A stretch of DNA of 64,000 bases from Roseivirga spongicola (GTDB lineage Bacteria > Bacteroidota > Bacteroidia > Cytophagales > Cyclobacteriaceae), in assembly GCF_001592965.1 (NCBI RefSeq), contig NZ_LRPC01000001.1:930001-994000 (forward strand), written 5' to 3'. This document shows, piece after piece, positions 1-64,000 of this stretch. Position 1 is the stretch's first letter; each line of letters starts with the position of its first letter. Made by a program: the position numbers and the translations under genes. A model generated the notes under the pieces. The model saw only the letters and a list, made by a program, of their open reading frames with translations. It did no database searches and was not told where the DNA came from.

Positions 1-400
1 TGCTCTTCCAAGCATTAACAATTGGTTTTCCTCCTACAAAAGACCAGATATACTTGTCGAAAGAGCCAAACTCCTTTTGAACCTCTAAAAATTTCTGAGC
101 ATTAATCACTGTACCTTGAACCTTCAGCCTATTTCGGATAATTCCGGGGTCGAGCAACAAGGCCTCCACTTTCTCTTGACTGAATTGTGCTACTTCTTCA
201 GGGTCGAAATCTGCAAATGCAGCACGATATCCATCTCTTCTCTTAAGAATGGTGGCCCAACTTAAGCCTGCCTGAGCACCTTCCAGAATAAGAAACTCAA
301 AGTGAACCCGATCATCATGAACAGGAACTCCCCATTCTTCATCATGATACTTTATATATTCGTCAAAGGTGTTTTCGCACCAAGTGCAGCGTTTTTTCAT
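1..400 (-). CDS. tag: DNA-3-methyladenine glycosylase I (3' end outside window)
   Basis: Base-excision repair enzyme that removes 3-methyladenine from alkylated DNA in the cytoplasm. The reading frame starts at an ATG at 398-400 on the minus strand and stays open to the left edge, giving the first 133 residues of a family that is usually about 185-190 long. The N terminus reads MKKRCTWCE, then YHDEEWGVP, FLILEGAQAGLSW and DPGIIRNRLK, which are the conserved blocks of Tag. Cys5 and His19 match the N-terminal half of the structural zinc site, and the Glu of LEGAQAGLSW matches the residue that recognises the base. The C-terminal zinc ligands lie outside the window. It is divergent from the exported protein at 481. 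Identification is by motif, made by eye, and is firm. Confidence 0.92.
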   Translation of the reverse strand, partial: MKKRCTWCENTFDEYIKYHDEEWGVPVHDDRVHFEFLILEGAQAGLSWATILKRRDGYRAAFADFDPEEVAQFSQEKVEALLLDPGIIRNRLKVQGTVINAQKFLEVQKEFGSFDKYIWSFVGGKPIVNAWKS

Positions 401-480
401 TTGTTGAGATTAAGAAAGATTAATTTCAGCTTTATCCCATCTTAAGGTCGGGTCAGTAAGTTTACAAAAAACGATAAGAA

Positions 481-1884
481 ATGAAGCGATTAACACTCAC
501 TCTGTTCTTGACTTTAATGGTATTCTACACTCATGGACAAGGCTATGAACTACCAAAAAATGTTCAGGAACAAATCAAAAGAACTAGGGCAAAGCAGAAT
601 CACATTACACAGTTTCATATAGGGAAAATAAAAAGCATTGAATATAGTAGCGAACTCAGAGGTGAGTTTCTGAACGCCATCATCTTTGAGAAACAAGATG
701 GTTCATATATGAAGTTATGGATTCCAGCAGCTCAAGGGGCTAACATACTTCCGTATTTGAAAATCGGTGAAAGCGCAGAAGTAAAAGTAACGGGAGATGA
801 ACTCTTATTAAGAAAGATTCAATTCAAAGACCGTAATATTCAAGAGACTGAAAGCCGTTTGAAAATTAAAATCAGCGGAATTGGAAACTTGAATTCCATT
901 CTGACCTCCAAAGGTCTATATAGTGTTAAACAAGAGGCTCATGAAAATACCACAGAGCAATTCAATGGTTATGAGATTATACTCGATCAAAAGGTTATGT
1001 CTACTAACCGAGAAAAGAATCTCAATTATTGGTTTCTGTCAAATAAAGACACTTTATATGGGCCAAGAGCAGGAAATCTAAAGACTAATCTGAAAAGCGA
1101 AAGTATCTCTTACATCAGGCCAAAGCGTAATCAGCTTAGCGGGTATATCTACAAAAGCCAGAACACCTATAAAATCTCACCTGGCTTGTACAGAACAATA
1201 GGAAACGAAACCACTCCAATATCTACTATGGGCTTAACTGGCCTTTTCTTAAACAAGGAAAAAGGGTCGATTAAAGAAATTCTTGCGGACTTGACTGGTT
1301 TAGCAAGTAAGCTAGAAGTTGAAACAGATGAAGGCAACTTATACTTTCAGTTCGACCCGAAGAGCGCGGAAAAGGTATTTGAATTTATTCAGCAAAACAG
1401 AGAATACTTATATACTCTCTACTTCCATACATCTAGTCCCGATGCACATGCCAAAAGTGAAAAGAGAAACTACCTATATGCTATCGCAAATGGAACAGAC
1501 ACTCTTCGAATTTCAGGAAAGGAAGATTTTCTCGGAACCAACACAGCATATGAAGAAGTGCTAAGTAGTTATTCAGGAAGAATCACTGAAATTCATTATC
1601 CCAAAGAGGTAAACAAATCATCTACAGATCTTTACAAGAAAACAGTAGAAAATAGCTTCAGAAGTTTCATATTAAATGACTCTGTAGTTGTAATGATTCG
1701 AAATGTGCTTGCCTTGTCTTTGGCAGATTATATTGAAGAAGGAAAAAAAATTGAGGTTACTGGTTGGAAACGTAAATTGGCTGATGGTGAAATGAATTTA
1801 AAAAAGCACACAATTATACTTCCAAAGACAATAACCGTTGATGGGAAAATATTCGAAAACCAGCCTTACACTGATAAGTTATGA
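481..1884 (+). CDS. exported protein of unknown function, coupled to a two-component system
   Basis: I do not recognise this 467-residue protein. Residues 1-19 form a signal peptide (MKRLTLTLFLTLMVFYTHGQ), so the product is exported to the periplasm or outer membrane. The N-terminal part (about 43-115) and the C-terminal part (about 375-460) look alike: each has a G-x-I-x-x-I-x-Y strand, a hydrophobic strand, and an ending of the form IGE-x-x-x-VKVTG or EGKKIEVTG, which suggests two small beta-barrel (OB-like) modules. The stop codon overlaps the ATG of the response regulator (ATGA at 1881-1884), so it is translationally coupled to the sensor pair. It may supply or modulate the signal seen by the kinase; that is inference from gene order only. 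Confidence 0.8.
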   Translation: MKRLTLTLFLTLMVFYTHGQGYELPKNVQEQIKRTRAKQNHITQFHIGKIKSIEYSSELRGEFLNAIIFEKQDGSYMKLWIPAAQGANILPYLKIGESAEVKVTGDELLLRKIQFKDRNIQETESRLKIKISGIGNLNSILTSKGLYSVKQEAHENTTEQFNGYEIILDQKVMSTNREKNLNYWFLSNKDTLYGPRAGNLKTNLKSESISYIRPKRNQLSGYIYKSQNTYKISPGLYRTIGNETTPISTMGLTGLFLNKEKGSIKEILADLTGLASKLEVETDEGNLYFQFDPKSAEKVFEFIQQNREYLYTLYFHTSSPDAHAKSEKRNYLYAIANGTDTLRISGKEDFLGTNTAYEEVLSSYSGRITEIHYPKEVNKSSTDLYKKTVENSFRSFILNDSVVVMIRNVLALSLADYIEEGKKIEVTGWKRKLADGEMNLKKHTIILPKTITVDGKIFENQPYTDKL

Positions 1885-2564
1885 GAATTCTACTGGTTGA
1901 AGATGAAAAGAAGCTAGCCAGTTTCATAGAAAAAGGGCTACAACAGGAGGGTTACAACGTTTCTGTTAGCCACAGTGGGAGCACAGCTTTAGAAATGGCA
2001 GCCAGCCATAAGTTTGATCTAATATTGCTAGACATAATGATTCCAGGCCAGAATGGCTTTGAGGTTCTAAAAAGCCTCAGGGAATTTTCTATAGAAACTC
2101 CCATCATTTTTATCAGCGCACTTAATGAAAGCGAACATATTGTTAAAGGATTGGACTTAGGAGCTGTAGACTATATAAAAAAGCCATTCGATTTTGAAGA
2201 ACTGAAAGCCAGAGTCAGAAACGTGCAGCGAAAGTTCATGAACAGTAGAATCAGCGTGCTTAGACTAGAGCAATTGGAGATAGACTTAATTCAACGAGAA
2301 GTAACAAGAGAAGGGAAACCAATTGAGCTAAGTAAAAGAGAGTTCTCCCTTTTGGAACTACTCATGCGCAATGCCAACAGATCTATCAGCAAATCGGAGA
2401 TTATAGAAAAGATATGGGATGTAAACTTCGATATGGGCAGCAATGTAGTTGAAGTACACATGCATCAGCTTAGGAAAAAAGTGGACCGAGGATTCACAAA
2501 GGAACTTATAGAAACGAAAATAGGCTATGGCTACCGGATAAAAGGAGAGCTATCCAAACTGTAA
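1881..2564 (+). CDS. OmpR/PhoB-family response regulator
   Basis: A 227-residue DNA-binding response regulator. The receiver domain (about 1-115) has the acidic pair E7/D8, the phospho-acceptor D51 in LILLDIMIPG, and the conserved lysine in DYIKKPF. The C-terminal half (about 130-224) is a winged helix of the OmpR type, with LSKREFSLLELL and the transactivation/recognition region ending in IGYGYRIKGE. It overlaps the upstream exported-protein gene by four bases and is followed within two bases by the histidine kinase at 2566, so the three form one operon. It should receive phosphate from that kinase and control transcription; the target is unknown, with the operon itself a natural candidate. 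Confidence 0.95.
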   Translation: MRILLVEDEKKLASFIEKGLQQEGYNVSVSHSGSTALEMAASHKFDLILLDIMIPGQNGFEVLKSLREFSIETPIIFISALNESEHIVKGLDLGAVDYIKKPFDFEELKARVRNVQRKFMNSRISVLRLEQLEIDLIQREVTREGKPIELSKREFSLLELLMRNANRSISKSEIIEKIWDVNFDMGSNVVEVHMHQLRKKVDRGFTKELIETKIGYGYRIKGELSKL

Positions 2565-2565
2565 A

Positions 2566-3915
2566 TTGGTGGCAAAAAGTTATTTCAGAAGTCTAAAATT
2601 CAAAATTGCTGCAGGCTTTGCAGCCATATTCTTGTGTATCAGTTTTGTGCTCAATTTGCTGCTGTACACAACCTTAAGCAAATCGTTAGAGATTGCTTTT
2701 CAAAGCAATATTCTACTAGAAGCCAATGGAGTATTGGTTCAACTAAGAGACGACTATTTACAAATACCCGTTACTAATGCCGATCAGCCCATCCAAATCT
2801 GGCTTGGTAGTTCGGGAAGTGCAACAAAATTTTATGAAAGGACCGATTTTCCAGATGGATATGATGACCTTTTACCTCTCGTCATTGATCAGTTTTATAC
2901 TCAAGAAAACAAGAACAGATTCACAATTGAATCAGATAGCTTAACATTCGGTTTCGTGAGAAACCCTTCTGAAACAGCACCAGACAGCGATATTATTGTC
3001 GTTTTATCTAAGAATAACCGAGAACATAAAGAGCAACTTTCCGCATTAAAGAACCGAATCATATTGAGTACTACAAGCGCTTGCCTTATTTCCTTGGCTT
3101 TATCGCTACTCTTTGCCCAAATCTCATTAAAACCAATAAACCTGCTAATTGAAAAAGCTAAGTCTATTAAGCCCTCCACTAATATGGATAGACTCCCAGA
3201 GTCCAAGACAGGTGATGAGCTTAGTCAGCTCTCTCAAACCTTCAATCAAATGATAGATAGAATAGAAGAAGGTATACAGAATCAAAGTCGGTTTTTCAAT
3301 TCTGCCTCTCATGAATTAAGAACACCGCTAGCCAATATGCAGGCCGAACTAGAATTAGAGCTAGACAACCTAAAAAAGAAGAAAGCAGAATCAACTCTAA
3401 GAAGCATTCAGCAAGAGGTTACTCGAATGCAATTAATAGTTTCAGATTTTTTGATGCTTGCACAACTAGAAGCAGAAAGTATTTCTACAAGTAAGGAAAC
3501 GCTTCGAATTGACGACTTGATTTATGATATGATAGACAAGACAAAGTACATGAGAGATAATTCTGGCGCCACTTTAAAACTAAAGATTGACCATAGAATA
3601 GAGAGCTTCAAATTTCTCGGTGATAAAGCTAAAATGGAAAGTTTATTTTCTAATTTGCTCATAAACGCTTACAAATTTGGTGATAACTCAGAAAGTATAA
3701 GTATGAATCTACACAGTGGCGAAGGCAGTTTGACCTTATCAATAGTTAACAATATCAGTCGCAAAAATCAACAAATGAAAGGCAATGGTTTAGGGCTATG
3801 GCTTTGCAAAAAAATAAGTGAAATACATGGCTTCCATTTATCTACCAAGCAAAGTTCCGATCGCTTTTCAGTTGAATTAACCATCCCCACTAATGCACAT
3901 AACTCCCAGCATTGA
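2566..3915 (+). CDS. sensor histidine kinase (HAMP, HisKA, HATPase)
   Basis: Inner-membrane kinase of 449 residues, partner of the regulator just upstream. Transmembrane segments lie at about 12-35 and 164-184, enclosing a periplasmic sensor region of about 125 residues. A HAMP linker follows (about 186-240), then the H box SASHELRTPLAN with phospho-acceptor His249, an N box in NLLINAYKFGDN and a G2 box in GNGLGLWLCKK. There is no ATG at the start: the options are TTG at 2566 or GTG at 2569, both just after the regulator stop; a purine-rich AAAGGAGAG lies near 2540. The last 26 bases overlap the convergent SDR gene. The sensed signal is not known. Confidence 0.93.
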   Translation: MVAKSYFRSLKFKIAAGFAAIFLCISFVLNLLLYTTLSKSLEIAFQSNILLEANGVLVQLRDDYLQIPVTNADQPIQIWLGSSGSATKFYERTDFPDGYDDLLPLVIDQFYTQENKNRFTIESDSLTFGFVRNPSETAPDSDIIVVLSKNNREHKEQLSALKNRIILSTTSACLISLALSLLFAQISLKPINLLIEKAKSIKPSTNMDRLPESKTGDELSQLSQTFNQMIDRIEEGIQNQSRFFNSASHELRTPLANMQAELELELDNLKKKKAESTLRSIQQEVTRMQLIVSDFLMLAQLEAESISTSKETLRIDDLIYDMIDKTKYMRDNSGATLKLKIDHRIESFKFLGDKAKMESLFSNLLINAYKFGDNSESISMNLHSGEGSLTLSIVNNISRKNQQMKGNGLGLWLCKKISEIHGFHLSTKQSSDRFSVELTIPTNAHNSQH

Positions 3916-4648
3916 TATCAATGGTGCAACCCGTGGCATGGTCAGCTAAGCCAGAGGCTAAAAGCACAATCATTGGAGCAAGGTCTTGTGGTTCTGTGAG
4001 TTTGTTCAGCGCAATATCGTTCAGTGCATAGTCCTCTCCGTATAAATCCATAAAGTCTTGAGCCATATCGGTTCTCACAAAACCGGGAGCAATATTAAAG
4101 GCCGCAATGTTCTGCTTGCCATAGTATCTGGCTATCGAACGGGTCAAAGCTACAATGGCACCCTTAGAAGCACCATACGCCAGATAATCTCCGGTATCTC
4201 CTCTAAATGCTGCCCTTGATGATATATTAATAATTCTGCCTCCACCATTTTTGGTAAAGTGATCTATGGCCAGCTTACACAAAAGGCCTTGAGCGCGAGT
4301 ATTAACGGCAAAAGTGTTATCCCAATCTTTTACCCAAGACTCATTAGAACCCTCCATATCTGATGAAATGGCAATACCAGCATTATTAACCAGCACATCA
4401 ACCTTACCAAAATGCCCAACTACTTGCTCAAACAACCGAATGAGTGAATCTGTATTTCCAAGATCTGCCTGGAAAGCTTCTGAGTCCGCATTCAACTCTG
4501 CTAACACCTCATTGGCCTGAGTTTGATTAGAATTATAGTGCAGAGCCACCTTGGCTTCTGAGTCAGCACATGCCTTTGCAATAGCTGCACCAATACCTCT
4601 AGACGCCCCTGTAACCAAAACTACCTTTCCACTTAAAGAAATTTCCAT
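3890..4648 (-). CDS. SDR-family oxidoreductase, 3-oxoacyl-ACP reductase-like
   Basis: A 252-residue classical short-chain dehydrogenase. The NAD(P) site TGASRGIG is at 13-20, the NNAG motif at 88-91, the catalytic serine in NISSRAA (about 143), and the catalytic YxxxK is Tyr158-Lys162. The C terminus has the usual PGFVRTDMA substrate loop. FabG-like enzymes reduce 3-oxoacyl thioesters, but many family members act on sugars or other alcohols, and no fatty-acid synthesis genes sit beside it, so the substrate is open. It is a single gene on the minus strand, convergent with and overlapping the histidine kinase by 26 bases. Confidence 0.9.
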   Translation of the reverse strand: MEISLSGKVVLVTGASRGIGAAIAKACADSEAKVALHYNSNQTQANEVLAELNADSEAFQADLGNTDSLIRLFEQVVGHFGKVDVLVNNAGIAISSDMEGSNESWVKDWDNTFAVNTRAQGLLCKLAIDHFTKNGGGRIINISSRAAFRGDTGDYLAYGASKGAIVALTRSIARYYGKQNIAAFNIAPGFVRTDMAQDFMDLYGEDYALNDIALNKLTEPQDLAPMIVLLASGLADHATGCTIDINAGSYVH

Positions 4649-4742
4649 GTCTTATCCGATTGAAGTGAATAAATTACATGCTTATCGTGAGCTTAAAAAA
4701 ACATATTTACAGCAATTACGAATAAGCCTTAAACGACTCGCT

Positions 4743-5825
4743 ATGAAGAAAACCTTTCTTTCTGCCGTGGCCATTTCTCTGCTAGCCACATCACTCTCTG
4801 CACAAACCGTCACTTTCGAGGAATACGATCCTCCGTCATCTTTAGTAGTGCCGGAAAACCCTGTTCAGAGAGCCAAGTTTCCTTTTATAGATGTGCACAG
4901 TCACCAGTGGAGAATGGGCGAAAGAGATTTAAATGCTTTAGCGGCAGAAATGGATGCACTCAATATGGGGTTGATGGTGAATCTTTCTGGCGGAAGTGGA
5001 AAAGCCATAGCCGATGCTATGACAAACATTCGAGCTAACCAGCCAGACCGTTTCGTGGTTTTCGCCAACCTCAATTTCAGCAACTTCGATGAAAACTGGG
5101 GAGAAAGGGCTGCAGCACAACTTGAAAGAGACGTTGAGCAAGGAGCAAGCGGACTAAAAATTTTCAAGAACCTAGGCCTTTCTGTGAATGATACTGACGG
5201 CAACCGAGTCGCAGTAGATGATCCTCGGCTGAATCCTGTTTGGGCTAAATGTGCAGAATTGGGTATTCCCGTGCTTATTCACACCGCAGACCCTAAACAG
5301 TTCTGGGAACCTTTCGATGCAAACAATGAAAGGTGGTTAGAATTGAAAACACACCCGAGAAGAAAAAGAGAAGATGATGATCCTGCTCCTTTCAAAACCC
5401 TGATTCAAGAGCAGCACAATGTTTTCAAAAAGCATAAAAACACCACATTCATTGCAGCACATATGGGCTGGTTTGCCAATGACTTAGCTCATTTGGGAGA
5501 GCTGCTAGACGCCATGCCGAATATGATAGTAGAAATAGGAGCCGTAATAGCCGAGCTCGGTCGCCAACCAAAAATGGCCAATTGGTTCTTCGAGAAATAT
5601 CAAGACAGAGTGGTATTTGGTAAAGATGCCTATAACCCAGAAGAATACTTTACCTACTTCAGAGTGCTAGAAACCGAAGACGAATATTTCCCATACTACA
5701 AGCGCTATCATGCGTTTTGGAGAATGTACGGCCTCGGTTTACCCGATGAAATATTGAAGAAGCTATACTACAAGAATGCATTACGCATTATTCCTGGGCT
5801 AGACAAAAGTAAGTTCCCAAACTAA
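4743..5825 (+). CDS. exported amidohydrolase-family (TIM-barrel) protein
   Basis: A predicted metal-dependent hydrolase of the amidohydrolase_2 type, 360 residues. I choose the ATG at 4743 because it begins a clean signal peptide (MKKTFLSAVAISLLATSLSA, then Q); a longer frame from 4551 runs back into the SDR gene on the other strand and is unlikely. Metal-binding features of the fold are visible: DVHSHQW near residue 44, IPVLIHTADP, FIAAHMGWF, and VFGKDAY near the C terminus, where the usual Asp follows a Lys. The reaction cannot be named; relatives include decarboxylases and lactonases. It lies upstream of the three-repeat protein gene at 5951. Confidence 0.85.
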   Translation: MKKTFLSAVAISLLATSLSAQTVTFEEYDPPSSLVVPENPVQRAKFPFIDVHSHQWRMGERDLNALAAEMDALNMGLMVNLSGGSGKAIADAMTNIRANQPDRFVVFANLNFSNFDENWGERAAAQLERDVEQGASGLKIFKNLGLSVNDTDGNRVAVDDPRLNPVWAKCAELGIPVLIHTADPKQFWEPFDANNERWLELKTHPRRKREDDDPAPFKTLIQEQHNVFKKHKNTTFIAAHMGWFANDLAHLGELLDAMPNMIVEIGAVIAELGRQPKMANWFFEKYQDRVVFGKDAYNPEEYFTYFRVLETEDEYFPYYKRYHAFWRMYGLGLPDEILKKLYYKNALRIIPGLDKSKFPN

Positions 5826-5840
5826 TTGGTCTGCTCAATA

Positions 5841-5852
5841 TCCCGATTCGGT
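5841..5852 (+). promoter_or_regulatory. candidate regulator site upstream of the three-repeat protein gene
   Basis: The 12-mer TCCCGATTCGGT is repeated with one change (TCCCGATTCAGT at 9032) before the paralogous gene at 9128. In both places the shared CCGATT core begins exactly 63 bp before the first base of the likely -7 box (5906 here, 9097 there). A weaker half (ACCCTAATCCAA) follows 20-21 bp later. The position fits an activator site, and the nearby LytTR regulator is the obvious candidate to bind it; that is inference. Confidence 0.4.
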
Positions 5853-5878
5853 AATTGAAAACCCTAATCCAATCATTT

Positions 5879-5913
5879 TCGGTTCTGGCTTGGCAGCAGA
5901 ACACCTACGTTTG
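5879..5913 (+). promoter_or_regulatory. Bacteroidota-type promoter of the gene at 5951
   Basis: TACGTTTG at 5906-5913 matches the phylum's -7 consensus TAnnTTTG exactly, and TTCG at 5879-5882 is a plausible weak -33 element. Transcription would start near 5920, leaving about 30 nt before the ATG at 5951. Confidence 0.45.
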
Positions 5914-5950
5914 TAGTATGCAAACGAAGCTACATAAAGGTCAACAACTC

Positions 5951-7207
5951 ATGAGAAGCATAATACTCTTTCTCGGAATAGGCATTGGTTTGCTGATTAT
6001 TCTTAGTCAGGCAAAAGCACAAACTGCTAATCCATTTATGTATGGTGAAGTAGAAACCATTAGTGGAGACGTATATAAAGGCCCTATCAGGTGGGGTTCT
6101 GATGAGGTGTATTGGGCAGAGTTGTTCAATGCCACTAAGACTTCAAACGACTTTTTGAAGTTCCTTTCAAAGAGGCAAGTAGAACAGCTAAATCAAGAAG
6201 AAAGTGAAGGTTCCTCTTGGCTAGGAATCGATTTAGGTGCTTTAAGCATTTGGGAAGATAGATTTTCAAGAACATCTCACCAACTGGACATTCAATTTGG
6301 AGACATTAAAATTGTTGAACCTTCCGGCAGATCTAAAGCCAGGCTTACCCTTAAAAACGGAGTGATAATAGAAGCAGGAGGTAGTGGTTATGAAGATGTT
6401 GGTGGTAGCGTAGTCATTTACGATTTTGAACTTGGTGAATTCGCTGTTCGCTGGGACAGAATTAAACAGGTTCGTTTTACTTCAGCGCCTGCTAATTCTA
6501 AAAATGGTTTCGGAGAACCTATTTACGGAACTGTAAACGCAGGCAGAAAAGGTACTTTCAAAGGGATTATTCGCTGGGATAGCGATGAAAGGTTTCTAGA
6601 CGAAATTCTGAATGGTGAAGACCGAGACGGGAAAAAAGATATTCCTTTCAGAAGTATTAAAAGCATCACCAAAAAAGGAAATGGGGTTGATGTAGTACTG
6701 AACTCTGGTAGAGAATTTTACCTCACAGGTTCTAACGATGTAAACCGAGAAAATAGAGGTGTGGTCATCTTCGACCCAGAAATTGGCAGAGTAGTAGTTC
6801 CTTGGAGAGACTTCTTCGACCTAGAAATAACACAACCAAAGAAAGAATGGACATTGGCTTATGATGATTTCAGTAGACCAAGTGGTATTTCTGGTACAGT
6901 GGTGACCATTGATGGCGAAGAACACACAGGGCTTCTGGCCTATGACTTAGACGAGGCTTGGGAGTTCGAAATATTAGATGGAAACGATGATGATGTAACC
7001 TATCAGATTCCTTTCAGACATATAAAAAACATCATCCCAAAAAACTACAACTACTCGAGTGTGATACTAAGAAATGGGACAAACCTCCTACTAGGTGGTG
7101 GAAGAGATGTGAGCGAGAATAATGATGGCATTCTAGTTTTCCCATCAAAAGACACCAAGCCTATTTATGTGCGATGGTCAAAGATCGATCAGGTGATTTT
7201 TGATTAA
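5951..7207 (+). CDS. exported three-repeat protein, paralogue A, next to LytS/LytTR pair
   Basis: A 418-residue exported protein of unknown function. The ATG at 5951 is preferred to a TTG at 5855 because it opens a signal peptide (MRSIILFLGIGIG...SQAKAQ), follows AAAGG by ten bases, and lies downstream of a good promoter. The mature part holds three related segments, at about 30-175, 190-295 and 313-418. Each runs through a pattern of G-x-V, then Y/F-K/T-G-x-I-R-W-x-x-D-E, then I-P-F-R-x-I-K-x-I, a V-x-L-x-x-G stretch, a GSNDV-x-x-x-N-R/D-G block and a closing V-x-W strand. The gene at 9128 encodes a clear paralogue. Between them sit a LytS-type kinase and a LytTR regulator, all in one direction, which suggests a shared sensing or envelope task. 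Confidence 0.85.
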   Translation: MRSIILFLGIGIGLLIILSQAKAQTANPFMYGEVETISGDVYKGPIRWGSDEVYWAELFNATKTSNDFLKFLSKRQVEQLNQEESEGSSWLGIDLGALSIWEDRFSRTSHQLDIQFGDIKIVEPSGRSKARLTLKNGVIIEAGGSGYEDVGGSVVIYDFELGEFAVRWDRIKQVRFTSAPANSKNGFGEPIYGTVNAGRKGTFKGIIRWDSDERFLDEILNGEDRDGKKDIPFRSIKSITKKGNGVDVVLNSGREFYLTGSNDVNRENRGVVIFDPEIGRVVVPWRDFFDLEITQPKKEWTLAYDDFSRPSGISGTVVTIDGEEHTGLLAYDLDEAWEFEILDGNDDDVTYQIPFRHIKNIIPKNYNYSSVILRNGTNLLLGGGRDVSENNDGILVFPSKDTKPIYVRWSKIDQVIFD

Positions 7208-7216
7208 ATTCTCACC

Positions 7217-8233
7217 GTGAAACTCAGCAGAAAGTTCATTATTCAACTCATTTTAGCATTGGTGTTAACCGGTGGAGTGTTCCTTACGCTCTATCTCACC
7301 AATGCTGAGCGTGAATTATACCTGACCGCAGGTTGGATAACACTGACCTTAGCGCTCATCTGGTTGAGCAATAGATTTCTGACTGTTCAGCTTGATAAAA
7401 AAATGCCTTGGTTAAAGTTTGGCAACAAACGCTTTTACTGGCAATTGAGCCTAGGGATTCTGATTTCCCTTTTAATTATTAACATCAGTTATCTGGCACT
7501 CAAGTTTGGCCTTACGGTAGACCCGCCAAATCAGTCTCAGATGCTAACCATGAATGTGTTGGGAATTTTGGTGCTGCTACCTACCATCTCCATCAACTTC
7601 GGAATTCAGTTTTTGAGTAACTGGAAAACTGCCCAACTCAACTCTGAAGAATTTCAAAAAGAAACCGTTAAAGCAGAGCTAACCACGCTTAAAAACCATC
7701 TAGACCCACATTTTCTATTCAACAACCTCAATATTTTGTCTTCCCTGATCAGTAAAGACAAAGACCTTTCGCAAAGTTATTTAGAGAAGTTTGCAGATGT
7801 GTACCGAAATATACTTCAGAGCAGCAAAGAAGAGCTGGTTACCCTACACGATGAATTGTGCTTCATTGCCTCATACCTTTACTTATTAGAGATTCGTTTT
7901 GAAGACACTATTCAGACATTTATTGATGTTGAAACGCCCGACCACAAAAAGTATCTGCCTCCACTTACATTGCAAATGCTTATTGAGAACGCCATTAAGC
8001 ATAATGCCATTTCTGAAATAAGACCGTTGAAAATTCACATCTCCAGCCAAAATGGATTCATTGTAGTCAAGAATAATTATCAGCCGAAAAAGCTAGAAAT
8101 TAAAAACAGCAATAACTCCGGGCTAGAGAACATTAAGAAGAGATATTCTTACTTTACCAATAAGAAGGTTCAGGTATTTCAGAACCCTGAGAACTTTATT
8201 GTGAAGATTCCGCTGGTAGAACTGGACGATTAA
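7217..8233 (+). CDS. LytS/YehU-type sensor histidine kinase (four-helix membrane domain)
   Basis: A 338-residue membrane kinase of the His_kinase (PF06580) class. Four transmembrane helices fall at about 8-26, 36-52, 74-97 and 110-133, with short loops, so the sensor is membrane-embedded and lacks a large periplasmic domain. The phospho-acceptor is His165 in NHLDPHFLFNNLN, followed by the N box in MLIENAIKHNA and a degenerate G box in NSGLENIKKRY. It begins nine bases after paralogue A with a GTG codon (GTG AAA CTC) and ends two bases before the LytTR regulator, so the three are probably co-transcribed. The partner regulator is certain by position; the stimulus is unknown. Confidence 0.93.
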   Translation: MKLSRKFIIQLILALVLTGGVFLTLYLTNAERELYLTAGWITLTLALIWLSNRFLTVQLDKKMPWLKFGNKRFYWQLSLGILISLLIINISYLALKFGLTVDPPNQSQMLTMNVLGILVLLPTISINFGIQFLSNWKTAQLNSEEFQKETVKAELTTLKNHLDPHFLFNNLNILSSLISKDKDLSQSYLEKFADVYRNILQSSKEELVTLHDELCFIASYLYLLEIRFEDTIQTFIDVETPDHKKYLPPLTLQMLIENAIKHNAISEIRPLKIHISSQNGFIVVKNNYQPKKLEIKNSNNSGLENIKKRYSYFTNKKVQVFQNPENFIVKIPLVELDD

Positions 8234-8235
8234 AC

Positions 8236-8997
8236 ATGAAAGTAGTTGTATTTGAAGATGAAAAGCTCGCGTCTGAGCGATTGATTGAATTGATTCAAGA
8301 CTTGCGGCCTAACGCTGAAATTCTTGCTTCGCTGAAGTCGGTTGAAGCTGGGCTAATGTGGCTTCAGAACAATGAGGAGCCAGATTTGATTGTCAGTGAT
8401 ATTCAGTTGCTAGATGGTTCTAGTTTCGAAATCTTCAACCAACACCCTATTAAATGCCCGGTCATTTTCACCACTGCTTATGACGAATATGCCATCAAGG
8501 CGTTTCAGGTAAACAGTGTTGACTATCTGTTAAAGCCAATTCAAAAACAGAAACTGGAAAATGCACTGCAGAAGTATGATGAGCGAACTTCCAGTAGCAG
8601 TTCCCAGTCATTAGATATCGATAAAATTCGAGAAGCTATTCAGGGAAGCAACGTTCAGTACAAATCACGTTTTTTGGTGAAGTATGGCCAACGAATAAAG
8701 GCCATTCCTGTAGAACAAATCGCCTATTTCTACTCGCAAGATAAGCTTACTTATTTGGTGACTTTTGAAGGCAAAAAGCTACCGCTCGACCAAACTTTAG
8801 AAGAACTGGAAACTGTGCTTAACCCAGATAACTACTTCAGGGTCAACAGAAAATTCATCGTTCATTTCGATTCGGTAAGCGATATTCATCCATATTTCAA
8901 AGGCCGAGTTAAGCTAGATCTTCAGCCTGAATCTGGTGAAGACATTGTGATCAGCTCCGATAAAACTCCGCTGTTCAAGCAGTGGTTAGATCAGTAG
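8236..8997 (+). CDS. LytTR-family response regulator
   Basis: A 253-residue regulator with a CheY-like receiver (about 1-120; acidic pair E7/D8, phospho-acceptor Asp55 in LIVSDIQLLDG, conserved Lys in DYLLKPI) and a LytTR DNA-binding domain (about 150-250; FLVKYGQRIKAI, IAYFYSQDKLTYLV, FFRVNRKFIVH-type block). LytTR regulators typically bind two 9-10 bp direct repeats about 21 bp apart, on one DNA face. Repeats of just that spacing lie at 9011-9064, right behind this gene and before paralogue B. It forms an operon with the kinase at 7217. Confidence 0.95.
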   Translation: MKVVVFEDEKLASERLIELIQDLRPNAEILASLKSVEAGLMWLQNNEEPDLIVSDIQLLDGSSFEIFNQHPIKCPVIFTTAYDEYAIKAFQVNSVDYLLKPIQKQKLENALQKYDERTSSSSSQSLDIDKIREAIQGSNVQYKSRFLVKYGQRIKAIPVEQIAYFYSQDKLTYLVTFEGKKLPLDQTLEELETVLNPDNYFRVNRKFIVHFDSVSDIHPYFKGRVKLDLQPESGEDIVISSDKTPLFKQWLDQ

Positions 8998-9010
8998 GCT
9001 GAATCTGCCA

Positions 9011-9064
9011 TTCCGGTTCGGTAGTCTTTCCTCCCGATTCAGTTTAAGCATTCCCCGATATAAC
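9011..9064 (+). promoter_or_regulatory. direct-repeat operator candidate for a LytTR regulator
   Basis: Three related 10-mers lie head to tail with exact 21-bp spacing: CCGGTTCGGT at 9013, CCGATTCAGT at 9034 and CCGATATAAC at 9055. The first two agree at 8 of 10 positions; the third is weaker. Two helical turns between repeats is the known arrangement for LytTR-domain binding. The array ends about 32 bp before the likely -7 box at 9097, a position typical of activators. Confidence 0.5.
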
Positions 9065-9074
9065 TAAAGCTCAT

Positions 9075-9104
9075 TGGTTTACGCTGGTTTTTGAAACAGT
9101 TTTG
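9075..9104 (+). promoter_or_regulatory. promoter candidate of the gene at 9128
   Basis: CAGTTTTG at 9097-9104 is one base off the TAnnTTTG -7 consensus. TTGG at 9075-9078 gives a possible -33 element at an 18-bp spacing. The weak match fits a promoter that needs the repeats upstream. Confidence 0.35.
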
Positions 9105-9127
9105 ACCTGTCAATTAAAACAAAGGTC

Positions 9128-10357
9128 ATGAACTCAAAATTTAAAACAGCAACACTAACACTTCTCATGCTCATCATTTCAACCAGCATGAGCGCAAACG
9201 AAGGATTTATCTACGGAAAGCTTACTACCATTGATGGCGATGTTTACACAGGTCAGATTCGCTGGGGAAAAGAAGAAGCTTATTGGACAGATATCTTCAA
9301 CGGAACTAAAGAAGACAATGAAAACTATCGCTATTTAACTAGAGAAGATAAGGAAGCACTCAGGGATAAGTCTAGAGACAGAAACCGTTGGGGAAACGTT
9401 TGGGTCAGCTGGGGCAACGATCGAAATAGATATGAAACTACTCATGAGTTTCAAGCCAGGTTTGGCGATATCTCTAAAATTGAAATCACCAGAAGATCGG
9501 AAGTAAGAATTACCCTGAGAAACGGTGATGAAATATATGTGGAAGACGGCTCTAACGATTTCGGTGCAGAAGTTAGAGTAATGGATAAGGAATTAGGCGA
9601 AACCAGTTTCCGTTGGAGCAGAATTGAATCTATAGAATTCATGAATACTCCATCGAATTTAAGTTCAAAAATGGGAGAAGCCTTATACGGAACTGTTCAG
9701 TTCTACGGTGGCGAGCTTACAGGAGTAATTCAGTGGGACCACGATGAAAGACTCTCTACAGATATTTTGGATGGAGATACAAGAGATGGTGATGTGCAGA
9801 TTGAATTCGGAAACCTTACTTCTATAGAAAGAGAAGGTTCGGGTAGTAATGTAGTTACCAAATCGGGAAGAGAAATGTACCTAAGAGGTTCCAATGATGT
9901 AAACTCAGGAAACAGAGGTATCATAGTAACTACAAGCTTCGGCAGAGTAGATATTCCTTGGAGAGAGTTCAAAAAAGTCACTTTTAATGACGCACCAAAT
10001 AGCCTTAAAAAGTATTCAGACTTTGCTGGAATGAAAAAGCTTTCTGGCTCGGTTTCTACTACTAATGGCGAAAAGTTATCAGGTGAAATCATCTTCGATT
10101 TGGATGAAGCCCTTACTTTCGAAATGCTTCAAGGAAAAGATGACGATGTGGAGTACATCATCCCATTCGAGTCTATCAAAAGCATCACTCCTAAAAACTG
10201 GGACTACTCAACCGTTGTATTAAAAGATGGAACAGAACTTACTCTTGGTGACGCCAGAGATGTTAATGAAGACAATGACGGTGTGCTAGTTTTCAGCGGA
10301 AGTGGAGATCCTAAATTCGTTATGTGGGAAGACATTAAGGTAATATCCTTCAATTAA
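9128..10357 (+). CDS. exported three-repeat protein, paralogue B
   Basis: A 409-residue exported protein of unknown function, paralogous over its whole length to the product of the gene at 5951. Residues 1-23 are a signal peptide (MNSKFKTATLTLLMLIISTS, then MSA). Three tandem related segments follow (about 26-170, 184-285, 303-409) with the same landmarks: GQIRWGKEEAYWTDIFNGTK, GVIQWDHDERLSTDILDGD, GEIIFDLDEALTFEMLQGKD, and the GSNDVNSGNRG and DARDVNEDNDG blocks. The pair differ mostly in the first segment, where B is richer in charged residues. It has its own promoter with LytTR-like direct repeats and its own terminator. It is probably a target of the regulator encoded just upstream. Confidence 0.85.
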   Translation: MNSKFKTATLTLLMLIISTSMSANEGFIYGKLTTIDGDVYTGQIRWGKEEAYWTDIFNGTKEDNENYRYLTREDKEALRDKSRDRNRWGNVWVSWGNDRNRYETTHEFQARFGDISKIEITRRSEVRITLRNGDEIYVEDGSNDFGAEVRVMDKELGETSFRWSRIESIEFMNTPSNLSSKMGEALYGTVQFYGGELTGVIQWDHDERLSTDILDGDTRDGDVQIEFGNLTSIEREGSGSNVVTKSGREMYLRGSNDVNSGNRGIIVTTSFGRVDIPWREFKKVTFNDAPNSLKKYSDFAGMKKLSGSVSTTNGEKLSGEIIFDLDEALTFEMLQGKDDDVEYIIPFESIKSITPKNWDYSTVVLKDGTELTLGDARDVNEDNDGVLVFSGSGDPKFVMWEDIKVISFN

Positions 10358-10398
10358 GGTCTGAAGGTTAAGAACTCTTCATAAGTCTATTGCTTAGA

Positions 10399-10426
10399 GG
10401 TTGCGTTTGGTCACGCGGCCTTTTTT
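10399..10426 (+). terminator. rho-independent terminator
   Basis: An 8-bp stem, GGTTGCGT paired with ACGCGGCC (two G-T pairs), with a six-base loop and then six T. It ends transcription of the gene at 9128, just before the convergent gene at 10430. Confidence 0.8.
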
Positions 10427-10429
10427 ACG

Positions 10430-11056
10430 CTAAAAACTAAAAAGGAAATAAAAAAAGATAACCACCCAGGCAGCATCTACAAAATGCCAACAATTAGAAA
10501 GTAGCTTAAACTTTACTTTTTGATAAGGATTTGTGGAATACAGCAAGTGCTTCACAACGTCTTTAGACGTGCTATGAGCCTCTAGGAGAAGATACAGAAG
10601 AAAAATCATCATCCCAGCCATGTGGATAACATGCAATCCGGAAATCACATATAAATAGGCTCCAGAGCGTTCTCCTGTAAATAAAATATTGCTGGCTTGC
10701 AGCTCCTTCCAGCCCGTTATCTGAAAGCAGGCGAATACCAACCCAAGTAAAAAGGTTATTCCCAACCACTTCTTTATACTTTCTAAATCATCGGCCAAAT
10801 AGGCCGGCATTACTCTAGTAACCGAGTAACTAGAAAGCAACAACACAAAAGTGCTGATGATAAAGGACTTTGGGAATTCCATTTTTAAGAACTCAGCTTG
10901 TAGGGGCTGCGATAAAGTAAAGGCAACTATAGTAAACAGGAAAATAACCGCGCTACCTATCATGCCAACATATACCAGCACTTCGTGCGGGTGCATCTGC
11001 TCCATTTTATTGAAAGCCTCTTTTCTCAGGTCTGGTCTTTCTTTTTGCCTTTTCAT
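10430..11056 (-). CDS. heme-copper oxidase subunit III family protein, orphan
   Basis: A 208-residue integral membrane protein with about five hydrophobic segments (about 30-52, 66-85, 93-112, 128-157, 185-205). The helices carry COX3-like features, including a GLHVIHMAGMMIF helix with two histidines and a final helix with NCWHFVDAAWVVIFF, a hallmark of the family (WHFVDxVW). Subunit III normally supports proton-pumping cytochrome oxidase, but subunits I and II are not nearby. A charged N-terminal tail of about 25 residues precedes the first helix. It faces mfd divergently. Confidence 0.88.
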   Translation of the reverse strand: MKRQKERPDLRKEAFNKMEQMHPHEVLVYVGMIGSAVIFLFTIVAFTLSQPLQAEFLKMEFPKSFIISTFVLLLSSYSVTRVMPAYLADDLESIKKWLGITFLLGLVFACFQITGWKELQASNILFTGERSGAYLYVISGLHVIHMAGMMIFLLYLLLEAHSTSKDVVKHLLYSTNPYQKVKFKLLSNCWHFVDAAWVVIFFYFLFSF

Positions 11057-11130
11057 TGCGCCTTTAACACTTAAATAAACGAAAGGGTTATGTATGGAAA
11101 CAATTAATTTACTTCAGTGGTTTTTAGCCT

Positions 11131-11163
11131 TTCGACTTACCTAGCCGATTATTCATACATTTG
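11131..11163 (+). promoter_or_regulatory. promoter of mfd
   Basis: TACATTTG at 11156-11163 matches the TAnnTTTG -7 consensus exactly, with TTCG at 11131-11134 as a weak -33 element. It leaves a leader of only about 15-20 nt before the TTG start at 11186. Confidence 0.45.
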
Positions 11164-11185
11164 CAACCCATTTACTTATTAGCGC

Positions 11186-14100
11186 TTGAAGGTCAAAGAT
11201 TTCATAAAGATTTACAGAGAAGAACCAGTGGTTCAAACCATTGCGGAAAAGATAAAACCCAATGAAACTTCTCACATTAAGCTGAAGGGCTTAGTGGGTA
11301 GTTTAGATGCAGTAATTGCAGCATCGGTTTATCAGCTCAATAAGCAAACCTGCATCTTTGTAATGCACGATAAAGAAGAGGCTGCCTACTTTCAAAACGA
11401 TCTCCAAAACCTGTTAGGAGAGAAAGAAGTGCTTCTCTTCCCCACTTCTTATAAAAGACCTTACCAGTTCGATGAAACAGAGAATGCCAATATTCTCCAA
11501 AGGGCTGAAATTCTCAACCGAATTAACCACAAGGCCTCAACAGGTGAGTTAATTGTTACTTATCCGGAAGCGCTAACGGAAAAAGTAATCAATAAGAAAT
11601 CACTCAACAAGAATACGTTTTCGGCCAAAGTAGGGGAGAATCTAGACGTAGCCTTTCTTACCGAACTACTTCAGACTTACGATTTTGAGCCAGCCGATTT
11701 CGTTTATGAAGCTGGCCAGTTTTCAGTGAGAGGGGGAATTGTAGATGTCTATTCTTACGCTCATGACCTGCCTTACCGTATTGAGCTCTTTGGAAATGAG
11801 ATTGAAAGCATTAGAACTTTCGACCCTGTTTCTCAGCTAAGCCAAGATAGCATTAAAGAAATCAATGTGATTCCTAATGTGCAAACACGCCTGCTGGAAG
11901 AAACACGCCAATCTTTCCTAAGCTTTATTCCTAAAAACTCGAAAATCTGGTTCAAAGACTATCAGCAAACGCTCGATACCATTGAAAAATACTTTCAGAA
12001 AGCGACAGCCAATTTCGATGAAGTTCTCTCTGTAACAGATACTCAAGTGGTGCTCAGCCCTGCTGAATTATTTGAAGAAACCGAGACCTTTGAAAAAGAA
12101 CTAGATGGCTTTCAGCAGATTGAATTTGGCAACCGCTTTTACTTAAAAACGGATTTTGAGCTTCAGTTTGAAGCCGAGCCACAAACGTCTTTCAATAAAA
12201 ACTTCGACCTGATTGTTGAAAACCTTGGCCAATGGCAGATGAGAAACAGCAATTTAATTATTGCTGCCGAATCATTGGCTCAATTCAACAGATTAGAAAC
12301 TATTTTCAAAGAGCTAGACCCAACACTTGAGGTACAAGCCCTTAATATTGGCTTGAGAAGCGGTTTTATAGACAAGAATCGAGAGGTGCTCTGCTATACC
12401 GATCATCAGCTTTTCGATAGGTTCCATAAATACAAAACGAAAACCAAGCACTCTAAATCTAAAGCACTTACGCTGAAGGAGTTGCGATCGTTGCAGCCTG
12501 GAGATTACGTTACGCATATAGACCATGGTGTGGCACGTTTTGCTGGTATGGAAAAGGTAGATGTGAATGGCAAAATGCAAGAAACCATCCGTTTGGTCTA
12601 TCGCGATGATGATTTGCTTTATGTGAGTGTTCACTCCATTCACAAAATCTCTAAATATACTGGCAAGGAAGGAGCTCCACCTTCTATCAGTAAACTCGGT
12701 TCACCAGAGTGGGAGAACAAGAAAAAGCGTGTTAAAGGGAAGGTCAAAGACATTGCCAAAGACCTGATTAACCTTTATGCCAAGCGAAAAGATGCACCAG
12801 GTTTTGCTTTCTCGAAAGATGGGTACATGCAAGCAGAACTAGAATCTTCCTTCATTTATGAAGATACGCCAGACCAAGCCAAGGCAACCGAAGACGTAAA
12901 AGCTGATATGGAGTTACCGCACCCGATGGATCGACTAGTATGTGGCGATGTAGGTTTCGGTAAAACAGAGGTGGCTATTAGAGCAGCATTTAAAGCAGCG
13001 GTCAATGGAAAGCAGGTCGCTGTACTTGTGCCAACAACTATTTTGGCCATGCAACACTTCAGAACTTTCTCTGAGCGTTTGGCCGACTTCCCAATTAAGG
13101 TTGAATACATTAACCGCTTCCGAACTACTAAACAGATTAAGGATACCTTAAAGCGGGTTAAAGAAGGAAAAACAGAGATTTTGGTCGGAACTCATCGCAT
13201 TGTAAACAAAGATGTGGAGTTTAAAGACCTTGGTCTTTTGATTATAGACGAAGAGCAAAAATTCGGGGTAAAAGTAAAAGACAAGCTCAAAGAATTTAGA
13301 GTAGATGTTGACGTTCTGACCCTAACAGCGACCCCAATTCCAAGAACACTTCATTTCTCACTTATGGGTGCGAGAGACCTGAGCGTTATCGCCACTCCTC
13401 CACCAAACAGACAGCCAGTAACTACTGAAATCCACACTTTCAATGACGAATTGATTCGTGATGCTGTAAGTTTTGAGTTAAAGCGAGGAGGGCAGGTATT
13501 CCTAGTCCACAATAGAATCAATGATATTGAGCAGGTAGGTAATATCATTCTAAGATTAGTGCCTGACGCAAGAATTGGCATAGCACATGGCCAGATGGAT
13601 GGCCCCTTGCTAGAAAAGCGAATGGTAAAGTTCATTGAGGGCGAATATGATGTATTGGTTTCTACCAACATTATTGAGTCTGGACTTGATATTCCTAACG
13701 CCAACACCATCATCATCAATCACGCACACATGTTTGGACTTTCAGACCTGCACCAGATGCGGGGTAGAGTTGGACGATCAAACAGAAAAGCTTTCTGCTA
13801 TTTGCTTACACCTCCAACTATTGGCCTGACAAGCGATGCAAGAAAGAGGTTAAGTGCCTTGGAAGAATTCTCCGATTTAGGTGATGGTTTCAAGGTAGCT
13901 ATGCGAGACCTTGATATTCGTGGAGCAGGAAACCTTCTTGGTGCTGAACAAAGTGGGTTTATCTCAGACCTTGGTTTTGAGATGTACCATAAAATTCTGG
14001 ATGAAGCAGTTCAAGAACTGAAAGAAACCGAGTTCAAAGACCTGTTTACCAAAGATTTGGTGAAAGAAGCCGCACAAATAGTGGCTCAAGACTGTACTAT

Positions 14101-14530
14101 AGAAACAGATCTGGAGATTCTAATCCCAGACAGTTACGTATCAAATACTACCGAAAGAATTGGCCTTTATGCCAAGCTAGATAACATCAAGAATGAAGAA
14201 AAGCTTCAGAAGTTTATTGTAAACCTAAAGGATAGGTTTGGCCCAATTCCTGAGTCGGTTCAAGAACTGATTGAAACCGTTAGACTACGTTGGTTAGGAG
14301 AAAGGCTCGGTTTTGAAAAGTTAACCTTGAAAAATGAAAACATGAAGTGCTACTTCGTGCCTTCAGAAAAAGAAGCTTACTTCCAATCAGAGACATTCGG
14401 AAAAATCATCGCTTATGTTCAAGGCCAGCCAAGGCGTTGTAAAATGAAGGAGTACAAAACCAGACTAATTCTTACAGTGAACAATGTTTCGGATGTGAAA
14501 CAGGGAATTGAGTTTTTGAAGTCTATTTAG
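11186..14530 (+). CDS. mfd: transcription-repair coupling factor
   Basis: A 1114-residue DNA translocase that pushes stalled RNA polymerase off DNA lesions and recruits UvrA. Domains in order: a UvrB-like N-terminal module (about 1-350), the CarD-like RNA-polymerase interaction domain (LQPGDYVTHIDHGVARFAG, about 435-510), the helicase core with Walker A DVGFGKTEVA and the DEEQ box in LLIIDEEQKFGV, motif VI in HQMRGRVGRSNRKAFCY, and the C-terminal regulatory domain. Length is close to the 1148 of E. coli. The start is a TTG, reached by a short leader behind a good promoter; the first codons (KVKDFIKIY) fit the family. It ends eight bases inside the convergent gene at 14523. Confidence 0.97.
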   Translation: MKVKDFIKIYREEPVVQTIAEKIKPNETSHIKLKGLVGSLDAVIAASVYQLNKQTCIFVMHDKEEAAYFQNDLQNLLGEKEVLLFPTSYKRPYQFDETENANILQRAEILNRINHKASTGELIVTYPEALTEKVINKKSLNKNTFSAKVGENLDVAFLTELLQTYDFEPADFVYEAGQFSVRGGIVDVYSYAHDLPYRIELFGNEIESIRTFDPVSQLSQDSIKEINVIPNVQTRLLEETRQSFLSFIPKNSKIWFKDYQQTLDTIEKYFQKATANFDEVLSVTDTQVVLSPAELFEETETFEKELDGFQQIEFGNRFYLKTDFELQFEAEPQTSFNKNFDLIVENLGQWQMRNSNLIIAAESLAQFNRLETIFKELDPTLEVQALNIGLRSGFIDKNREVLCYTDHQLFDRFHKYKTKTKHSKSKALTLKELRSLQPGDYVTHIDHGVARFAGMEKVDVNGKMQETIRLVYRDDDLLYVSVHSIHKISKYTGKEGAPPSISKLGSPEWENKKKRVKGKVKDIAKDLINLYAKRKDAPGFAFSKDGYMQAELESSFIYEDTPDQAKATEDVKADMELPHPMDRLVCGDVGFGKTEVAIRAAFKAAVNGKQVAVLVPTTILAMQHFRTFSERLADFPIKVEYINRFRTTKQIKDTLKRVKEGKTEILVGTHRIVNKDVEFKDLGLLIIDEEQKFGVKVKDKLKEFRVDVDVLTLTATPIPRTLHFSLMGARDLSVIATPPPNRQPVTTEIHTFNDELIRDAVSFELKRGGQVFLVHNRINDIEQVGNIILRLVPDARIGIAHGQMDGPLLEKRMVKFIEGEYDVLVSTNIIESGLDIPNANTIIINHAHMFGLSDLHQMRGRVGRSNRKAFCYLLTPPTIGLTSDARKRLSALEEFSDLGDGFKVAMRDLDIRGAGNLLGAEQSGFISDLGFEMYHKILDEAVQELKETEFKDLFTKDLVKEAAQIVAQDCTIETDLEILIPDSYVSNTTERIGLYAKLDNIKNEEKLQKFIVNLKDRFGPIPESVQELIETVRLRWLGERLGFEKLTLKNENMKCYFVPSEKEAYFQSETFGKIIAYVQGQPRRCKMKEYKTRLILTVNNVSDVKQGIEFLKSI

Positions 14531-15110
14531 ACTCCAAATCATGCTCCTTAAGAAAGTCTTGAGTTTCCTTCAAATAGGCATTAATGCTTCCCATTACCAA
14601 ACCCAGCTGGAACTGGAAGCCCTTGACGTTGGCAAGAAATTCTGGACTTTCTGTGTGGTGAGTACTGGTTGTTAGGTCACTCATGGCATCAAAAACATCT
14701 AGTGCCTTTGTAGAGTAGAACTCTTGTGTATTATAGATCTCAGCCAATTCCATATTAATATCGAAATCAATAAAAGTCATTGACTGGTTATTGATAGCAA
14801 CATCCAGAGCTGCTCTATTGAGAAATGAATAGTCGAAATTCAGACTAAACTCACCTTTCTCCCCCTTTTCCTCAAAAGCGGAAATCCAGCCTCTCATAAA
14901 TATTAAGTCTTTAGTGATTTTGGCAGAGTCTAACAAAAGATCTTCTCTGTTGTCCTTAATCTCTGCGATTATATTCTCTAAAGATTTCTCGGCAAGTCTA
15001 TTATTTAAAGCATCTTGACGCCATTCTGTCAAAGCCATGGCTAAAACCACCGCTACGACAATGGATAAAAATTCAAAACTTGCTCTTCGAAAATCGACCT
15101 TGGATGCCAT
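14523..15110 (-). CDS. single-pass membrane protein in a LytS/LytTR operon (DUF6090-like)
   Basis: A 195-residue protein with one N-terminal membrane helix (about 12-28, FEFLSIVVAVVLAMALTEW) followed by a helical region rich in acidic residues, of the kind grouped as DUF6090-like in Bacteroidota; the assignment is by eye. The motif R-R-x-S-F-E-F just before the helix and the TEWRQ after it resemble that group. Its start codon overlaps the stop of the LytTR regulator by one base, so it is the third gene of the kinase-regulator operon and likely an accessory or target at the membrane. No catalytic motif is visible. It overlaps the convergent mfd end by eight bases. Confidence 0.8.
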   Translation of the reverse strand: MASKVDFRRASFEFLSIVVAVVLAMALTEWRQDALNNRLAEKSLENIIAEIKDNREDLLLDSAKITKDLIFMRGWISAFEEKGEKGEFSLNFDYSFLNRAALDVAINNQSMTFIDFDINMELAEIYNTQEFYSTKALDVFDAMSDLTTSTHHTESPEFLANVKGFQFQLGLVMGSINAYLKETQDFLKEHDLESK

Positions 15111-15832
15111 CAGAAGCTCATTAAATCCTTGAATTTAAGAGTTTGTCTTCTTGAAACATCTATTTCTTCGCCACCCTTGAGGTAAATACGCAAGCTTCCA
15201 CTAAACCAAGGCTCAATTCTTTCAATCCACTTGAGGTTGATGATCTGCTGTCTATTGGCTCTAAAGAATGTTTTATCGTCTAATCGAGATTCTAGGTAGT
15301 TTAGAGTTCTGGTAATCATTGGTTTGGAATCACCAAAGTAGACCGTGGTGTAGTTTCCACTTACTTCAAAAAGCCTGATATCTGAAAGCTGAACAAACCA
15401 GCATTTCTCACCATCTTTCACAAACACCTGATCGTGAATAGTGAGCTTATCATCTCCGTTTTCTTCTTCCTTTTCCTTCTTCTTAATTTTATCAAACACC
15501 TTAGAAACGGCTCCAGCCAAGCGCTGCTTTTCTACAGGCTTCACTAAATAATCAAGGGCATTGTACTCAAAAGCCTTTAAGGCGTGCTCATCATAAGCCG
15601 TTGAGAATATAATTTCTGGTACACTTTCCAGCTCTTCTAACAAATCGAAGCCACTTTTGCCCGGCATTTGAATGTCTAGAAATACTAAGTCAGGTTTTAG
15701 CTCTGCAATTTTATCTAGTGCTTCATCTACGTTGGCCGCTTCACCTATAATGTTCACATTATCGAACTCTTTAAGCAGTCTTTTCAGCTCATTTCTGGCT
15801 AGGCGCGAATCATCTACAATTAGTGTCTTCAT
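15110..15832 (-). CDS. LytTR-family response regulator
   Basis: A 240-residue regulator. The receiver (about 1-115) has D7/D8, the phospho-acceptor Asp53 in LVFLDIQMPG and the Lys in DYLVKPVEKQRL; a charged linker (KIKKKEKEEENGDD) follows, then a LytTR DNA-binding domain (about 140-240; VFVKDGEKCWFVQL, IRLFEVSGNYTTVY, FFRANRQQIINL). It starts three bases after the kinase stop and shares one base with the next gene, so all three are one transcript. It is the second LytTR regulator in the window; its sites are not evident. Confidence 0.95.
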   Translation of the reverse strand: MKTLIVDDSRLARNELKRLLKEFDNVNIIGEAANVDEALDKIAELKPDLVFLDIQMPGKSGFDLLEELESVPEIIFSTAYDEHALKAFEYNALDYLVKPVEKQRLAGAVSKVFDKIKKKEKEEENGDDKLTIHDQVFVKDGEKCWFVQLSDIRLFEVSGNYTTVYFGDSKPMITRTLNYLESRLDDKTFFRANRQQIINLKWIERIEPWFSGSLRIYLKGGEEIDVSRRQTLKFKDLMSF

Positions 15833-15835
15833 AAT

Positions 15836-16981
15836 TTATTTGATTGGAACTTTAACGGTGGCACAAACCATTTTTTCATTCATATTTTCAACCGTCAGAC
15901 TGGCTTTTTCTCCATAAAGAAGTCTAAGCCTTTCTTTGGAATTATTTATACCGATTCCCCTTCTGCGCTCTCCTTTAGTGCCATTCACCTTCATTTGACC
16001 GGTATTTTTAACATAAATATTCACAAACTCTTCACTTAGTTTAGACTCAACTATTATCTCTCCACCATTAGGTAAATTATTAATTGAGTGTTTAATCGCA
16101 TTTTCTACCAAGGTTTGAATAATCATAGGCGGAATCATAATTTCCTTAGATCCCTTATCTATGTTAATCCTATAAGTTAATCGTTCTTCTAACTGAATAG
16201 CTTCTAGGTTAAGATAGTCTTTTACTACCTGAAGTTCCTTCTCGAGAGATACCTTTTCATACTGATCGAACTGGATGGAAAATCTTAGTAAGTCAGAAAG
16301 ATGAGTAATAGAATCTCTTGCCCTTTCACCATCTTCTGCCACTAGAGACCGGATATTATTCAGGCTGTTGAAAATAAAGTGAGGGTTAATTTGTGCTTTT
16401 AGCGCATTGAGTTCAGCATCTTTAACAGAAGCGGATAGTTTCCACTTTTCAATTTCAAACTCTCTGGTTTTCTGCATGTATTGATAAGCAAAATATAAGG
16501 CCGACCAGCTAATGAAGTAAATAACAAAGCTGACCATATAGCTAAACAGAAAAACGAAGATTTTTCCCGGAGAAAAGTTCTTAGCCGTTGCTTCTCTAAT
16601 AAGCTCCATTACCTCTTCATCTACACCTTCTATTGGCGGAATTCCTAGAAGCGCATCCATGGCAGAAGGGTCTGAGCGTACCATTAAAACGAAGATACCT
16701 ATTAGCGCAGCTAGAGAAAGTACCGTCATTATAAGGCCCTGCAACAAACTGGCTAAAAACACTTTAGGGACAAGTCTCGGAACCTTAATGTCTTTCCAAT
16801 TTCTTTTCTTAACAAACTTTCTGTAGAGGTGACTTATAGAAACCCCAAGCAAAAGAGAAATGAAGTTGGCTCCAAAAGCTTGAAGGAATGGTATAATCAT
16901 TACCATCGTCAAGAAATTGGTAAGCATAAGACCTGACCAACCGCCAAACTGCAGCAACCAATACAGCTTATTCTTATTCAT
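15836..16981 (-). CDS. LytS/YehU-type sensor histidine kinase
   Basis: A 381-residue membrane kinase and first gene of the three-gene operon reading leftward. Hydrophobic segments lie at about 13-30, 36-50, 72-100 and 141-168; the loop at 101-140 is polar and the longest extracytoplasmic region, so it is the likely sensor. The phospho-acceptor is His201 in KAQINPHFIFNSLNNI, with an N box in QTLVENAIKHSI and a G box in GIGINNSKERLRLLYG. The active pair HFIFNSLNN is typical of the PF06580 class. Its start faces gldJ across a 295-bp divergent gap. Confidence 0.94.
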   Translation of the reverse strand: MNKNKLYWLLQFGGWSGLMLTNFLTMVMIIPFLQAFGANFISLLLGVSISHLYRKFVKKRNWKDIKVPRLVPKVFLASLLQGLIMTVLSLAALIGIFVLMVRSDPSAMDALLGIPPIEGVDEEVMELIREATAKNFSPGKIFVFLFSYMVSFVIYFISWSALYFAYQYMQKTREFEIEKWKLSASVKDAELNALKAQINPHFIFNSLNNIRSLVAEDGERARDSITHLSDLLRFSIQFDQYEKVSLEKELQVVKDYLNLEAIQLEERLTYRINIDKGSKEIMIPPMIIQTLVENAIKHSINNLPNGGEIIVESKLSEEFVNIYVKNTGQMKVNGTKGERRRGIGINNSKERLRLLYGEKASLTVENMNEKMVCATVKVPIK

Positions 16982-17149
16982 AATTCAAAGAAAGCTTATT
17001 CCAGTCAAGTAAGGGTCAGTTATTGACTGAATGGTTTAATGAACTGATCAACTGATTTAGATGGGCTTGAGGCACTTAAAGAAAGATTAAATAATCATTA
17101 ACAAAGCTAGAAGTATATCATCACCAGTGATTTAAGGAACAAATCTCTG

Positions 17150-17221
17150 TAATTTTGAAAATAATTAGAGTCAAACTGGCGTTGAGGATGTGAATCTGAG
17201 TGCCAGATTGTGATAGATTTG
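17150..17221 (+). promoter_or_regulatory. two possible -7 boxes ahead of gldJ
   Basis: Two exact TAnnTTTG matches lie in the divergent gap: TAATTTTG at 17150-17157 and TAGATTTG at 17214-17221. The second would give a leader of about 50 nt to gldJ. No strong -33 box accompanies either, so which is used is open. The rest of the 295-bp gap (16982-17276) shows nothing else I can name. Confidence 0.35.
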
Positions 17222-17276
17222 TTCATAAGCTTATATTAGCATGTTCAAGTTTCACCTGGACATAGGAAATTAAACG

Positions 17277-18848
17277 ATGATGAAAACACGCGTGGGTCAA
17301 TTAAAGTCGGGTTTACTGGGAGTGGCTGTGCTATTCTCAGCAACATCTTGCTCCCTGCTGGGGCTAGGAAAAAAAGACAATGTTAGTGCCACCACTGGTG
17401 CTGAATATGCCACAGAAAAAAGCCTTTTAGGCTATAGACCATATGACGATCAGGAATTACCAAGCCCTCCGGGTATGGTGTTCATTCAAGGAGGTAGAAC
17501 CATTTTGGGCTCCTTTGAACAAGATCTTTACGGTTCTAGAGACAATATTGAAAGAACAGTAACGGTGAATTCATTCTTTATGGATGAAACTGAGGTAACC
17601 AACAGTAACTGGAAAGAATATGTGTTCTTCCAATTCAACCCTCAAGACATCCCTGTTCCAAAATCTACAAATATCATCGATCCGGATGATCCAGATAATG
17701 CCAACTTAAGTACGCCTCCAGCACAGTGGATTCCTGATTATACAGGACCAACTCATAGCAAGAGCAACCCACAGAACTATGAGGACATTGTTCCTTCAGA
17801 CGATGTTTGGGCTAGTGACTTCTCTTTTAATGATGTTTATGCTGAAAACTACTACAGCAACCCTGGTTTCAATAAATACCCAGTAGTAGGAGTTTCTTGG
17901 AGACAAGTAGCAGACTTCTGTAAATGGAGAACGGACTTCGTAAACTTGAGCCTTATCTTCGATATGGACTATGAAGACCTTCCGGTAGAGTTCACGGATG
18001 AATTCATTATTAAAGATGAGACTTCTGGTGAGTACCAATTAGCTATTGGTGGTCAACCAATAGGAGATGTTAATAGTGGCCAAGGCCAGCAGATTGAAAT
18101 TGCCGATTTCGATGAATTTCAGCAAGAAGTTGTAGAGTACATCAACCTACCTGAAAACAGAAGAAGATTCATAGAAAGAGGAATTTATCTTCCTGATTTC
18201 CGACTACCTAATGAAGCAGAGTGGGAATACGCTGCTAAGGCAACCGTAGGAACTGTTTACCTAGATGAAAATGAAGAATACGGAAGAATTTACCCTTGGG
18301 ATGGTAGAGGTGTAAGAAACCCTTACGGTAAAAAGAGAGGTGAATTACTAGCTAACTTCAAAAGAGGTAGAGGTGACTATGCTGGTATTGCCGGAAACAT
18401 TAATAACGATGCTTCAGTAATTCCTGAGCCTGTAGGAAGCAGAGAGCCAAACGACTTCAACCTGTTTAATATGGCAGGAAACGTGAGTGAGTGGGTATTT
18501 GATACTTACAGACCACTTTCTTTTGGAGACTTTGACGACCTTAACCCTGTTAGAAAAGACGGGACTAATGACCCAGAAACCGATTACGGTTGGGAAACAC
18601 TAGACTCTAAAGATAGTGTTGCTGCTAATCAAAATCTTGAGTACAGATCTTTAGTTAATGACAGAGCAAGAGTTTACAAGGGTGGTTCTTGGAAAGATGT
18701 TGCTTACTGGATGGCTCCAGGTACTAGAAGATATTTGGACCTTGACAGATCTACTAACACCATTGGTTTCAGATGTGCTATGATTTCAATCGGAACTCAG
18801 CAGTTGGACCAGTCCAACGGTTTCTTAGGCATTGGTGGAAGAGAATAA
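17277..18848 (+). CDS. gldJ: gliding motility / type IX secretion lipoprotein, GldJ-like
   Basis: A 523-residue lipoprotein. The signal peptide ends in a lipobox at SATSC (Cys25), placing it in the outer membrane's inner leaflet. The rest is a formylglycine-generating-enzyme-like (SUMF1) fold: GMVFIQGGRTILGS, FFMDETEVTNSNWKEY, YPVVGVSWRQVADFCKWR, LPNEAEWEYAAKA, NLFNMAGNVSEWVFD and RVYKGGSWKD. GldJ and GldK are both such proteins; I prefer GldJ because gldL, gldM and gldN, which normally follow gldK, are absent, and because of the long insert between the first and second blocks. GldJ stabilises other motor parts and is needed for gliding and T9SS export. ATG codons at 17277 and 17280 are both possible starts. 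Confidence 0.82.
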   Translation: MMKTRVGQLKSGLLGVAVLFSATSCSLLGLGKKDNVSATTGAEYATEKSLLGYRPYDDQELPSPPGMVFIQGGRTILGSFEQDLYGSRDNIERTVTVNSFFMDETEVTNSNWKEYVFFQFNPQDIPVPKSTNIIDPDDPDNANLSTPPAQWIPDYTGPTHSKSNPQNYEDIVPSDDVWASDFSFNDVYAENYYSNPGFNKYPVVGVSWRQVADFCKWRTDFVNLSLIFDMDYEDLPVEFTDEFIIKDETSGEYQLAIGGQPIGDVNSGQGQQIEIADFDEFQQEVVEYINLPENRRRFIERGIYLPDFRLPNEAEWEYAAKATVGTVYLDENEEYGRIYPWDGRGVRNPYGKKRGELLANFKRGRGDYAGIAGNINNDASVIPEPVGSREPNDFNLFNMAGNVSEWVFDTYRPLSFGDFDDLNPVRKDGTNDPETDYGWETLDSKDSVAANQNLEYRSLVNDRARVYKGGSWKDVAYWMAPGTRRYLDLDRSTNTIGFRCAMISIGTQQLDQSNGFLGIGGRE

Positions 18849-18870
18849 GGAATTCTATTCAATAGATATT

Positions 18871-18899
18871 AAAGGTGGCCTCGGTCACCTTTTTTATTT
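18871..18899. terminator. terminator between gldJ and comF
   Basis: AAAGGTG pairs with CACCTTT around a short GC-containing loop, followed by a T run. It serves gldJ on the plus strand; the A run on the left lets it work for the opposing gene too, whose stop lies inside the T run. Confidence 0.7.
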
Positions 18900-19598
18900 T
18901 ACACCAGCCATTACCGCTATACTCAGGTTTTTTATACCAGCCCTAAGCAGTGGTTCTGCACAGGCAATCAGGGTAGAACCAGTAGTCAGTACATCATCCA
19001 CAAGAAGCACACTTTTATCAGATAGGTCTTTGCCTCTTTCAACTTGAAAAATACCCTCAACATTCTGAATTCTTCGAACCTTAGATTTCCTCGTTTGAGA
19101 TTCAATGTATTTATTTCTAATAAGCAGATCTTCTCTCTGTTCAACCTTTAACACCTCAGATAAACCAGAGCCAAAAGCTGCAGCTTGGTTATACCCTCTT
19201 TTCTTTAGTCTTTCTGTATGAAGCGGAACAGGTATTATCATGTCGAAGCTATCGGAATAACCGCCCAGTAGTAAGTCATGACCAAACCATCTGCCCATCA
19301 TCACTCCAATTTCTCTATTGTCGTTATACTTTAAATCATGCAGAACATGCTGCATAATTCCATTCTTAATAAAGTAAGTATAAACTAAAACATGAGCTAT
19401 GGGAACTACTCCATCAAACTTGTCCTTAAATATGTGGTCTTGCAGTTTGTAAGTATTAGTCTTCGGTAAATTGTAATGACATTTAGGACATATATATTTG
19501 CTGCCCTTTGGAAGAGGGTCATCACAGCCCAAACACAGATTCGGATAAATAAGAGATAAGAAATCTGTAAAATAGTTGTGTAGGTTCATTTCCAACAA
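18894..19598 (-). CDS. comF: ComF-family phosphoribosyltransferase-like protein
   Basis: A 234-residue protein. Near the N terminus four cysteines (22, 25, 37, 40) form a zinc ribbon (LCLGC...YICPKC). The C-terminal half is a type I phosphoribosyltransferase fold with the PRPP loop VLLVDDVLTTGSTL near residue 205 and the RKKRGYNQA-like block LKKRGYNQAA. ComF is linked to DNA uptake in naturally transformable bacteria, and such proteins may act in DNA recombination after uptake; in this phylum the role is less clear. The first in-frame ATG is at 19598, but MNLHNYF beginning nine bases later is also possible. Only about 16 bp separate it from the divergent gene at 19615. Confidence 0.88.
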   Translation of the reverse strand: MLEMNLHNYFTDFLSLIYPNLCLGCDDPLPKGSKYICPKCHYNLPKTNTYKLQDHIFKDKFDGVVPIAHVLVYTYFIKNGIMQHVLHDLKYNDNREIGVMMGRWFGHDLLLGGYSDSFDMIIPVPLHTERLKKRGYNQAAAFGSGLSEVLKVEQREDLLIRNKYIESQTRKSKVRRIQNVEGIFQVERGKDLSDKSVLLVDDVLTTGSTLIACAEPLLRAGIKNLSIAVMAGVK

Positions 19599-19614
19599 TA
19601 TAATTAAATTAGAA

Positions 19615-19962
19615 ATGAGTATTATTCAAAATTTCAATGAATACAGAGCTGAAATGAACGAGAAGATCATGGCAGCTGATAATAAAGTGCTCAAGCGTAT
19701 CTTTAATTTAGATACCAATGCTTTTGCCGAAGGTGCTCTAGACGTTAAAACCAAGGAAATTGTAGGGCTTGCCTGTTCGATGGTTTTAAGGTGCGATGAC
19801 TGCGTAAGATATCACTTAGGCAAATGCCACGACCTCAAACTCTCATCTGCAGAAGTATATGAAGCTTTCTCTATTGCCAACCTTATTGGTGGCACCATAG
19901 TAATTCCTCATTTGAGAAGAGCCGTAGAATATTGGGAGGCACTACAAGAAGAAAATGTATAA
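19615..19962 (+). CDS. carboxymuconolactone decarboxylase (AhpD-like) family protein
   Basis: A 115-residue protein of the CMD/AhpD fold. The key signature is Cys60-x-x-Cys63 followed by His67 (VLRCDDCVRYH) with an upstream Glu48 in TKEIVGLACSM, which in AhpD-like proteins form a thiol redox or proton-relay centre. I start it at the ATG at 19615 because the longer frame from 19576 would run into the divergent comF start. It overlaps the next gene by eight bases, and that gene overlaps xth, so the three form an operon; a role in oxidative defence alongside DNA repair is possible but inferred. Confidence 0.88.
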   Translation: MSIIQNFNEYRAEMNEKIMAADNKVLKRIFNLDTNAFAEGALDVKTKEIVGLACSMVLRCDDCVRYHLGKCHDLKLSSAEVYEAFSIANLIGGTIVIPHLRRAVEYWEALQEENV

Positions 19963-20320
19963 AAAAGATCTAGAACTTCATGTGAGGTGGGCTAAGTTGA
20001 TGACTTCGCTCAAAGACACTATCGGTAAAAGGCCGAAAGACCTAAATGGAGTTCTGTTTCTTATTGGAGTCCAGGAACTAGGAAGGGGCCCTCAAACTTT
20101 TAGCAAGGAAGAGAAGCAAGACCTAATGCATATAGCAATATGCAAGGTTTTGAGCTATTCTGGCTATTATGAGCTACAAAGTGTAGATCAAGAAGGCTGG
20201 CCTCATTGGAGTGCCGTTAAGAAATTACCCAAGTTTGATCTATTGGATCAGGAAAAGCTTCTCAAAATGCATGTGCTAGAATATTTTGAGAAGGAATACG
20301 AATTAAAAATCGAAGCATGA
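19955..20320 (+). CDS. conserved small protein of unknown function
   Basis: A 121-residue soluble protein with no signal peptide and no motif I can name. It contains helix-forming segments (LELHVRWAKLMTSLKDTIG, KEEKQDLMHIAICKVLSY) and a conserved-looking WPHWSAV stretch with two Trp residues. It overlaps the CMD-family gene by eight bases and shares ATGA with xth, so it is translated with both. The tight operon argues that it is real and probably conserved in the order, but nothing in the sequence states its job. Confidence 0.8.
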   Translation: MYKKDLELHVRWAKLMTSLKDTIGKRPKDLNGVLFLIGVQELGRGPQTFSKEEKQDLMHIAICKVLSYSGYYELQSVDQEGWPHWSAVKKLPKFDLLDQEKLLKMHVLEYFEKEYELKIEA

Positions 20321-21075
20321 AAATTATCTCCTACAACGTAAATGGAATTAGAGCTGCCTTAAGAAAAGGTTTTAGAGAATGGTTGGAAGAGGAAAACCCT
20401 GATATTCTTTGTTTGCAAGAACTTAAAGCGAATCCAGAACAAGTAGAGGACTTTTATGAAGACTTGGGTTACCAGATGTACTGGGAAAATGCTGAGAAAA
20501 AAGGCTATTCTGGAGTAGGAATACTCACTAAACACACTCCGCTTCACGTGGAACACGGCTGTGGAAACCCTTTGTATGATAATGAAGGCAGAGTATTACG
20601 AGCCGATTACAAAGACTTTTCTGTTATGTCGGTTTATATGCCTAGTGGTACTAGCGGAGACATACGCCAAGATTTCAAATATGAGTGGTTAGACTTCTTC
20701 CAAACTTATGTGGATGAGCTCAGGAAAGAAGTACCGAACCTTATTATTAGTGGAGATTACAACATAGCACACAAAGAAATAGACATTCATAACCCCGTAT
20801 CTAATAAGAATTCTTCAGGCTTTTTACCTGAAGAAAGGGCTTGGCTCACTCAATATGTAGAATCTGGATTTGTAGATACGTTCAGAGAATTTAATACGGA
20901 GCCACATCAATACTCTTGGTGGAGCTACAGAGCAAATGCCCGTGCCAATAATAAGGGATGGAGAATTGACTACCACATGGCCACCGAGCCTCTAAAGACA
21001 AGGCTAAAATCTGCTACAATTCTGCCTAATGCATTTCATTCAGACCACTGCCCGATAGTACTAGAAATTGACTAA
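20317..21075 (+). CDS. xth: exodeoxyribonuclease III / AP endonuclease
   Basis: A 252-residue metal-dependent nuclease of the exonuclease III class, cutting DNA at abasic sites in base-excision repair and degrading one strand from 3' ends. Visible active-site blocks: NVNGIRAALRKGF, the metal-binding Glu in ILCLQELKAN, the Asp and Asn in ISGDYNIAHKEIDIHNP, a WWSYRANARANNKGWRIDY block and the final FHSDHCPI with the catalytic His. Length is usual (about 250-270). It is the last gene of the operon starting at 19615. One stretch inside it (20540-20555) resembles a parS site. Confidence 0.95.
   Translation: MKIISYNVNGIRAALRKGFREWLEEENPDILCLQELKANPEQVEDFYEDLGYQMYWENAEKKGYSGVGILTKHTPLHVEHGCGNPLYDNEGRVLRADYKDFSVMSVYMPSGTSGDIRQDFKYEWLDFFQTYVDELRKEVPNLIISGDYNIAHKEIDIHNPVSNKNSSGFLPEERAWLTQYVESGFVDTFREFNTEPHQYSWWSYRANARANNKGWRIDYHMATEPLKTRLKSATILPNAFHSDHCPIVLEID
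20540..20555. other. weak parS-like sequence inside xth
   Basis: CGCTTCACGTGGAACA keeps the CACGTG centre and differs from TGTTCCACGTGGAACA at three positions. ParB can use degenerate sites, but coding constraint alone could produce this. Confidence 0.2.
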
Positions 21076-21163
21076 ACAGAAACTTTATTAGCCTGTTTAT
21101 CAATTGTTTTACAATCCTTTAGAAAGTATTTGCGTAATTACTGTAGACTAAAGAAAGCAGGCT

Positions 21164-24100
21164 ATGGGTTCTAATGAGTCGTTGATAAAGCAGTTAAAGG
21201 ACTACAAAAGAAAATACTATAAGAATAAAGCCATTAAAGGAGCAATCATTTTGCTCAGCGGCCTTCTTATAGCCTTTCTGTTAATCAATACAATAGAATT
21301 CTCCGCTCATCTATCTAAAGTGGGCAGAGCAATTGTTTTCTACACATTTCTCACTGCCCTAATCGTTTCACTTTATTGGTTGGTCATTCGGCATTTAATG
21401 GTAATGAGCAACCATGGTAGCCAAATGAGCAATGAAGAAGCCGCAAGGCAAATAGGCAAGCATTTCCCTGAAGTATCTGACAAGTTGCTTAATGTTATTC
21501 AGTTAGAACGGCTTTCTGACAGCCAAAGCGAGTTGTTAATTGCTAGTATTCAACAGAAGAGCCTTAAACTACAGCAGATTCCATTTGCAAGCGCAATAGA
21601 CATTAAGGCCAACAAAAAATACTTTAAGTACTCTTACATTCCGGCATCCATAATTGTCTTACTCTTCATCTTTATACCTCAATTTCTTACAGAAAGCTCC
21701 ACTAGAATCATCAATTATAACGATGAATTTCTGCCTGAGGCACCCTTTAGCTTTGTTTTAGACAATGATAAACTGTCAGGATTTAAGGATGAGCCTTTTA
21801 CAATATCAGTAAGTACACAAGGTAGGGCGGTTCCAGAAAATCTATTTGTCTGGATCAATGAAAGAAAAATTAAGGCTATTCAACAAGGCCAAGGCCAATT
21901 CCAATATCAGATTTCAAGACTAAAAGAAAACACCACATTCAGGTTAGAGGCCGAAGGATTAGTATCGAGTACTTATGAAATTGAAACCTATCTAAGACCA
22001 AGTCTTTCTCTTTTCAGTATCGATCTTAACTATCCTGATTATACCAGAATTGCAGATGAATCTATCAAAAACTCAGGCAACCTAACCATTCCTGAAGGCA
22101 CTCTGGCCACGTGGAACATTGACGCCTCAAATACGGAAAGTGTAAGTTTCTATTTCCATAACGCTGAAGAACAGTTGAAAGGGGAGAGCACTGGCAAAAA
22201 CAAGTTCAACCTGTCGCAAACCATTAAAAATGGCGGATCATATTCTGTTCAACTTAAAAATGAGAACAGTACCAACAGAGATTCTTTAAAATTTCAAATA
22301 GAAGTAATTAAAGATAGGACTCCGAGTATTGTGCTAGATCAATATCAAGATACCGTGCTTTATAAAAACATAGTATTAGGAGGAAAGATCGAAGACGATT
22401 ATGGTTTCAGCTCATTGGCAATGCATTATTCTTATGACGGAGAGAAATACGAAAGCTTAAATTTACCGTTCAACCCGGCCACATTAGATCAATCTTATTA
22501 CTACATATTCAAATTAGACTCTGCAAAAATCAAAGCGGGAGCAGAGCTTACATATTACGTACAAGTATCTGATAATGATGGCGTTAATGGATATAAATCA
22601 GCTAAGTCTTCCTCATACAGTTTCAAAATACCTTCTTTAGAAGAGTTAGAAAAAGACATTGAAAAGTCTAGCCAGGCCGTAAAGGAAAACATTGATGAAA
22701 CACTGAAACAAACTGAAGATTTAAGCAAGAAAATTCGAGAGGCCGATGAAAAGCTGAAAACTAAGAAAGAAATGGATTGGCAAGATGAAAAGCTAATGCA
22801 GGAAATCTTGAACCAGAAAGAAGAACTTGCGAAAAAGGTAGATCAGCTGAAAAAGGAAAATCAGCTTAATAATAAAAAACTAGATCAGTTTAAGCCTCAG
22901 AACGATGAGGTGAAAAACAAGATGGAGCAGCTGCAAGAGATAATGAACAGCGTGCTAGATGACGAGACCAAAAAACTCTACGATGAACTAAGAGAATTAC
23001 TAAAACAACAATCTGATATTGAGGAGTTTAGAGAGAAAATGAATGAGTTGAGTGATCAGAGTGGAAACCTAGAAGAGGACCTAGAAAGAACTTTAGAACT
23101 CTTCAAAAAACTCCAATTCGATATGGCTTTGCAAGAGAATATTGAGGAATTAGAAAATCAGACTCAACAACAGCAAGAACTGCAAGAAGAAACAGAAAAT
23201 GGAGAAAAGACAAGCGAAGATCTAGCAAACAAGCAAGAAGAACTCAAGGAAGACTCCAAGAAACTAGAAGAGCAATTAGAAAAGCTGAATGAGTTAAATC
23301 AGGAAAGAAAGAATCCTGATCAACTACCTCAAGACGCTAAGGAACAGATAGAAGAGATTCAAGAAGAACAACAAAAAGCTCAAGAAGCCTTAGAAGAAGA
23401 AGCGCAGCAAGAGCAATCAGAGTCAGTTGAAGGCGAAGGAGAGCAAAATGAGGAAGGTCAGCAAGAGGAACAATATGAAGGTAATTCTCCTCAAAGTAAA
23501 GCCAGTCAATCTCAACAGAGGGCAACCCAGAAAATGCAAGAGCTTAAACAAAGCATGCAAAATATGCAGAACAGCATGCAGATGGAACAACGGTCAGAAG
23601 ACATGGACAACCTTCGAGATCTTGTCGATAATCTTCTTACCCTCTCTTTCAATCAGGAAGGTTTAATGGATCAATTCAAAGAAATTCGCCAAAGCGACCC
23701 TAGGGTTGTGAAGCTTGGTCAAGAGCAATTAAAGCTAAAAGATGATTCACAGATTATACAAGACAGTCTTGTAGCACTTTCGCAACGCGTTTTTGAAATT
23801 TCATCCTTCGTTATGAAAGAATTGGATGAAATGAACCGACAAATGGATGGTACTATTGAATCGCTCAAGGAGAAAAGACTCAATGAAGTTATAGGAAAGC
23901 AACAGTTTACCATGACTTCCATCAATAACCTGGCACTTCTACTAGATGATGTGCTTCAACAAATGCAACAACAGATGGCTGGCTCAATGAATGGCTCCAA
24001 GAAAGGTTCAAAAAGCAATCCAGGTATCAATGGCATGTCAGAACTCCAACAACAGCTTAGCGATCAAATAAAACAGCTTAAAAAGAGCGGAAAAAGCGGA

Positions 24101-24532
24101 AGAGAACTCTCGGAAGAATTAGCAAAAATGGCAGCTCAACAAGAGAAGCTCAGAAATACCCTAGAAAACTTTGAAACAGGCATGCAGGGAAATAAATTAG
24201 GCGAGAAAATTGATAAGCTTATTGAGCAGATGGAGCAAAACGAATGGGACCTGATCAATAAGAACATCACTGACCAAACAATAGAACGTCAGCAAGAGAT
24301 ATTAACTAGAATGTTGGATGCCGAAAACTCTATGAGAGAACGAGGGGAAGATGACGAAAGAGAAGCCAGAACGGCTGAAGATTTTGAGCTTTCCATTCCA
24401 CAATCGCTTAACGACTATTTGAAAGCTAAAGAAAAGGAAATTGAACTTTTAAAAACTATTCCTGCTAAGCTTAATCCATACTACAAGAAGGAAACCAACA
24501 AATACTTCAAAAAGATCAAAGAAAAGAACTGA
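21164..24532 (+). CDS. large membrane protein, DUF4175 family
   Basis: A 1122-residue envelope protein. Hydrophobic helices lie at about 25-45, 58-80 and 154-172; the N-terminal region to about 490 includes beta-rich, Ig-like sequence in the periplasm. From about 495 to 830 the protein is a very long coiled coil rich in Glu, Gln and Lys (low complexity, with QEEQ and QQQQ runs), and the C-terminal part continues in helices with QQQMAGSMNG and a basic tail. The arrangement matches proteins of the DUF4175 family common in Bacteroidota; their function is not established. It starts the block DUF4175, RsbW-like, ybeY, mnmG. The ATG at 21164 fits the membrane N terminus. Confidence 0.85.
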   Translation: MGSNESLIKQLKDYKRKYYKNKAIKGAIILLSGLLIAFLLINTIEFSAHLSKVGRAIVFYTFLTALIVSLYWLVIRHLMVMSNHGSQMSNEEAARQIGKHFPEVSDKLLNVIQLERLSDSQSELLIASIQQKSLKLQQIPFASAIDIKANKKYFKYSYIPASIIVLLFIFIPQFLTESSTRIINYNDEFLPEAPFSFVLDNDKLSGFKDEPFTISVSTQGRAVPENLFVWINERKIKAIQQGQGQFQYQISRLKENTTFRLEAEGLVSSTYEIETYLRPSLSLFSIDLNYPDYTRIADESIKNSGNLTIPEGTLATWNIDASNTESVSFYFHNAEEQLKGESTGKNKFNLSQTIKNGGSYSVQLKNENSTNRDSLKFQIEVIKDRTPSIVLDQYQDTVLYKNIVLGGKIEDDYGFSSLAMHYSYDGEKYESLNLPFNPATLDQSYYYIFKLDSAKIKAGAELTYYVQVSDNDGVNGYKSAKSSSYSFKIPSLEELEKDIEKSSQAVKENIDETLKQTEDLSKKIREADEKLKTKKEMDWQDEKLMQEILNQKEELAKKVDQLKKENQLNNKKLDQFKPQNDEVKNKMEQLQEIMNSVLDDETKKLYDELRELLKQQSDIEEFREKMNELSDQSGNLEEDLERTLELFKKLQFDMALQENIEELENQTQQQQELQEETENGEKTSEDLANKQEELKEDSKKLEEQLEKLNELNQERKNPDQLPQDAKEQIEEIQEEQQKAQEALEEEAQQEQSESVEGEGEQNEEGQQEEQYEGNSPQSKASQSQQRATQKMQELKQSMQNMQNSMQMEQRSEDMDNLRDLVDNLLTLSFNQEGLMDQFKEIRQSDPRVVKLGQEQLKLKDDSQIIQDSLVALSQRVFEISSFVMKELDEMNRQMDGTIESLKEKRLNEVIGKQQFTMTSINNLALLLDDVLQQMQQQMAGSMNGSKKGSKSNPGINGMSELQQQLSDQIKQLKKSGKSGRELSEELAKMAAQQEKLRNTLENFETGMQGNKLGEKIDKLIEQMEQNEWDLINKNITDQTIERQQEILTRMLDAENSMRERGEDDEREARTAEDFELSIPQSLNDYLKAKEKEIELLKTIPAKLNPYYKKETNKYFKKIKEKN

Positions 24533-24541
24533 GCTCACTGA

Positions 24542-24943
24542 ATGAAGAACATTAGTATTGAAATACCTTCTCTCACCGAAAACATCAGAATAGTTGAGAG
24601 TTTTATAGACAACGCCAAGGAGAAGTACGAGCTCACTGACGATGTATATGGCAACATTATGATTGCCGTTATAGAATCGGTGAATAACGCCATCCTTCAT
24701 GGTAACCAGGCAGATAAGCAGAAGAGCGTAAAGCTCAGCGCTGCCCTCTTGGAAGAAGAAATTGTCTTCTCTATAACAGACCAAGGCGTAGGTTTCGATT
24801 ACAAAAACCTACCAGACCCTACAGCACCAGAGAATGTTCAGAAAATAGGTGGAAGAGGAATATTCTTAATGAAGAACTTAGCCGATGAAATTCAATTCAA
24901 GGATGAAGGCCGAACCGTTGAATTAACCTTCTATATAGATTAA
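24542..24943 (+). CDS. RsbW/SpoIIAB-like serine-kinase-type ATPase (anti-sigma regulatory factor family)
   Basis: A 133-residue single GHKL ATPase domain. The N box is ESVNNAILHGNQ, the G1 box DQGVGFD and the G2 box GGRGIFLMKNL, as in RsbW and SpoIIAB, which bind sigma factors and phosphorylate anti-sigma antagonists. No sigma factor or STAS antagonist is next to it, so the target is unknown. It lies nine bases after the DUF4175 gene and shares one base with ybeY, in a very conserved-looking operon order near the replication origin. Confidence 0.9.
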   Translation: MKNISIEIPSLTENIRIVESFIDNAKEKYELTDDVYGNIMIAVIESVNNAILHGNQADKQKSVKLSAALLEEEIVFSITDQGVGFDYKNLPDPTAPENVQKIGGRGIFLMKNLADEIQFKDEGRTVELTFYID

Positions 24944-25383
24944 TGTCATCACAAATCAACTTCTTTGTTGAAGACGTTGAGTTCAAACTCAACCATAAAA
25001 CAATTATTAGAAAGTGGATTAAATCGATTGTTGAATCACATCAACAGTCGATTGAGGAAATAAACTACATCTTTTGTTCTGATGAGTATTTGCTCAATGT
25101 AAACCGTGAATACCTCTATCACGATTATTACACAGACATCATCACCTTCGACAATAGAGAAGCATTAGATGAACCCATTCTCTCTGACATATTCATATCG
25201 ATTGATAGAGTTAAAGAGAATGCGATTACCGAAGCCACGCATTTCGACAACGAATTGTACAGAGTACTCATCCACGGAGTTCTCCATCTGTTAGGCCAAG
25301 CTGACAAAACTGAGGAGCAACAGGTGGCCATGAGAAAAAGCGAAGAAGCTTCCTTATCTTTGCTTCAGATTCCAAAAAAGTAA
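24943..25383 (+). CDS. ybeY: endoribonuclease YbeY (rRNA maturation factor)
   Basis: A 146-residue metal-dependent RNase acting in 16S rRNA 3' maturation and ribosome quality control. The signature runs His111-Gly-Val-Leu-His115-Leu-Leu-Gly and then Asp121, where the third zinc ligand is usually His. To my knowledge Asp in this place is common in Bacteroidota, so I do not read it as damage. Other blocks, LNVNREYLYHDYYTDIITFD and DIFISIDRV, are typical. It overlaps the ATPase gene by one base and ends just before two parS-like palindromes. Confidence 0.94.
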   Translation: MSSQINFFVEDVEFKLNHKTIIRKWIKSIVESHQQSIEEINYIFCSDEYLLNVNREYLYHDYYTDIITFDNREALDEPILSDIFISIDRVKENAITEATHFDNELYRVLIHGVLHLLGQADKTEEQQVAMRKSEEASLSLLQIPKK

Positions 25384-25384
25384 A

Positions 25385-25400
25385 TGTTCCACGTGAAACT
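25385..25400. other. parS-like site 1
   Basis: TGTTCCACGTGAAACT differs at one or two positions from the ParB-binding consensus TGTTnCACGTGAAACA. It lies between ybeY and mnmG, 38 bp from a second, perfect copy. Confidence 0.7.
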
Positions 25401-25422
25401 TTAAGATGACTTTTTCACTTAT

Positions 25423-25438
25423 TGTTCCACGTGGAACA
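25423..25438. other. parS site 2
   Basis: TGTTCCACGTGGAACA is a perfect 16-bp palindrome equal to the classical parS of Caulobacter and Pseudomonas. ParB spreading from such sites near the origin directs chromosome segregation. It is 20 bp upstream of the mnmG start and about 4.4 kb from the proposed oriC. Confidence 0.85.
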
Positions 25439-25457
25439 GTTGGTTAAAGAACAAGGT

Positions 25458-27323
25458 ATGTATCCAAAGTACGATGTAATAGTAGTTGGTGCTGGGCATG
25501 CAGGATGCGAAGCAGCAAACGCAGCTGCCAAAATGGGTTCAAAGGTTTTATTAATAACCATGAACATGAACACCATTGCGCAAATGTCTTGCAACCCAGC
25601 AATGGGAGGTGTAGCCAAAGGACAAATAGTTCGTGAAATTGACGCATTAGGCGGAATGTCAGGCATAATATCTGACAAGTCTATGATTCAATTCCGCATG
25701 CTTAATAAATCGAAAGGCCCTGCAATGTGGAGCCCTCGAACACAAAACGATCGAATGCGATTTGCTGAAGAGTGGAGGCTCGCTCTAGAGCAGAATCCAA
25801 ATGTAGACTTTTGGCAAGAAATGGTTACGGGCATTACCTACAGGGATGGAAAAGCTACTGGAGTAAAAACAGGAATGGGAATAGACTTTGAGGCTAAAGC
25901 AGTGATACTTACCTCAGGTACATTCCTAAATGGTATCATACATATTGGTGAAAAGCAGTTTGGCGGAGGTAGAACTGGAGAGCATGCCGCTAAAGGTATC
26001 ACCGAACAACTAGTGCAAATAGGGTTTGAAGCTGGTAGAATGAAAACTGGAACTCCACCAAGAGTTGACGGCCGCTCACTTGATTACTCCAAAATGGAGG
26101 AACAAAGGGGAGATGAGCAACCTGAAAAGTTCTCCTTCAGCTCCGAAACCAAGCCATTGACAGAGCAAAGAAGTTGTTTTATCACCTATACCAACCCAGA
26201 AGTTCACGAAACCTTAGAGAAAGGATTCGATCGGTCACCAATGTTCAATGGAAGAATTCAGGGTATCGGTCCACGATATTGCCCATCTATAGAAGATAAG
26301 ATCAACAGGTTTGCAGAACGTAATAGGCATCAGATCTTTGTAGAGCCAGAAGGGTGGAACACTGTAGAAATCTATGTCAATGGTTTCTCAACGTCTCTAC
26401 CAGAAGACATTCAATATGAGGCTATCAGGAAAATTGACGGCTTCGAAAACGTCAAAATGTTTAGACCGGGTTATGCCATAGAGTATGATTACTTTCCACC
26501 AACACAGCTTAACCTGACCCTAGAAACAAAGCTGGTGGAAAATCTATACTTCGCTGGGCAAATCAACGGAACCACAGGTTATGAAGAAGCAGCTTGCCAA
26601 GGTCTTATTGCTGGCATAAATGCACACCGCAAAATTCACTCAGAAGATGAATTCACTCTCACTAGGTCCGAAGCATATATAGGTGTGCTTATCGATGATC
26701 TCATCAATAAGGGTACTAATGAGCCTTATAGAATGTTCACTAGTAGGGCAGAGCATCGTATACTTCTTAGGCAAGACAATGCTGATTTGAGGCTAACCGA
26801 AAGAGGGTTCAATATCGGATTAGCAAGCGAAGATCGCCTTAAGCAAACCAAAGAAAAGCAGAGACAACTCAACCTGCTTATCAATGATCTTCATCAGAAA
26901 AAAGTAGATCCAGATATGGCAAATCCAATGTTGGAGTCTCACAATACCGCGGCTATTCAGCACAGAACAACCCTGAATAAACTTGTTAAGAGACCACAGC
27001 TCGATATTAATAACCTAAAAGAAATAGGAGAGGATTATGCCACCTACCTCAATAAGTATGACAAGCATATTATTGAGTCAGCTGACATTCACATCAAATA
27101 TGAAGACTATATCGATAAGGAAATGAAGCTTGCTCAGAAGATGAATGAGCTTGAAAATGTTAAGATTTCAGACAAACTCAACTACTCTGATATCACAGCA
27201 CTTTCTGCCGAGGGTAGAGAAAAACTCAACAAGATTAAGCCATCCACCTTGGGACAAGCTTCTAGAATCAGTGGAGTTTCTCCTGCCGACATTTCTGTTT
27301 TGATGGTTTACATGGGAAGGTAA
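25458..27323 (+). CDS. mnmG: tRNA uridine-5-carboxymethylaminomethyl modification enzyme, FAD subunit
   Basis: A 621-residue FAD enzyme (GidA) that with MnmE modifies the wobble uridine of certain tRNAs. The FAD-binding GxGxxG appears as VVVGAGHAGCEAANAA at the N terminus; later blocks include MSCNPAMGGVAKGQ, GTFLNGIIHIGEKQFGGGR, MKTGTPPRV and the C-terminal SAEGREKLNKIKPSTLGQASRISGVSPADISVL. I choose the ATG at 25458 over a TTG at 25422, because the latter would translate through the parS palindrome and the family begins close to the FAD motif. Position next to parS and near oriC is common for this gene in many bacteria. Confidence 0.96.
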   Translation: MYPKYDVIVVGAGHAGCEAANAAAKMGSKVLLITMNMNTIAQMSCNPAMGGVAKGQIVREIDALGGMSGIISDKSMIQFRMLNKSKGPAMWSPRTQNDRMRFAEEWRLALEQNPNVDFWQEMVTGITYRDGKATGVKTGMGIDFEAKAVILTSGTFLNGIIHIGEKQFGGGRTGEHAAKGITEQLVQIGFEAGRMKTGTPPRVDGRSLDYSKMEEQRGDEQPEKFSFSSETKPLTEQRSCFITYTNPEVHETLEKGFDRSPMFNGRIQGIGPRYCPSIEDKINRFAERNRHQIFVEPEGWNTVEIYVNGFSTSLPEDIQYEAIRKIDGFENVKMFRPGYAIEYDYFPPTQLNLTLETKLVENLYFAGQINGTTGYEEAACQGLIAGINAHRKIHSEDEFTLTRSEAYIGVLIDDLINKGTNEPYRMFTSRAEHRILLRQDNADLRLTERGFNIGLASEDRLKQTKEKQRQLNLLINDLHQKKVDPDMANPMLESHNTAAIQHRTTLNKLVKRPQLDINNLKEIGEDYATYLNKYDKHIIESADIHIKYEDYIDKEMKLAQKMNELENVKISDKLNYSDITALSAEGREKLNKIKPSTLGQASRISGVSPADISVLMVYMGR

Positions 27324-27327
27324 AACA

Positions 27328-28191
27328 GTGAAAGAAATAAACGAATGTCCGGTTTGTCAACAAACTAAGTTCAAGGATTACCTTGAGGTAGAAGATCACT
27401 TTGGCTCCAAAGAAAGCTTTCAACTAAAGCAGTGTACTAGTTGCGAAACATTAAGTACAAACCCGCAACCAAATGTTGACGAAATAATACCTTACTATAA
27501 GTCTAACAATTACATCTCACACGGAGATTCTGTAAATCCTGTATTCGACTTAGCTTATAAAACCGTTCAACGGCAAAATCTACAATACAAGAAAAAGCTG
27601 ATTGAAAAATATACCCTAGGGAAAAACCTTCTTGATTATGGTTGTGGAGCAGGATCGTTTCCCCATTTCATGCAGTCCAAAGGCTGGCAAGTAACGGGTA
27701 TAGAGCCAGATGATTCTGCAAAGAATCAGGCGCTAAGCAAAGGGATAGATGTTATTGAACTAAGTAATCTAAAGAGAGAATTTGATTGCATAAGTTTATT
27801 CCATGTACTCGAGCATGTTCATGACTTAGATACGACACTGAACAAACTTATCAGTCATTTATCCAAAAACGGAGTACTGGTGCTGGCCTTACCCAACTAC
27901 CAATCATATGACGCCAAGCACTATCTAAATCATTGGGCAGGCTATGATGTTCCTAGGCATCTATACCACTTCAATCAGAAAAGTATGTTTAGCCTAGCAA
28001 AGAGATTTGGTTTGAATATTGTTTCAACACATCCTTTAAAGTTCGATAGCTATTATGTGAGCATCTTATCAGAAAAATATAAGAATGGTAAGAGCAATCT
28101 GTTCAATGCATTTCGAATTGGATATAAGTCTAATTCCAAAGCAAAACGCACTAAGGAATACAGTAGCCTTATTTACATACTGAGCAAATGA
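27328..28191 (+). CDS. class I SAM-dependent methyltransferase with N-terminal zinc ribbon
   Basis: A 287-residue protein. The N terminus has CPVCQQ and, about 30 residues on, CTSC, forming a small zinc ribbon. The methyltransferase motif I is NLLDYGCGAGSFPHFM with GIEPDD as the acidic end of motif I/II, and FHVLEHVHDLDTTL and LALPNYQSYDA follow, as in the Methyltransf_23 group. The substrate is unknown; relatives act on sugars, lipids or small molecules. The start is GTG at 27328, five bases after mnmG, and the stop overlaps the next gene by ATGA, so it is in one operon with mnmG and the lipoprotein gene. Confidence 0.87.
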   Translation: MKEINECPVCQQTKFKDYLEVEDHFGSKESFQLKQCTSCETLSTNPQPNVDEIIPYYKSNNYISHGDSVNPVFDLAYKTVQRQNLQYKKKLIEKYTLGKNLLDYGCGAGSFPHFMQSKGWQVTGIEPDDSAKNQALSKGIDVIELSNLKREFDCISLFHVLEHVHDLDTTLNKLISHLSKNGVLVLALPNYQSYDAKHYLNHWAGYDVPRHLYHFNQKSMFSLAKRFGLNIVSTHPLKFDSYYVSILSEKYKNGKSNLFNAFRIGYKSNSKAKRTKEYSSLIYILSK

Positions 28192-29807
28192 GAAAAAGCA
28201 TCCCATTCATAATTCTAGCCCTAATCAGTTTCATAGTGGGCTGTGCAAATATCAGTACACCACAAGGTGGACCAGAAGACGAAACCCCACCAGTACTTTT
28301 GAGCTCAGTCCCAGAACAAGGTCAAACTAATTATCAAGGTCAGAGTATATTCTTAACCTTTGATGAATGGGTAAACACCAAGAACATTGAGACCGATATT
28401 ATTATTACTCCCCGTGTTACTGGATCATTTAAGACAAGAGTAAAGAAGAACACCGTTGAGCTTTCATTCTTTGAACCGTTTCGTGAAAACACCACTTATT
28501 CAGTAGGCTTTGGATCTACCATTCAGGATATAACAAACAATAATCCCGCACAGAATCTAAACCTTAGTTTCTCAACAGGGGCTTACATAGATTCATTGAC
28601 TATTTCTGGCAATGTTAAAACACTCTTAGATCAAGAGCCGGCAGAAGATGCCCTAGTCGCCCTATACTTTGCCAATGATTCAACCGACATACTTAATGGT
28701 GTAGCCTCATACTTTAGTATCACAGATACATTGGGCAATTATAAGTTCGTAAATCTACCTGCAGGAGATTACCGGTTATATGCCACCAACGATAAAAACA
28801 ATAATAATAAAGCAGACTCCAAAGATGAGAAGTACGGTTTCTACCCAGATACATTACAGCTGAATTCTAACCTAGAAGGTATAAACCTCACCATACAAAA
28901 TTTGAATACCACAGAACTCAGAAAGCTTTCATCAAGGCACTTCGGAGCCTATTACGACATAACATTCAATAAACAACTTACTGACTTTCAATTAGTTAAT
29001 AACGAAAATCTATCTTTTCAACCCGTAGGAGATGACAAAATCCGATTCTATAGAAATGGTAGAAATTATGGAGATACCCTAAACTTAATCTATCAGGCCA
29101 CTGACTCTTTAGAATATGTCTTACAGGACACTGTAAAGCTCTATTTTACAGATTCTAAAGTTGAAAAAGCCGATTTCACCATCTCCACAGTACCAAACAG
29201 ATCGCAAGCCTTACCTGGCGATACCTTAGTTTTTGAGTTTAGCAAGCCATTAACAGACTACAACCTGGATAGCATTAACATTACTATAGACAGTACTCAA
29301 ACAATTGACCTGAACAGCGATGCCTTCAAGTTCAATCAATATCGAACCGAGCTAAATACGGGTATTACACTAACTGAACTCCTCACCAGACAGAATCCTC
29401 AGATGAATATCTATACAGGTAGGGGAGCATTTATCTCAGCAGATGGAGATAGTTCAAAGGTTATAGAAAAAGCCTACAACTTCACGGAATCCAGTGAAAC
29501 AGCATCCATCACAGGAAAGGTAACTACTGATGCACCTAACATTATTGTTCAGCTGTTGAGCGCATCTAATAAAGCTGTAGTAAGAGAATCATACTCAAAA
29601 GATTTTAGCTTTCAATATCTACCAGCGGGCAGGTATATGGTAAGAGTTATTGACGATAGAAATGGAAACAGAAAGTTAGATATTGGCAACATGCTAACAC
29701 AAGAATTACCAGAAGATATTCACTACTACTTCGACTCATACTATCAAACCAAGGTTATCGAAGTAAGGAAAAACTGGGAGAATACAGATACCAACATCAG
29801 TTTCTAA
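28188..29807 (+). CDS. Ig-like (SbsA/Big_5) domain lipoprotein
   Basis: A 539-residue lipoprotein: the signal peptide ends at a lipobox ISFIVGC (Cys19). A Big_5/SbsA-type Ig-like domain follows (about 34-125; ETPPVLLSSVPEQG...STGAYIDSLTI), then a carboxypeptidase-regulatory-like module (about 145-215) with ITDTLGNYKFVNLPAGDYRLY and NDKNNNNKAD, a region of further beta-rich repeats, and a similar C-terminal module (FQYLPAGRYMVRVIDDRNGNRKLD). These are Ca-rich beta modules found in surface proteins of this phylum; no enzymatic motif is seen. It overlaps the methyltransferase by four bases and ends at the edge of the proposed oriC. Confidence 0.85.
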   Translation: MRKSIPFIILALISFIVGCANISTPQGGPEDETPPVLLSSVPEQGQTNYQGQSIFLTFDEWVNTKNIETDIIITPRVTGSFKTRVKKNTVELSFFEPFRENTTYSVGFGSTIQDITNNNPAQNLNLSFSTGAYIDSLTISGNVKTLLDQEPAEDALVALYFANDSTDILNGVASYFSITDTLGNYKFVNLPAGDYRLYATNDKNNNNKADSKDEKYGFYPDTLQLNSNLEGINLTIQNLNTTELRKLSSRHFGAYYDITFNKQLTDFQLVNNENLSFQPVGDDKIRFYRNGRNYGDTLNLIYQATDSLEYVLQDTVKLYFTDSKVEKADFTISTVPNRSQALPGDTLVFEFSKPLTDYNLDSINITIDSTQTIDLNSDAFKFNQYRTELNTGITLTELLTRQNPQMNIYTGRGAFISADGDSSKVIEKAYNFTESSETASITGKVTTDAPNIIVQLLSASNKAVVRESYSKDFSFQYLPAGRYMVRVIDDRNGNRKLDIGNMLTQELPEDIHYYFDSYYQTKVIEVRKNWENTDTNISF

Positions 29808-30153
29808 CTTGTGAATAACTCCTTTTCATGATGTGGATTTCCCCAAAACTATACACCAACACAATCCACATCATGAGTTTTACCACCAAACTTGAATTCC
29901 ATTCACATAATATCCTTAACTCATCCACATCGGTCTCAGTAAGCTAACATATTCACAAAAAACACACGTTATCAACAAAGTTTTATAACTCATTGAAAAT
30001 CTATAAAATACAAGACGATAAAATGTGAATAACGATCATTTCATTACCGCATCACTAACAACCCACATGGATAAGTTGAATAACTTGAGTTATCCACTTT
30101 TACACAGGCCTAATAGAAATGATAAAAAATTATTTAATATTTAATTTAATATA
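29808..30153. other. oriC: putative chromosomal replication origin (oriC)
   Basis: This 346-bp gap holds many DnaA-box-like 9-mers. Exact matches to TTWTnCACA: TTATTCACA at 29810-29818 (minus), TTATTCACA at 30024-30032 (minus), TTTTACACA at 30098-30106 (plus). One mismatch to TTATCCACA or TTATTCACA: TCATCCACA at 29921, ATATTCACA at 29949, TTATCAACA at 29969 and TTATCCACT at 30090. Weaker ones: AAATCCACA at 29832 (minus), CAATCCACA at 29862, CCATTCACA at 29899 and CATGGATAA at 30066. The boxes at 29832 and 29862 sit in a 13-bp inverted repeat (29827-29839 and 29863-29875). The last two boxes abut a GGCC tract and then 34 bp of pure A/T (30122-30155), a likely DNA unwinding element. parS sites lie 4.4 kb away. 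This is a strong pattern; GC-skew would settle it. Confidence 0.85.
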
Positions 30154-32016
30154 ATGGGTATGTGGAAACTGTTAATAAGTCTGAAAAAGCCTCTTGTCAT
30201 CCTTCTCATCTTGTTTGCCACATTTTCCAATGTAAAGGCTCAATCGAGTGATCCAGTAAAAATTGCAGAAGAGTATTTGAGCCAAGGAGATGTTGACAAA
30301 GCTCGAAGCGAATTTGAGAAGCTTGCCAAAAGTCGAGAGTACATTCCCAGAATTCACGAATCTTATTTTAAACTCCTACTTGCTGAAAAGGAGTTCGGTG
30401 CTGCAGAGAAATATCTCAAATCTGTTTTAAGGCAAATGAAAGGCAATTTCAGGTATGCCATAGATATGGGAGTTTTATATCGAACCATGGGTGAAGATGA
30501 TAAAGCTGATAAATACATAGATGAGCTTACAGACGAGATCATGGAAGATAGTGATCCGAGTATCAAAATGAACAATATCCGAATTTTAGCTCAATTACTA
30601 TTTGAAAAGAATTTTAGAGATAAAGCTATCGATGCTTACAAGAAGGGTAGAAGCAGTGTTAAGAGTAATGATCTCTTTGCCCTAGACTTAGCTTCGGTTT
30701 ATCGGGTACTGAATGAAAAGGAAAATATGGTCACAGAGTACCTTAATTTTTCTAAGTCTAACCCTAGAAATATAGGCTTCATTAAAAACTCATTTCAGAG
30801 GTATCTCATAGAACCAACAGATATGGACACCCTAGAAATTGTGTTGTATGACTTTATTCAGAAAGAGGCTGGAAATCCTGTTTTCAATGAGCTATTAGTT
30901 TGGACTCATTTGCAACAGAAGAATTTTTCTGCTGCCTTACGGCAGGCTAGAGCCCTAGACAGAAGACTGGCTAATAACGCTCAAAATATTTTGGAGGTGG
31001 GCATGGTATCTTTCGAGAACAAAGATTTTAAAACAGCCACACAAGCCTTCGGATTCATTACCTCAGATTTTCGAGAAAGTCCGAATATCCGATTAGCCGA
31101 GCGCTACTCCCTTTTAGCCGAAGAAGAAGTTGTGAAAACAACATACCCTGTAGATACAGCTGCGGTGAGAAAACTGATAGAAAAGTATAAGACCTACCAA
31201 GAAAACTCTCGAGATATCTATTCGGCCATGGAGGCTCAAAGAAGAATAGCCCTTTTACAGGCCTTTCAGCTTAACGAAATAGTTCAAGCTATATCAACCC
31301 TTCAGAACCTGTTAGAAAATCCTGTAGGCAAGCACAGAGTGGTTGCAGAGGCTAAGATGGACCTGGCAGACATATACCTATTGGATGAACAGCCTTGGGA
31401 ATCCATTTTATTATATGGCCAGGTAGAAAGAATGTTTAAGGATGAACCCTTAGGTTATACAGCTAAACTTAAAAGTGCTAAGCTTTCATACTTCAAAGGG
31501 GAGTTTGACCTTGCTCAGAGTCATTTAGACATTCTTAAGTTGGCCACTTCTAGAGAAATAGCCAATGATGCCCTAGATCTTAGCATTCTCATAAAGAACA
31601 ATACGGTCTTTGATACCACCAACTTAGTAATGCAAGAATATGCCAATATTGAACTCATGATTTTTCAAAATCAGAAGCAAGAAGCTTTGGTGGCAATGGA
31701 CTCAATGCTTACCAAACACAATGGCCACTCTATTTGCGATGAGGTATTATATCTAAAGGCTCAAACCTTGAGGGAATTAGGTAGGTTTGAATTGGCTTTA
31801 GAACCTCTCCAACAAATCGGTGAATTGTATGACTATGATATTCTGGCCGATGATGCTTTGTACTTATCAGGAATTATTCTGCAAGAAGATCTGGATCGTG
31901 AGGAAGAAGCAATGAATATTTATTCAAATTTGCTCACCAAATTTAAAGGAAGCATTTATGTGGCTGAGGCGCGTAATAGGTTCCGGGAACTACGTGGAGA
32001 TTTTAATAATCAATGA
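30154..32016 (+). CDS. exported tetratricopeptide-repeat protein
   Basis: A 620-residue protein with a signal peptide (after MGMWKLLISLKKP, a long hydrophobic stretch to KAQ), then many helix pairs of TPR type over its length, for example VKIAEEYLSQGDVDKARSEF, AEKYLKSVLRQM, AKMDLADIYLLDEQPW and AEARNRFRELRGD at the end. TPR proteins scaffold protein complexes; this layout resembles TPR proteins of the cell envelope. The ATG at 30154 or 30160 both fit. Its start follows directly on the A/T tract of the proposed oriC, so its promoter may overlap the unwinding element. The next gene starts immediately after the stop codon. Confidence 0.87.
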   Translation: MGMWKLLISLKKPLVILLILFATFSNVKAQSSDPVKIAEEYLSQGDVDKARSEFEKLAKSREYIPRIHESYFKLLLAEKEFGAAEKYLKSVLRQMKGNFRYAIDMGVLYRTMGEDDKADKYIDELTDEIMEDSDPSIKMNNIRILAQLLFEKNFRDKAIDAYKKGRSSVKSNDLFALDLASVYRVLNEKENMVTEYLNFSKSNPRNIGFIKNSFQRYLIEPTDMDTLEIVLYDFIQKEAGNPVFNELLVWTHLQQKNFSAALRQARALDRRLANNAQNILEVGMVSFENKDFKTATQAFGFITSDFRESPNIRLAERYSLLAEEEVVKTTYPVDTAAVRKLIEKYKTYQENSRDIYSAMEAQRRIALLQAFQLNEIVQAISTLQNLLENPVGKHRVVAEAKMDLADIYLLDEQPWESILLYGQVERMFKDEPLGYTAKLKSAKLSYFKGEFDLAQSHLDILKLATSREIANDALDLSILIKNNTVFDTTNLVMQEYANIELMIFQNQKQEALVAMDSMLTKHNGHSICDEVLYLKAQTLRELGRFELALEPLQQIGELYDYDILADDALYLSGIILQEDLDREEEAMNIYSNLLTKFKGSIYVAEARNRFRELRGDFNNQ

Positions 32017-32217
32017 ATGGCTAAGTCTTTCAACAACTTAAGGGTCGGAAAAAAATTCAGATTGACTAATTTCGGGGAAGAATATGAATTTGTGATCGAA
32101 GAAATTATGGCAGATGGAGATTGCCAATTGAAAGACATAAATACTCTAGAAAAATACAGGCTTTTCGACTTGATCTCTTTCGGCAAAGGCGGTGATTTTG
32201 AGATCGAATCTCTTTAA
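32017..32217 (+). CDS. conserved small protein of unknown function
   Basis: A 66-residue acidic soluble protein (MAKSFNNLRVGKKFRLTNFG...FEIESL). The predicted strands and the turn VGKKFRLTNFGEEYEF suggest a small beta-barrel. The start ATG abuts the stop TGA of the TPR gene, so it is translated with it. I do not recognise it; a small conserved protein in this position seems typical of Cytophagales, but that is an impression, not a search. Confidence 0.72.
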   Translation: MAKSFNNLRVGKKFRLTNFGEEYEFVIEEIMADGDCQLKDINTLEKYRLFDLISFGKGGDFEIESL

Positions 32218-32326
32218 ATTCAAGTTATTCTTTCATTAATTCCAATCTATTTATTCCTTATCAATCAAGGTTTTAATACCTTGCCAAACCTCAACTAGGG
32301 AAGACCCAACCAAATAGAACGGAAAG

Positions 32327-34993
32327 ATGCGTTTTAACCGAACCAGCATTATAATTTTTTATGGTTTAACCCTATTGGCTGCGCCTAGTTTATTGTACGC
32401 TCAGTCAGAGCAACAAATAAAGCAAGAGCTAGAAAAAAGAGGGATTGACACCTACGAAGAAGTTCAGGCAGAATTAAGAAAAAGAGGTATGTCCGAAGCA
32501 GATGCTCGAAGACAAGCCAGACTCTACGGCATCAATTACGATGAGTACCTAAACAAATACATCTTAAGCAAAGAATCCGAAAATAGTCAGCCTGAGGCTA
32601 TCACCACAATTGAATTAGATACGGTCGATTATACTACCGAAATCAGTGACAGGTCTGATCAAATAGTTGAGCAGAACCCAACTGAACAGAAGAGTGATGG
32701 CCTACCATATTTTGGTTACGATGTTTTCAATACTAACCCATACGCCAGTCAGCAAGGTCTTGTGGGAAATATAGACCCTGGTTATATCATTGGCCCAGGT
32801 GATGAACTGAGAGTTTACCTTTGGGGAGAGGCCGAATTTCAATTCGAAGGGAAAGTTGATATCAACGGAAATCTATTCATTCCTAATGTAGGGCAGGTAT
32901 TCGTATCTGGTACTTCATACAGCAATTTACACGAACGTATGAAGCAATACCTTTCTAGATTCTACTCTGGTCTTACTAAAAATCCGGCAGCTATATTTTT
33001 AGATGTCTCTCTTACTAAGTTGAGACCAATTCGAATAGTGGTTATGGGCGAGTCGAAGAATCCAGGTTCGTTACTCATCAATTCTTTTGCAACCACCTTG
33101 AATTCCCTTTATGCATCTGGTGGAATTAAAACCTCAGGCTCATTAAGGGAAATTAAAGTATTCAGAAATAACAAATTTGTCTCAACAATAGACCTTTACG
33201 ATTACCTGATTAAAGGTGCAGTATCTGAAGATCTTCGCCTAATGAGTAACGATGTGATATTTATTCAGAGCAGACTCAACAGCATTTCTATTCAAGGGGA
33301 GGTAAACCGAGAAGGTATTTATGAACTTAAAGGGAACGAAGGATTAATAGATCTCATCGGTTTTGCTGGTGGGCTTAAACCTACAGCCCATACCCAGTCG
33401 GTTACCATCAAAAGAATTAGGCCTGTGATTGGAAGGCCAAACACAAGCTTCGATCGAGAGATAATCACTCTAGATTATAATGACCTCTTAGTACAAGGGG
33501 TGAATTTTACACTTCAGGATGGTGATGAAATCGTCTTCAATAAAGTCTTAGATAAGTTTGATAACCTCGTAACAGTATCTGGATCAGTTTTCAGGCCAGG
33601 TGAATATGAGTACAAAGAAGGAATGTCTGTTGGTGATTTACTTCAGCTTGCAGGTGGGCTTCGACCTAATACCTACTTCGAAAAGGTTGATTTATTCAGA
33701 AGAGATAGAACAGGTGAACTCAAGTTTCAGTCTTATAATCTTACAGAGGTTTTAGAACCATCGAATAGACAAGATATTCTCTTACAGGCCGATGACTCTT
33801 TGAAGGTTTACAATGACGAAGAACTGAAGAATTTAGAAACTGTTTCGATTGAAGGTTTTTTGTCGGAACCTAGAACCGTACTTTGGAGAGAAAACCTTAC
33901 GCTTTACGATTTAATCTTCATGTCTGCCAATGTCGAAGATTTAGAATATCAAAATAGAATCTTAACAAGCAGAGCAGATCTTCTGAGGTTTCAAGCTGGG
34001 AAAACAGAATACCAAGTTGTACCATTCAATTTGGATAATGTGCTGGACAAAAAGTTCAATGCTGTACTTAGGCCAAAAGATAGGGTAATCCTTTATAGCA
34101 GAGATATAAATGAAGTACTAGACCAGTATGTAACTATTCGGGGTGCAGTAAAAAATGGAGGTAGGTACACTTTGACTGATAGCATGACTGTTGAAGATCT
34201 TATCCTCCAAGCAGGAGGCTTTGTTCGAACTGCATTTAGAGATTCCGTAACAGTAACACGAGAAAATTTCGACTTCAGCGGCAATCTTATCGCTAACATA
34301 AAGCGCGTGCCTACCGACATGAATTATCTCCTAGGCCAAAGCAGTGAGTCTCAAAATCAATACTATTTAAGCCATAATGATAACATTACTGTCGACTTAA
34401 TTCCAGGGTCTAGTGAAGCAAGAGAAATTAAGCTTACGGGTGAGGTGAAATTTCCTGGAAGTTACTTTCTAGAAAGTAAAAATGAAACGCTCAAAGAAGT
34501 GCTTACCAGAGCTGGAGGAGTTTCTCCCAATGCATATTTGCCTGGAGCAAAGTTTTATAGAAATGGCCAACAGCTAGCTTTATCTTTAGATGATTTACTC
34601 AACAAGCAAAACGAAAGCTTCAACATTACGCTTCAACCTAACGATAGCCTTTATATACCTGAAGCATTCTATACAGTAAGAGTTGAAGGTGAAGTTCATA
34701 ATCCATCTCTACAGAAATATCAGCCTAATCAAAGCGTGCGTGGTTACATCAAACACGCAGGTGGAAAAACTAGAAATGGACAAAAGATTTTTATCACCAA
34801 TGCCAATGGTTTTACCCAAAGGGTTGGTTGGTTCAGAAACCCTAAAGTTTTGGATGGGTCGGTCATTACCGTTGCAGCTAAGCCACCTAAGGAGCCAATA
34901 GAACCAGGAAAGTTCCTAGAAAACTTTGGCACTGTAGCAGCAATTGTTAGTTCCACGTTAACCACCATTTTCTTAGTTCAGAGACTTGATTAG
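32327..34993 (+). CDS. Wza-like polysaccharide export protein with SLBB repeats
   Basis: An 888-residue outer-membrane protein. A signal peptide (to LLYAQ) precedes a helical segment of about 60 residues (QEL-KRG-KRGMSEADAR), then a poly_export (PES) domain at about 150-240 (DPGYIIGPGDELRVYLWGE, INGNLFIPNVGQVFV) and a long row of SLBB domains (each with a VxGEV or VSGSVFRPGEYEY type entry and an LxxAGGL turn) to about 845, and a final hydrophobic helix (FGTVAAIVSSTLTTIFLV). Wza-type proteins export capsule or exopolysaccharide. No transporter, polymerase or glycosyltransferase lies nearby, so it is an orphan or serves a distant cluster. Confidence 0.88.
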   Translation: MRFNRTSIIIFYGLTLLAAPSLLYAQSEQQIKQELEKRGIDTYEEVQAELRKRGMSEADARRQARLYGINYDEYLNKYILSKESENSQPEAITTIELDTVDYTTEISDRSDQIVEQNPTEQKSDGLPYFGYDVFNTNPYASQQGLVGNIDPGYIIGPGDELRVYLWGEAEFQFEGKVDINGNLFIPNVGQVFVSGTSYSNLHERMKQYLSRFYSGLTKNPAAIFLDVSLTKLRPIRIVVMGESKNPGSLLINSFATTLNSLYASGGIKTSGSLREIKVFRNNKFVSTIDLYDYLIKGAVSEDLRLMSNDVIFIQSRLNSISIQGEVNREGIYELKGNEGLIDLIGFAGGLKPTAHTQSVTIKRIRPVIGRPNTSFDREIITLDYNDLLVQGVNFTLQDGDEIVFNKVLDKFDNLVTVSGSVFRPGEYEYKEGMSVGDLLQLAGGLRPNTYFEKVDLFRRDRTGELKFQSYNLTEVLEPSNRQDILLQADDSLKVYNDEELKNLETVSIEGFLSEPRTVLWRENLTLYDLIFMSANVEDLEYQNRILTSRADLLRFQAGKTEYQVVPFNLDNVLDKKFNAVLRPKDRVILYSRDINEVLDQYVTIRGAVKNGGRYTLTDSMTVEDLILQAGGFVRTAFRDSVTVTRENFDFSGNLIANIKRVPTDMNYLLGQSSESQNQYYLSHNDNITVDLIPGSSEAREIKLTGEVKFPGSYFLESKNETLKEVLTRAGGVSPNAYLPGAKFYRNGQQLALSLDDLLNKQNESFNITLQPNDSLYIPEAFYTVRVEGEVHNPSLQKYQPNQSVRGYIKHAGGKTRNGQKIFITNANGFTQRVGWFRNPKVLDGSVITVAAKPPKEPIEPGKFLENFGTVAAIVSSTLTTIFLVQRLD

Positions 34994-35047
34994 TTAGACG
35001 CTTCATTGTTAACTCTCAGTTAAACTATAATTCTTCTGAAAAAATAG

Positions 35048-35059
35048 TATGCATGCATA
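35048..35059. promoter_or_regulatory. palindrome upstream of marR, operator candidate
   Basis: TATGCATGCATA is a perfect 12-bp palindrome just before the likely -7 box (TAACTTCG at 35072), in the spot where an autoregulating MarR protein could bind. It is short for a MarR operator. Confidence 0.3.
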
Positions 35060-35071
35060 ACAAATTTTTTC

Positions 35072-35079
35072 TAACTTCG
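35072..35079 (+). promoter_or_regulatory. promoter -7 box of the marR-fad operon
   Basis: TAACTTCG is one base off TAnnTTTG and lies about 20 bp before the marR start at 35098. No strong -33 box is seen. Confidence 0.35.
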
Positions 35080-35097
35080 TAAGCCTCACAAGAGAAT

Positions 35098-35535
35098 ATG
35101 AAGAGAGAAGAAACCGTAGATCACCATATAAAAACTTGCTGGCACGCTATATACAGAATGTATAACCAAGAAGCAGCCAAGCATAATAGCACAACATCAC
35201 AAGCTTTTGTGGTATTGAACATCGATCCGGTTAATGGTACACCAGCAACTAAAATTGCACCATTGATGGGATTAGAATCTAGAAGCTTAACTAGAATGCT
35301 CAAGAGTATGGAAGAGATGGGCGTGATTTACAAGGAAAAAGACCCGACAGACGGTAGGTCTGTACGCATTTTCCTTACCGACCTAGGAAAGGAAAAGCGA
35401 AGAGTATCTAAAGAAACCGTTATCCAATTTAATGATGCAGTACGTCAAACGATTGCACCAGAAAAGCTGGAAGCATTCTTTGAAGTTACTTCCAAGATTA
35501 ATCAAATCGTTGAATCGAAAAATATATTCAAATAA
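35098..35535 (+). CDS. MarR-family transcriptional regulator of the fad operon
   Basis: A 145-residue winged-helix regulator. It has the MarR fold with a helix-turn-helix in TPATKIAPLMGLESRSLTRMLKSM and the wing in KEKDPTDGRSVRIFLTDLGKEKR. MarR proteins are usually repressors released by small ligands. It is two bases upstream of fadN and leads the operon, so a fatty-acid or acyl-CoA sensor is a natural reading. A short palindrome at 35048 may be its operator. Confidence 0.92.
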   Translation: MKREETVDHHIKTCWHAIYRMYNQEAAKHNSTTSQAFVVLNIDPVNGTPATKIAPLMGLESRSLTRMLKSMEEMGVIYKEKDPTDGRSVRIFLTDLGKEKRRVSKETVIQFNDAVRQTIAPEKLEAFFEVTSKINQIVESKNIFK

Positions 35536-35537
35536 GC

Positions 35538-37922
35538 ATGAAACGAGCTATTAAAAAAGTTGCAGTACTAGGTTCAGGTGTCATGGGCTCTAGAATTGCA
35601 TGCCATTTTGCCAACATTGGTGTGGAAGTGCTCTTGCTCGATATCGTTCCTAGAGGTTTGCCAGAAGACCAAAAGTCTAACAAGGCAGCTCGAAACAAAA
35701 TTGTGAACGATGCGCTAGCTTTTGCATTGAAATCCAAACCATCTCCTATCTATGACAAGAAGTTTGCTTCGCTGATTAGCACTGGCAACTTTGAAGATGA
35801 CATGCCTAAAATTAAGGATGTCGACTGGATCATTGAGGTGGTTGTAGAACGATTAGACATTAAGAAAATCGTTTTTGAACAGGTTGAAAAATATAGAAAA
35901 CCTGGAACACTTATTACATCAAATACCTCAGGTATTCCTATGCACATGATGTGCGAGGGTAGAAGTGAAGATTTCCAGAAGCATTTCTGTGGAACTCACT
36001 TTTTTAACCCACCAAGATATTTGAGGTTGTTAGAAATCATTCCTGGCCCGAAAACCGATCAGGACATCATCGATTTCTTGATGCACTACGGAGACCTTTA
36101 CTTGGGTAAGGAGACTGTATTGTGTAAAGACACACCGGCATTTATCGCTAACCGTATCGGCATTTACGCCATCATGTCGGCCATGCATACTATTGAAGAC
36201 ATGGGCTTAACTGTTGGTGAGGTAGACAGAATGACTGGACCGCTGATTGGCCGTGCCAAGTCTGCCACCTTCCGTACTATGGATGTGGTTGGTTTGGACA
36301 CTACGGTGAATGTAGCGAACAATCTATATGCTGGCCTTCCAAACGATGAGTCTAAGGAGACTTTCAAACTGCCTAACATTGTTAAGGAAGTTCATGAAAA
36401 AGGCTGGTTCGGTGATAAGTCTGGACAAGGCTACTTTAAAAAGACAAAAGACAAAGACGGGAAGAAAGAGATTCTTGAGCTCGATCTGAAAACCTTTGAG
36501 TATGGCCCTAGAACTAGAGCTAATTTCAAAGCGCTTGAAGCAGTTAAGGACGAAGAGGATCTCAAGAATCGAATAGTTAAGTTGGTCAACTTTGATGATA
36601 AAGCTGGAGAGTTCTATCGCAGAACCTTCTTCGATACCTTCAAATATGTTTCATACCGAATTCCTGAAATCTCTGATGAGCTTTATCGAATAGATCAAGC
36701 AGTCTGTGCAGGTTTCGCATGGAAAATGGGACCTTTCGATACTTGGGATTTGCTCGGTACCAAAAAGGTAGTAGAGCAAATGGAAGGTATGGATATGAAG
36801 CCAGCCGACTGGGTTTACGAAATGCTTGATGCCGGAAACGACTCGTTCTACAAAATTGAAAACGGCATTAAGAAATATTACGACATTCCTTCTAAGTCGT
36901 ACAAAACTATTCCAGGTACTGAAGACTTGGTGATTCTCGAAAATATTCGAGAAACTCATAAAGTTTGGGGCAATGCAGGGGCTTCACTTTTCGATATTGG
37001 TGATGGTGTGCTTTGTCTTGAGTTCCACACGAAAATGAATGCCATTGGGCAGGAAATTATCGAAGGAATTGAAACGGCCATTGCCATGGCTGAGAAAGAC
37101 TATAAAGGTCTGGTGATTGGAAATGAAGGCGACAACTTCTCTGCTGGCGCCAACTTAGCCATGTTATTCATGTTTGCAGGCGATCAGGAATTCGATGAAG
37201 TAAACCTGATGGTTGCGCAATTCCAGAATACCATGAAGCGTGCGAAGTTCTCATCTATTCCGGTAGTAGCTGCGCCTGCGGGCCTTACACTGGGCGGTGG
37301 CTGCGAACTTTCACTGCATTGTGATGCTATTCAAGCCCATGCCGAAACCTACATTGGATTGGTTGAGGTAGGTGTTGGTCTGATTCCTGGTGGAGGCGGA
37401 ACCAAAGAACTTACTCTTCGTGTAGCAGATTCTCTAACTGCAGGTGATCCCGAATTGAACAGATTACAGGAAGCCTTTATGAACATAGCGACTGCAAAAG
37501 TGGCTACTTCTGCAGAGGAGGCGAGAGCAATGAGCATTCTTCGTCCGCAAGATGGCGTGACTTTAAACAGAAGTCGTTTGCTTACCGATGCAAAAGCTAA
37601 AGTTCTAGAACTGCACGAGGCTGGTTATACGCAGCCTGTGGAAAGAACGGATATCAAGGTTCATGGCCAGGTTGGTTTAGCAAACTTCCATGCCGGAATT
37701 AACGGTATGCTACTCGGAAACTACATTTCTGAGCACGATGCGAAGATTGCTAAGAAGCTAGCGTGGATCATGTGTGGTGGTGACCTTACTGCTCCGCAAG
37801 AAGTATCGGAACAATACCTACTCGATTTGGAGCGACAAATGTTTGTCGAATTAACGGCTGAGCCAAAGACACTGGAGAGAATCCATAGTATTTTATTCAA
37901 AGGCAAACCGTTGCGCAATTAA
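35538..37922 (+). CDS. fadN: 3-hydroxyacyl-CoA dehydrogenase / enoyl-CoA hydratase, FadN-type
   Basis: A 794-residue two-step beta-oxidation enzyme. The N-terminal half is a 3-hydroxyacyl-CoA dehydrogenase: the NAD site VAVLGSGVMGSRIACHFA, CGTHFFNPPRYLRLLE with the catalytic His, and a second helical domain. The C-terminal third (about 500-690) is an enoyl-CoA hydratase: NEGDNFSAGANLAML with the catalytic region and VGVGLIPGGGGTKEL with the Glu and GGG oxyanion turn. The order, dehydrogenase then hydratase, is that of Bacillus subtilis FadN and opposite to E. coli FadB. Operon order marR, fadN, fadA, fadE repeats the Bacillus fadNAE plan. Confidence 0.95.
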   Translation: MKRAIKKVAVLGSGVMGSRIACHFANIGVEVLLLDIVPRGLPEDQKSNKAARNKIVNDALAFALKSKPSPIYDKKFASLISTGNFEDDMPKIKDVDWIIEVVVERLDIKKIVFEQVEKYRKPGTLITSNTSGIPMHMMCEGRSEDFQKHFCGTHFFNPPRYLRLLEIIPGPKTDQDIIDFLMHYGDLYLGKETVLCKDTPAFIANRIGIYAIMSAMHTIEDMGLTVGEVDRMTGPLIGRAKSATFRTMDVVGLDTTVNVANNLYAGLPNDESKETFKLPNIVKEVHEKGWFGDKSGQGYFKKTKDKDGKKEILELDLKTFEYGPRTRANFKALEAVKDEEDLKNRIVKLVNFDDKAGEFYRRTFFDTFKYVSYRIPEISDELYRIDQAVCAGFAWKMGPFDTWDLLGTKKVVEQMEGMDMKPADWVYEMLDAGNDSFYKIENGIKKYYDIPSKSYKTIPGTEDLVILENIRETHKVWGNAGASLFDIGDGVLCLEFHTKMNAIGQEIIEGIETAIAMAEKDYKGLVIGNEGDNFSAGANLAMLFMFAGDQEFDEVNLMVAQFQNTMKRAKFSSIPVVAAPAGLTLGGGCELSLHCDAIQAHAETYIGLVEVGVGLIPGGGGTKELTLRVADSLTAGDPELNRLQEAFMNIATAKVATSAEEARAMSILRPQDGVTLNRSRLLTDAKAKVLELHEAGYTQPVERTDIKVHGQVGLANFHAGINGMLLGNYISEHDAKIAKKLAWIMCGGDLTAPQEVSEQYLLDLERQMFVELTAEPKTLERIHSILFKGKPLRN

Positions 37923-37952
37923 TCATTGAACATTCAAAATTGAACATTAATT

Positions 37953-39128
37953 ATGGACGCATATATAGTTGCAGGATATAGAACAGCAGTAGGTCGAGGT
38001 AAGCGAAGCGTTTTGAAAAGCGTACGCCCAGATGATATGGCTGCTGACGTAATAAAACATTTGGTCTCAAAAGTTGACGGATTCGATCCGACAAGAGTGG
38101 ATGACCTGATTGTAGGAAATGCTGTTCCGGAAGCGGAGCAAGGCATGCAAATGGGTCGAATGATCTCTTTGCTTTCATTACCAATCGGAGTTCCGGGAAT
38201 GATCGTGAACCGATACTGTGGCTCAGGTTTGGAAGCCATTGCTTTGGCCTCTTCCCGAATTCATGCCGGTACTGCCGACTGCATTATTGCAGGTGGAACA
38301 GAGTCTATGAGCATGGTGCCTGTTATGGGTTATAAAACAGCTTTGAACTACAAACTAGCCACTGAGCACAGCGATTATTACTTGAGCATGGGCCTAACGG
38401 CTGAACAAGTAGCTAAAGAATTCAACATCACCAGAGACGAAGCCGATCAGTTTGCTTTAGAGTCGCACCAAAAAGCGATTAAAGCACAAGAAGCTGGCCT
38501 TTTTGATGATGAAATTGTGCCAATCAACGTAACTGAAAAGTTTGTAGATGCATCAGGCAAAATGGCTGAGAAATCTTACACGGTAGACAAAGACGAAGGA
38601 CCAAGAGCAGATACATCTTTAGATGTGTTGGCAGGACTTCGACCTGTGTTTGCTCAAGGCGGGCAAGTAACGGCTGGTAACTCTTCTCCAGTTTCTGATG
38701 GTGCCTCATTCGTGATGGTGATGTCAGAAAGAATGGTGAAGGAATTAAACCTCGAGCCAATTGCCAGAATGGTGACTTACACTGCCATGGGTGTTCACCC
38801 AAGAATTATGGGTATTGGTCCAGTAGAGGCAGTGCCAAAAGCATTAAAGCAAGCAGGTTTGAAACAGTCAGACTTAGACTTGATCGAACTAAACGAGGCT
38901 TTCGCAGCGCAGTCATTAGCTGTTATCAAAGAACTCGACTTCGACAGAAGCAAACTAAACGTCAATGGTGGAGCCATTGCTTTGGGTCACCCGCTAGGTT
39001 GCTCAGGTGCTAAGCTTTCCGTTCAGCTCTTCAATGAAATGAGAAGACGTAAATCCAAATACGGCATGGTAACCGCCTGTGTTGGTGGTGGCCAAGGTGT
39101 TGCGGGGATATATGAGTTCCTCAATTAG
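37953..39128 (+). CDS. fadA: acetyl-CoA C-acyltransferase (thiolase)
   Basis: A 391-residue thiolase catalysing the last step of beta-oxidation, releasing acetyl-CoA. The nucleophile is Cys89 in VNRYCGSGLEA; the second motif is LNVNGGAIALGHPLGCSGA with the catalytic His near residue 346 and the third ACVGGGQGVAGIYEF with the second Cys near the C terminus. It lies 30 bp after fadN in a short spacer with a direct repeat (TTGAACATT twice). It is followed, unusually, by a four-helix-bundle gene before fadE. Confidence 0.95.
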   Translation: MDAYIVAGYRTAVGRGKRSVLKSVRPDDMAADVIKHLVSKVDGFDPTRVDDLIVGNAVPEAEQGMQMGRMISLLSLPIGVPGMIVNRYCGSGLEAIALASSRIHAGTADCIIAGGTESMSMVPVMGYKTALNYKLATEHSDYYLSMGLTAEQVAKEFNITRDEADQFALESHQKAIKAQEAGLFDDEIVPINVTEKFVDASGKMAEKSYTVDKDEGPRADTSLDVLAGLRPVFAQGGQVTAGNSSPVSDGASFVMVMSERMVKELNLEPIARMVTYTAMGVHPRIMGIGPVEAVPKALKQAGLKQSDLDLIELNEAFAAQSLAVIKELDFDRSKLNVNGGAIALGHPLGCSGAKLSVQLFNEMRRRKSKYGMVTACVGGGQGVAGIYEFLN

Positions 39129-39548
39129 TATTGAGTAGTAGGTCTTGAGATATGAGACCCTTTAACATCAATTAAACACACAATGAATAATTACAAAGAG
39201 TTAAAGGTATGGCAGATGGCCATAGATATAGCAGAAGCAGTATATCAACTGACTTCCAGCTTTCCTAGTGAAGAAAAGTATGGTTTAATAAGTCAATTGA
39301 GAAGAGCCTCAGTTTCGGTGGCTTCTAATATTGCAGAAGGTGCTGGTAGAAATACGAATGGAGAATTTCGCCAGATGTTAGGTATTGCCTATGGTTCGCT
39401 TTGTGAAGTTGAGACCCAACTGATATTGGCGAATCGCTTTAATATGATTAGTGAAGAACAATTAGAAAAACAGAGTATTCAGGTAGGCTCTCTTCAAAAG
39501 ATGCTCTACAACTTAATTAAGAAACTGGGCTAGCTCAATACTCAATAC
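39128..39548. repeat. short inverted repeats framing the S23 gene
   Basis: GTATTGAGT at 39128-39136 and its complement ACTCAATAC at 39540-39548 flank the four-helix-bundle gene; next to them GTCTTG (39142) and CAAGAC (39549) form another matching pair, with the internal order changed. These may mark the ends of an inserted cassette. Confidence 0.35.
39183..39533 (+). CDS. four-helix bundle protein (S23/IVP family)
   Basis: A 116-residue protein of the S23 ribosomal-intervening-sequence family. It matches by the pattern KELKVWQMAIDIAEAVY, LTSSFPSEEKYGLISQLRRASVSVASNIAEGAGR and EVETQLILANRFNMI. In some bacteria members are encoded inside rRNA intervening sequences; elsewhere they occur as free genes of unknown function. 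Here it interrupts the thiolase-dehydrogenase order of the fad operon in the same direction, framed by short inverted repeats, so it looks like a small inserted cassette. Whether it does anything for beta-oxidation is doubtful. Confidence 0.9.
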   Translation: MNNYKELKVWQMAIDIAEAVYQLTSSFPSEEKYGLISQLRRASVSVASNIAEGAGRNTNGEFRQMLGIAYGSLCEVETQLILANRFNMISEEQLEKQSIQVGSLQKMLYNLIKKLG

Positions 39549-39570
39549 CCAAGACTAAATACTTAAAAAC

Positions 39571-41379
39571 ATGAGTGTTTTGACAGACAAAAAATCAATC
39601 AAAGGCGGTGAGTTCATCGTCAGAGAAACAGAAGCAAACGAAGTCTTTATTCCAGAAGAGTTTTCTGAGGAACAGAAGATGATGGCGCAAGCGTGCCAGG
39701 ACTTTATCGACACGGAGATTACTCCAAGGGCAGAGGAAATAGATTCAATGAAAGACCCGAATCTAGTACCTAATATTTTCAAGAAGGCTGGCGAATTAGG
39801 TCTTTTAGGAATTTCAGTTCCTGAGCAATATGGTGGAATGGGTATGAGCTTCAACACCAGTATGTTGATCGCTGATATCATTGGTGCAGCAGGTTCATTT
39901 TCTACTACTTACGGAGCGCACACGGGTATCGGTACTTTGCCAATTCTGTACTACGGAAACGATGAGCAGAAGCAAAAGTATTTGCCAAAACTAGCTACTG
40001 GTGAGTGGGCGGCTTGCTACTGCTTAACTGAACCAGATGCTGGTTCTGATGCCAATTCTGGTAAAACCAAAGCGGTGCTTTCAGAAGATGGAAGTCATTA
40101 CAAGATCACCGGACAGAAAATGTGGATCTCCAATGCAGGCTTTGCGGATATCTTCATTGTGTTTGCTAAGATCGAAGATGACAAAAACCTTACTGCTTTT
40201 ATCGTAGAGAAAGGTTTTGGTGGTATTACTATGAATGAGGAAGAGAAGAAGATGGGTATCAAAGGCTCTTCTACTCGTCAAGTATTCTTCAACGACTGTG
40301 AAGTTCCTGCAGAAAACATGCTTTCTGAAAGAGGCAACGGATTCAAAATTGCGGTGAACATCCTGAACATTGGTCGTGTGAAATTGGGAGCTGGAGTATT
40401 AGGCGGTTGTAGAACTGTAATCTCTCAGGCTGCTAACTACTCTAATGAGCGTAAGCAGTTTGGTGTGTCTATTTCAAGCTTCGGTGCTATAAAAGGCAAG
40501 TTGGCTGAAATGGCAACTAGAACTTATGTAACCGAGTCGCTTGACTACCGTGCTGGCCAAAACATTGAAGATAAAATCAATGACCTGATTGCCGATGGTA
40601 TGGACGAAACCAAAGCCAAGCTAAAAGGAGTTGAGCAATTCGCTATAGAATGTGCTATCGCGAAAATTCATAGTTCAGAAGTGCTAGATTATGTGGTAGA
40701 TGAAGGCGTTCAGGTATATGGTGGTATGGGCTTCTCAGCAGATGCGCCAATGGAAAGAGCTTACCGTGATGCTCGTATTGCTAGAATTTACGAAGGTACC
40801 AACGAGATCAACCGTATGTTGATGGTAGGTATGCTTTTGAAGCGTGCCATGAAAGGCGAAATTGATATCTACGGACCAGCAATGGACGTGTCTAAGGAGC
40901 TGACTTCTGTACCTACTTTCTCAACCATCGATAAGTCTGTGCTTTTTGCAGGTGAGAAAGAAGTGATCAAGAACTTGAAGAAGGTGTTCTTGATGGTAGG
41001 CGGAAAAGCTGCTATGGCACTGCAAGACAAGATTGAAGATGAGCAGGAAGTAATGATGAATCTTGCCGATATCTTAATCGAAGTTTATGCTTGCGAATCT
41101 GCTATGCTAAGAACAGAAAAGCTGGTAAGTCAAAGAGGCGAGGAGGCATGTGCCGATCAAATTGCTATGACGCAGATTTATATGGCTGGTGCGATTGATA
41201 AAATTATTTCTGCTGCGAAAGAAGCTATCGGTTCATTTACTAAAGGCGATGAGCAAAAAGTTATGCTGATGGGTCTTAAGCGATTCACTAAAATGGATCT
41301 GGTGAACGTAAAAGAGCTTCGCAGACAGGTAGCTGATACAATTATCTCAAAAGGTAAGTTTCCTTATTTCTTTGGATAA
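39571..41379 (+). CDS. fadE: acyl-CoA dehydrogenase, FadE-type
   Basis: A 602-residue FAD enzyme introducing the double bond in the first step of beta-oxidation. Landmarks: PEQYGGMGMSFNTSM, CLTEPDAGSDANSGKTKA (FAD/substrate site), WISNAGFADIFIVFAK, RKQFGVSISSFGAIK and YGGMGFSADAPMERAYRDARI. The catalytic base is Glu408 in RIYEGTNEIN. Residues 430-602 are an extra C-terminal helical domain, as in the B. subtilis FadE type. It is the last gene of the operon and is followed by a double-hairpin repeat and a terminator. Confidence 0.95.
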   Translation: MSVLTDKKSIKGGEFIVRETEANEVFIPEEFSEEQKMMAQACQDFIDTEITPRAEEIDSMKDPNLVPNIFKKAGELGLLGISVPEQYGGMGMSFNTSMLIADIIGAAGSFSTTYGAHTGIGTLPILYYGNDEQKQKYLPKLATGEWAACYCLTEPDAGSDANSGKTKAVLSEDGSHYKITGQKMWISNAGFADIFIVFAKIEDDKNLTAFIVEKGFGGITMNEEEKKMGIKGSSTRQVFFNDCEVPAENMLSERGNGFKIAVNILNIGRVKLGAGVLGGCRTVISQAANYSNERKQFGVSISSFGAIKGKLAEMATRTYVTESLDYRAGQNIEDKINDLIADGMDETKAKLKGVEQFAIECAIAKIHSSEVLDYVVDEGVQVYGGMGFSADAPMERAYRDARIARIYEGTNEINRMLMVGMLLKRAMKGEIDIYGPAMDVSKELTSVPTFSTIDKSVLFAGEKEVIKNLKKVFLMVGGKAAMALQDKIEDEQEVMMNLADILIEVYACESAMLRTEKLVSQRGEEACADQIAMTQIYMAGAIDKIISAAKEAIGSFTKGDEQKVMLMGLKRFTKMDLVNVKELRRQVADTIISKGKFPYFFG

Positions 41380-41420
41380 CCCCTCCGGTCTTCGACCACC
41401 TCCCCTTGAAAGGGGGAGGA
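41380..41420 (-). repeat. GC-rich double-hairpin repeat, copy 1
   Basis: Two adjacent hairpins: GGTC-TTC-GACC (41387-41397) and CTCCCC paired with GGGGGAG (to 41419). The reverse complement aligns with the element at 46675. Such repeats are frequent behind genes in this phylum and can act as terminators or message stabilisers. Confidence 0.7.
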
Positions 41421-41435
41421 CTTAGTTAAAACTCA

Positions 41436-41471
41436 AGCTAACTTTCTCGCAAGAGAGGGTTGGCTTTTTTT
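41436..41471 (+). terminator. terminator of the fad operon
   Basis: A fully paired 13-bp stem (41436-41448 with 41453-41465, several G-T pairs), a GCAA loop and a seven-T tract. Confidence 0.85.
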
Positions 41472-41480
41472 ATGGTCTCC

Positions 41481-41602
41481 GTCATTCTAAGGGAGAACAT
41501 TTCTCCTTAGAGAAATAGTCGACCGAAAGAATCTGTTCATTAATTGCAATGCTTTTAACAAGCAGATTCTTTCGGTTTTCGTACCTCAAGCCTCAGAATG
41601 AC
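41481..41602. repeat. 122-bp palindromic element, copy A
   Basis: The ends are inverted repeats (GTCATTCTAAGG at the left, CCTCAGAATGAC at the right, one mismatch), and an inner perfect 13-bp pair, CCGAAAGAATCTG at 41523 and CAGATTCTTTCGG at 41563, sets a second hairpin. Copy B at 41957 has the same 122-bp length, the same orientation and about 85% identity by hand alignment. It stands 15 bp from the GIY-YIG gene. Confidence 0.85.
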
Positions 41603-41617
41603 GGCAAAGCTGAATGT

Positions 41618-41917
41618 TCACCAGCTCAAAACTTCTTCTGAAAGATCATCCCAATTGGGATTCACGGAATTGATTAGCTTTTCTTTATTAATTCTGGTTT
41701 TACCCTTTACAGCCTTTTCCCTTTTAATTGCCTCTTCTATAGAAGAAAAGTGTTCCATATAAACCAGAAGTTTCAAGTTATATCTGGCTGTAAAACTCTT
41801 TGGGTAGAGGCCTGTAATATGTTCCCTAAGTCTGGAGGCCAAGTCCGAAGTGACCCCAGTGTATAGCGTAGTCTTATTCGTCAGTATATAAACTGAACCT
41901 CCTTTTGCATGCGTCAT
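41618..41917 (-). CDS. GIY-YIG domain protein between two palindromic elements
   Basis: A 99-residue, single-domain GIY-YIG protein of the UPF0213/YhbQ type. The motif pair appears as SVYILTNK and LYTGVTSDL, with the catalytic Arg in SRLREH (about residue 29), a conserved Glu in EEAIKREKAVKG (about 62) and an Asn in SVNPNWDDL. GIY-YIG enzymes cut DNA or act in repair and homing. The gene lies exactly between two direct 122-bp palindromic copies (15 bp from A, 39 bp from B). No other gene is in this unit. The layout suggests that the protein helps maintain or spread the repeat; that is inference. Confidence 0.92.
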   Translation of the reverse strand: MTHAKGGSVYILTNKTTLYTGVTSDLASRLREHITGLYPKSFTARYNLKLLVYMEHFSSIEEAIKREKAVKGKTRINKEKLINSVNPNWDDLSEEVLSW

Positions 41918-41956
41918 TACTCAATATAAGAATATTGCTAAAGTAAAGTCTTGTAC

Positions 41957-42078
41957 ATCATTCTGAGGGAGAAGACTTCTTGATAAAGAAGTAATCGACC
42001 GAAAGAATCTGTTCAAGAGTTGCAGTGCTTTCAACGAGCAGGTTCTTTCGGTTTTCGTACCTCAAACCTCAGAATGAC
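41957..42078. repeat. 122-bp palindromic element, copy B
   Basis: Same orientation and length as copy A at 41481. Right end CCTCAGAATGAC is exact; left end ATCATTCTGAGG differs by one base. The inner hairpin is CCGAAAGAATCTG with CAGGTTCTTTCGG. A further fragment, GATTCTTTCGG, follows at about 42093. Confidence 0.85.
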
Positions 42079-42150
42079 GTGGTAATCTGGTAGATTCTTT
42101 CGGATCAGGTACTCAGGGCATTCAGCTAAAGAGGCACCTTATCTGCTTAC

Positions 42151-42516
42151 TTAAATTTCCCTCCCAAACGGTGCAAAAGCCAATCCGGCTAGCTTAAAGT
42201 GTTGTAAGCCGAAGGGAATTCCGATAATGGTGATACAGAAAATTGCTCCCCAGAAGAGGTGGGTGAGGAAGATCCAGAAGCCACCGAAGATAATCCAGAT
42301 AATATTGAGCGGGAGAAAAAGACAACCACCAGTCACTGTGCCGGGCTTTACTTCCTGACCGAAAGGGGCAAAGCCCAGAATGGCCAGTTTAAAACATTGA
42401 ATTCCCCATGGAATACCGACTACGGTAACGCATAGTGCGATTCCACCTAAAATATATTCCAGTGCGATCATCCAGCCACCGAAGACGATCCAGATAATAT
42501 TAGCAAATAACCTCAT
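42151..42516 (-). CDS. yccF: YccF-domain inner membrane protein
   Basis: A 121-residue protein made of two YccF domains, each a hydrophobic stretch with the pattern N-I-I-W-I-V/I-F-G-G-W/F, then GIP-x-G-x-Q-x-F-K-L-A and FAPFG: residues 5-54 and 70-119. The internal duplication shows two membrane hairpins. YccF proteins are inner-membrane proteins of unknown role. It is a single gene reading toward the repeats. Confidence 0.92.
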   Translation of the reverse strand: MRLFANIIWIVFGGWMIALEYILGGIALCVTVVGIPWGIQCFKLAILGFAPFGQEVKPGTVTGGCLFLPLNIIWIIFGGFWIFLTHLFWGAIFCITIIGIPFGLQHFKLAGLAFAPFGREI

Positions 42517-42594
42517 GTTGACCTGTTGTTTTTGACACTGGTAAGTTAAGGGTTATCCGTTAATCGGAAATCTGCGAGTATTAATTTCTGCTGA

Positions 42595-43206
42595 TTATAT
42601 AAGCTCTCTAAACGAGATGACACTGTTATTCTCCCTATCCAGTTCAAAAACAGCAGACTTGTCATCTCCATTCATTCGATATTCATGGAAGTAGATAACT
42701 GGTCGGTTATTAAAGTCTATACTGTAGATAGAAAGGTTGAACTGGCTGAGCAGGTGCTCAAGATCTTTAAGTGCTGATTCTTCTTCTGCCAAGGCTAGCT
42801 GATACGCCTCAGAAGGTCTGTTATTTTTTCGACTCAATTCTCCTTCGGCAGCAGCTCTCAATTTCAGATAGTCATCAACCTGATCTATTGGGAAAGGCTG
42901 AGCAAAGGTTGAAATACTTTCCACTTTGTCTGAAAGGTTGGCTAGGTGTAGCTGTTTTACCCTTTGTCTGGTGGTATCTTGTAACACAAGCAGCGCCTTC
43001 TGTATGGGGGCTTGGTCTGCCAAAAAGGCCAAGTCAATCTTCTGGTATCTCAACGGAACGTAAGACTGGCTGTCATCTTTATATTCATAAAAGAAAGCTC
43101 GAATCTGCCCTTCCCACTTTTCTTCGTCCGATCTTCTATCGCAAGAGAGAAAAACAAAGGCAGCTAGAGCGCCCAAGAGGAAACCGTTTTTGGCTAGTAT
43201 TTTCAT
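42595..43206 (-). CDS. lipoprotein of unknown function
   Basis: A 203-residue lipoprotein with a lipobox FLSC (Cys22) after MKILAKNGFLLGALAAFVF. The mature part is acidic and helical, starting RRSDEEKWEGQIRAFFYEYKDD, with a helix-rich centre and a C-terminal Y-x-x-x-I-N-N-R-P-V-I-YFHEYRMNGDDKSAVFELD stretch. No known family recognised. The gene lies in the same direction as yccF and the GH20 gene at 43279 but with separating gaps. Confidence 0.78.
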   Translation of the reverse strand: MKILAKNGFLLGALAAFVFLSCDRRSDEEKWEGQIRAFFYEYKDDSQSYVPLRYQKIDLAFLADQAPIQKALLVLQDTTRQRVKQLHLANLSDKVESISTFAQPFPIDQVDDYLKLRAAAEGELSRKNNRPSEAYQLALAEEESALKDLEHLLSQFNLSIYSIDFNNRPVIYFHEYRMNGDDKSAVFELDRENNSVISFRELI

Positions 43207-43278
43207 GATCTTAATGTTGAGGCTCCTAAAATAGTATACTCCGAATTACGCTCTGGAATTTTAACATGTTTTGACCTA

Positions 43279-45537
43279 TCAATGGCCAAACATTTCAGCT
43301 GGGATTTCTTGCTTATCCATATTAGTGCCTGAAATAAATGCCTTTAGACTTTCTCCACCACCAGCTTCAAAATACCTGATCAGAATAGGGTGATAGCCAG
43401 CCTTTAGGGCTATTTCGCCAGACCTTTCTTGTGCACCATGTAGGCCATCATTATTCACTACCAACTCATTACCGATTGAAAGCGAACTGCCATCGTCTGA
43501 AGAAGTGTAAAAGGTATAAATACCATCTGCCGGAATGTTGATAAAACCTTGCATTACCAGCCCAAATTGATCTGGTTGATTTTCTGGCAGTTCAACTTTA
43601 GTCGTTACGTAATTTGAGTTTGGTCTTCCGCCAAGCTTCCGAACAGTATTGAAGTTGCCTTCAAATAGTCTGACGGCAAGGCCAGCATCTATCTTAAGTG
43701 GGTTCACGGAAGTAGTCAACGATGATTTTTTATATGAACCGCTCACTACAGGGCTAGCTTTCCCTGATGAGGTGATAGTTACAGCTTTTACTTCTACTGG
43801 GTCGTTAGCAATGTTCAGTGTTATTGGAGAAGTATATTCAGTAGAAGATGTCGAAGGTTCTGTTCCATCGGTTGTGTAAAATATCTTAGCGCCTTCATAC
43901 GGGGTAGAAAGTTCAATCTCAACTTCATCGGAGAGCGTTAAGCCTTGTTTAAGACCAGCTGGTGCTGCCACATGGTAGTTGACATCTCTTGCGTCTAGCA
44001 ATTGGTATTGATACGTCAACTTTTCCTGAAACCTATCCCAATTTTTATGCTCTGGCTGCGTCCAAACCGTTTCGGCCAGCGCTATGGCACGAGGATAAAC
44101 CATGTACTCCACATGATCTGAGGTCTTCATATATTCGGTCCACACATTGGCTTGTGCCCCTAAAACATACTGATGGAACTCATCTTCTAAGGCTGCCGGA
44201 ATAGGTTCGTAATGATAAACTTTTTCTATGGTGGTGAATCCGCCAATGGCCAAAGGCTCATTATCTGGGTCGGCCTGATAATGGTCGAAGTACATACTTC
44301 CGTTAGGCGTCATTACTACATTGTGTTTGGCCTCGGCTGCTTCAATGCCTCCAGACTCTCCTCGCCAAGACATTACTGCTGCACCAGGCGCAAGCCCGCC
44401 TTCTAGAATTTCATCCCAGCCAATGAGTTGTCTTCCATTGGCATTTAGAAATTTCTCCATTCTCTGAATGAAGTAGCTCTGTAATTCGAACTCATCTTTC
44501 AACCCCTCTCTTTTAATTACCTGTTGAGCGAGAGCACTCTTTTTCCAAGCTGTTTTTGGGGCTTCATCTCCTCCAACATGAATGTATTCGCTAGGAAATA
44601 ATTCCATTACCTCGGTAAGCACATCTTCCAAAAACTCGAAAGTCTTTTCACTTGGACAGTAGATATCGTCATAAACGCCCCACTGTGTGCCCACTTCATA
44701 AGGGCCAGGTGCACAGCCCAACTCTGGGTAAGCAGCCAATGCAGCCAATGAATGGCCAGGCATTTCAATTTCAGGAACAATGGTTACCTGTCTTTCTTGC
44801 GCATAGGCTACAACCTCTTTAATTTCTTCTTGCGTATAGAAACCACCATAAGGCTGTCCATCACCCACGTAAGGGTTGAAGTTTTTCTCCAGAATAGTTT
44901 CCTTTCTTTGGCTTCCTACCTCGGTTAACTTCGGGTATTTCTTGATTTCAATTCTCCACCCTTGGTCTTCTGTGAGGTGCCAGTGGAAGGTGTTGAACTT
45001 ATAGAAAGCCATCAGGTCTATGTACTTCATGATGAACTCTTTTGGGAAGAAGTGTCGACCAACATCTAGGTGAAGCCCTCTCCAAGCAAAGCGAGGTTCA
45101 TCTTGAATCTCCATATAAGGCAAATTAGCCATGTGCTTTTGTGGAGGAAGCATCTGAATCAACGATTGAACCGCATAGAAAAAGCCTTTTTCATGGCTAG
45201 CGCGAAGATGTATACCAGTTGAGTTGATACTCAATTCGTAAGCCTCTTCGGCCAAACCCTTTTTTACTTCGAACTTAATTTCAGCACTTCCTTTTTCTGC
45301 TATGTGAGATTTCCAGCCAGAGGCATTAAGGTAATCGTTCAGAAAAGTCATCGATTTTTCAGCAGATTCAGCATTACTATGTAGTGCAGGCTGACCATTC
45401 AAAGCATAATGCTTATTCATTTCAACGGTCATGCTTTGGGGCTCAGGAACAATTTGAGGTTTAATTACTTTGGCTGGTTTTGTGGTGCAGCTAAAAAATA
45501 GAGTGAGCAGCAACACTATGGCAAAAAGGTTCTTCAT
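43279..45537 (-). CDS. family 20 beta-N-acetylhexosaminidase lipoprotein with PA14-like domain
   Basis: A 752-residue glycoside hydrolase. I start at the ATG at 45537, which begins a lipoprotein signal (MKNLFAIVLLLTLFF, then Ser-Cys17); an upstream ATG six codons earlier adds nothing. After the hexosaminidase N-terminal domain, the TIM barrel holds the catalytic Asp324-Glu325 in IHVGGDEAPKTAW and HWHLTEDQGWRIE. C-terminal parts: a chitobiase C-terminal-like segment (FYTTDGTEPSTSSTEY) at about 565-620, and a PA14-like domain (YTFYTSSDDGSSLSIG near 680) for glycan binding. It removes terminal GlcNAc/GalNAc, probably at the outer surface. It is divergent from the aspartylglucosaminidase. Confidence 0.95.
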   Translation of the reverse strand: MKNLFAIVLLLTLFFSCTTKPAKVIKPQIVPEPQSMTVEMNKHYALNGQPALHSNAESAEKSMTFLNDYLNASGWKSHIAEKGSAEIKFEVKKGLAEEAYELSINSTGIHLRASHEKGFFYAVQSLIQMLPPQKHMANLPYMEIQDEPRFAWRGLHLDVGRHFFPKEFIMKYIDLMAFYKFNTFHWHLTEDQGWRIEIKKYPKLTEVGSQRKETILEKNFNPYVGDGQPYGGFYTQEEIKEVVAYAQERQVTIVPEIEMPGHSLAALAAYPELGCAPGPYEVGTQWGVYDDIYCPSEKTFEFLEDVLTEVMELFPSEYIHVGGDEAPKTAWKKSALAQQVIKREGLKDEFELQSYFIQRMEKFLNANGRQLIGWDEILEGGLAPGAAVMSWRGESGGIEAAEAKHNVVMTPNGSMYFDHYQADPDNEPLAIGGFTTIEKVYHYEPIPAALEDEFHQYVLGAQANVWTEYMKTSDHVEYMVYPRAIALAETVWTQPEHKNWDRFQEKLTYQYQLLDARDVNYHVAAPAGLKQGLTLSDEVEIELSTPYEGAKIFYTTDGTEPSTSSTEYTSPITLNIANDPVEVKAVTITSSGKASPVVSGSYKKSSLTTSVNPLKIDAGLAVRLFEGNFNTVRKLGGRPNSNYVTTKVELPENQPDQFGLVMQGFINIPADGIYTFYTSSDDGSSLSIGNELVVNNDGLHGAQERSGEIALKAGYHPILIRYFEAGGGESLKAFISGTNMDKQEIPAEMFGH

Positions 45538-45632
45538 GGCGGAAGTTAACCACATGTTGACAAATATGAAATGCTTTGGTATTTGCTAGGTTCTAAAGAG
45601 TCGATTTTGATATCTTGGACAAATTTTGAATT

Positions 45633-46607
45633 ATGGCAGACAGACGCAAATTTTTAAAATCGACCATTTTCAGTGGCTTAGCCGTGAGCACAGCTTCTTT
45701 AAGCAGCCTCTCTTGCTCAACTCCAAAGGAGCCTAAAAAACCGATAGTCATTTCTACTTGGAACCACGGAAAAGAAGCCAACGCTGCCGCTTGGGAGGTT
45801 TTGAGTAAAAACGGAAAAGCGGTAGATGCTGTAGAAAAAGGGGTAATGGTAACTGAAAACGACCCTAATAATGCGACTGTCGGAATTGGTGGTTTCCCTG
45901 ATCGTGATGGTAACGTTACGTTAGATGCCTGCATTATGGATGAAAATGACAATGCTGGTTCTGTAGCGTTTTTACAAAACTTCAAGAACCCAATTTCTGT
46001 GGCCAGAAAAGTAATGGACGATACTCCGCATGTGATGTTGGTAGGAGAGGGAGCTAAGAAGTTTGCGCTTTCTAAAGGGTTTAAAGAGGAAAACTTACTG
46101 ACTGAAAGCTCTGAAAAGGCTTGGAAAAACTGGTTGAAAAATCAGGACTATGAGCCAGAAATCAATATTGAAAACCACGATACTATTGGTATGGTGGCCT
46201 TAGACGAAAATGGTAACCTTTCCGGAGCTTGTACTACCAGTGGAGCTGCATGGAAAATGCATGGAAGGGTAGGGGACTCACCAATTATTGGTGCTGGCCT
46301 TTTTGTTGATAATGAAATTGGTGCTGCAACAGCGACTGGGCTTGGTGAGTTTGTGATCAAAATTTGTGGCTCGCACATGATTGTCGAGCTGATGCGTCAA
46401 GGCTTTTCTCCTCAAGAGGCTTGCGAACAAGCTGTAAACAGAATAGTAAAAAAGTACCCTGACAATTACAAAAACCTTCAAGTTGGCTTCCTTGCGCTGA
46501 ACAAGCAAGGTGAGTATGGTGCCTATTCCATCCACAAAGGTTTCAACTTTGCTGTTCGTTCTGAAGATCAGGATGAGCTGATTGATGCAGGAAATTATAG
46601 TGGTTGA
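45633..46607 (+). CDS. N4-(beta-N-acetylglucosaminyl)-L-asparaginase (aspartylglucosaminidase)
   Basis: A 324-residue Ntn-type hydrolase, cutting GlcNAc-Asn linkages of glycopeptides. The N terminus bears a twin-arginine motif (DRRKFLKST) and ends in SLSSLSC, a lipobox-like sequence with Cys28, so a folded, Tat-exported, possibly lipid-anchored enzyme is expected. The self-cleavage nucleophile is Thr184 in NHDTIGMVAL; upstream is the GGFPDRDGNVTLDA block and downstream SGAAWKMHGRVGDSPIIGAGLF. Pairing with the divergent GH20 gene, 95 bp away, fits glycoprotein or N-glycan degradation. Confidence 0.93.
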   Translation: MADRRKFLKSTIFSGLAVSTASLSSLSCSTPKEPKKPIVISTWNHGKEANAAAWEVLSKNGKAVDAVEKGVMVTENDPNNATVGIGGFPDRDGNVTLDACIMDENDNAGSVAFLQNFKNPISVARKVMDDTPHVMLVGEGAKKFALSKGFKEENLLTESSEKAWKNWLKNQDYEPEINIENHDTIGMVALDENGNLSGACTTSGAAWKMHGRVGDSPIIGAGLFVDNEIGAATATGLGEFVIKICGSHMIVELMRQGFSPQEACEQAVNRIVKKYPDNYKNLQVGFLALNKQGEYGAYSIHKGFNFAVRSEDQDELIDAGNYSG

Positions 46608-46617
46608 CCACCCCTAA

Positions 46618-46638
46618 CCCCTCCTAAAACAGGAGGGG
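46618..46638. repeat. hairpin repeat behind the asparaginase gene
   Basis: CCCCTCCT (46618-46625) pairs perfectly with AGGAGGGG (46631-46638) around AAAAC. It is the left part of a compound repeat ending at 46716, of a sort common behind genes in the phylum. Confidence 0.65.
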
Positions 46639-46674
46639 AATTGGACCTCGTTGTCCTTAAACCTTATGCGAACT

Positions 46675-46716
46675 AATCCTCCTTTTTTAAAGGAGGTGGC
46701 CGAAGGCCGGAGGATT
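46675..46716 (+). repeat. GC-rich double-hairpin repeat, copy 2
   Basis: AATCCTCC and GGAGGATT close the outer stem; inside, CCTCCTTT with AAAGGAGG and GGCC-GAA-GGCC form hairpins. It aligns with the reverse complement of the element at 41380. Apart from these hairpins I see nothing in 46608-46784. Confidence 0.7.
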
Positions 46717-46784
46717 TGAAATTCTCTTACTTGTGGATATATTTTACACCTCTGCTCATGGTGAATACTCTAAGAGCGGGGAGG

Positions 46785-48020
46785 TCAGTCTTTCCCCATC
46801 TTTTGCAACTTGCCATAGGTGAGTGTTCGCCATAGCCACTCAAATGGGCCGAATTTAAAATAAGCAAGCCATACGGCAGAGAGTGCAATAACCAAAACAC
46901 AAATGCCTAATACGAAAACCGCTTGGAGTGATCGGTCTACATCTCCGAAAAGTGCTAGTCCTTGACCATAAAAAATGAAGGAGCAAACGAGTGAAATGAG
47001 TAAGTAGTTGCTCAATGCCATTCTGCCAACATCAGAAAGTCTTCTGGCTAAAAAACTTCGAGTAGAAGATTTGCAGAAAAGCATAACCACTCCAATGTAG
47101 CCAATGGCCATTAAAATGCTACCCCAATAATTGAGTTGGGAAAAGAAGAAATAGCTCATTCTAAAGTCCCATTCGTAGTTGAAGTGCAGCATTGTTCCTA
47201 CTGCAACTAACGGAAGGCCGAGACCTATTCCATAGCCAATCATTTTCAGGTAAAAACGCGAAGATTGTTTAGCCTTAAATGCCTTGCGCCTGTATAAGGC
47301 CATTCCGATAAGCATCATTCCTGCGTATTTCCAGAAACTTTGAAAAACAAACTGAGAGGTTTGTCTATTGAAAGCCTGTGGTGCCCTATACAGTATTTGC
47401 CTTTCGTAGGGGCCGGTATAAAAATCAATTTCTTCGGCTACATCGGCACTGGTAGGCTGCCAAATTTCTGTTCTATTGGTTTCATATTCGCCAGGTTCCC
47501 ATACCGGTACGGTGTACCCAATTATAAGACTAATGGCCGAACCAATGATTAAGAAGATGATGCCAGCTCTTATTTGAGTGGACGATTTCTTTCTTCTGAA
47601 AACGAACATGAGTAAACCAGTAATGGCTAGGGCTAGGAGAACATCGCCATACCAAAGCAGATAAGCGTGCAGAATGCCGATAATTCCTAAATAAACAAAC
47701 CTTCTGTTCTGCAAGTCGCTAGATCTAAGGTGCTCTCTTCTGGCCTTTTGAGAAATCATTACCATGCTGGCACCAAAGAGCATTACGAAAATGGCTTCGA
47801 ACTTCTTGTCCACAAACACATGGCTGAAGATCCAGACATATAAGTCGTTGCCACTCAAACTTTCATAAACTGTAGGATTAAGGTAGGCAGCCATGGGCAT
47901 GGCAAAGCTTTGAATGGTCATAAAGACCATGCCTAATACGGCAACCCCACGTAGAATATCGATAGAAGCATGCCGAGCTTTAGGCTCAGTTGGTGTCAGA
48001 ATGTAAGATGCGTTCGCCAC
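46785..48020 (-). CDS. DUF418-family integral membrane protein
   Basis: A 411-residue membrane protein with about ten hydrophobic helices. The N terminus, RHASIDILRGVAVLGMVFMTIQSFA, and the C-terminal block (about 230-390) with the pattern MLIGMALYRRKAF, GRMALSNYLLISLVC and FGPFEWLWRTLTYGKLQKM are those of DUF418 proteins; the end W-x-x-FxFGPxEWLWR is a hallmark. Members are predicted transporters of unknown substrate. It is a single gene, with no obvious operon. Confidence 0.92.
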   Translation of the reverse strand: MANASYILTPTEPKARHASIDILRGVAVLGMVFMTIQSFAMPMAAYLNPTVYESLSGNDLYVWIFSHVFVDKKFEAIFVMLFGASMVMISQKARREHLRSSDLQNRRFVYLGIIGILHAYLLWYGDVLLALAITGLLMFVFRRKKSSTQIRAGIIFLIIGSAISLIIGYTVPVWEPGEYETNRTEIWQPTSADVAEEIDFYTGPYERQILYRAPQAFNRQTSQFVFQSFWKYAGMMLIGMALYRRKAFKAKQSSRFYLKMIGYGIGLGLPLVAVGTMLHFNYEWDFRMSYFFFSQLNYWGSILMAIGYIGVVMLFCKSSTRSFLARRLSDVGRMALSNYLLISLVCSFIFYGQGLALFGDVDRSLQAVFVLGICVLVIALSAVWLAYFKFGPFEWLWRTLTYGKLQKMGKD

Positions 48021-48077
48021 GAAGTGGAAAAATATATAATTGTATTGAAATGAAAAAGTACTTAATAAAGCTCAAAA

Positions 48078-48215
48078 GTGACCAACTCCTCAATAATTGC
48101 TGTTAGCGTATCTGTTGAGTACCTTAAAGGTAAAGTGAAGCTGCACCAAAAACACGGTGTTATTCCTGACTCCGATGAGGAATCTCGTCAAACTATTGAG
48201 GTTCCTAGCAGGTAA
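48078..48215 (+). CDS. possible small coding sequence or remnant (weak)
   Basis: The gap between the DUF418 gene and the tricorn gene (48021-48271) contains one open frame from a GTG at 48078 to TAA at 48213: 45 codons ending SRQTIEVPSR. The codon pattern is plausible and the product hydrophilic, but no start signal or relative is known to me; it could be a remnant of an older gene. Nothing else is seen in the gap. Confidence 0.2.
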   Translation: MTNSSIIAVSVSVEYLKGKVKLHQKHGVIPDSDEESRQTIEVPSR

Positions 48216-48271
48216 ATTCTAAAACCTAGGCTTTTGAAACAGCTTCTTTTAAGATTAGCAGTAGATAAAAC

Positions 48272-51200
48272 TTATTTCTTCAGTTGCTTCAAAACCTCTT
48301 CAATAGCCTTGTCCAACTGAGGATCTCTGCCTTTCACTCTGTCTTCAAAAGTAGTTCTAATGTAGATATCTGGCTTAACACCCACTTTTTCTATATTCTG
48401 ACCATCCAAAGTATAAGTTCCCCAGCTTGGTAATCTATAAGACGATCCATCGACCAACCCAGCACTGCTAGTAAAGATAATCCAACGGTAAGTTTCAGTA
48501 CCAATAATGGTTCCTAGGCCTAGCTCTTTAAAGCCAGTAGCCGTCATTTCTGCATCACTTAAACTCTGCTCGTTGATAAGCAAAACGGTTGGTTTGGCAC
48601 CAGCCCCAAAATTGCCTTGAGGAGTTAATTTACCTTCTCTAAACTTCCATTGTAAATAAGGTTTTTGTGAAAGGAACTTGAGTACTTCATCGTGAACGTT
48701 TCCTCCAGTGTTATAGCGCAAATCAAGGATTAGAGCGTCTCGGTTGTAGGCTTCAGAAGTCATTTCAATGAGGAAATCTTGAAGTGATCCGCCACCCATG
48801 TTTTTCATATGAACATAGGCTACCTTCTTATCCGTTTTCGTATCAACTACTTTCTGATTGTGTGCAATCCACTCGTCATAAAGGTTGGTGCGTAAACTGC
48901 CGGTGCTTTTCGGATGAATTTTTACTTCAACCGATGCATCACCGCGTTTAAGGGTAAGGCTAACTTCTTCATCGATTGAAGGCTTCGACAAATAGTATTC
49001 TCTATTAACGTATTGGTCTACTGGCTCTCCGTTGATGGCCGTGATTATATCGCCTACCTGAATGTTTTTATCTGGGAAGTCTGCAGGACCCTCACTGACT
49101 ATGCTCGTAACTTCATAAGGATTATCATTCGAGAACATAAGCCCCAGGTTTAAGCTGGTACTGCCGAAATAGGTTCTTTCATCACGCCCATAAGTATTGA
49201 AGCCCATGTGTGATGAGTTGAGTTCACCAAGTAAATCGTTCAGTAGTGTTCTCAATTCTCTTCTCGAACTTATTTGCGGGAGAAACTTTGCGTATTGCGT
49301 TTTTAGCTTTTGCCAATCTTCTCCATGGAAGGTTTCATTGTAGAAGTTCTGTTCAATACCTGCCCAAGTTTCATAGTAAATCTGCTCAAACTCGCTTTGT
49401 AGAGACCTTCTGAATTTGTAGTCGATTTCTATATTTGAAAGTTTTCGGCTACTTGTATTCAGCTTGCTGATTTGCCCCCCGTTGTTCACATAAAGGTTTT
49501 TCTTCACCTGAATAATACCTCCAGCTCTTCCTGAACCATCTACTTTTTCGGTCTTTGTTCTTTCAAAAGGCTCTAGTGTAGTAATCCAAAGAGAACGCTG
49601 AGCCTCATCGTGATTAGAAGAGTAAATAATCTGGGTTTTATCTCCCGATTTAATCACAAACGGATTGCTTTGGCTGCCGAAGCTTGGACCGATGCTTTCC
49701 ATAGCCCTCAAAACATCTGCCTCAAAGTCTATTTTAGTTGTAGGGCCTTCATCTGTCTTATCTCCCTCTTCTTCATTGTCTTTTTTCTCAGCTTCAAAAA
49801 CCTTGGCGAGTTTATCGGATTTAAATTCACCCTCTTGTCGAGTAAGAGGTATTCTGTAAATGTTGGCATTCTGCAAGCCAAACGGATAACTTGGCTGAGT
49901 TCTGTTACTCACAAAGTACATATACTTACCTTCTGGCCCCCAAAATGGACTGGTTTCGGGTACACCCGTTTTGGTATAATTGTGAACAGATTTGGCCTCA
50001 ATGTCATAAATGTAAATGTCTTCCTCAAAATCGTTGCGTACGGTGAAGGTGAGGTATTTGCCATCGGGCGAGAAACGAGGCTGCGGATTGTAAAGTCCCC
50101 AAAGTTCTTCTTTTGTTACCGTTTCACTCTTAAAAGTTTCCAAGTTTAGCAAGCGAACTTCACTTCTTCCACTGTAATAAGCGGCATGGGTAAGTTCTGG
50201 GTTGAGCTCGATATTTCGGTCGAAGCCTTTGTCTTGAGTCAGCTGCTTTTCTCCTGTTCCTGTAGCTGCATCTATGGTAAAAAGGTTAGTGTAGCCACCT
50301 ACAGTTTGAGTATAAAGTAAGGTCTTGTTATCCTTTAGCCACTTTACTTCAACCACTCTTTCTTCAGCGCGGGTTTTTAGCTGCTTTACAAACTTACCTG
50401 AGATGTCTGATACAAAAAGTTCACCACGGCTCACGAAAGCTAGTTTCTTTTCGTCTTGAGAAACATCGAATGTGGAGATATTTCTGTTCGTAGAAAACTC
50501 TTGGTCTTGCGCCAGCGTGTTATTCTGAAAAATGGAAATATAGACTTTCTCACTTCGCTTGCGAGCAACGTTGTATAGGTAAATCTGATAGTCTTTTTCA
50601 AAAACCACAAAGCCTCCATTGGCATTCACCTGTGGATTCTTAATGGAAGTGTTGAAATTGGTCAGTCGGGTTTTGTTGCTATTTACAAAACCGTACAGGT
50701 TGTATTGCCCGTTCGATTCATCTGAAGCAAAGTAGATGTTACCACTCTTATCGATGGTGCTCCACATATCCTTTCCATCATAATCGGTTAGTTCTTCATA
50801 AGTTCCAGTATTAGGATTGAAGGTTTTTATATCTGGGTTGAATGCACCTTTGTACCTTTTTCTGTGTACCTGATTGCTGCTTTCCCAGCTCTCGTTGAAG
50901 AAAATTCTACCATCAGGGTGGATAGCCAGATTATGCGGCCAGTTAAAGTAATGATCGAAAAGTCGTTTAGGTGTTCCTCCTGTAATGTTAACCGAATAGG
51001 CACTTAATCTATTATATCGGCCAGATTGGAATAGTATGGATTTGCTATCCCATGCCCAAGTCTCAACCCTATCATTAGAAGAATTGTATGTGAGTCGTTT
51101 GATTTCTCCACCGTTGATTGCCATTACATAGACATCGGCATTGCCATATTGGGTAGAGGAAAAGGCAATCCACTGACCATCGGGGCTGATTCTTGGAAAT

Positions 51201-51400
51201 TCTTCCACACCGTCCATGCCGGTGAGGCGAGTGGCTGTTCCACCGTTGCTGCTTACTTTCCACAGGTCACTGTCGTAAGAGAAAACTATTTGGCTACCGT
51301 CTGGTGTTAAGGCAGGGGTAGAAGTAAAATAAACATCTTGCTGTGCCGAAACTGAGAGAGTCAGTATCACGCATAAACCACTGAGAAAAGCTCTGATCAT
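48272..51400 (-). CDS. tricorn-type S41 protease with beta-propeller and PDZ
   Basis: A 1042-residue exported protease. A signal peptide (to VSAQQ) leads to WD40-like/PD40 beta-propeller repeats over about 25-600 (for example TPDGSQIVFSYDSDLWKVSSNGG and SPDGQWIAFSS), then a core domain, a PDZ domain at about 755-840 (IQVGDIITAINGEPVD) and an S41 peptidase domain at the C terminus. The catalytic Ser is Ser948 in INEQSLSDAEM. Tricorn proteases finish the breakdown of peptides released by other proteases. In this phylum they are usually secreted or periplasmic. It is divergent from the TonB receptor gene at 51501. Confidence 0.95.
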   Translation of the reverse strand: MIRAFLSGLCVILTLSVSAQQDVYFTSTPALTPDGSQIVFSYDSDLWKVSSNGGTATRLTGMDGVEEFPRISPDGQWIAFSSTQYGNADVYVMAINGGEIKRLTYNSSNDRVETWAWDSKSILFQSGRYNRLSAYSVNITGGTPKRLFDHYFNWPHNLAIHPDGRIFFNESWESSNQVHRKRYKGAFNPDIKTFNPNTGTYEELTDYDGKDMWSTIDKSGNIYFASDESNGQYNLYGFVNSNKTRLTNFNTSIKNPQVNANGGFVVFEKDYQIYLYNVARKRSEKVYISIFQNNTLAQDQEFSTNRNISTFDVSQDEKKLAFVSRGELFVSDISGKFVKQLKTRAEERVVEVKWLKDNKTLLYTQTVGGYTNLFTIDAATGTGEKQLTQDKGFDRNIELNPELTHAAYYSGRSEVRLLNLETFKSETVTKEELWGLYNPQPRFSPDGKYLTFTVRNDFEEDIYIYDIEAKSVHNYTKTGVPETSPFWGPEGKYMYFVSNRTQPSYPFGLQNANIYRIPLTRQEGEFKSDKLAKVFEAEKKDNEEEGDKTDEGPTTKIDFEADVLRAMESIGPSFGSQSNPFVIKSGDKTQIIYSSNHDEAQRSLWITTLEPFERTKTEKVDGSGRAGGIIQVKKNLYVNNGGQISKLNTSSRKLSNIEIDYKFRRSLQSEFEQIYYETWAGIEQNFYNETFHGEDWQKLKTQYAKFLPQISSRRELRTLLNDLLGELNSSHMGFNTYGRDERTYFGSTSLNLGLMFSNDNPYEVTSIVSEGPADFPDKNIQVGDIITAINGEPVDQYVNREYYLSKPSIDEEVSLTLKRGDASVEVKIHPKSTGSLRTNLYDEWIAHNQKVVDTKTDKKVAYVHMKNMGGGSLQDFLIEMTSEAYNRDALILDLRYNTGGNVHDEVLKFLSQKPYLQWKFREGKLTPQGNFGAGAKPTVLLINEQSLSDAEMTATGFKELGLGTIIGTETYRWIIFTSSAGLVDGSSYRLPSWGTYTLDGQNIEKVGVKPDIYIRTTFEDRVKGRDPQLDKAIEEVLKQLKK

Positions 51401-51500
51401 AAGATTAGTTTTAACCGATAAATGAAATTGCCGTTTGTAAAGTGAGAAAAACCGACTTCATTCGCCTGTTCGTCCAACTCACGGCATAGAAAGAATATCC

Positions 51501-53765
51501 ATGAATTTAAGAAGTTCTTATTTAATCCTACTGGTTTGCCTTTGCGCTTTTACACCACTGGCAATTCATGGCCAAACCAGTTTAATAATCCTTGATGAAC
51601 AGTTTAAGCCTATAGAAGCGGCCACCGTGCTGAGTGAATCGGGTATGAGCGGAGTTTCAGACACGGAAGGAAGACTAAGCTTAGGGATTGAAGCGGCAGA
51701 ACTGCTCACCATTCAGCATGTTAATTTTCAAACAAAGCAGGTTTTGGGCAAGCCGAATCAAACTCAAAAAGTAATTCTGGAAGCCAATGTAAAAAACCTG
51801 AATGAAGTGGTGGTTGAAGGTTTTACCGATAATGAAAAGCTTTCCAAAACAGCAGGAGGCATTGCCCGACTTGAGCCGAAGGATTTAAATAGATTCGATA
51901 ATTTCTCTTTGGTTTCGGCAGTAAATACGGTTCCAGGAGTGCGGTTCGAAGAAAGAGCTGGTGCCAGCTATCGGATATCCATTCGTGGAAGCTCCATTCG
52001 TTCGCCATTTGGAGTGAGGAATGTAAAGGTTTATTGGAATGGTATTCCATTTACAGAACCAGGTGGAAACACATTTCTGAATCTGCTCGATTTGGCGAAT
52101 GTCGGTAATATGGAAATCATTAAAGGACCTGCGGCCAGTGCTTACGGTGCCGGAAATGGTGGAGTGATCAAACTCCAAAGCACCAACTTGTCTCAGCTTT
52201 CCAATGCTACAGAAGTGGGGCTCACGGCTGGTTCTTTCGGAAGCTTCCGCTCCAGCGTTAAGTCAAACTGGTTAGGCGAAAAAACGAGCATCACCGGTAA
52301 GTATGCTTTTCAAACCAGCGATGGATACCGCGATCACAACGCAATGCAAAGGCATGTGGCAGAAGTTGATTTGCTGCATTTCGCCAACGAACGCAAGACT
52401 TATTCGGCTTCAATCCTTTATTCCGACCTATTTTATGAAATTCCCGGAGGCCTAAACCCAACTCAACTCGCTGAAAACAGAAGACAAGCCAGACCGGGCA
52501 GCGAGGCCTTCAATGCCTCAATCGATCATCAGTATTTCATTATCCGTGGAGGGCAGGAATATGAGTTTTCAGAAAACTTCCGCAGCGATGTAAATGCCTA
52601 TTTCTACAACCGCAACTTTGAGAATCCTTTCAACCTAGATTATAAACGAGACCAAGAAAACAGTGTGGGCTTTCGTATTCAGCTAGAGAATGATTTTAGC
52701 TTTTTAGGCCGAAAATCTTCTGTTACTTATGGAAACGAGTTTCAGGTAGCCTACTTCGATGGTAGTAATTTCGGGAATGTGGCGGGCGAAGCGGACACCA
52801 TTCGTTTTAGAGATGAACTAACCAATAAGCTTTCTTTCTGGTTTGCCGATGTTAAGTTGAACCTGACCGAAAGCCTGAAGCTCACAGTTGGCGCTAGTTT
52901 AAATCACATTGATTATGATATCAATCGGGTGGAAGATAAAATCAATAATTCACCTGGCCAATTCAAAAAAGAATTCGATCGAGTGTTTAGTCCAAGAGTG
53001 GCCTTGAGTAAGACTTGGGCCGAAAACTTCAGCACACACTTGTCGGTATCGCATGGCTATTCTCCACCAACCACCACGGAAGTGCGCACCAATGAAGGTA
53101 GCATTAACACAGCCTTACAGCCAGAGATTGGCATTAACTATGAGCTGAATATTCGCGGTGCCGCAGTAAACAGAAGGCTTTCTTATGATGTGGCACTGTT
53201 CATGTTCAATCTGGATGAGTCCATTACCACAGGAACTGATGGTAATGGGGTAGTGCTATTTCAAAACTCTGGTCAGATAGACCAAAAGGGTTTGGAAGCT
53301 GCACTTCAGTGGAATTGGCTCACTCAGCCTTCCGCAAGCTTTACCAGCTTCAACAGCCGATTGGCCTACACGCATCACGATTTTGAGTTCAAAGAATATG
53401 TAGATAGGGGAGATGACTTGAGCGGAAATGCCTTGACTGGTACTGCACCGAATGTGCTTTCTCTGATGACCGACTTCAGCCTAAGAAGCTGTTTTTACGC
53501 CAACTTGACTTACCAATATTCGGATGAAATTCCTTTAAATGATGAGAACACTGTTTACTCCGAGGCTTATCAGGTACTCCATACTAGAATTGGTTACCAA
53601 CGAGGAACTCCAAAAACGGATTACGAGTTTTTTGTAGGAGTGAACAACTTGTTCAACAAGCAATATAGTTTAGGCAACGACCTGAATGCTTTTGGACAAA
53701 GATATTTCCAACCTGCCCCGGAAAGAAGTTTTTATGTGGGCTTAAACCTGAAATTCAAACACTGA
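51501..53765 (+). CDS. TonB-dependent outer-membrane receptor
   Basis: A 754-residue receptor. A signal peptide (to AIHGQ) is followed by a carboxypeptidase-D regulatory-like N-terminal domain (about 26-90; DTEGRLSLGIEAAELLTIQ), the plug (about 105-230; RISIRGSSIRSPFGVRNVKVYWNGIPF, GNMEIIKGPAASAYGAGNGGVI) and a beta-barrel to the end, with many aromatic-alternating strands and a last strand FYVGLNLKFKH. The substrate could be a metal chelate, vitamin or sugar; no substrate-binding lipoprotein of the SusD type accompanies it, which argues against a polysaccharide locus. One base separates it from the nitroreductase gene. Confidence 0.95.
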   Translation: MNLRSSYLILLVCLCAFTPLAIHGQTSLIILDEQFKPIEAATVLSESGMSGVSDTEGRLSLGIEAAELLTIQHVNFQTKQVLGKPNQTQKVILEANVKNLNEVVVEGFTDNEKLSKTAGGIARLEPKDLNRFDNFSLVSAVNTVPGVRFEERAGASYRISIRGSSIRSPFGVRNVKVYWNGIPFTEPGGNTFLNLLDLANVGNMEIIKGPAASAYGAGNGGVIKLQSTNLSQLSNATEVGLTAGSFGSFRSSVKSNWLGEKTSITGKYAFQTSDGYRDHNAMQRHVAEVDLLHFANERKTYSASILYSDLFYEIPGGLNPTQLAENRRQARPGSEAFNASIDHQYFIIRGGQEYEFSENFRSDVNAYFYNRNFENPFNLDYKRDQENSVGFRIQLENDFSFLGRKSSVTYGNEFQVAYFDGSNFGNVAGEADTIRFRDELTNKLSFWFADVKLNLTESLKLTVGASLNHIDYDINRVEDKINNSPGQFKKEFDRVFSPRVALSKTWAENFSTHLSVSHGYSPPTTTEVRTNEGSINTALQPEIGINYELNIRGAAVNRRLSYDVALFMFNLDESITTGTDGNGVVLFQNSGQIDQKGLEAALQWNWLTQPSASFTSFNSRLAYTHHDFEFKEYVDRGDDLSGNALTGTAPNVLSLMTDFSLRSCFYANLTYQYSDEIPLNDENTVYSEAYQVLHTRIGYQRGTPKTDYEFFVGVNNLFNKQYSLGNDLNAFGQRYFQPAPERSFYVGLNLKFKH

Positions 53766-53766
53766 T

Positions 53767-54360
53767 ATGACAAAGTTCGATACCCAATCGGTTAACGATT
53801 TAATAAGAAACAGACGTTCTATTTATCCTGCGCAATATACTGATGAGCCGGTTGACGATGCCATCATTAAAGAGATGTTGGAGAATGCTAATTGGGCGCC
53901 AACTCACAAGCTGACTGAGCCTTGGCGATTTATGGTTTTCAAAGGTGAAGGTTTGAAAAAGTTGGGTGAGTTTCAGTCGAACCTTTACAGAGAGGTTTCT
54001 ACCCGAAACGGAAATTTCAATGAAGCTACTTTTGAAAAGTTGGCTACCAAGCCATTAACTGCATCGCATGTAATTGCCATTGGCATGAAGCGCGATGAAA
54101 GAGGCTTTGTACCAGAAGTGGAGGAAGTAGCCGCGGTATCTATGGCAGTCCAAAATATGTATCTCACTGCCACCGCTTACGGTGTAGGTTGTTATTGGGG
54201 AACAGGAGGCGTGACTTTCTACCCTGAAGCCAAAGCCTTTTTCGGGTTAGGAGAAAACGATAAGTTCCTCGGCTTTCTATTCGTAGGTAACGTAATGGAA
54301 GGCTTCGCACCTCAAGGCAGAAGAAATCCTATTGAGGATAAAGTGAGTTGGGTTTGGTAA
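53767..54360 (+). CDS. nitroreductase-family protein
   Basis: A 197-residue FMN-binding protein of the nitroreductase superfamily. Landmarks: IRNRRSIYPAQYTDEPVDD at the N terminus (FMN phosphate site), LENANWAPTHKLTEPWRFMVF, and the C-terminal YGVGCYWGTGGVTFYPE with GFLFVGNVMEG. It begins one base after the TonB receptor, so the two are likely co-transcribed; a shared task, such as reducing an imported metal complex, is only a guess. Confidence 0.93.
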   Translation: MTKFDTQSVNDLIRNRRSIYPAQYTDEPVDDAIIKEMLENANWAPTHKLTEPWRFMVFKGEGLKKLGEFQSNLYREVSTRNGNFNEATFEKLATKPLTASHVIAIGMKRDERGFVPEVEEVAAVSMAVQNMYLTATAYGVGCYWGTGGVTFYPEAKAFFGLGENDKFLGFLFVGNVMEGFAPQGRRNPIEDKVSWVW

Positions 54361-54589
54361 GATCGTCCCTACCAAAAAAATGCTCAACATTTTTTGCAAG
54401 CCCTATTTTCTTCCACCATTAATTTAGGTTTGCATTGAGTAGTTTAATTGAATAATACGCACATTCAATTCAATTGAAAGATGTTTGCTTTCAAGCGAAA
54501 GTGTTACAAAAGACTATTCGGATTTACATGAATTTGTCAATTCAAAAATATTAGCACTTAGAGTTTAAATCGAGAAAACAACATCAGAT
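54361..54589. other. 229-bp intergenic stretch with a promoter box
   Basis: It contains TAGGTTTG (54425-54432), an exact TAnnTTTG -7 match, some 165 bp before the small ORF at 54590, and A/T-rich sequence with CAATTCAATTG. I see no terminator, RNA gene or repeat that I can name. Confidence 0.35.
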
Positions 54590-54724
54590 ATGAATACAGT
54601 AATAGTTATTGGTCTAATCTTCGGCCTAACCCTTTTGATTGCCCTTTGGATGTCGTTGAGACATAAGGGGCCAATTCAACTATACATGGATATAAAGCGT
54701 GGCAGATTCTTATTGAAAAAGTAG
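54590..54724 (+). CDS. small membrane protein of 44 residues
   Basis: An ATG at 54590 opens a 44-codon frame to a TAG at 54722. The product has one hydrophobic helix (about 4-24, VIVIGLIFGLTLLIALWMSL) followed by a basic tail (RHKG...KRGRFLLKK), matching a positive-inside single-pass topology. The sequence is coherent across all codons, and the gene sits in an otherwise empty 391-bp gap. I call it a probable small gene, function unknown. Confidence 0.5.
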   Translation: MNTVIVIGLIFGLTLLIALWMSLRHKGPIQLYMDIKRGRFLLKK

Positions 54725-54751
54725 AAAGGAATATTTTGACATTCAAATGTG

Positions 54752-55453
54752 TCAAAAAACCAACTGCCACCTAAAGGCCCACATCCATTGGAGGGTGAAT
54801 CGGCCAATTTCTGCATCGTTCATCAGCTGAACCAGCTCTTTTCTTTTGAAAGCTCGAAGCACAGAAAGAGGCCCATCGTTCTTCACCATTTCCGATTTGG
54901 AGAATAGGTTCACCAGCAGCTTGATTGAATGATAAGCCAGCGGATGTCTGTGTAAGTCGTTAATGACTACTCCAATTTTCGCTTGAGACTTGAATTGCTT
55001 GAAAATACCTGTCAGCTGTTTTTCTGTAAAATGGTGCGTAAAGAGCGTGCAGAGAATGATATCGAACTCTCGCTGTTGGAATTCTTTAGAGAATATATCC
55101 TGTACTTCGAACCGAATGTTGCTGAACTCTTTACAGTTTTCTCGGGCATACTCAATGATATGAGGGTTGGCGTCAAAGCCCACTAATTCCACATTGAGGT
55201 TCTTTTTGGAAGCCCAATGTGCTACGAGTTTGAGAATGTCTCCACCACCGCAGCCTAAGTCGGCAATAACCAGCTTTTCAGGGTTTCGCCTTCTAATGAG
55301 CTTTACAATGCCGTCTATGGTTACAAAGTTTCCTCCCAGCCATTTGTTAATGGTTTCTAACTCTTTCAAGGTTTGAGAAATAACGGGACCGCTAGCCGCT
55401 AGGTCGTCCATTAATTCTTCTTCGTAGGTTCTATTTTTAAACTTTCCGCTCAT
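54752..55453 (-). CDS. class I SAM-dependent methyltransferase in the type III PKS locus
   Basis: A 233-residue methyltransferase. Motif I reads LVIADLGCGGGDILKLVAHW, motif II VGFDANPH and motif IV FDIILCTLFTHHFTEKQL; the overall shape is of the UbiE/Methyltransf_25 kind. The C-terminal part includes LVNLFSKSEMVKNDGPLS, typical for small-molecule O- or C-methylases in such loci. It lies about 0.5 kb from the type III polyketide synthase gene and reads the same way; both are likely parts of one biosynthetic locus. Confidence 0.9.
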   Translation of the reverse strand: MSGKFKNRTYEEELMDDLAASGPVISQTLKELETINKWLGGNFVTIDGIVKLIRRRNPEKLVIADLGCGGGDILKLVAHWASKKNLNVELVGFDANPHIIEYARENCKEFSNIRFEVQDIFSKEFQQREFDIILCTLFTHHFTEKQLTGIFKQFKSQAKIGVVINDLHRHPLAYHSIKLLVNLFSKSEMVKNDGPLSVLRAFKRKELVQLMNDAEIGRFTLQWMWAFRWQLVF

Positions 55454-55490
55454 TCTATTGATTAAACATAATGATTAAATTGATGCTATA

Positions 55491-55949
55491 ATGAAGCGAT
55501 TGTTGATATGTTTTGTGTTTTTCACTTTGGGGGTGTCTGCCGCTGAAGCTCAAAACAATCAACAGAAAGAGGCACAGGCGTTTATTCTAAAGGTGGTTTC
55601 TGAGTATAAGAATCCCTTAGCCTACTATCCTTTCAACAGAGAATTGTTTTTGCCAACTCAAGCGGAAGTAGATTCAATTGAAAATGCAATCAATAAACAT
55701 GCGTTATATTATTCATCGCCATTTATTGTTTTAGGGCCTGATGATAGTCTGAAAAGGGAAATCTTTTTAGATGCTTACGGGCAACCAATGTTTCCTCAAA
55801 AGATTACTTATTCCAAAAGTTCGCAGTCGGCTAGTCATCAATTTTTTAGGCGTAAACAGAATAGGTTACTCAATGCAAACCCTAACCTAGGGAAGTTTTT
55901 ACTCTACAATCGGCAGTTTAAGCAATCAGCAAACCCTGAGAAGCATTGA
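55491..55949 (+). CDS. exported small protein of unknown function
   Basis: A 152-residue protein with a signal peptide (MKRLLICFVFFTLGVSAAEA). The mature part is hydrophilic, with FILKVVSEYKNPLAYYPFN, a LPTQAEVDSIENAINKHALYY stretch and a basic C terminus (FFRRKQNRLLNANPN). No family is recognised. It is divergent from the methyltransferase and its last 24 bases overlap the convergent PKS gene. Confidence 0.72.
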   Translation: MKRLLICFVFFTLGVSAAEAQNNQQKEAQAFILKVVSEYKNPLAYYPFNRELFLPTQAEVDSIENAINKHALYYSSPFIVLGPDDSLKREIFLDAYGQPMFPQKITYSKSSQSASHQFFRRKQNRLLNANPNLGKFLLYNRQFKQSANPEKH

Positions 55950-57032
55950 TTCCATGGTTAGGCCAGGCCCAAAGGCGAGGGAGAGAATGCTTTCGTTTCT
56001 ATTTTCGGTCGTAAGGCTATCCCATAGCTGTTTTATTACGAATAAAATAGTGGGTGAAGACATGTTACCATAATTCTCTAAAACGGTTCTACCTGCCCAA
56101 TCGGCTTCTTTACTCAGCTCAAGTTCCGACTCAATTACTTCCAAGATTCGTTTCCCTCCTGGGTGAAATGCAAAGTGATTGATGGTCTCTGTAGCTGATT
56201 GGCTTTTAAGCCTATTTACTAACTCGCCAATTCCTTTTTCAATGAGTGATGGTACGTAAGCACTCAATTTCATCTCGAAACCAAAGTTGCCAATGTTCCA
56301 GGCCATTTCGGAAGAGCCCTCAGGGTATATTTCATTTAGGAACCCTGTCGGACTAAGCACTAAGTTATTCTTTGAGTCGGTCTTTTCTGCCGACATGATT
56401 ACTGCCGCAGAACCGTCACCAAAAATGGCATTGGCCAAGAGATTATCATCATCTGCTCCTTTTTGAAAATGGATGGTACAAAGTTCGGTAGCCACAATGA
56501 GCACTTTGGCCTTTGGGTTAGCTCTGCAAATTTGGTCGCCCAGCTTAATGCCAGTAAAAGCTGCATAACAACCCATAAAGTTTACGCAAGTCCGTTCTAC
56601 AGAAGTCTTGAGCCCCAGCTGATGGATTAGGTCTATGTCTAAACCTGGAGCATACATACCCGTGCAACTAATGGTGATAAGATGAGTAATATCTTGGAAT
56701 GAAAGATTGGCATGGTTGAAAGCATTTTTAGCCGCTTGCGCTGATAAACTCTGAGCTTCTTTTCTATAAAGTTTAGCTCTATCATCAGTTGTTGGGAAGG
56801 GCTCCAACGCTTTATTTGTAGGGTAGAAAGTCCACTGAGATTGATCTGCCGACTGGTAATCGTTGATTACGGAATATCTCTTTTTAATGCCAGACGCTCG
56901 ATAAAGTGCTTTAAGTCTGGTAAGTGCCGAACCTTCCAAACCATGAGCTTGACCCATAAATTCGAAAACGTTGTGTTGCTCAATGCAGTGTTTAGGATTG
57001 GCCAGGCCAATGGAGATTATATTACTACTCAC
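55926..57032 (-). CDS. type III polyketide synthase (chalcone/stilbene synthase family)
   Basis: A 368-residue homodimeric ketosynthase that condenses acyl-CoA starters with malonyl-CoA. The full catalytic triad is present: Cys155 in VNFMGCYAAFTG, His290 in FAFHPGGKRILE and Asn323 in LENYGNMSSPTILF. Other family blocks are ISCTGMYAPGLDIDL and FGDGSAAVIM, and the GFGPGxT-type ending is SLAFGPGLTMESMLL. The starter and chain length cannot be read off. With the neighbouring methyltransferase, UbiA prenyltransferase and FAD reductase it suggests a prenylated or methylated phenolic product. It is divergent from the UbiA gene by 27 bp (48 bp if the later ATG is used). Confidence 0.96.
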   Translation of the reverse strand: MSSNIISIGLANPKHCIEQHNVFEFMGQAHGLEGSALTRLKALYRASGIKKRYSVINDYQSADQSQWTFYPTNKALEPFPTTDDRAKLYRKEAQSLSAQAAKNAFNHANLSFQDITHLITISCTGMYAPGLDIDLIHQLGLKTSVERTCVNFMGCYAAFTGIKLGDQICRANPKAKVLIVATELCTIHFQKGADDDNLLANAIFGDGSAAVIMSAEKTDSKNNLVLSPTGFLNEIYPEGSSEMAWNIGNFGFEMKLSAYVPSLIEKGIGELVNRLKSQSATETINHFAFHPGGKRILEVIESELELSKEADWAGRTVLENYGNMSSPTILFVIKQLWDSLTTENRNESILSLAFGPGLTMESMLLRVC

Positions 57033-57059
57033 ATTCTATAATAGTCGTTTTGTGCTAAA

Positions 57060-57986
57060 TTGTTCAGACAAAATCTGAATATGTTCAAAAAGGCAACCTG
57101 GCTTCACTTACGCATTCCTTTCTCTTATTTTCTACTGCCAATTTTCTTGTTTGCCATCTCGTTGAGTCCCAACCTAAACGAGTCTGGTCTACTTTGGCTA
57201 TTTGTTATACTGCACTTGTTTGTTTACCCAGCTAGCAATGCATTCAATAGCTACTTCGATAAAGACGAGGGAAGCATTGGAGGACTTAAGAATCCGCCCA
57301 AGGTAGATAAGAATGTGTTTTTTATTGCTCAGGCCTTCGATACCATAGGCCTTTTTCTGGCGCTTTATTTCTTTCAAAGAAACTGGACCTTGGCCGCTAT
57401 GCTTTTGGTCTATGTTTTGGTTTCTCGTGCATACAGTCACCCTTCGGTACGACTGAAAAAGTATCCGCTACTGAGCTGGCTAATCGCTGGCTTCTTTCAA
57501 GGTGCTTGGGTGGTTTGGTTAGTCTATATTGGCTTGAATGATTTCAGTTTTACCAGCATTTTTAAACCTCACATATTGATACCAGGCTTTTTGGCTTCCG
57601 CAATTCTTTGGGGCTCTTACCCAATGACACAGGTTTACCAACATGAAGAAGATTCCAAAAGAGGTGATATCACCCTCTCTATTAAGCTCGGAGTTTTGGG
57701 AACATTTCACTTCACGGCCATTTGCTTTGCAATTGCTTCAGCCTCATACGTTTGGTATTTTGCTAGTTATCACGAATTGAAATACGGACTTCACTTTTTG
57801 CTGGCCTTATCGCCAGTTCTATTGTTTTTCGGCTGGTGGTATTTACAAGTGAGAAAGAGTGCAACGGCTGCCGACTTCAAAAACACCATGCGCTTGAATT
57901 TTATCAGCGCTACTTGTTTGGGGGGGTTCTTCCTCTATTTCTTTCTCAACTCCTCGGGAATATTGAATGTGGCAGGTGCTTACTGA
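57060..57986 (+). CDS. UbiA-family prenyltransferase
   Basis: An integral membrane aromatic prenyltransferase of 308 residues, or 301 if the ATG at 57081 (MFKKATWLHL) is the start. Both Asp-rich motifs are present: SNAFNSYFDKDEGSIGG, with NxxxD, and YQHEEDSKRGDITLSIK. About eight helices follow one another. UbiA enzymes attach isoprenoid chains to aromatic acceptors. Flanked by a type III polyketide synthase and an FAD reductase on the opposite strand, it may prenylate the PKS product. The 3' end overlaps the next gene by seven bases. Confidence 0.94.
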   Translation: MFRQNLNMFKKATWLHLRIPFSYFLLPIFLFAISLSPNLNESGLLWLFVILHLFVYPASNAFNSYFDKDEGSIGGLKNPPKVDKNVFFIAQAFDTIGLFLALYFFQRNWTLAAMLLVYVLVSRAYSHPSVRLKKYPLLSWLIAGFFQGAWVVWLVYIGLNDFSFTSIFKPHILIPGFLASAILWGSYPMTQVYQHEEDSKRGDITLSIKLGVLGTFHFTAICFAIASASYVWYFASYHELKYGLHFLLALSPVLLFFGWWYLQVRKSATAADFKNTMRLNFISATCLGGFFLYFFLNSSGILNVAGAY

Positions 57987-59095
57987 AAAGGCTCTCCGTG
58001 TGTATTCTTCATTATTCTTTTGGCCAAAGGCCGAACAGACTGAACTAAGCCAACAGCCAATTCTGAGCTAAATTTTGTGCCGAACAGTTTTTGAGTTTGT
58101 CTTCCTACCCAGAGTCTTTTTTTGAACAGGGAGTTCCATTCGTTGAGGTAGGCATTTTCTAGTTCTGTTCTTTTCAGCGAATCTCCAGCCCAGTAAACTT
58201 TGATTAAATCGGCCAAGATTTTTCCACTATGAATGGCCATGGCCATACCGTTACCGCAAAGTGGGGTGATGAGCCCTGCAGCATCGCCAGCCATTAGAAT
58301 GTGATTTTCAATAAGCTTTTTTGGAGCAAAGCTGAACTCATTAATTACTTCTGGCTTATCGAAAAGGAAGTCTGAGTTTTTGAATAAGTGCCTAAGCTGA
58401 GGATTTTTACAAAGCACATTTTCTTCCATTTCAGCAATGCTTCCGTACTTCTTCAGAACACTCCTAGAACCAAGGTAACAGAGGTTGTACTTTCCATCTT
58501 CAATGGCGCTGAAGCCGCAATAACCTCCTTCAAAGTTGTGGAGGCTTACCGTGTTTTTTGGAGCATCTGTTTTTACATGATATTTCACTCCGAGAAAAGG
58601 TGACCTTTTTGAAGTGAATTCCCTGCTAAGCTTTTTATCTAGAATTGAATTTTTTCCATACGCACCAATCACCAAGTCAGACTCAAATTGTCTTCCGATT
58701 GACGTTTCTATGAGAAACTTTCCACCCGAGAAAACACAACTAAGAATGGTGGTTTGCTCATGTACTTGAACCCCTAGTGCAGATGCCTTATTAACTAAGT
58801 GCTGGTCTAGTGCAAAGCGGCTTAGACCAAAGCCACCTAGGTCTAAGGGCATTTGTAATGACTTTCCTCTTATTGATGAGAGCTCAAATTGCTGAATTTG
58901 AGGTAATTCTAGATCTGGCAATAATTGGTTGGCAGAAAAGTATGGAGCTACTTCATTAGAAATATATTCTCCACATACTCTGTGAAAAGGGTATTTTTTC
59001 TTTTCAAATAGGGTAACTAAATAACCAGATTGGGCTAGCTCTATCGATGAAATTAAGCCTGCTAACCCACCACCTACTACAATTATTTCTTTCAC
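57980..59095 (-). CDS. FAD-dependent oxidoreductase, geranylgeranyl-reductase-like
   Basis: A 371-residue flavoprotein. The dinucleotide-binding motif is IIVVGGGLAGLISSIELAQSG at residues 3-23 and the acid end is FEKKKYPFHRVCGEYIS, typical of the geranylgeranyl reductase/FixC group with the conserved RxCGE. The C-terminal GDAAGLITPLCGNGMAMAIHSG is the FAD ribose motif. Members reduce isoprenoid double bonds or hydroxylate aromatic rings. Position after the UbiA gene fits tailoring of the side chain or ring of a prenylated phenol. Confidence 0.92.
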   Translation of the reverse strand: MKEIIVVGGGLAGLISSIELAQSGYLVTLFEKKKYPFHRVCGEYISNEVAPYFSANQLLPDLELPQIQQFELSSIRGKSLQMPLDLGGFGLSRFALDQHLVNKASALGVQVHEQTTILSCVFSGGKFLIETSIGRQFESDLVIGAYGKNSILDKKLSREFTSKRSPFLGVKYHVKTDAPKNTVSLHNFEGGYCGFSAIEDGKYNLCYLGSRSVLKKYGSIAEMEENVLCKNPQLRHLFKNSDFLFDKPEVINEFSFAPKKLIENHILMAGDAAGLITPLCGNGMAMAIHSGKILADLIKVYWAGDSLKRTELENAYLNEWNSLFKKRLWVGRQTQKLFGTKFSSELAVGLVQSVRPLAKRIMKNTHGEPFQ

Positions 59096-59154
59096 GAACA
59101 GAATGCTTTTTCAACCACTTAAATAAAACGAAAAATTTATAGTACTTTTTGGAT

Positions 59155-59162
59155 TAAGTTTG
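59155..59162 (+). promoter_or_regulatory. promoter -7 box of the metalloprotease gene
   Basis: TAAGTTTG matches TAnnTTTG exactly and lies 40 bp before the start at 59202; the upstream -33 region is weak. Confidence 0.4.
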
Positions 59163-59201
59163 AAATCCTATCGACAATTCAAATAGACAAATAACTGTAA
59201 T

Positions 59202-61706
59202 ATGAAATCAATGAAAATTACTAGAAAGGGCTTAACCAGCCTGATCCTTCTAGTGCTGATGATGATTGGGTTATCCAATGCAGATGCTCAGAGCAGAAGA
59301 GAAAGAAAAAAGCAAGAGGAAGAAGCTGCTAAAAAAGCTGCTACTCAGACTCAAAAAGCCCCTGAGAAAAAAGGAGGAATTCAGCCTTTCAGTAAGGTAA
59401 TCACCAAAGATGCCGAAACTGATGAAGGTTTATTCAATGTACATAAGCTAGACGATAAGTACTACTTTGAAATTTCTGATAGCTTGTTGAATAGAGACAT
59501 GCTAATGGTTACCAGAATTGCAAAAACTGCATCAGGCATTGGTTTTGGTGGAGGTAAAACTAACACTCAAATGCTTAGATGGCAGAAAGAGGGTGATAAG
59601 ATTTTGCTTAGAATTATCTCTACTCAAGTAACCGCTGCAGATTCTTTGCCAATTGCAGAGGCTGTAGAGAACTCTAACTTCGCACCAATATTAGCTTCAT
59701 TCCCGATCAAAGCTATCGCTAAAGATTCAGCAGGTAGTGTAATAGACGCTACTTCATTGATGTCTAGCGATAATAAAACTATGGGTCTTCCTGGTTACTA
59801 CAGAAGTGCTTACAGAGTGACAAGATTGGATAACGATCGTTCTTATATCACTAGAGTAAGTGCTTACCCAGAGAATATTGAACTAAGACATGTAAAAACT
59901 TATTTCGCAGGTAATTCTCCTTCTTCTAGTGCAGATGAGTCAATTACTGTTGAAATGAGTAACTCAATGATTCTTCTACCTAAAGTGCCTATGCAAAGAA
60001 GACTTTTCGATAGAAGAGTAGGTTGGTTTGCTAGAGGTACTACAGACTATGGCCTAGATGTTCAACAGTCTAAGACAGTAAGATACTTAGACAGATGGAG
60101 ACTTGAGGTTAAGGAAGAAGATATGGACAAGTTCAGAAGAGGAGAGCTTGTTGTGCCTAAGAAGCAGATTGTTTATTATATCGATAGAGCTACCCCAGAC
60201 AAATGGGTAAAATACATTAAGCAAGGAGTAGAAGATTGGCAAGTAGCTTTTGAGGCCGCTGGTTTCAAAGATGCTATCATTGCTAAAGAAGCACCGTCTA
60301 AAGAGGAAGATCCAGATTGGAGTCCGGAAGATGTAAGATACTCTACCGTAAGATACTTAGCCTCTCCAATTCCAAATGCTAATGGTCCTCACGTTTCTGA
60401 TCCTCGTTCGGGTGAAATTCTTGAGTCAGACATTAACTGGTATCACAACGTAATGACTCTTTTGAGAAGATGGTTCTTCGTTCAGACTGCGGCTATCAAC
60501 CCAAGAGCACAATCTCCAGAGTTTGATGATGAGGTAATGGGTCGTTTGATCAGATTCGTTTCTTCTCATGAGGTAGGTCACACCCTTGGTCTTCCTCACA
60601 ACTTCGGTTCTAGTAATGCATATCCTGTAGACTCTTTGAGGTCTGCTGAATTTACTCAAAGAATGGGTACAGCACCATCTATTATGGACTATGCCAGATT
60701 CAACTATGTGGCTCAGCCAGAAGATAAAGGTGTGGCACTTATGCCAGAGATTGGAGAGTACGATAAGTATTCAATTGCATGGGGTTATAGACCTATTTTG
60801 GATGCAAACTCTCCAGAAGCTGAACTTCCTACATTGAGAAAATGGATTGAAGATAAGAAGGGAGATCCTCTTTACAGATTCGGGCGTCAAGGTAACTCTA
60901 ATGACTATACTGCTCAAAGTGAAGATTTAGGAGATGATGCCATGAAGGCTAGTGCTTATGGTATTGCTAACCTTAAGAGAATTGTTTCTAATGTTCGTGA
61001 TTGGACGTATGTTCAGGGCTCTGACTATACCGAACTTGAAGAAATGTATGGTGAGGTTCGCTCTCAGTTCAACAGATACATGGGTCATGTAAGAAGATAT
61101 GTTGGTGGTGTGAAAGAAGATTACAAAACTGCCGATCAGGATGGTCTAGTTTATACTCACGCTCCAAAGGCTAAGCAAAAAGAAGCTGTTAAGTTCTTAA
61201 ATGATGAATTGTTTAACACACCAATGTGGATGTTGGACAACGAAATTATTGGTAGACTTCAAGATTATGGTGCGGTTGAAAGCATGAGGTCTTTACAAGT
61301 TTCTACCCTTAACGATTTATTAGGATGGGGTAAACTTGGTAGAGTAATAGAGAACTCTACTTTGAATGGCTCTGAAGCTTATAGCATCTTAGAATTAACT
61401 GCTGACATCAGAAATGGTATTTGGTCAGAGTTGAGAGCGGGTAAGGCTATTGATACATATAGAAGAAACTTACAAAGAGCACATATTGAAAGACTTGGTG
61501 AGTTATTGACAGAAGATGAATCAAACTCTAGGTTTGGCAATAGTATTGATGCTTCTCAGTCTGATATTAGACCAATTGCACGAGCCGAGCTCAAAGCACT
61601 TCAGTCATCTATCAGATCTGCCATTTCAAGAACATCCGACAGAATGAGCAAAATTCACTTGGAAGATGCTCTTGTAAGAGTAAATGACATATTAGATCCG
61701 AAGTAA
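59202..61706 (+). CDS. exported zinc-dependent metalloprotease (met-zincin, DUF5117 type)
   Basis: An 834-residue exported protein. The signal peptide ends at SNADAQ (about residue 30), then a basic linker rich in Lys and Glu. The zinc motif is HEVGHTLGLPH: His456, Glu457, His460, His466, as in met-zincins, with a Met turn region (SIMDYARFNYV) about 40 residues later. The N-terminal part has the layout of DUF5118/DUF5117 and the C-terminal the M57-like extension, as in a family very common in Bacteroidota. It probably digests proteins outside the cell or in the periplasm. Its codon use looks strong, and it has a clear terminator. Confidence 0.93.
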   Translation: MKSMKITRKGLTSLILLVLMMIGLSNADAQSRRERKKQEEEAAKKAATQTQKAPEKKGGIQPFSKVITKDAETDEGLFNVHKLDDKYYFEISDSLLNRDMLMVTRIAKTASGIGFGGGKTNTQMLRWQKEGDKILLRIISTQVTAADSLPIAEAVENSNFAPILASFPIKAIAKDSAGSVIDATSLMSSDNKTMGLPGYYRSAYRVTRLDNDRSYITRVSAYPENIELRHVKTYFAGNSPSSSADESITVEMSNSMILLPKVPMQRRLFDRRVGWFARGTTDYGLDVQQSKTVRYLDRWRLEVKEEDMDKFRRGELVVPKKQIVYYIDRATPDKWVKYIKQGVEDWQVAFEAAGFKDAIIAKEAPSKEEDPDWSPEDVRYSTVRYLASPIPNANGPHVSDPRSGEILESDINWYHNVMTLLRRWFFVQTAAINPRAQSPEFDDEVMGRLIRFVSSHEVGHTLGLPHNFGSSNAYPVDSLRSAEFTQRMGTAPSIMDYARFNYVAQPEDKGVALMPEIGEYDKYSIAWGYRPILDANSPEAELPTLRKWIEDKKGDPLYRFGRQGNSNDYTAQSEDLGDDAMKASAYGIANLKRIVSNVRDWTYVQGSDYTELEEMYGEVRSQFNRYMGHVRRYVGGVKEDYKTADQDGLVYTHAPKAKQKEAVKFLNDELFNTPMWMLDNEIIGRLQDYGAVESMRSLQVSTLNDLLGWGKLGRVIENSTLNGSEAYSILELTADIRNGIWSELRAGKAIDTYRRNLQRAHIERLGELLTEDESNSRFGNSIDASQSDIRPIARAELKALQSSIRSAISRTSDRMSKIHLEDALVRVNDILDPK

Positions 61707-61728
61707 TTTGGAGATTGCATTCAAACAC

Positions 61729-61757
61729 AAAGGGCTGCTCATTTGAGTAGCCCTTTT
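61729..61757. terminator. bidirectional terminator
   Basis: A perfect 12-bp stem, AAAGGGCTGCTC with GAGTAGCCCTTT, four-base loop, T run to the right and A run to the left. It serves the metalloprotease and the convergent protease gene at 61761. Confidence 0.88.
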
Positions 61758-61760
61758 ATA

Positions 61761-63002
61761 TTAAATCATTCTTCTTAATCGAATACTTTTTCTGTACAAG
61801 TTCCCGTTTCTCTTAATTATTAGCTCTAAGGTTGAGCCGGGATCTCCGCGCAAGAGACCATTCATCTCAGACATCGAAAAGAAGAAAACAGGCTTCCCCG
61901 AAATGGCAATTATTTCGTCTCCTGTTTCTAAAGAGACTTCTTCAGCTGGTGAGTCAGGTATTATGGAGCTTACAACATACTCATTTAGCTCTTTACCTTG
62001 TGCTACAAAAGTGAAACCAGCTCTATTGAACTTGAACTCTTCTCTATAATTTTTCTCTTTCTTAAAGTAAGCGACCTCATTAGCATAGTCGTATATAATG
62101 TTGAATTTTGATAAAACATCTGAGCCAATAGTTCCATATCTTACTATGGAGCCATCATCATCCGTCAAGTTTTTCTGTATCTTCCAATCCTGTGGAAATG
62201 AGGTTAGCACTTTTCTGAATGTAAATTTTCCACCTATATTAACCTTTTGGACTCTTCCAATTTTTCCTTCAAGGCTACCTGTAATACTGCTACCCAACGT
62301 GTGTTCAATTGTTTTTCTGGGGAGAACGATTTCATCATGTCTTTGTTCATCCAAGAATATAGCGCTGCTGGCTCCAGTATCAATTAATAAGCTGGCTTTT
62401 ACCTTCTTTTGACCTTTCTGTTTTATCTCTGTGATTATGTAAGGCCTAAAACCCTTAACATCGATCTTTACCTTTTTATAGCCTTTCGGAGCTTTAAATT
62501 TACTATGGTCATAAAGCCTTATCCTTTCTTCTTCATAATCTATTTCAACAACAAATCTGTTGAATAACTCTGACCCAAGAATACCATGGGCATCAATGCC
62601 TAGCATACCCTTAATGTCCAAATTATTTTCTTTAAGGACGAGCATGGTTTGTTGTGACGCCTCTACACCTGTCATCTTTATATTAAGGTCGCTTGCTACT
62701 AACAAGTCTGTAACCTTGTTACCGTTCGAAGCATAGACGGGAATTTCGCGTGCGTTAACCAAGTTATTCTCTCCTATAACCCAACGATCAAAGACCAAAC
62801 CTGATTCCGAACCAGTGTCTAGAATGAAGTTGAATGGCCCTTTACCATTAAGTACAATGGGAACTACTATTAAGTTACTTTCTTCTCGAAAGCTTAATTC
62901 CACATAACCTTTGCCATCAGATAATGAGAACCCAAGAGGGTTTTGAGCAACGGCCTGAAAACAGAGGACTGCCAGAGCCAGAGTAAGTAATTTTCCTTTC
63001 AT
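61761..63002 (-). CDS. retropepsin-like aspartyl protease with PDZ domain
   Basis: A 413-residue exported protein. The signal peptide runs to VAQ (about residue 20). Two aspartyl-protease half-sites are visible: Asp62-Thr-Gly-Ser in FILDTGSESGLVFD and Asp208-Thr-Gly-Ala in LLIDTGASSAIFLD, so a single chain has both catalytic Asp. The C-terminal part (about 335-410) is a PDZ domain (SIIPDSPAEEVSLETGDEIIAISGKP). Its role is likely protein processing in the periplasm. It shares a terminator with the convergent metalloprotease and is upstream of nothing obvious. Confidence 0.9.
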   Translation of the reverse strand: MKGKLLTLALAVLCFQAVAQNPLGFSLSDGKGYVELSFREESNLIVVPIVLNGKGPFNFILDTGSESGLVFDRWVIGENNLVNAREIPVYASNGNKVTDLLVASDLNIKMTGVEASQQTMLVLKENNLDIKGMLGIDAHGILGSELFNRFVVEIDYEEERIRLYDHSKFKAPKGYKKVKIDVKGFRPYIITEIKQKGQKKVKASLLIDTGASSAIFLDEQRHDEIVLPRKTIEHTLGSSITGSLEGKIGRVQKVNIGGKFTFRKVLTSFPQDWKIQKNLTDDDGSIVRYGTIGSDVLSKFNIIYDYANEVAYFKKEKNYREEFKFNRAGFTFVAQGKELNEYVVSSIIPDSPAEEVSLETGDEIIAISGKPVFFFSMSEMNGLLRGDPGSTLELIIKRNGNLYRKSIRLRRMI

Positions 63003-63052
63003 GAGTTCTTCGATTTGACTGTATTAAGAACACATACGATATATGTCCACCC

Positions 63053-63493
63053 TTAGTTTTTACCGAATATCCTTTTGTATAAAGGCTTCCTGTAAATAAA
63101 CTGTGAAAGTATAAATGGATACATCATGAAGGTTAAGATTTCATTGTAGCTCTTGAATTCTACTATATCTTGGATTTCCGTACCATTACTTAATTGTTTG
63201 ATTAGGTGTTTGTGTCTCCAGAAGACGAGGCCATGAGGTAATTTCACTCCTTCATCAATAAAGTAGTATTCTCCCTCTATTTCGGATTCAGCAACTATTT
63301 TACTTGTCCATGTCTGTTTAAAGAGAAAGAAATTTAGTTCTAAGCTTACAATATCTCCTGGTTTGGAACCATCATACCTTTTTAGAGTGACTTTTGGAAA
63401 AGGTGGACTGAGGCTGCTTAAGAGGTCATCGTTAAAACCGTTTTTCACATTTATAAATGATTGACCTACTTTTGTCTTTACGGTAAACTTCAT
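63053..63493 (-). CDS. SRPBCC-like ligand-binding protein
   Basis: A 146-residue soluble protein, likely of the SRPBCC (START-like) fold: a first strand FTVKTKVGQSF, a helix FNDDLLSSLSPPFPKV, a hairpin LKRYDGSKPGDIVSLELNF, and a C-terminal FWRHKHLIKQLSNGTEIQDIVEF strand pair before a helix. The WRHKH block is typical of ligand-binding SRPBCC proteins in this phylum. No catalytic residues are seen, and the ligand is unknown. It is upstream of the protease gene at 61761, in the same direction, with a 50-bp gap. Confidence 0.8.
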   Translation of the reverse strand: MKFTVKTKVGQSFINVKNGFNDDLLSSLSPPFPKVTLKRYDGSKPGDIVSLELNFFLFKQTWTSKIVAESEIEGEYYFIDEGVKLPHGLVFWRHKHLIKQLSNGTEIQDIVEFKSYNEILTFMMYPFILSQFIYRKPLYKRIFGKN

Positions 63494-63599
63494 GTGCTAG
63501 AAACCAATAATTTTGCTCGTTTGTTAGGCGGATTACGTGAGTTCTTGTTCGCTGCAGTCTTTGTTATTATATTATAGTAGTTCGCCTCAACACAAAATA

Positions 63600-64000
63600 A
63601 TGTTTACTTATCAAGTTAATAAGGCATGTATAATCAGGGCAATAACTTTTTGCTCGTTAATGGTCTTATGTCTTTCCTTAAGGTCTCAAGATTTTTCTAA
63701 TAAAAAGCTAAAATATGTAAGGGATACTTCTGCTTTTACTAAGGCAATAGATTTTCACAGCAAAGCGAAATCTGCTATAAGTAAAGGTCGCACAGATGAG
63801 GCGATAACAAACTATTTGGCTACAATCGAGGAGTACAATTCCATTTATAACTCTGCTAAGGATGCTGGTGATTATGAGTTGGCTGTTAATGCTCTGATTG
63901 AAAAAGCTGACATAGAAAGAAGAATCTATTCTTATGAGACTCCTTATGAGACTTTATCTGAAGCAAAAGAGTTATTAGAAAGCCATATTCCTTTAGATAA
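63600..64000 (+). CDS. start of an exported, helix-rich protein (3' end outside window)
   Basis: An ATG at 63600 opens a frame that stays open to the window's right edge (133 codons). The N terminus has a long signal-like segment (IIRAITFCSLMVLCLSLRSQ), so the protein is probably exported. What follows is polar and helical, with TPR-like spacing (HSKAKSAISKGRTDEAITNYLATIEEYNSI). The full protein is outside the window, so I cannot name it; a TPR-containing protein is likely. Confidence 0.65.
   Translation, partial: MFTYQVNKACIIRAITFCSLMVLCLSLRSQDFSNKKLKYVRDTSAFTKAIDFHSKAKSAISKGRTDEAITNYLATIEEYNSIYNSAKDAGDYELAVNALIEKADIERRIYSYETPYETLSEAKELLESHIPLD

Follow-up and report, generated by a model that had tools for sequence, protein, structure and literature searches.

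We place the chromosomal replication origin (oriC) of a Roseivirga-type bacterium (Cytophagales, Bacteroidota), with high probability, in a 346-bp gap between an Ig-like gene and a TPR-repeat gene (Table 1). The window, i.e., the whole stretch of DNA that was analyzed, comprises 64,000 nucleotides (positions 930001 to 994000 of contig C1) of a 4.478-Mb draft genome in 33 contigs, and the gap lies at 960 kb on C1. A first-pass annotation, made from the letters of the window, had already labeled this gap a likely oriC. The label is well supported by a cluster of DnaA boxes, a BUS pattern, a nearby parS pair, the trend of sampled GC skew, and recurrence of the arrangement in relatives. This places the origin of a Roseivirga-type genome and provides a practical marker by which to recognize oriC in draft genomes of relatives, where dnaA misleads: a box cluster and a BUS coming after the mnmG-methyltransferase-Ig block. 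Such a marker would make it easier to estimate growth rates from read depth and to construct oriC plasmids.

DnaA boxes and BUS-like elements in the gap

The three exact TTWTNCACA boxes and the four one-mismatch boxes described in the first-pass annotation are all present, the latter all on the plus strand (Table 1), and its weaker boxes are represented by 10 more gap sites with two mismatches. The claim of a density far above chance was likewise borne out. Dinucleotide-shuffled versions of the gap (n = 2,000) averaged 0.11 exact boxes; three or more exact boxes occurred at a frequency of 0.0005, and seven or more boxes with ≤1 mismatch occurred at a frequency of 0.002. Away from the gap, 346-bp stretches of the window held at most 1 exact box and at most 4 boxes with ≤1 mismatch; those overlapping the gap held up to 10 of the latter (29877 to 30222, which extends into the TPR gene). 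Across the window as a whole, TTWTNCACA shows no enrichment (7 observed versus 8.2 expected), and it is thus the clustering that is unusual. The density scan covered 1.18 Mb of the genome (26%, not randomly chosen), and its top-ranking region, 29921 to 30222 (score of 12), overlaps the gap. The runner-up in this portion was the region upstream of dnaA (score of 10), and the next ones scored ≤6; the remainder of the genome was scanned for BUS and tandem patterns only.

Conservation of individual boxes was scored on an 18-row genus alignment that includes the genome under study, with a shift of ≤3 bp tolerated, a setting that favors matches (Table 1). The inverted repeat containing two boxes, which had also been proposed, exists as a perfect repeat, but its arms are 14 bp rather than 13 bp long and its boxes are two-mismatch sites. 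By eye, we could not make out this repeat in any of the remaining 17 rows of the alignment. A promoter scan returned 4 sites versus 2.9 in shuffles, the same scan returned no terminator, and blastn gave no plasmid match to the gap.

Table 1. Positions of the features discussed in the text (window coordinates unless a contig or locus is named)
Feature	Position	Strand	Basis or conservation
Second parS, one mismatch	25385..25400	.	Consensus search of genome
parS TGTTCCACGTGGAACA	25423..25438	.	Sole zero-mismatch consensus site in genome
mnmG (gidA), usual origin-side neighbor	25422..27323	+	Pfam GIDA
Methyltransferase gene	27328..28191	+	Pfam Methyltransf_23
Ig-like (Big_5/DUF2141) gene, left neighbor of gap	28188..29807	+	Pfam; upstream of gap in 76/78 named loci
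Putative oriC (DnaA-box cluster and unwinding region)	29808..30153	.	346-bp gap from Ig-like gene to TPR gene
DnaA box TTATTCACA, exact	29810..29818	-	≤1 mismatch in 12/18 same-genus rows
Perfect inverted repeat, 14-bp arms 29826-29839 and 29863-29876	29826..29876	.	Holds two two-mismatch boxes
DnaA box TCATCCACA, one mismatch	29921..29929	+	≤1 mismatch in 9/18 same-genus rows
DnaA box ATATTCACA, one mismatch	29949..29957	+	17/18 same-genus rows; among the most conserved positions
DnaA-box-like TTATCAACA, one mismatch	29969..29977	+	9/18 same-genus rows
DnaA box TTATTCACA, exact	30024..30032	-	≤1 mismatch in 16/18 same-genus rows
Upstream box of BUS tandem pair, TTATCCACT, one mismatch	30090..30098	+	≤1 mismatch in 18/18 same-genus rows
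Downstream box of BUS tandem pair, TTTTACACA, exact	30098..30106	+	≤1 mismatch in 15/18 same-genus rows
GGCC spacer, tandem boxes to trios	30107..30110	+	Sequence
DnaA-trio-like TAA TAG AAA TGA TAA AAA	30111..30128	+	Triplets 1-3 fit NAN rule; fourth (TGA) does not
34-bp A/T-only run, presumed unwinding element	30122..30155	.	Reaches TPR start codon; trio-like stretch merges into run
TPR-repeat gene, usual right neighbor, replaced in some genomes	30154..32016	+	Pfam
Second DnaA-box cluster, upstream of dnaA	C1 about 1390831-1391094 (L001:1111-1374)		2 exact and 6 one-mismatch boxes in 264 bp

At its right end, the cluster runs, as previously described, against a GGCC tract followed by a 34-bp run of only A and T, the only A/T-only run of at least 25 bp in the window. 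The order of elements here is that of a BUS: tandem boxes, a 4-bp GC spacer, three NAN triplets, and 12 bp from the upstream box to the trios. In all but one of the 18 same-genus rows, the tandem pair is followed by TAATA, the exception having TAGTA (read by eye). According to the available text of PMC8287927, the BUS search rule looks for a DnaA box accompanied, within 16 bp, by three or more NAN triplets. Boxes are most often arranged as a tandem pair, and the distance from the better box to the trios peaks at 10 to 13 bp, a range that includes the 12 bp found in the gap.

From the genus alignment, we derived the pattern TWTNCACNTWTNCACANNNYTAATA, which has one exact match genome-wide, namely, the gap, and one other match only when two mismatches are allowed; the tandem box pair alone occurs twice in the genome. 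With ≤1 mismatch, the pattern was retrieved from 36 of 194 genomes of the order, compared to 11 for a reversed control pattern. On cross-reading, the 36 comprise 26 genomes with the match beside the TPR gene (including all 10 exact matches), 3 with the match beside the Ig gene only, and 7 with the match elsewhere. A BUS pattern of the TWTNCACNTWTNCACANNNYTAATA type is too strict to serve as a general oriC detector.

By analogy with the BUS model, binding of DnaA, unwinding, and firing at the gap can be pictured as follows. DnaA would bind the boxes spread across ∼300 bp, and the tandem pair (30090 to 30106) would guide it over the GGCC spacer onto single-stranded TAA-TAG-AAA trios. The adjoining A/T-only run would then open towards the TPR gene and the helicase would be loaded, after which new origin copies would be segregated via the two parS sites 4.4 kb away.

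parS, strand asymmetry, and the dnaA region

The proximity of mnmG and parS to the gap, another observation of the first-pass annotation, was confirmed, with the parS pair ∼4.4 kb from the gap. A search of the whole genome at ≤1 mismatch gave two sites, at 25385 and 25423 in the window. One of these precedes the listed mnmG frame and the other overlaps its start (TTG at 25422). In 20 of 25 relatives, mnmG matches begin at query residue 9 to 16, and the true mnmG start is therefore probably further downstream.

GC skew was sampled in stretches of one contig, C1. A skew minimum had been predicted at the gap; sampled skew does turn from negative to positive around it, but the position of the turn is only loosely fixed. 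Of the 23 stretches on the left side of the gap, 18 have negative skew; of the 17 on its right side, 15 have zero or positive values. Raw skew is best fitted by a change point at 890 kb, and 710 and 930 kb fit almost as well; for strand-normalized fourfold sites, the best point is 1034 kb, followed by 975 and 960 kb. Gene orientation on C1 counts against the oriC reading, since minus-strand coding predominates beyond ∼1014 kb, opposite to the leading-strand bias that would go with an origin at 960 kb. A candidate orientation bias of TTWTNCACA to the right of the gap on C1 (18 plus and 0 minus among the matches listed) was rejected, as the matches listed omit minus-strand places and sampled stretches on that side gave 6 plus and 10 minus.

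The complete relative G030 has a genome of 5.49 Mb, with the 5′ end of its TPR gene at 1.7496 Mb. All 10 stretches sampled there up to 1.771 Mb have negative skew and all 8 between 1.82 and 4.22 Mb have positive skew; at 4.70 and 5.20 Mb, the sign is negative once more. The flip thus falls within ∼70 kb of the equivalent locus, and the return falls near the opposite pole. Coding in this genome is minus-heavy in all 10 stretches left of the switch and plus-heavy in 6 of 8 to its right. Of the two other complete relatives, G045 has raw skew without a switch and a weak shift only in fourfold sites of plus-strand genes, and G040 shows no skew switch.

Clusters of DnaA boxes can titrate DnaA by themselves, and the gap could be read as a datA-like titration site rather than an origin. 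We consider this explanation extremely improbable given that the gap also holds ordered BUS elements and an A/T run and that both the parS pair and the skew trend point to it.

A rival with somewhat more in its favor, though still very unlikely, locates the true origin upstream of dnaA, as in many bacteria, and makes the gap a secondary DnaA-binding site. The dnaA gene is on C1, 431 kb from the gap, so that an origin in the gap is not adjacent to dnaA. The 2 exact and 6 one-mismatch boxes of the second cluster lie within 264 bp directly beside dnaA, and its density score is near that of the gap (10 versus 12). On the other hand, the 500 bp upstream of dnaA contain no A/T run of at least 18 bp, and genome-wide pattern searches gave no BUS, tandem-box, or parS match in this region; the only parS pair of the genome is the one beside the gap. 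Strand-normalized skew is already positive in four stretches at 1.31 to 1.53 Mb, and in G030, dnaA lies at 4.83 Mb, while the change to positive skew falls between 1.77 and 1.82 Mb.

The dnaA cluster includes a facing box pair that only part of the genus shares. A dnaA match was obtained in 58 of 59 genomes, and 30 loci were examined, two of which (G023 and G029) have <500 bp of upstream sequence. Exact boxes were detected upstream of dnaA in 10 of 18 same-genus loci, 8 of which have a facing pair of exact boxes ∼16 bp apart; among the 12 loci from other genera, 3 have an exact box, each time a single one. An upstream A/T run of at least 18 bp was missing from 26 of the 30 loci, including that of the genome under study. 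Because there is no parS, BUS match, or skew switch at dnaA, self-regulation of dnaA is the likeliest role of its upstream cluster, which probably serves that purpose.

Comparison with known origins

Origins of this kind are already known. Neither this particular origin nor its gene order was found described in the open-licence papers searched. The closest mechanistic parallel is the BUS-type oriC of Bacillus subtilis, with DnaA-boxes 6 and 7 and DnaA-trios, which in the available text of PMC8287927 shares with the gap tandem boxes, a 4-bp GC spacer, and at least three NAN triplets. Unlike the B. subtilis origin, the gap is not beside dnaA, its two tandem boxes share one base, and its BUS is a prediction from sequence. 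Separation from dnaA is described as common among Bacteroidetes origins in the accessible part of PMC4755523, where the oriC of Prevotella intermedia resembles the gap: it contains multiple DnaA boxes, coincides with a skew switch, and is not near dnaA. For a Flavobacteriaceae strain, an Ori-Finder call also has mnmG at the origin (PMC12843772, as excerpted). Unlike in the Prevotella and Flavobacteriaceae cases, gene order and BUS are traced here through Cytophagales relatives.

The proximity of mnmG recalls the gidA-mioC oriC of Escherichia coli, where mnmG/gidA is near the origin (PMC10225481, in the portion available). In contrast to E. coli, methyltransferase and Ig-like genes stand between mnmG and the gap in our genome, and the TPR gene follows. 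The E. coli BUS score is reported as relatively weak in the text available from PMC8287927. The combination of parS clusters and skew has been used to place origins, including that of a Bacteroides species, according to the accessible text of PMC10197239.

The cluster in relatives with and without the TPR gene

The TPR gene was found in 54 of 59 genomes and, across the order, was matched in 153 of 194 (the genome under study is counted in both). Upstream regions were totaled for 53 TPR genes, including that of the genome under study, with G029 left out, as its contig ends 14 bp upstream of the gene. These regions contain 135 exact boxes versus 7.0 expected; 43 of them are box-enriched relative to shuffles (p ≤ 0.05), and the enrichment in the other 10 is not significant.

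A second collection was assembled from named records. A single TPR protein as the query of contigs gave no match, and an alignment-based query was used, from which we took the best 80 of 550 stretches encoding a relative, among the matches listed. L195 and L200 were dropped for too little upstream sequence, leaving 78 usable loci from records spanning Roseivirga, Fulvivirga, Marivirga, Persicobacter, Sporocytophaga, and Reichenbachiella. In these 78 loci, drawn from the best of the matches listed, the 600 bp upstream of the TPR gene hold 218 exact boxes versus 13 in 600 bp inside it, and at least 5 boxes with ≤1 mismatch are found in 73 of 78 upstream regions versus 9 of 78 controls. Within the same best-match set, the Ig gene is found upstream in 76 loci, mnmG (within 6 kb) in 68, and a parS-pattern site in 53, counts that include contigs too short to show mnmG, the Ig gene, or parS. 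The order parS-mnmG-methyltransferase-Ig-cluster-TPR was found in most of these 78 best-match relatives. Five loci have fewer than 5 boxes: L233, L235, and L244, which retain the Ig gene and mnmG, and L236 and L241, which have neither upstream. The last two are MAG loci in which the TPR gene is not beside Ig or mnmG and the box cluster is missing.

The cluster extends as far as the TPR start codon and, in most of the relatives examined, is followed by the TPR gene; the boxes might thus be a promoter region through which DnaA controls that gene, and not an origin. Genomes in which cluster and gene are decoupled make this reading barely tenable. Nine same-family genomes lack a detected TPR match; seven of these were examined, and in all seven the cluster is still found after the mnmG-methyltransferase-Ig block, with 8 to 12 boxes (≤1 mismatch) confined to about 400 bp. 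In three of these genomes, the gene that comes next was typed; the products are an AMP-binding enzyme, a MarR regulator, and a protein without a Pfam match. G047 and G048 have a TPR gene elsewhere without upstream boxes, and 9 boxes stay behind the Ig gene in each; in G047, an ABC transporter gene follows the cluster. G055 shows the same decoupling in weaker form, with 6 boxes, none exact, and then a DUF6580 gene, which brings the typed genes after such clusters to five. Conversely, the TPR genes of L236 and L241, with no Ig gene or mnmG upstream, have no cluster. As the cluster stays after the Ig gene in 7 of 7 examined genomes where no TPR gene was detected, it is not a TPR promoter.

Returning to the gap as oriC, a broader scheme can be drawn for the order, which we offer as speculation and hold to be rather unlikely as a whole. 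In most Cytophagales examined, the origin would be fixed in the arrangement parS-mnmG-methyltransferase-Ig-oriC with an exchangeable next gene, and part of Roseivirga would have added a remote box cluster at the dnaA promoter, which may couple DnaA supply to firing (two-site control). Two-site control by an origin and a dnaA-promoter cluster was not found for this group in the open-licence papers searched.

A convincing box cluster after mnmG is absent from eight genomes of the order (G054, G041, G056, G037, G038, G043, G057, and G074), in which the origin probably relies on other boxes or has been relocated. G039 and G058 have a weak cluster after mnmG. Finally, G048 (locus L263) is 60% GC locally, and its 9 boxes, 2 of them exact, lie ∼3.2 kb after mnmG and ∼35 kb from the TPR gene.
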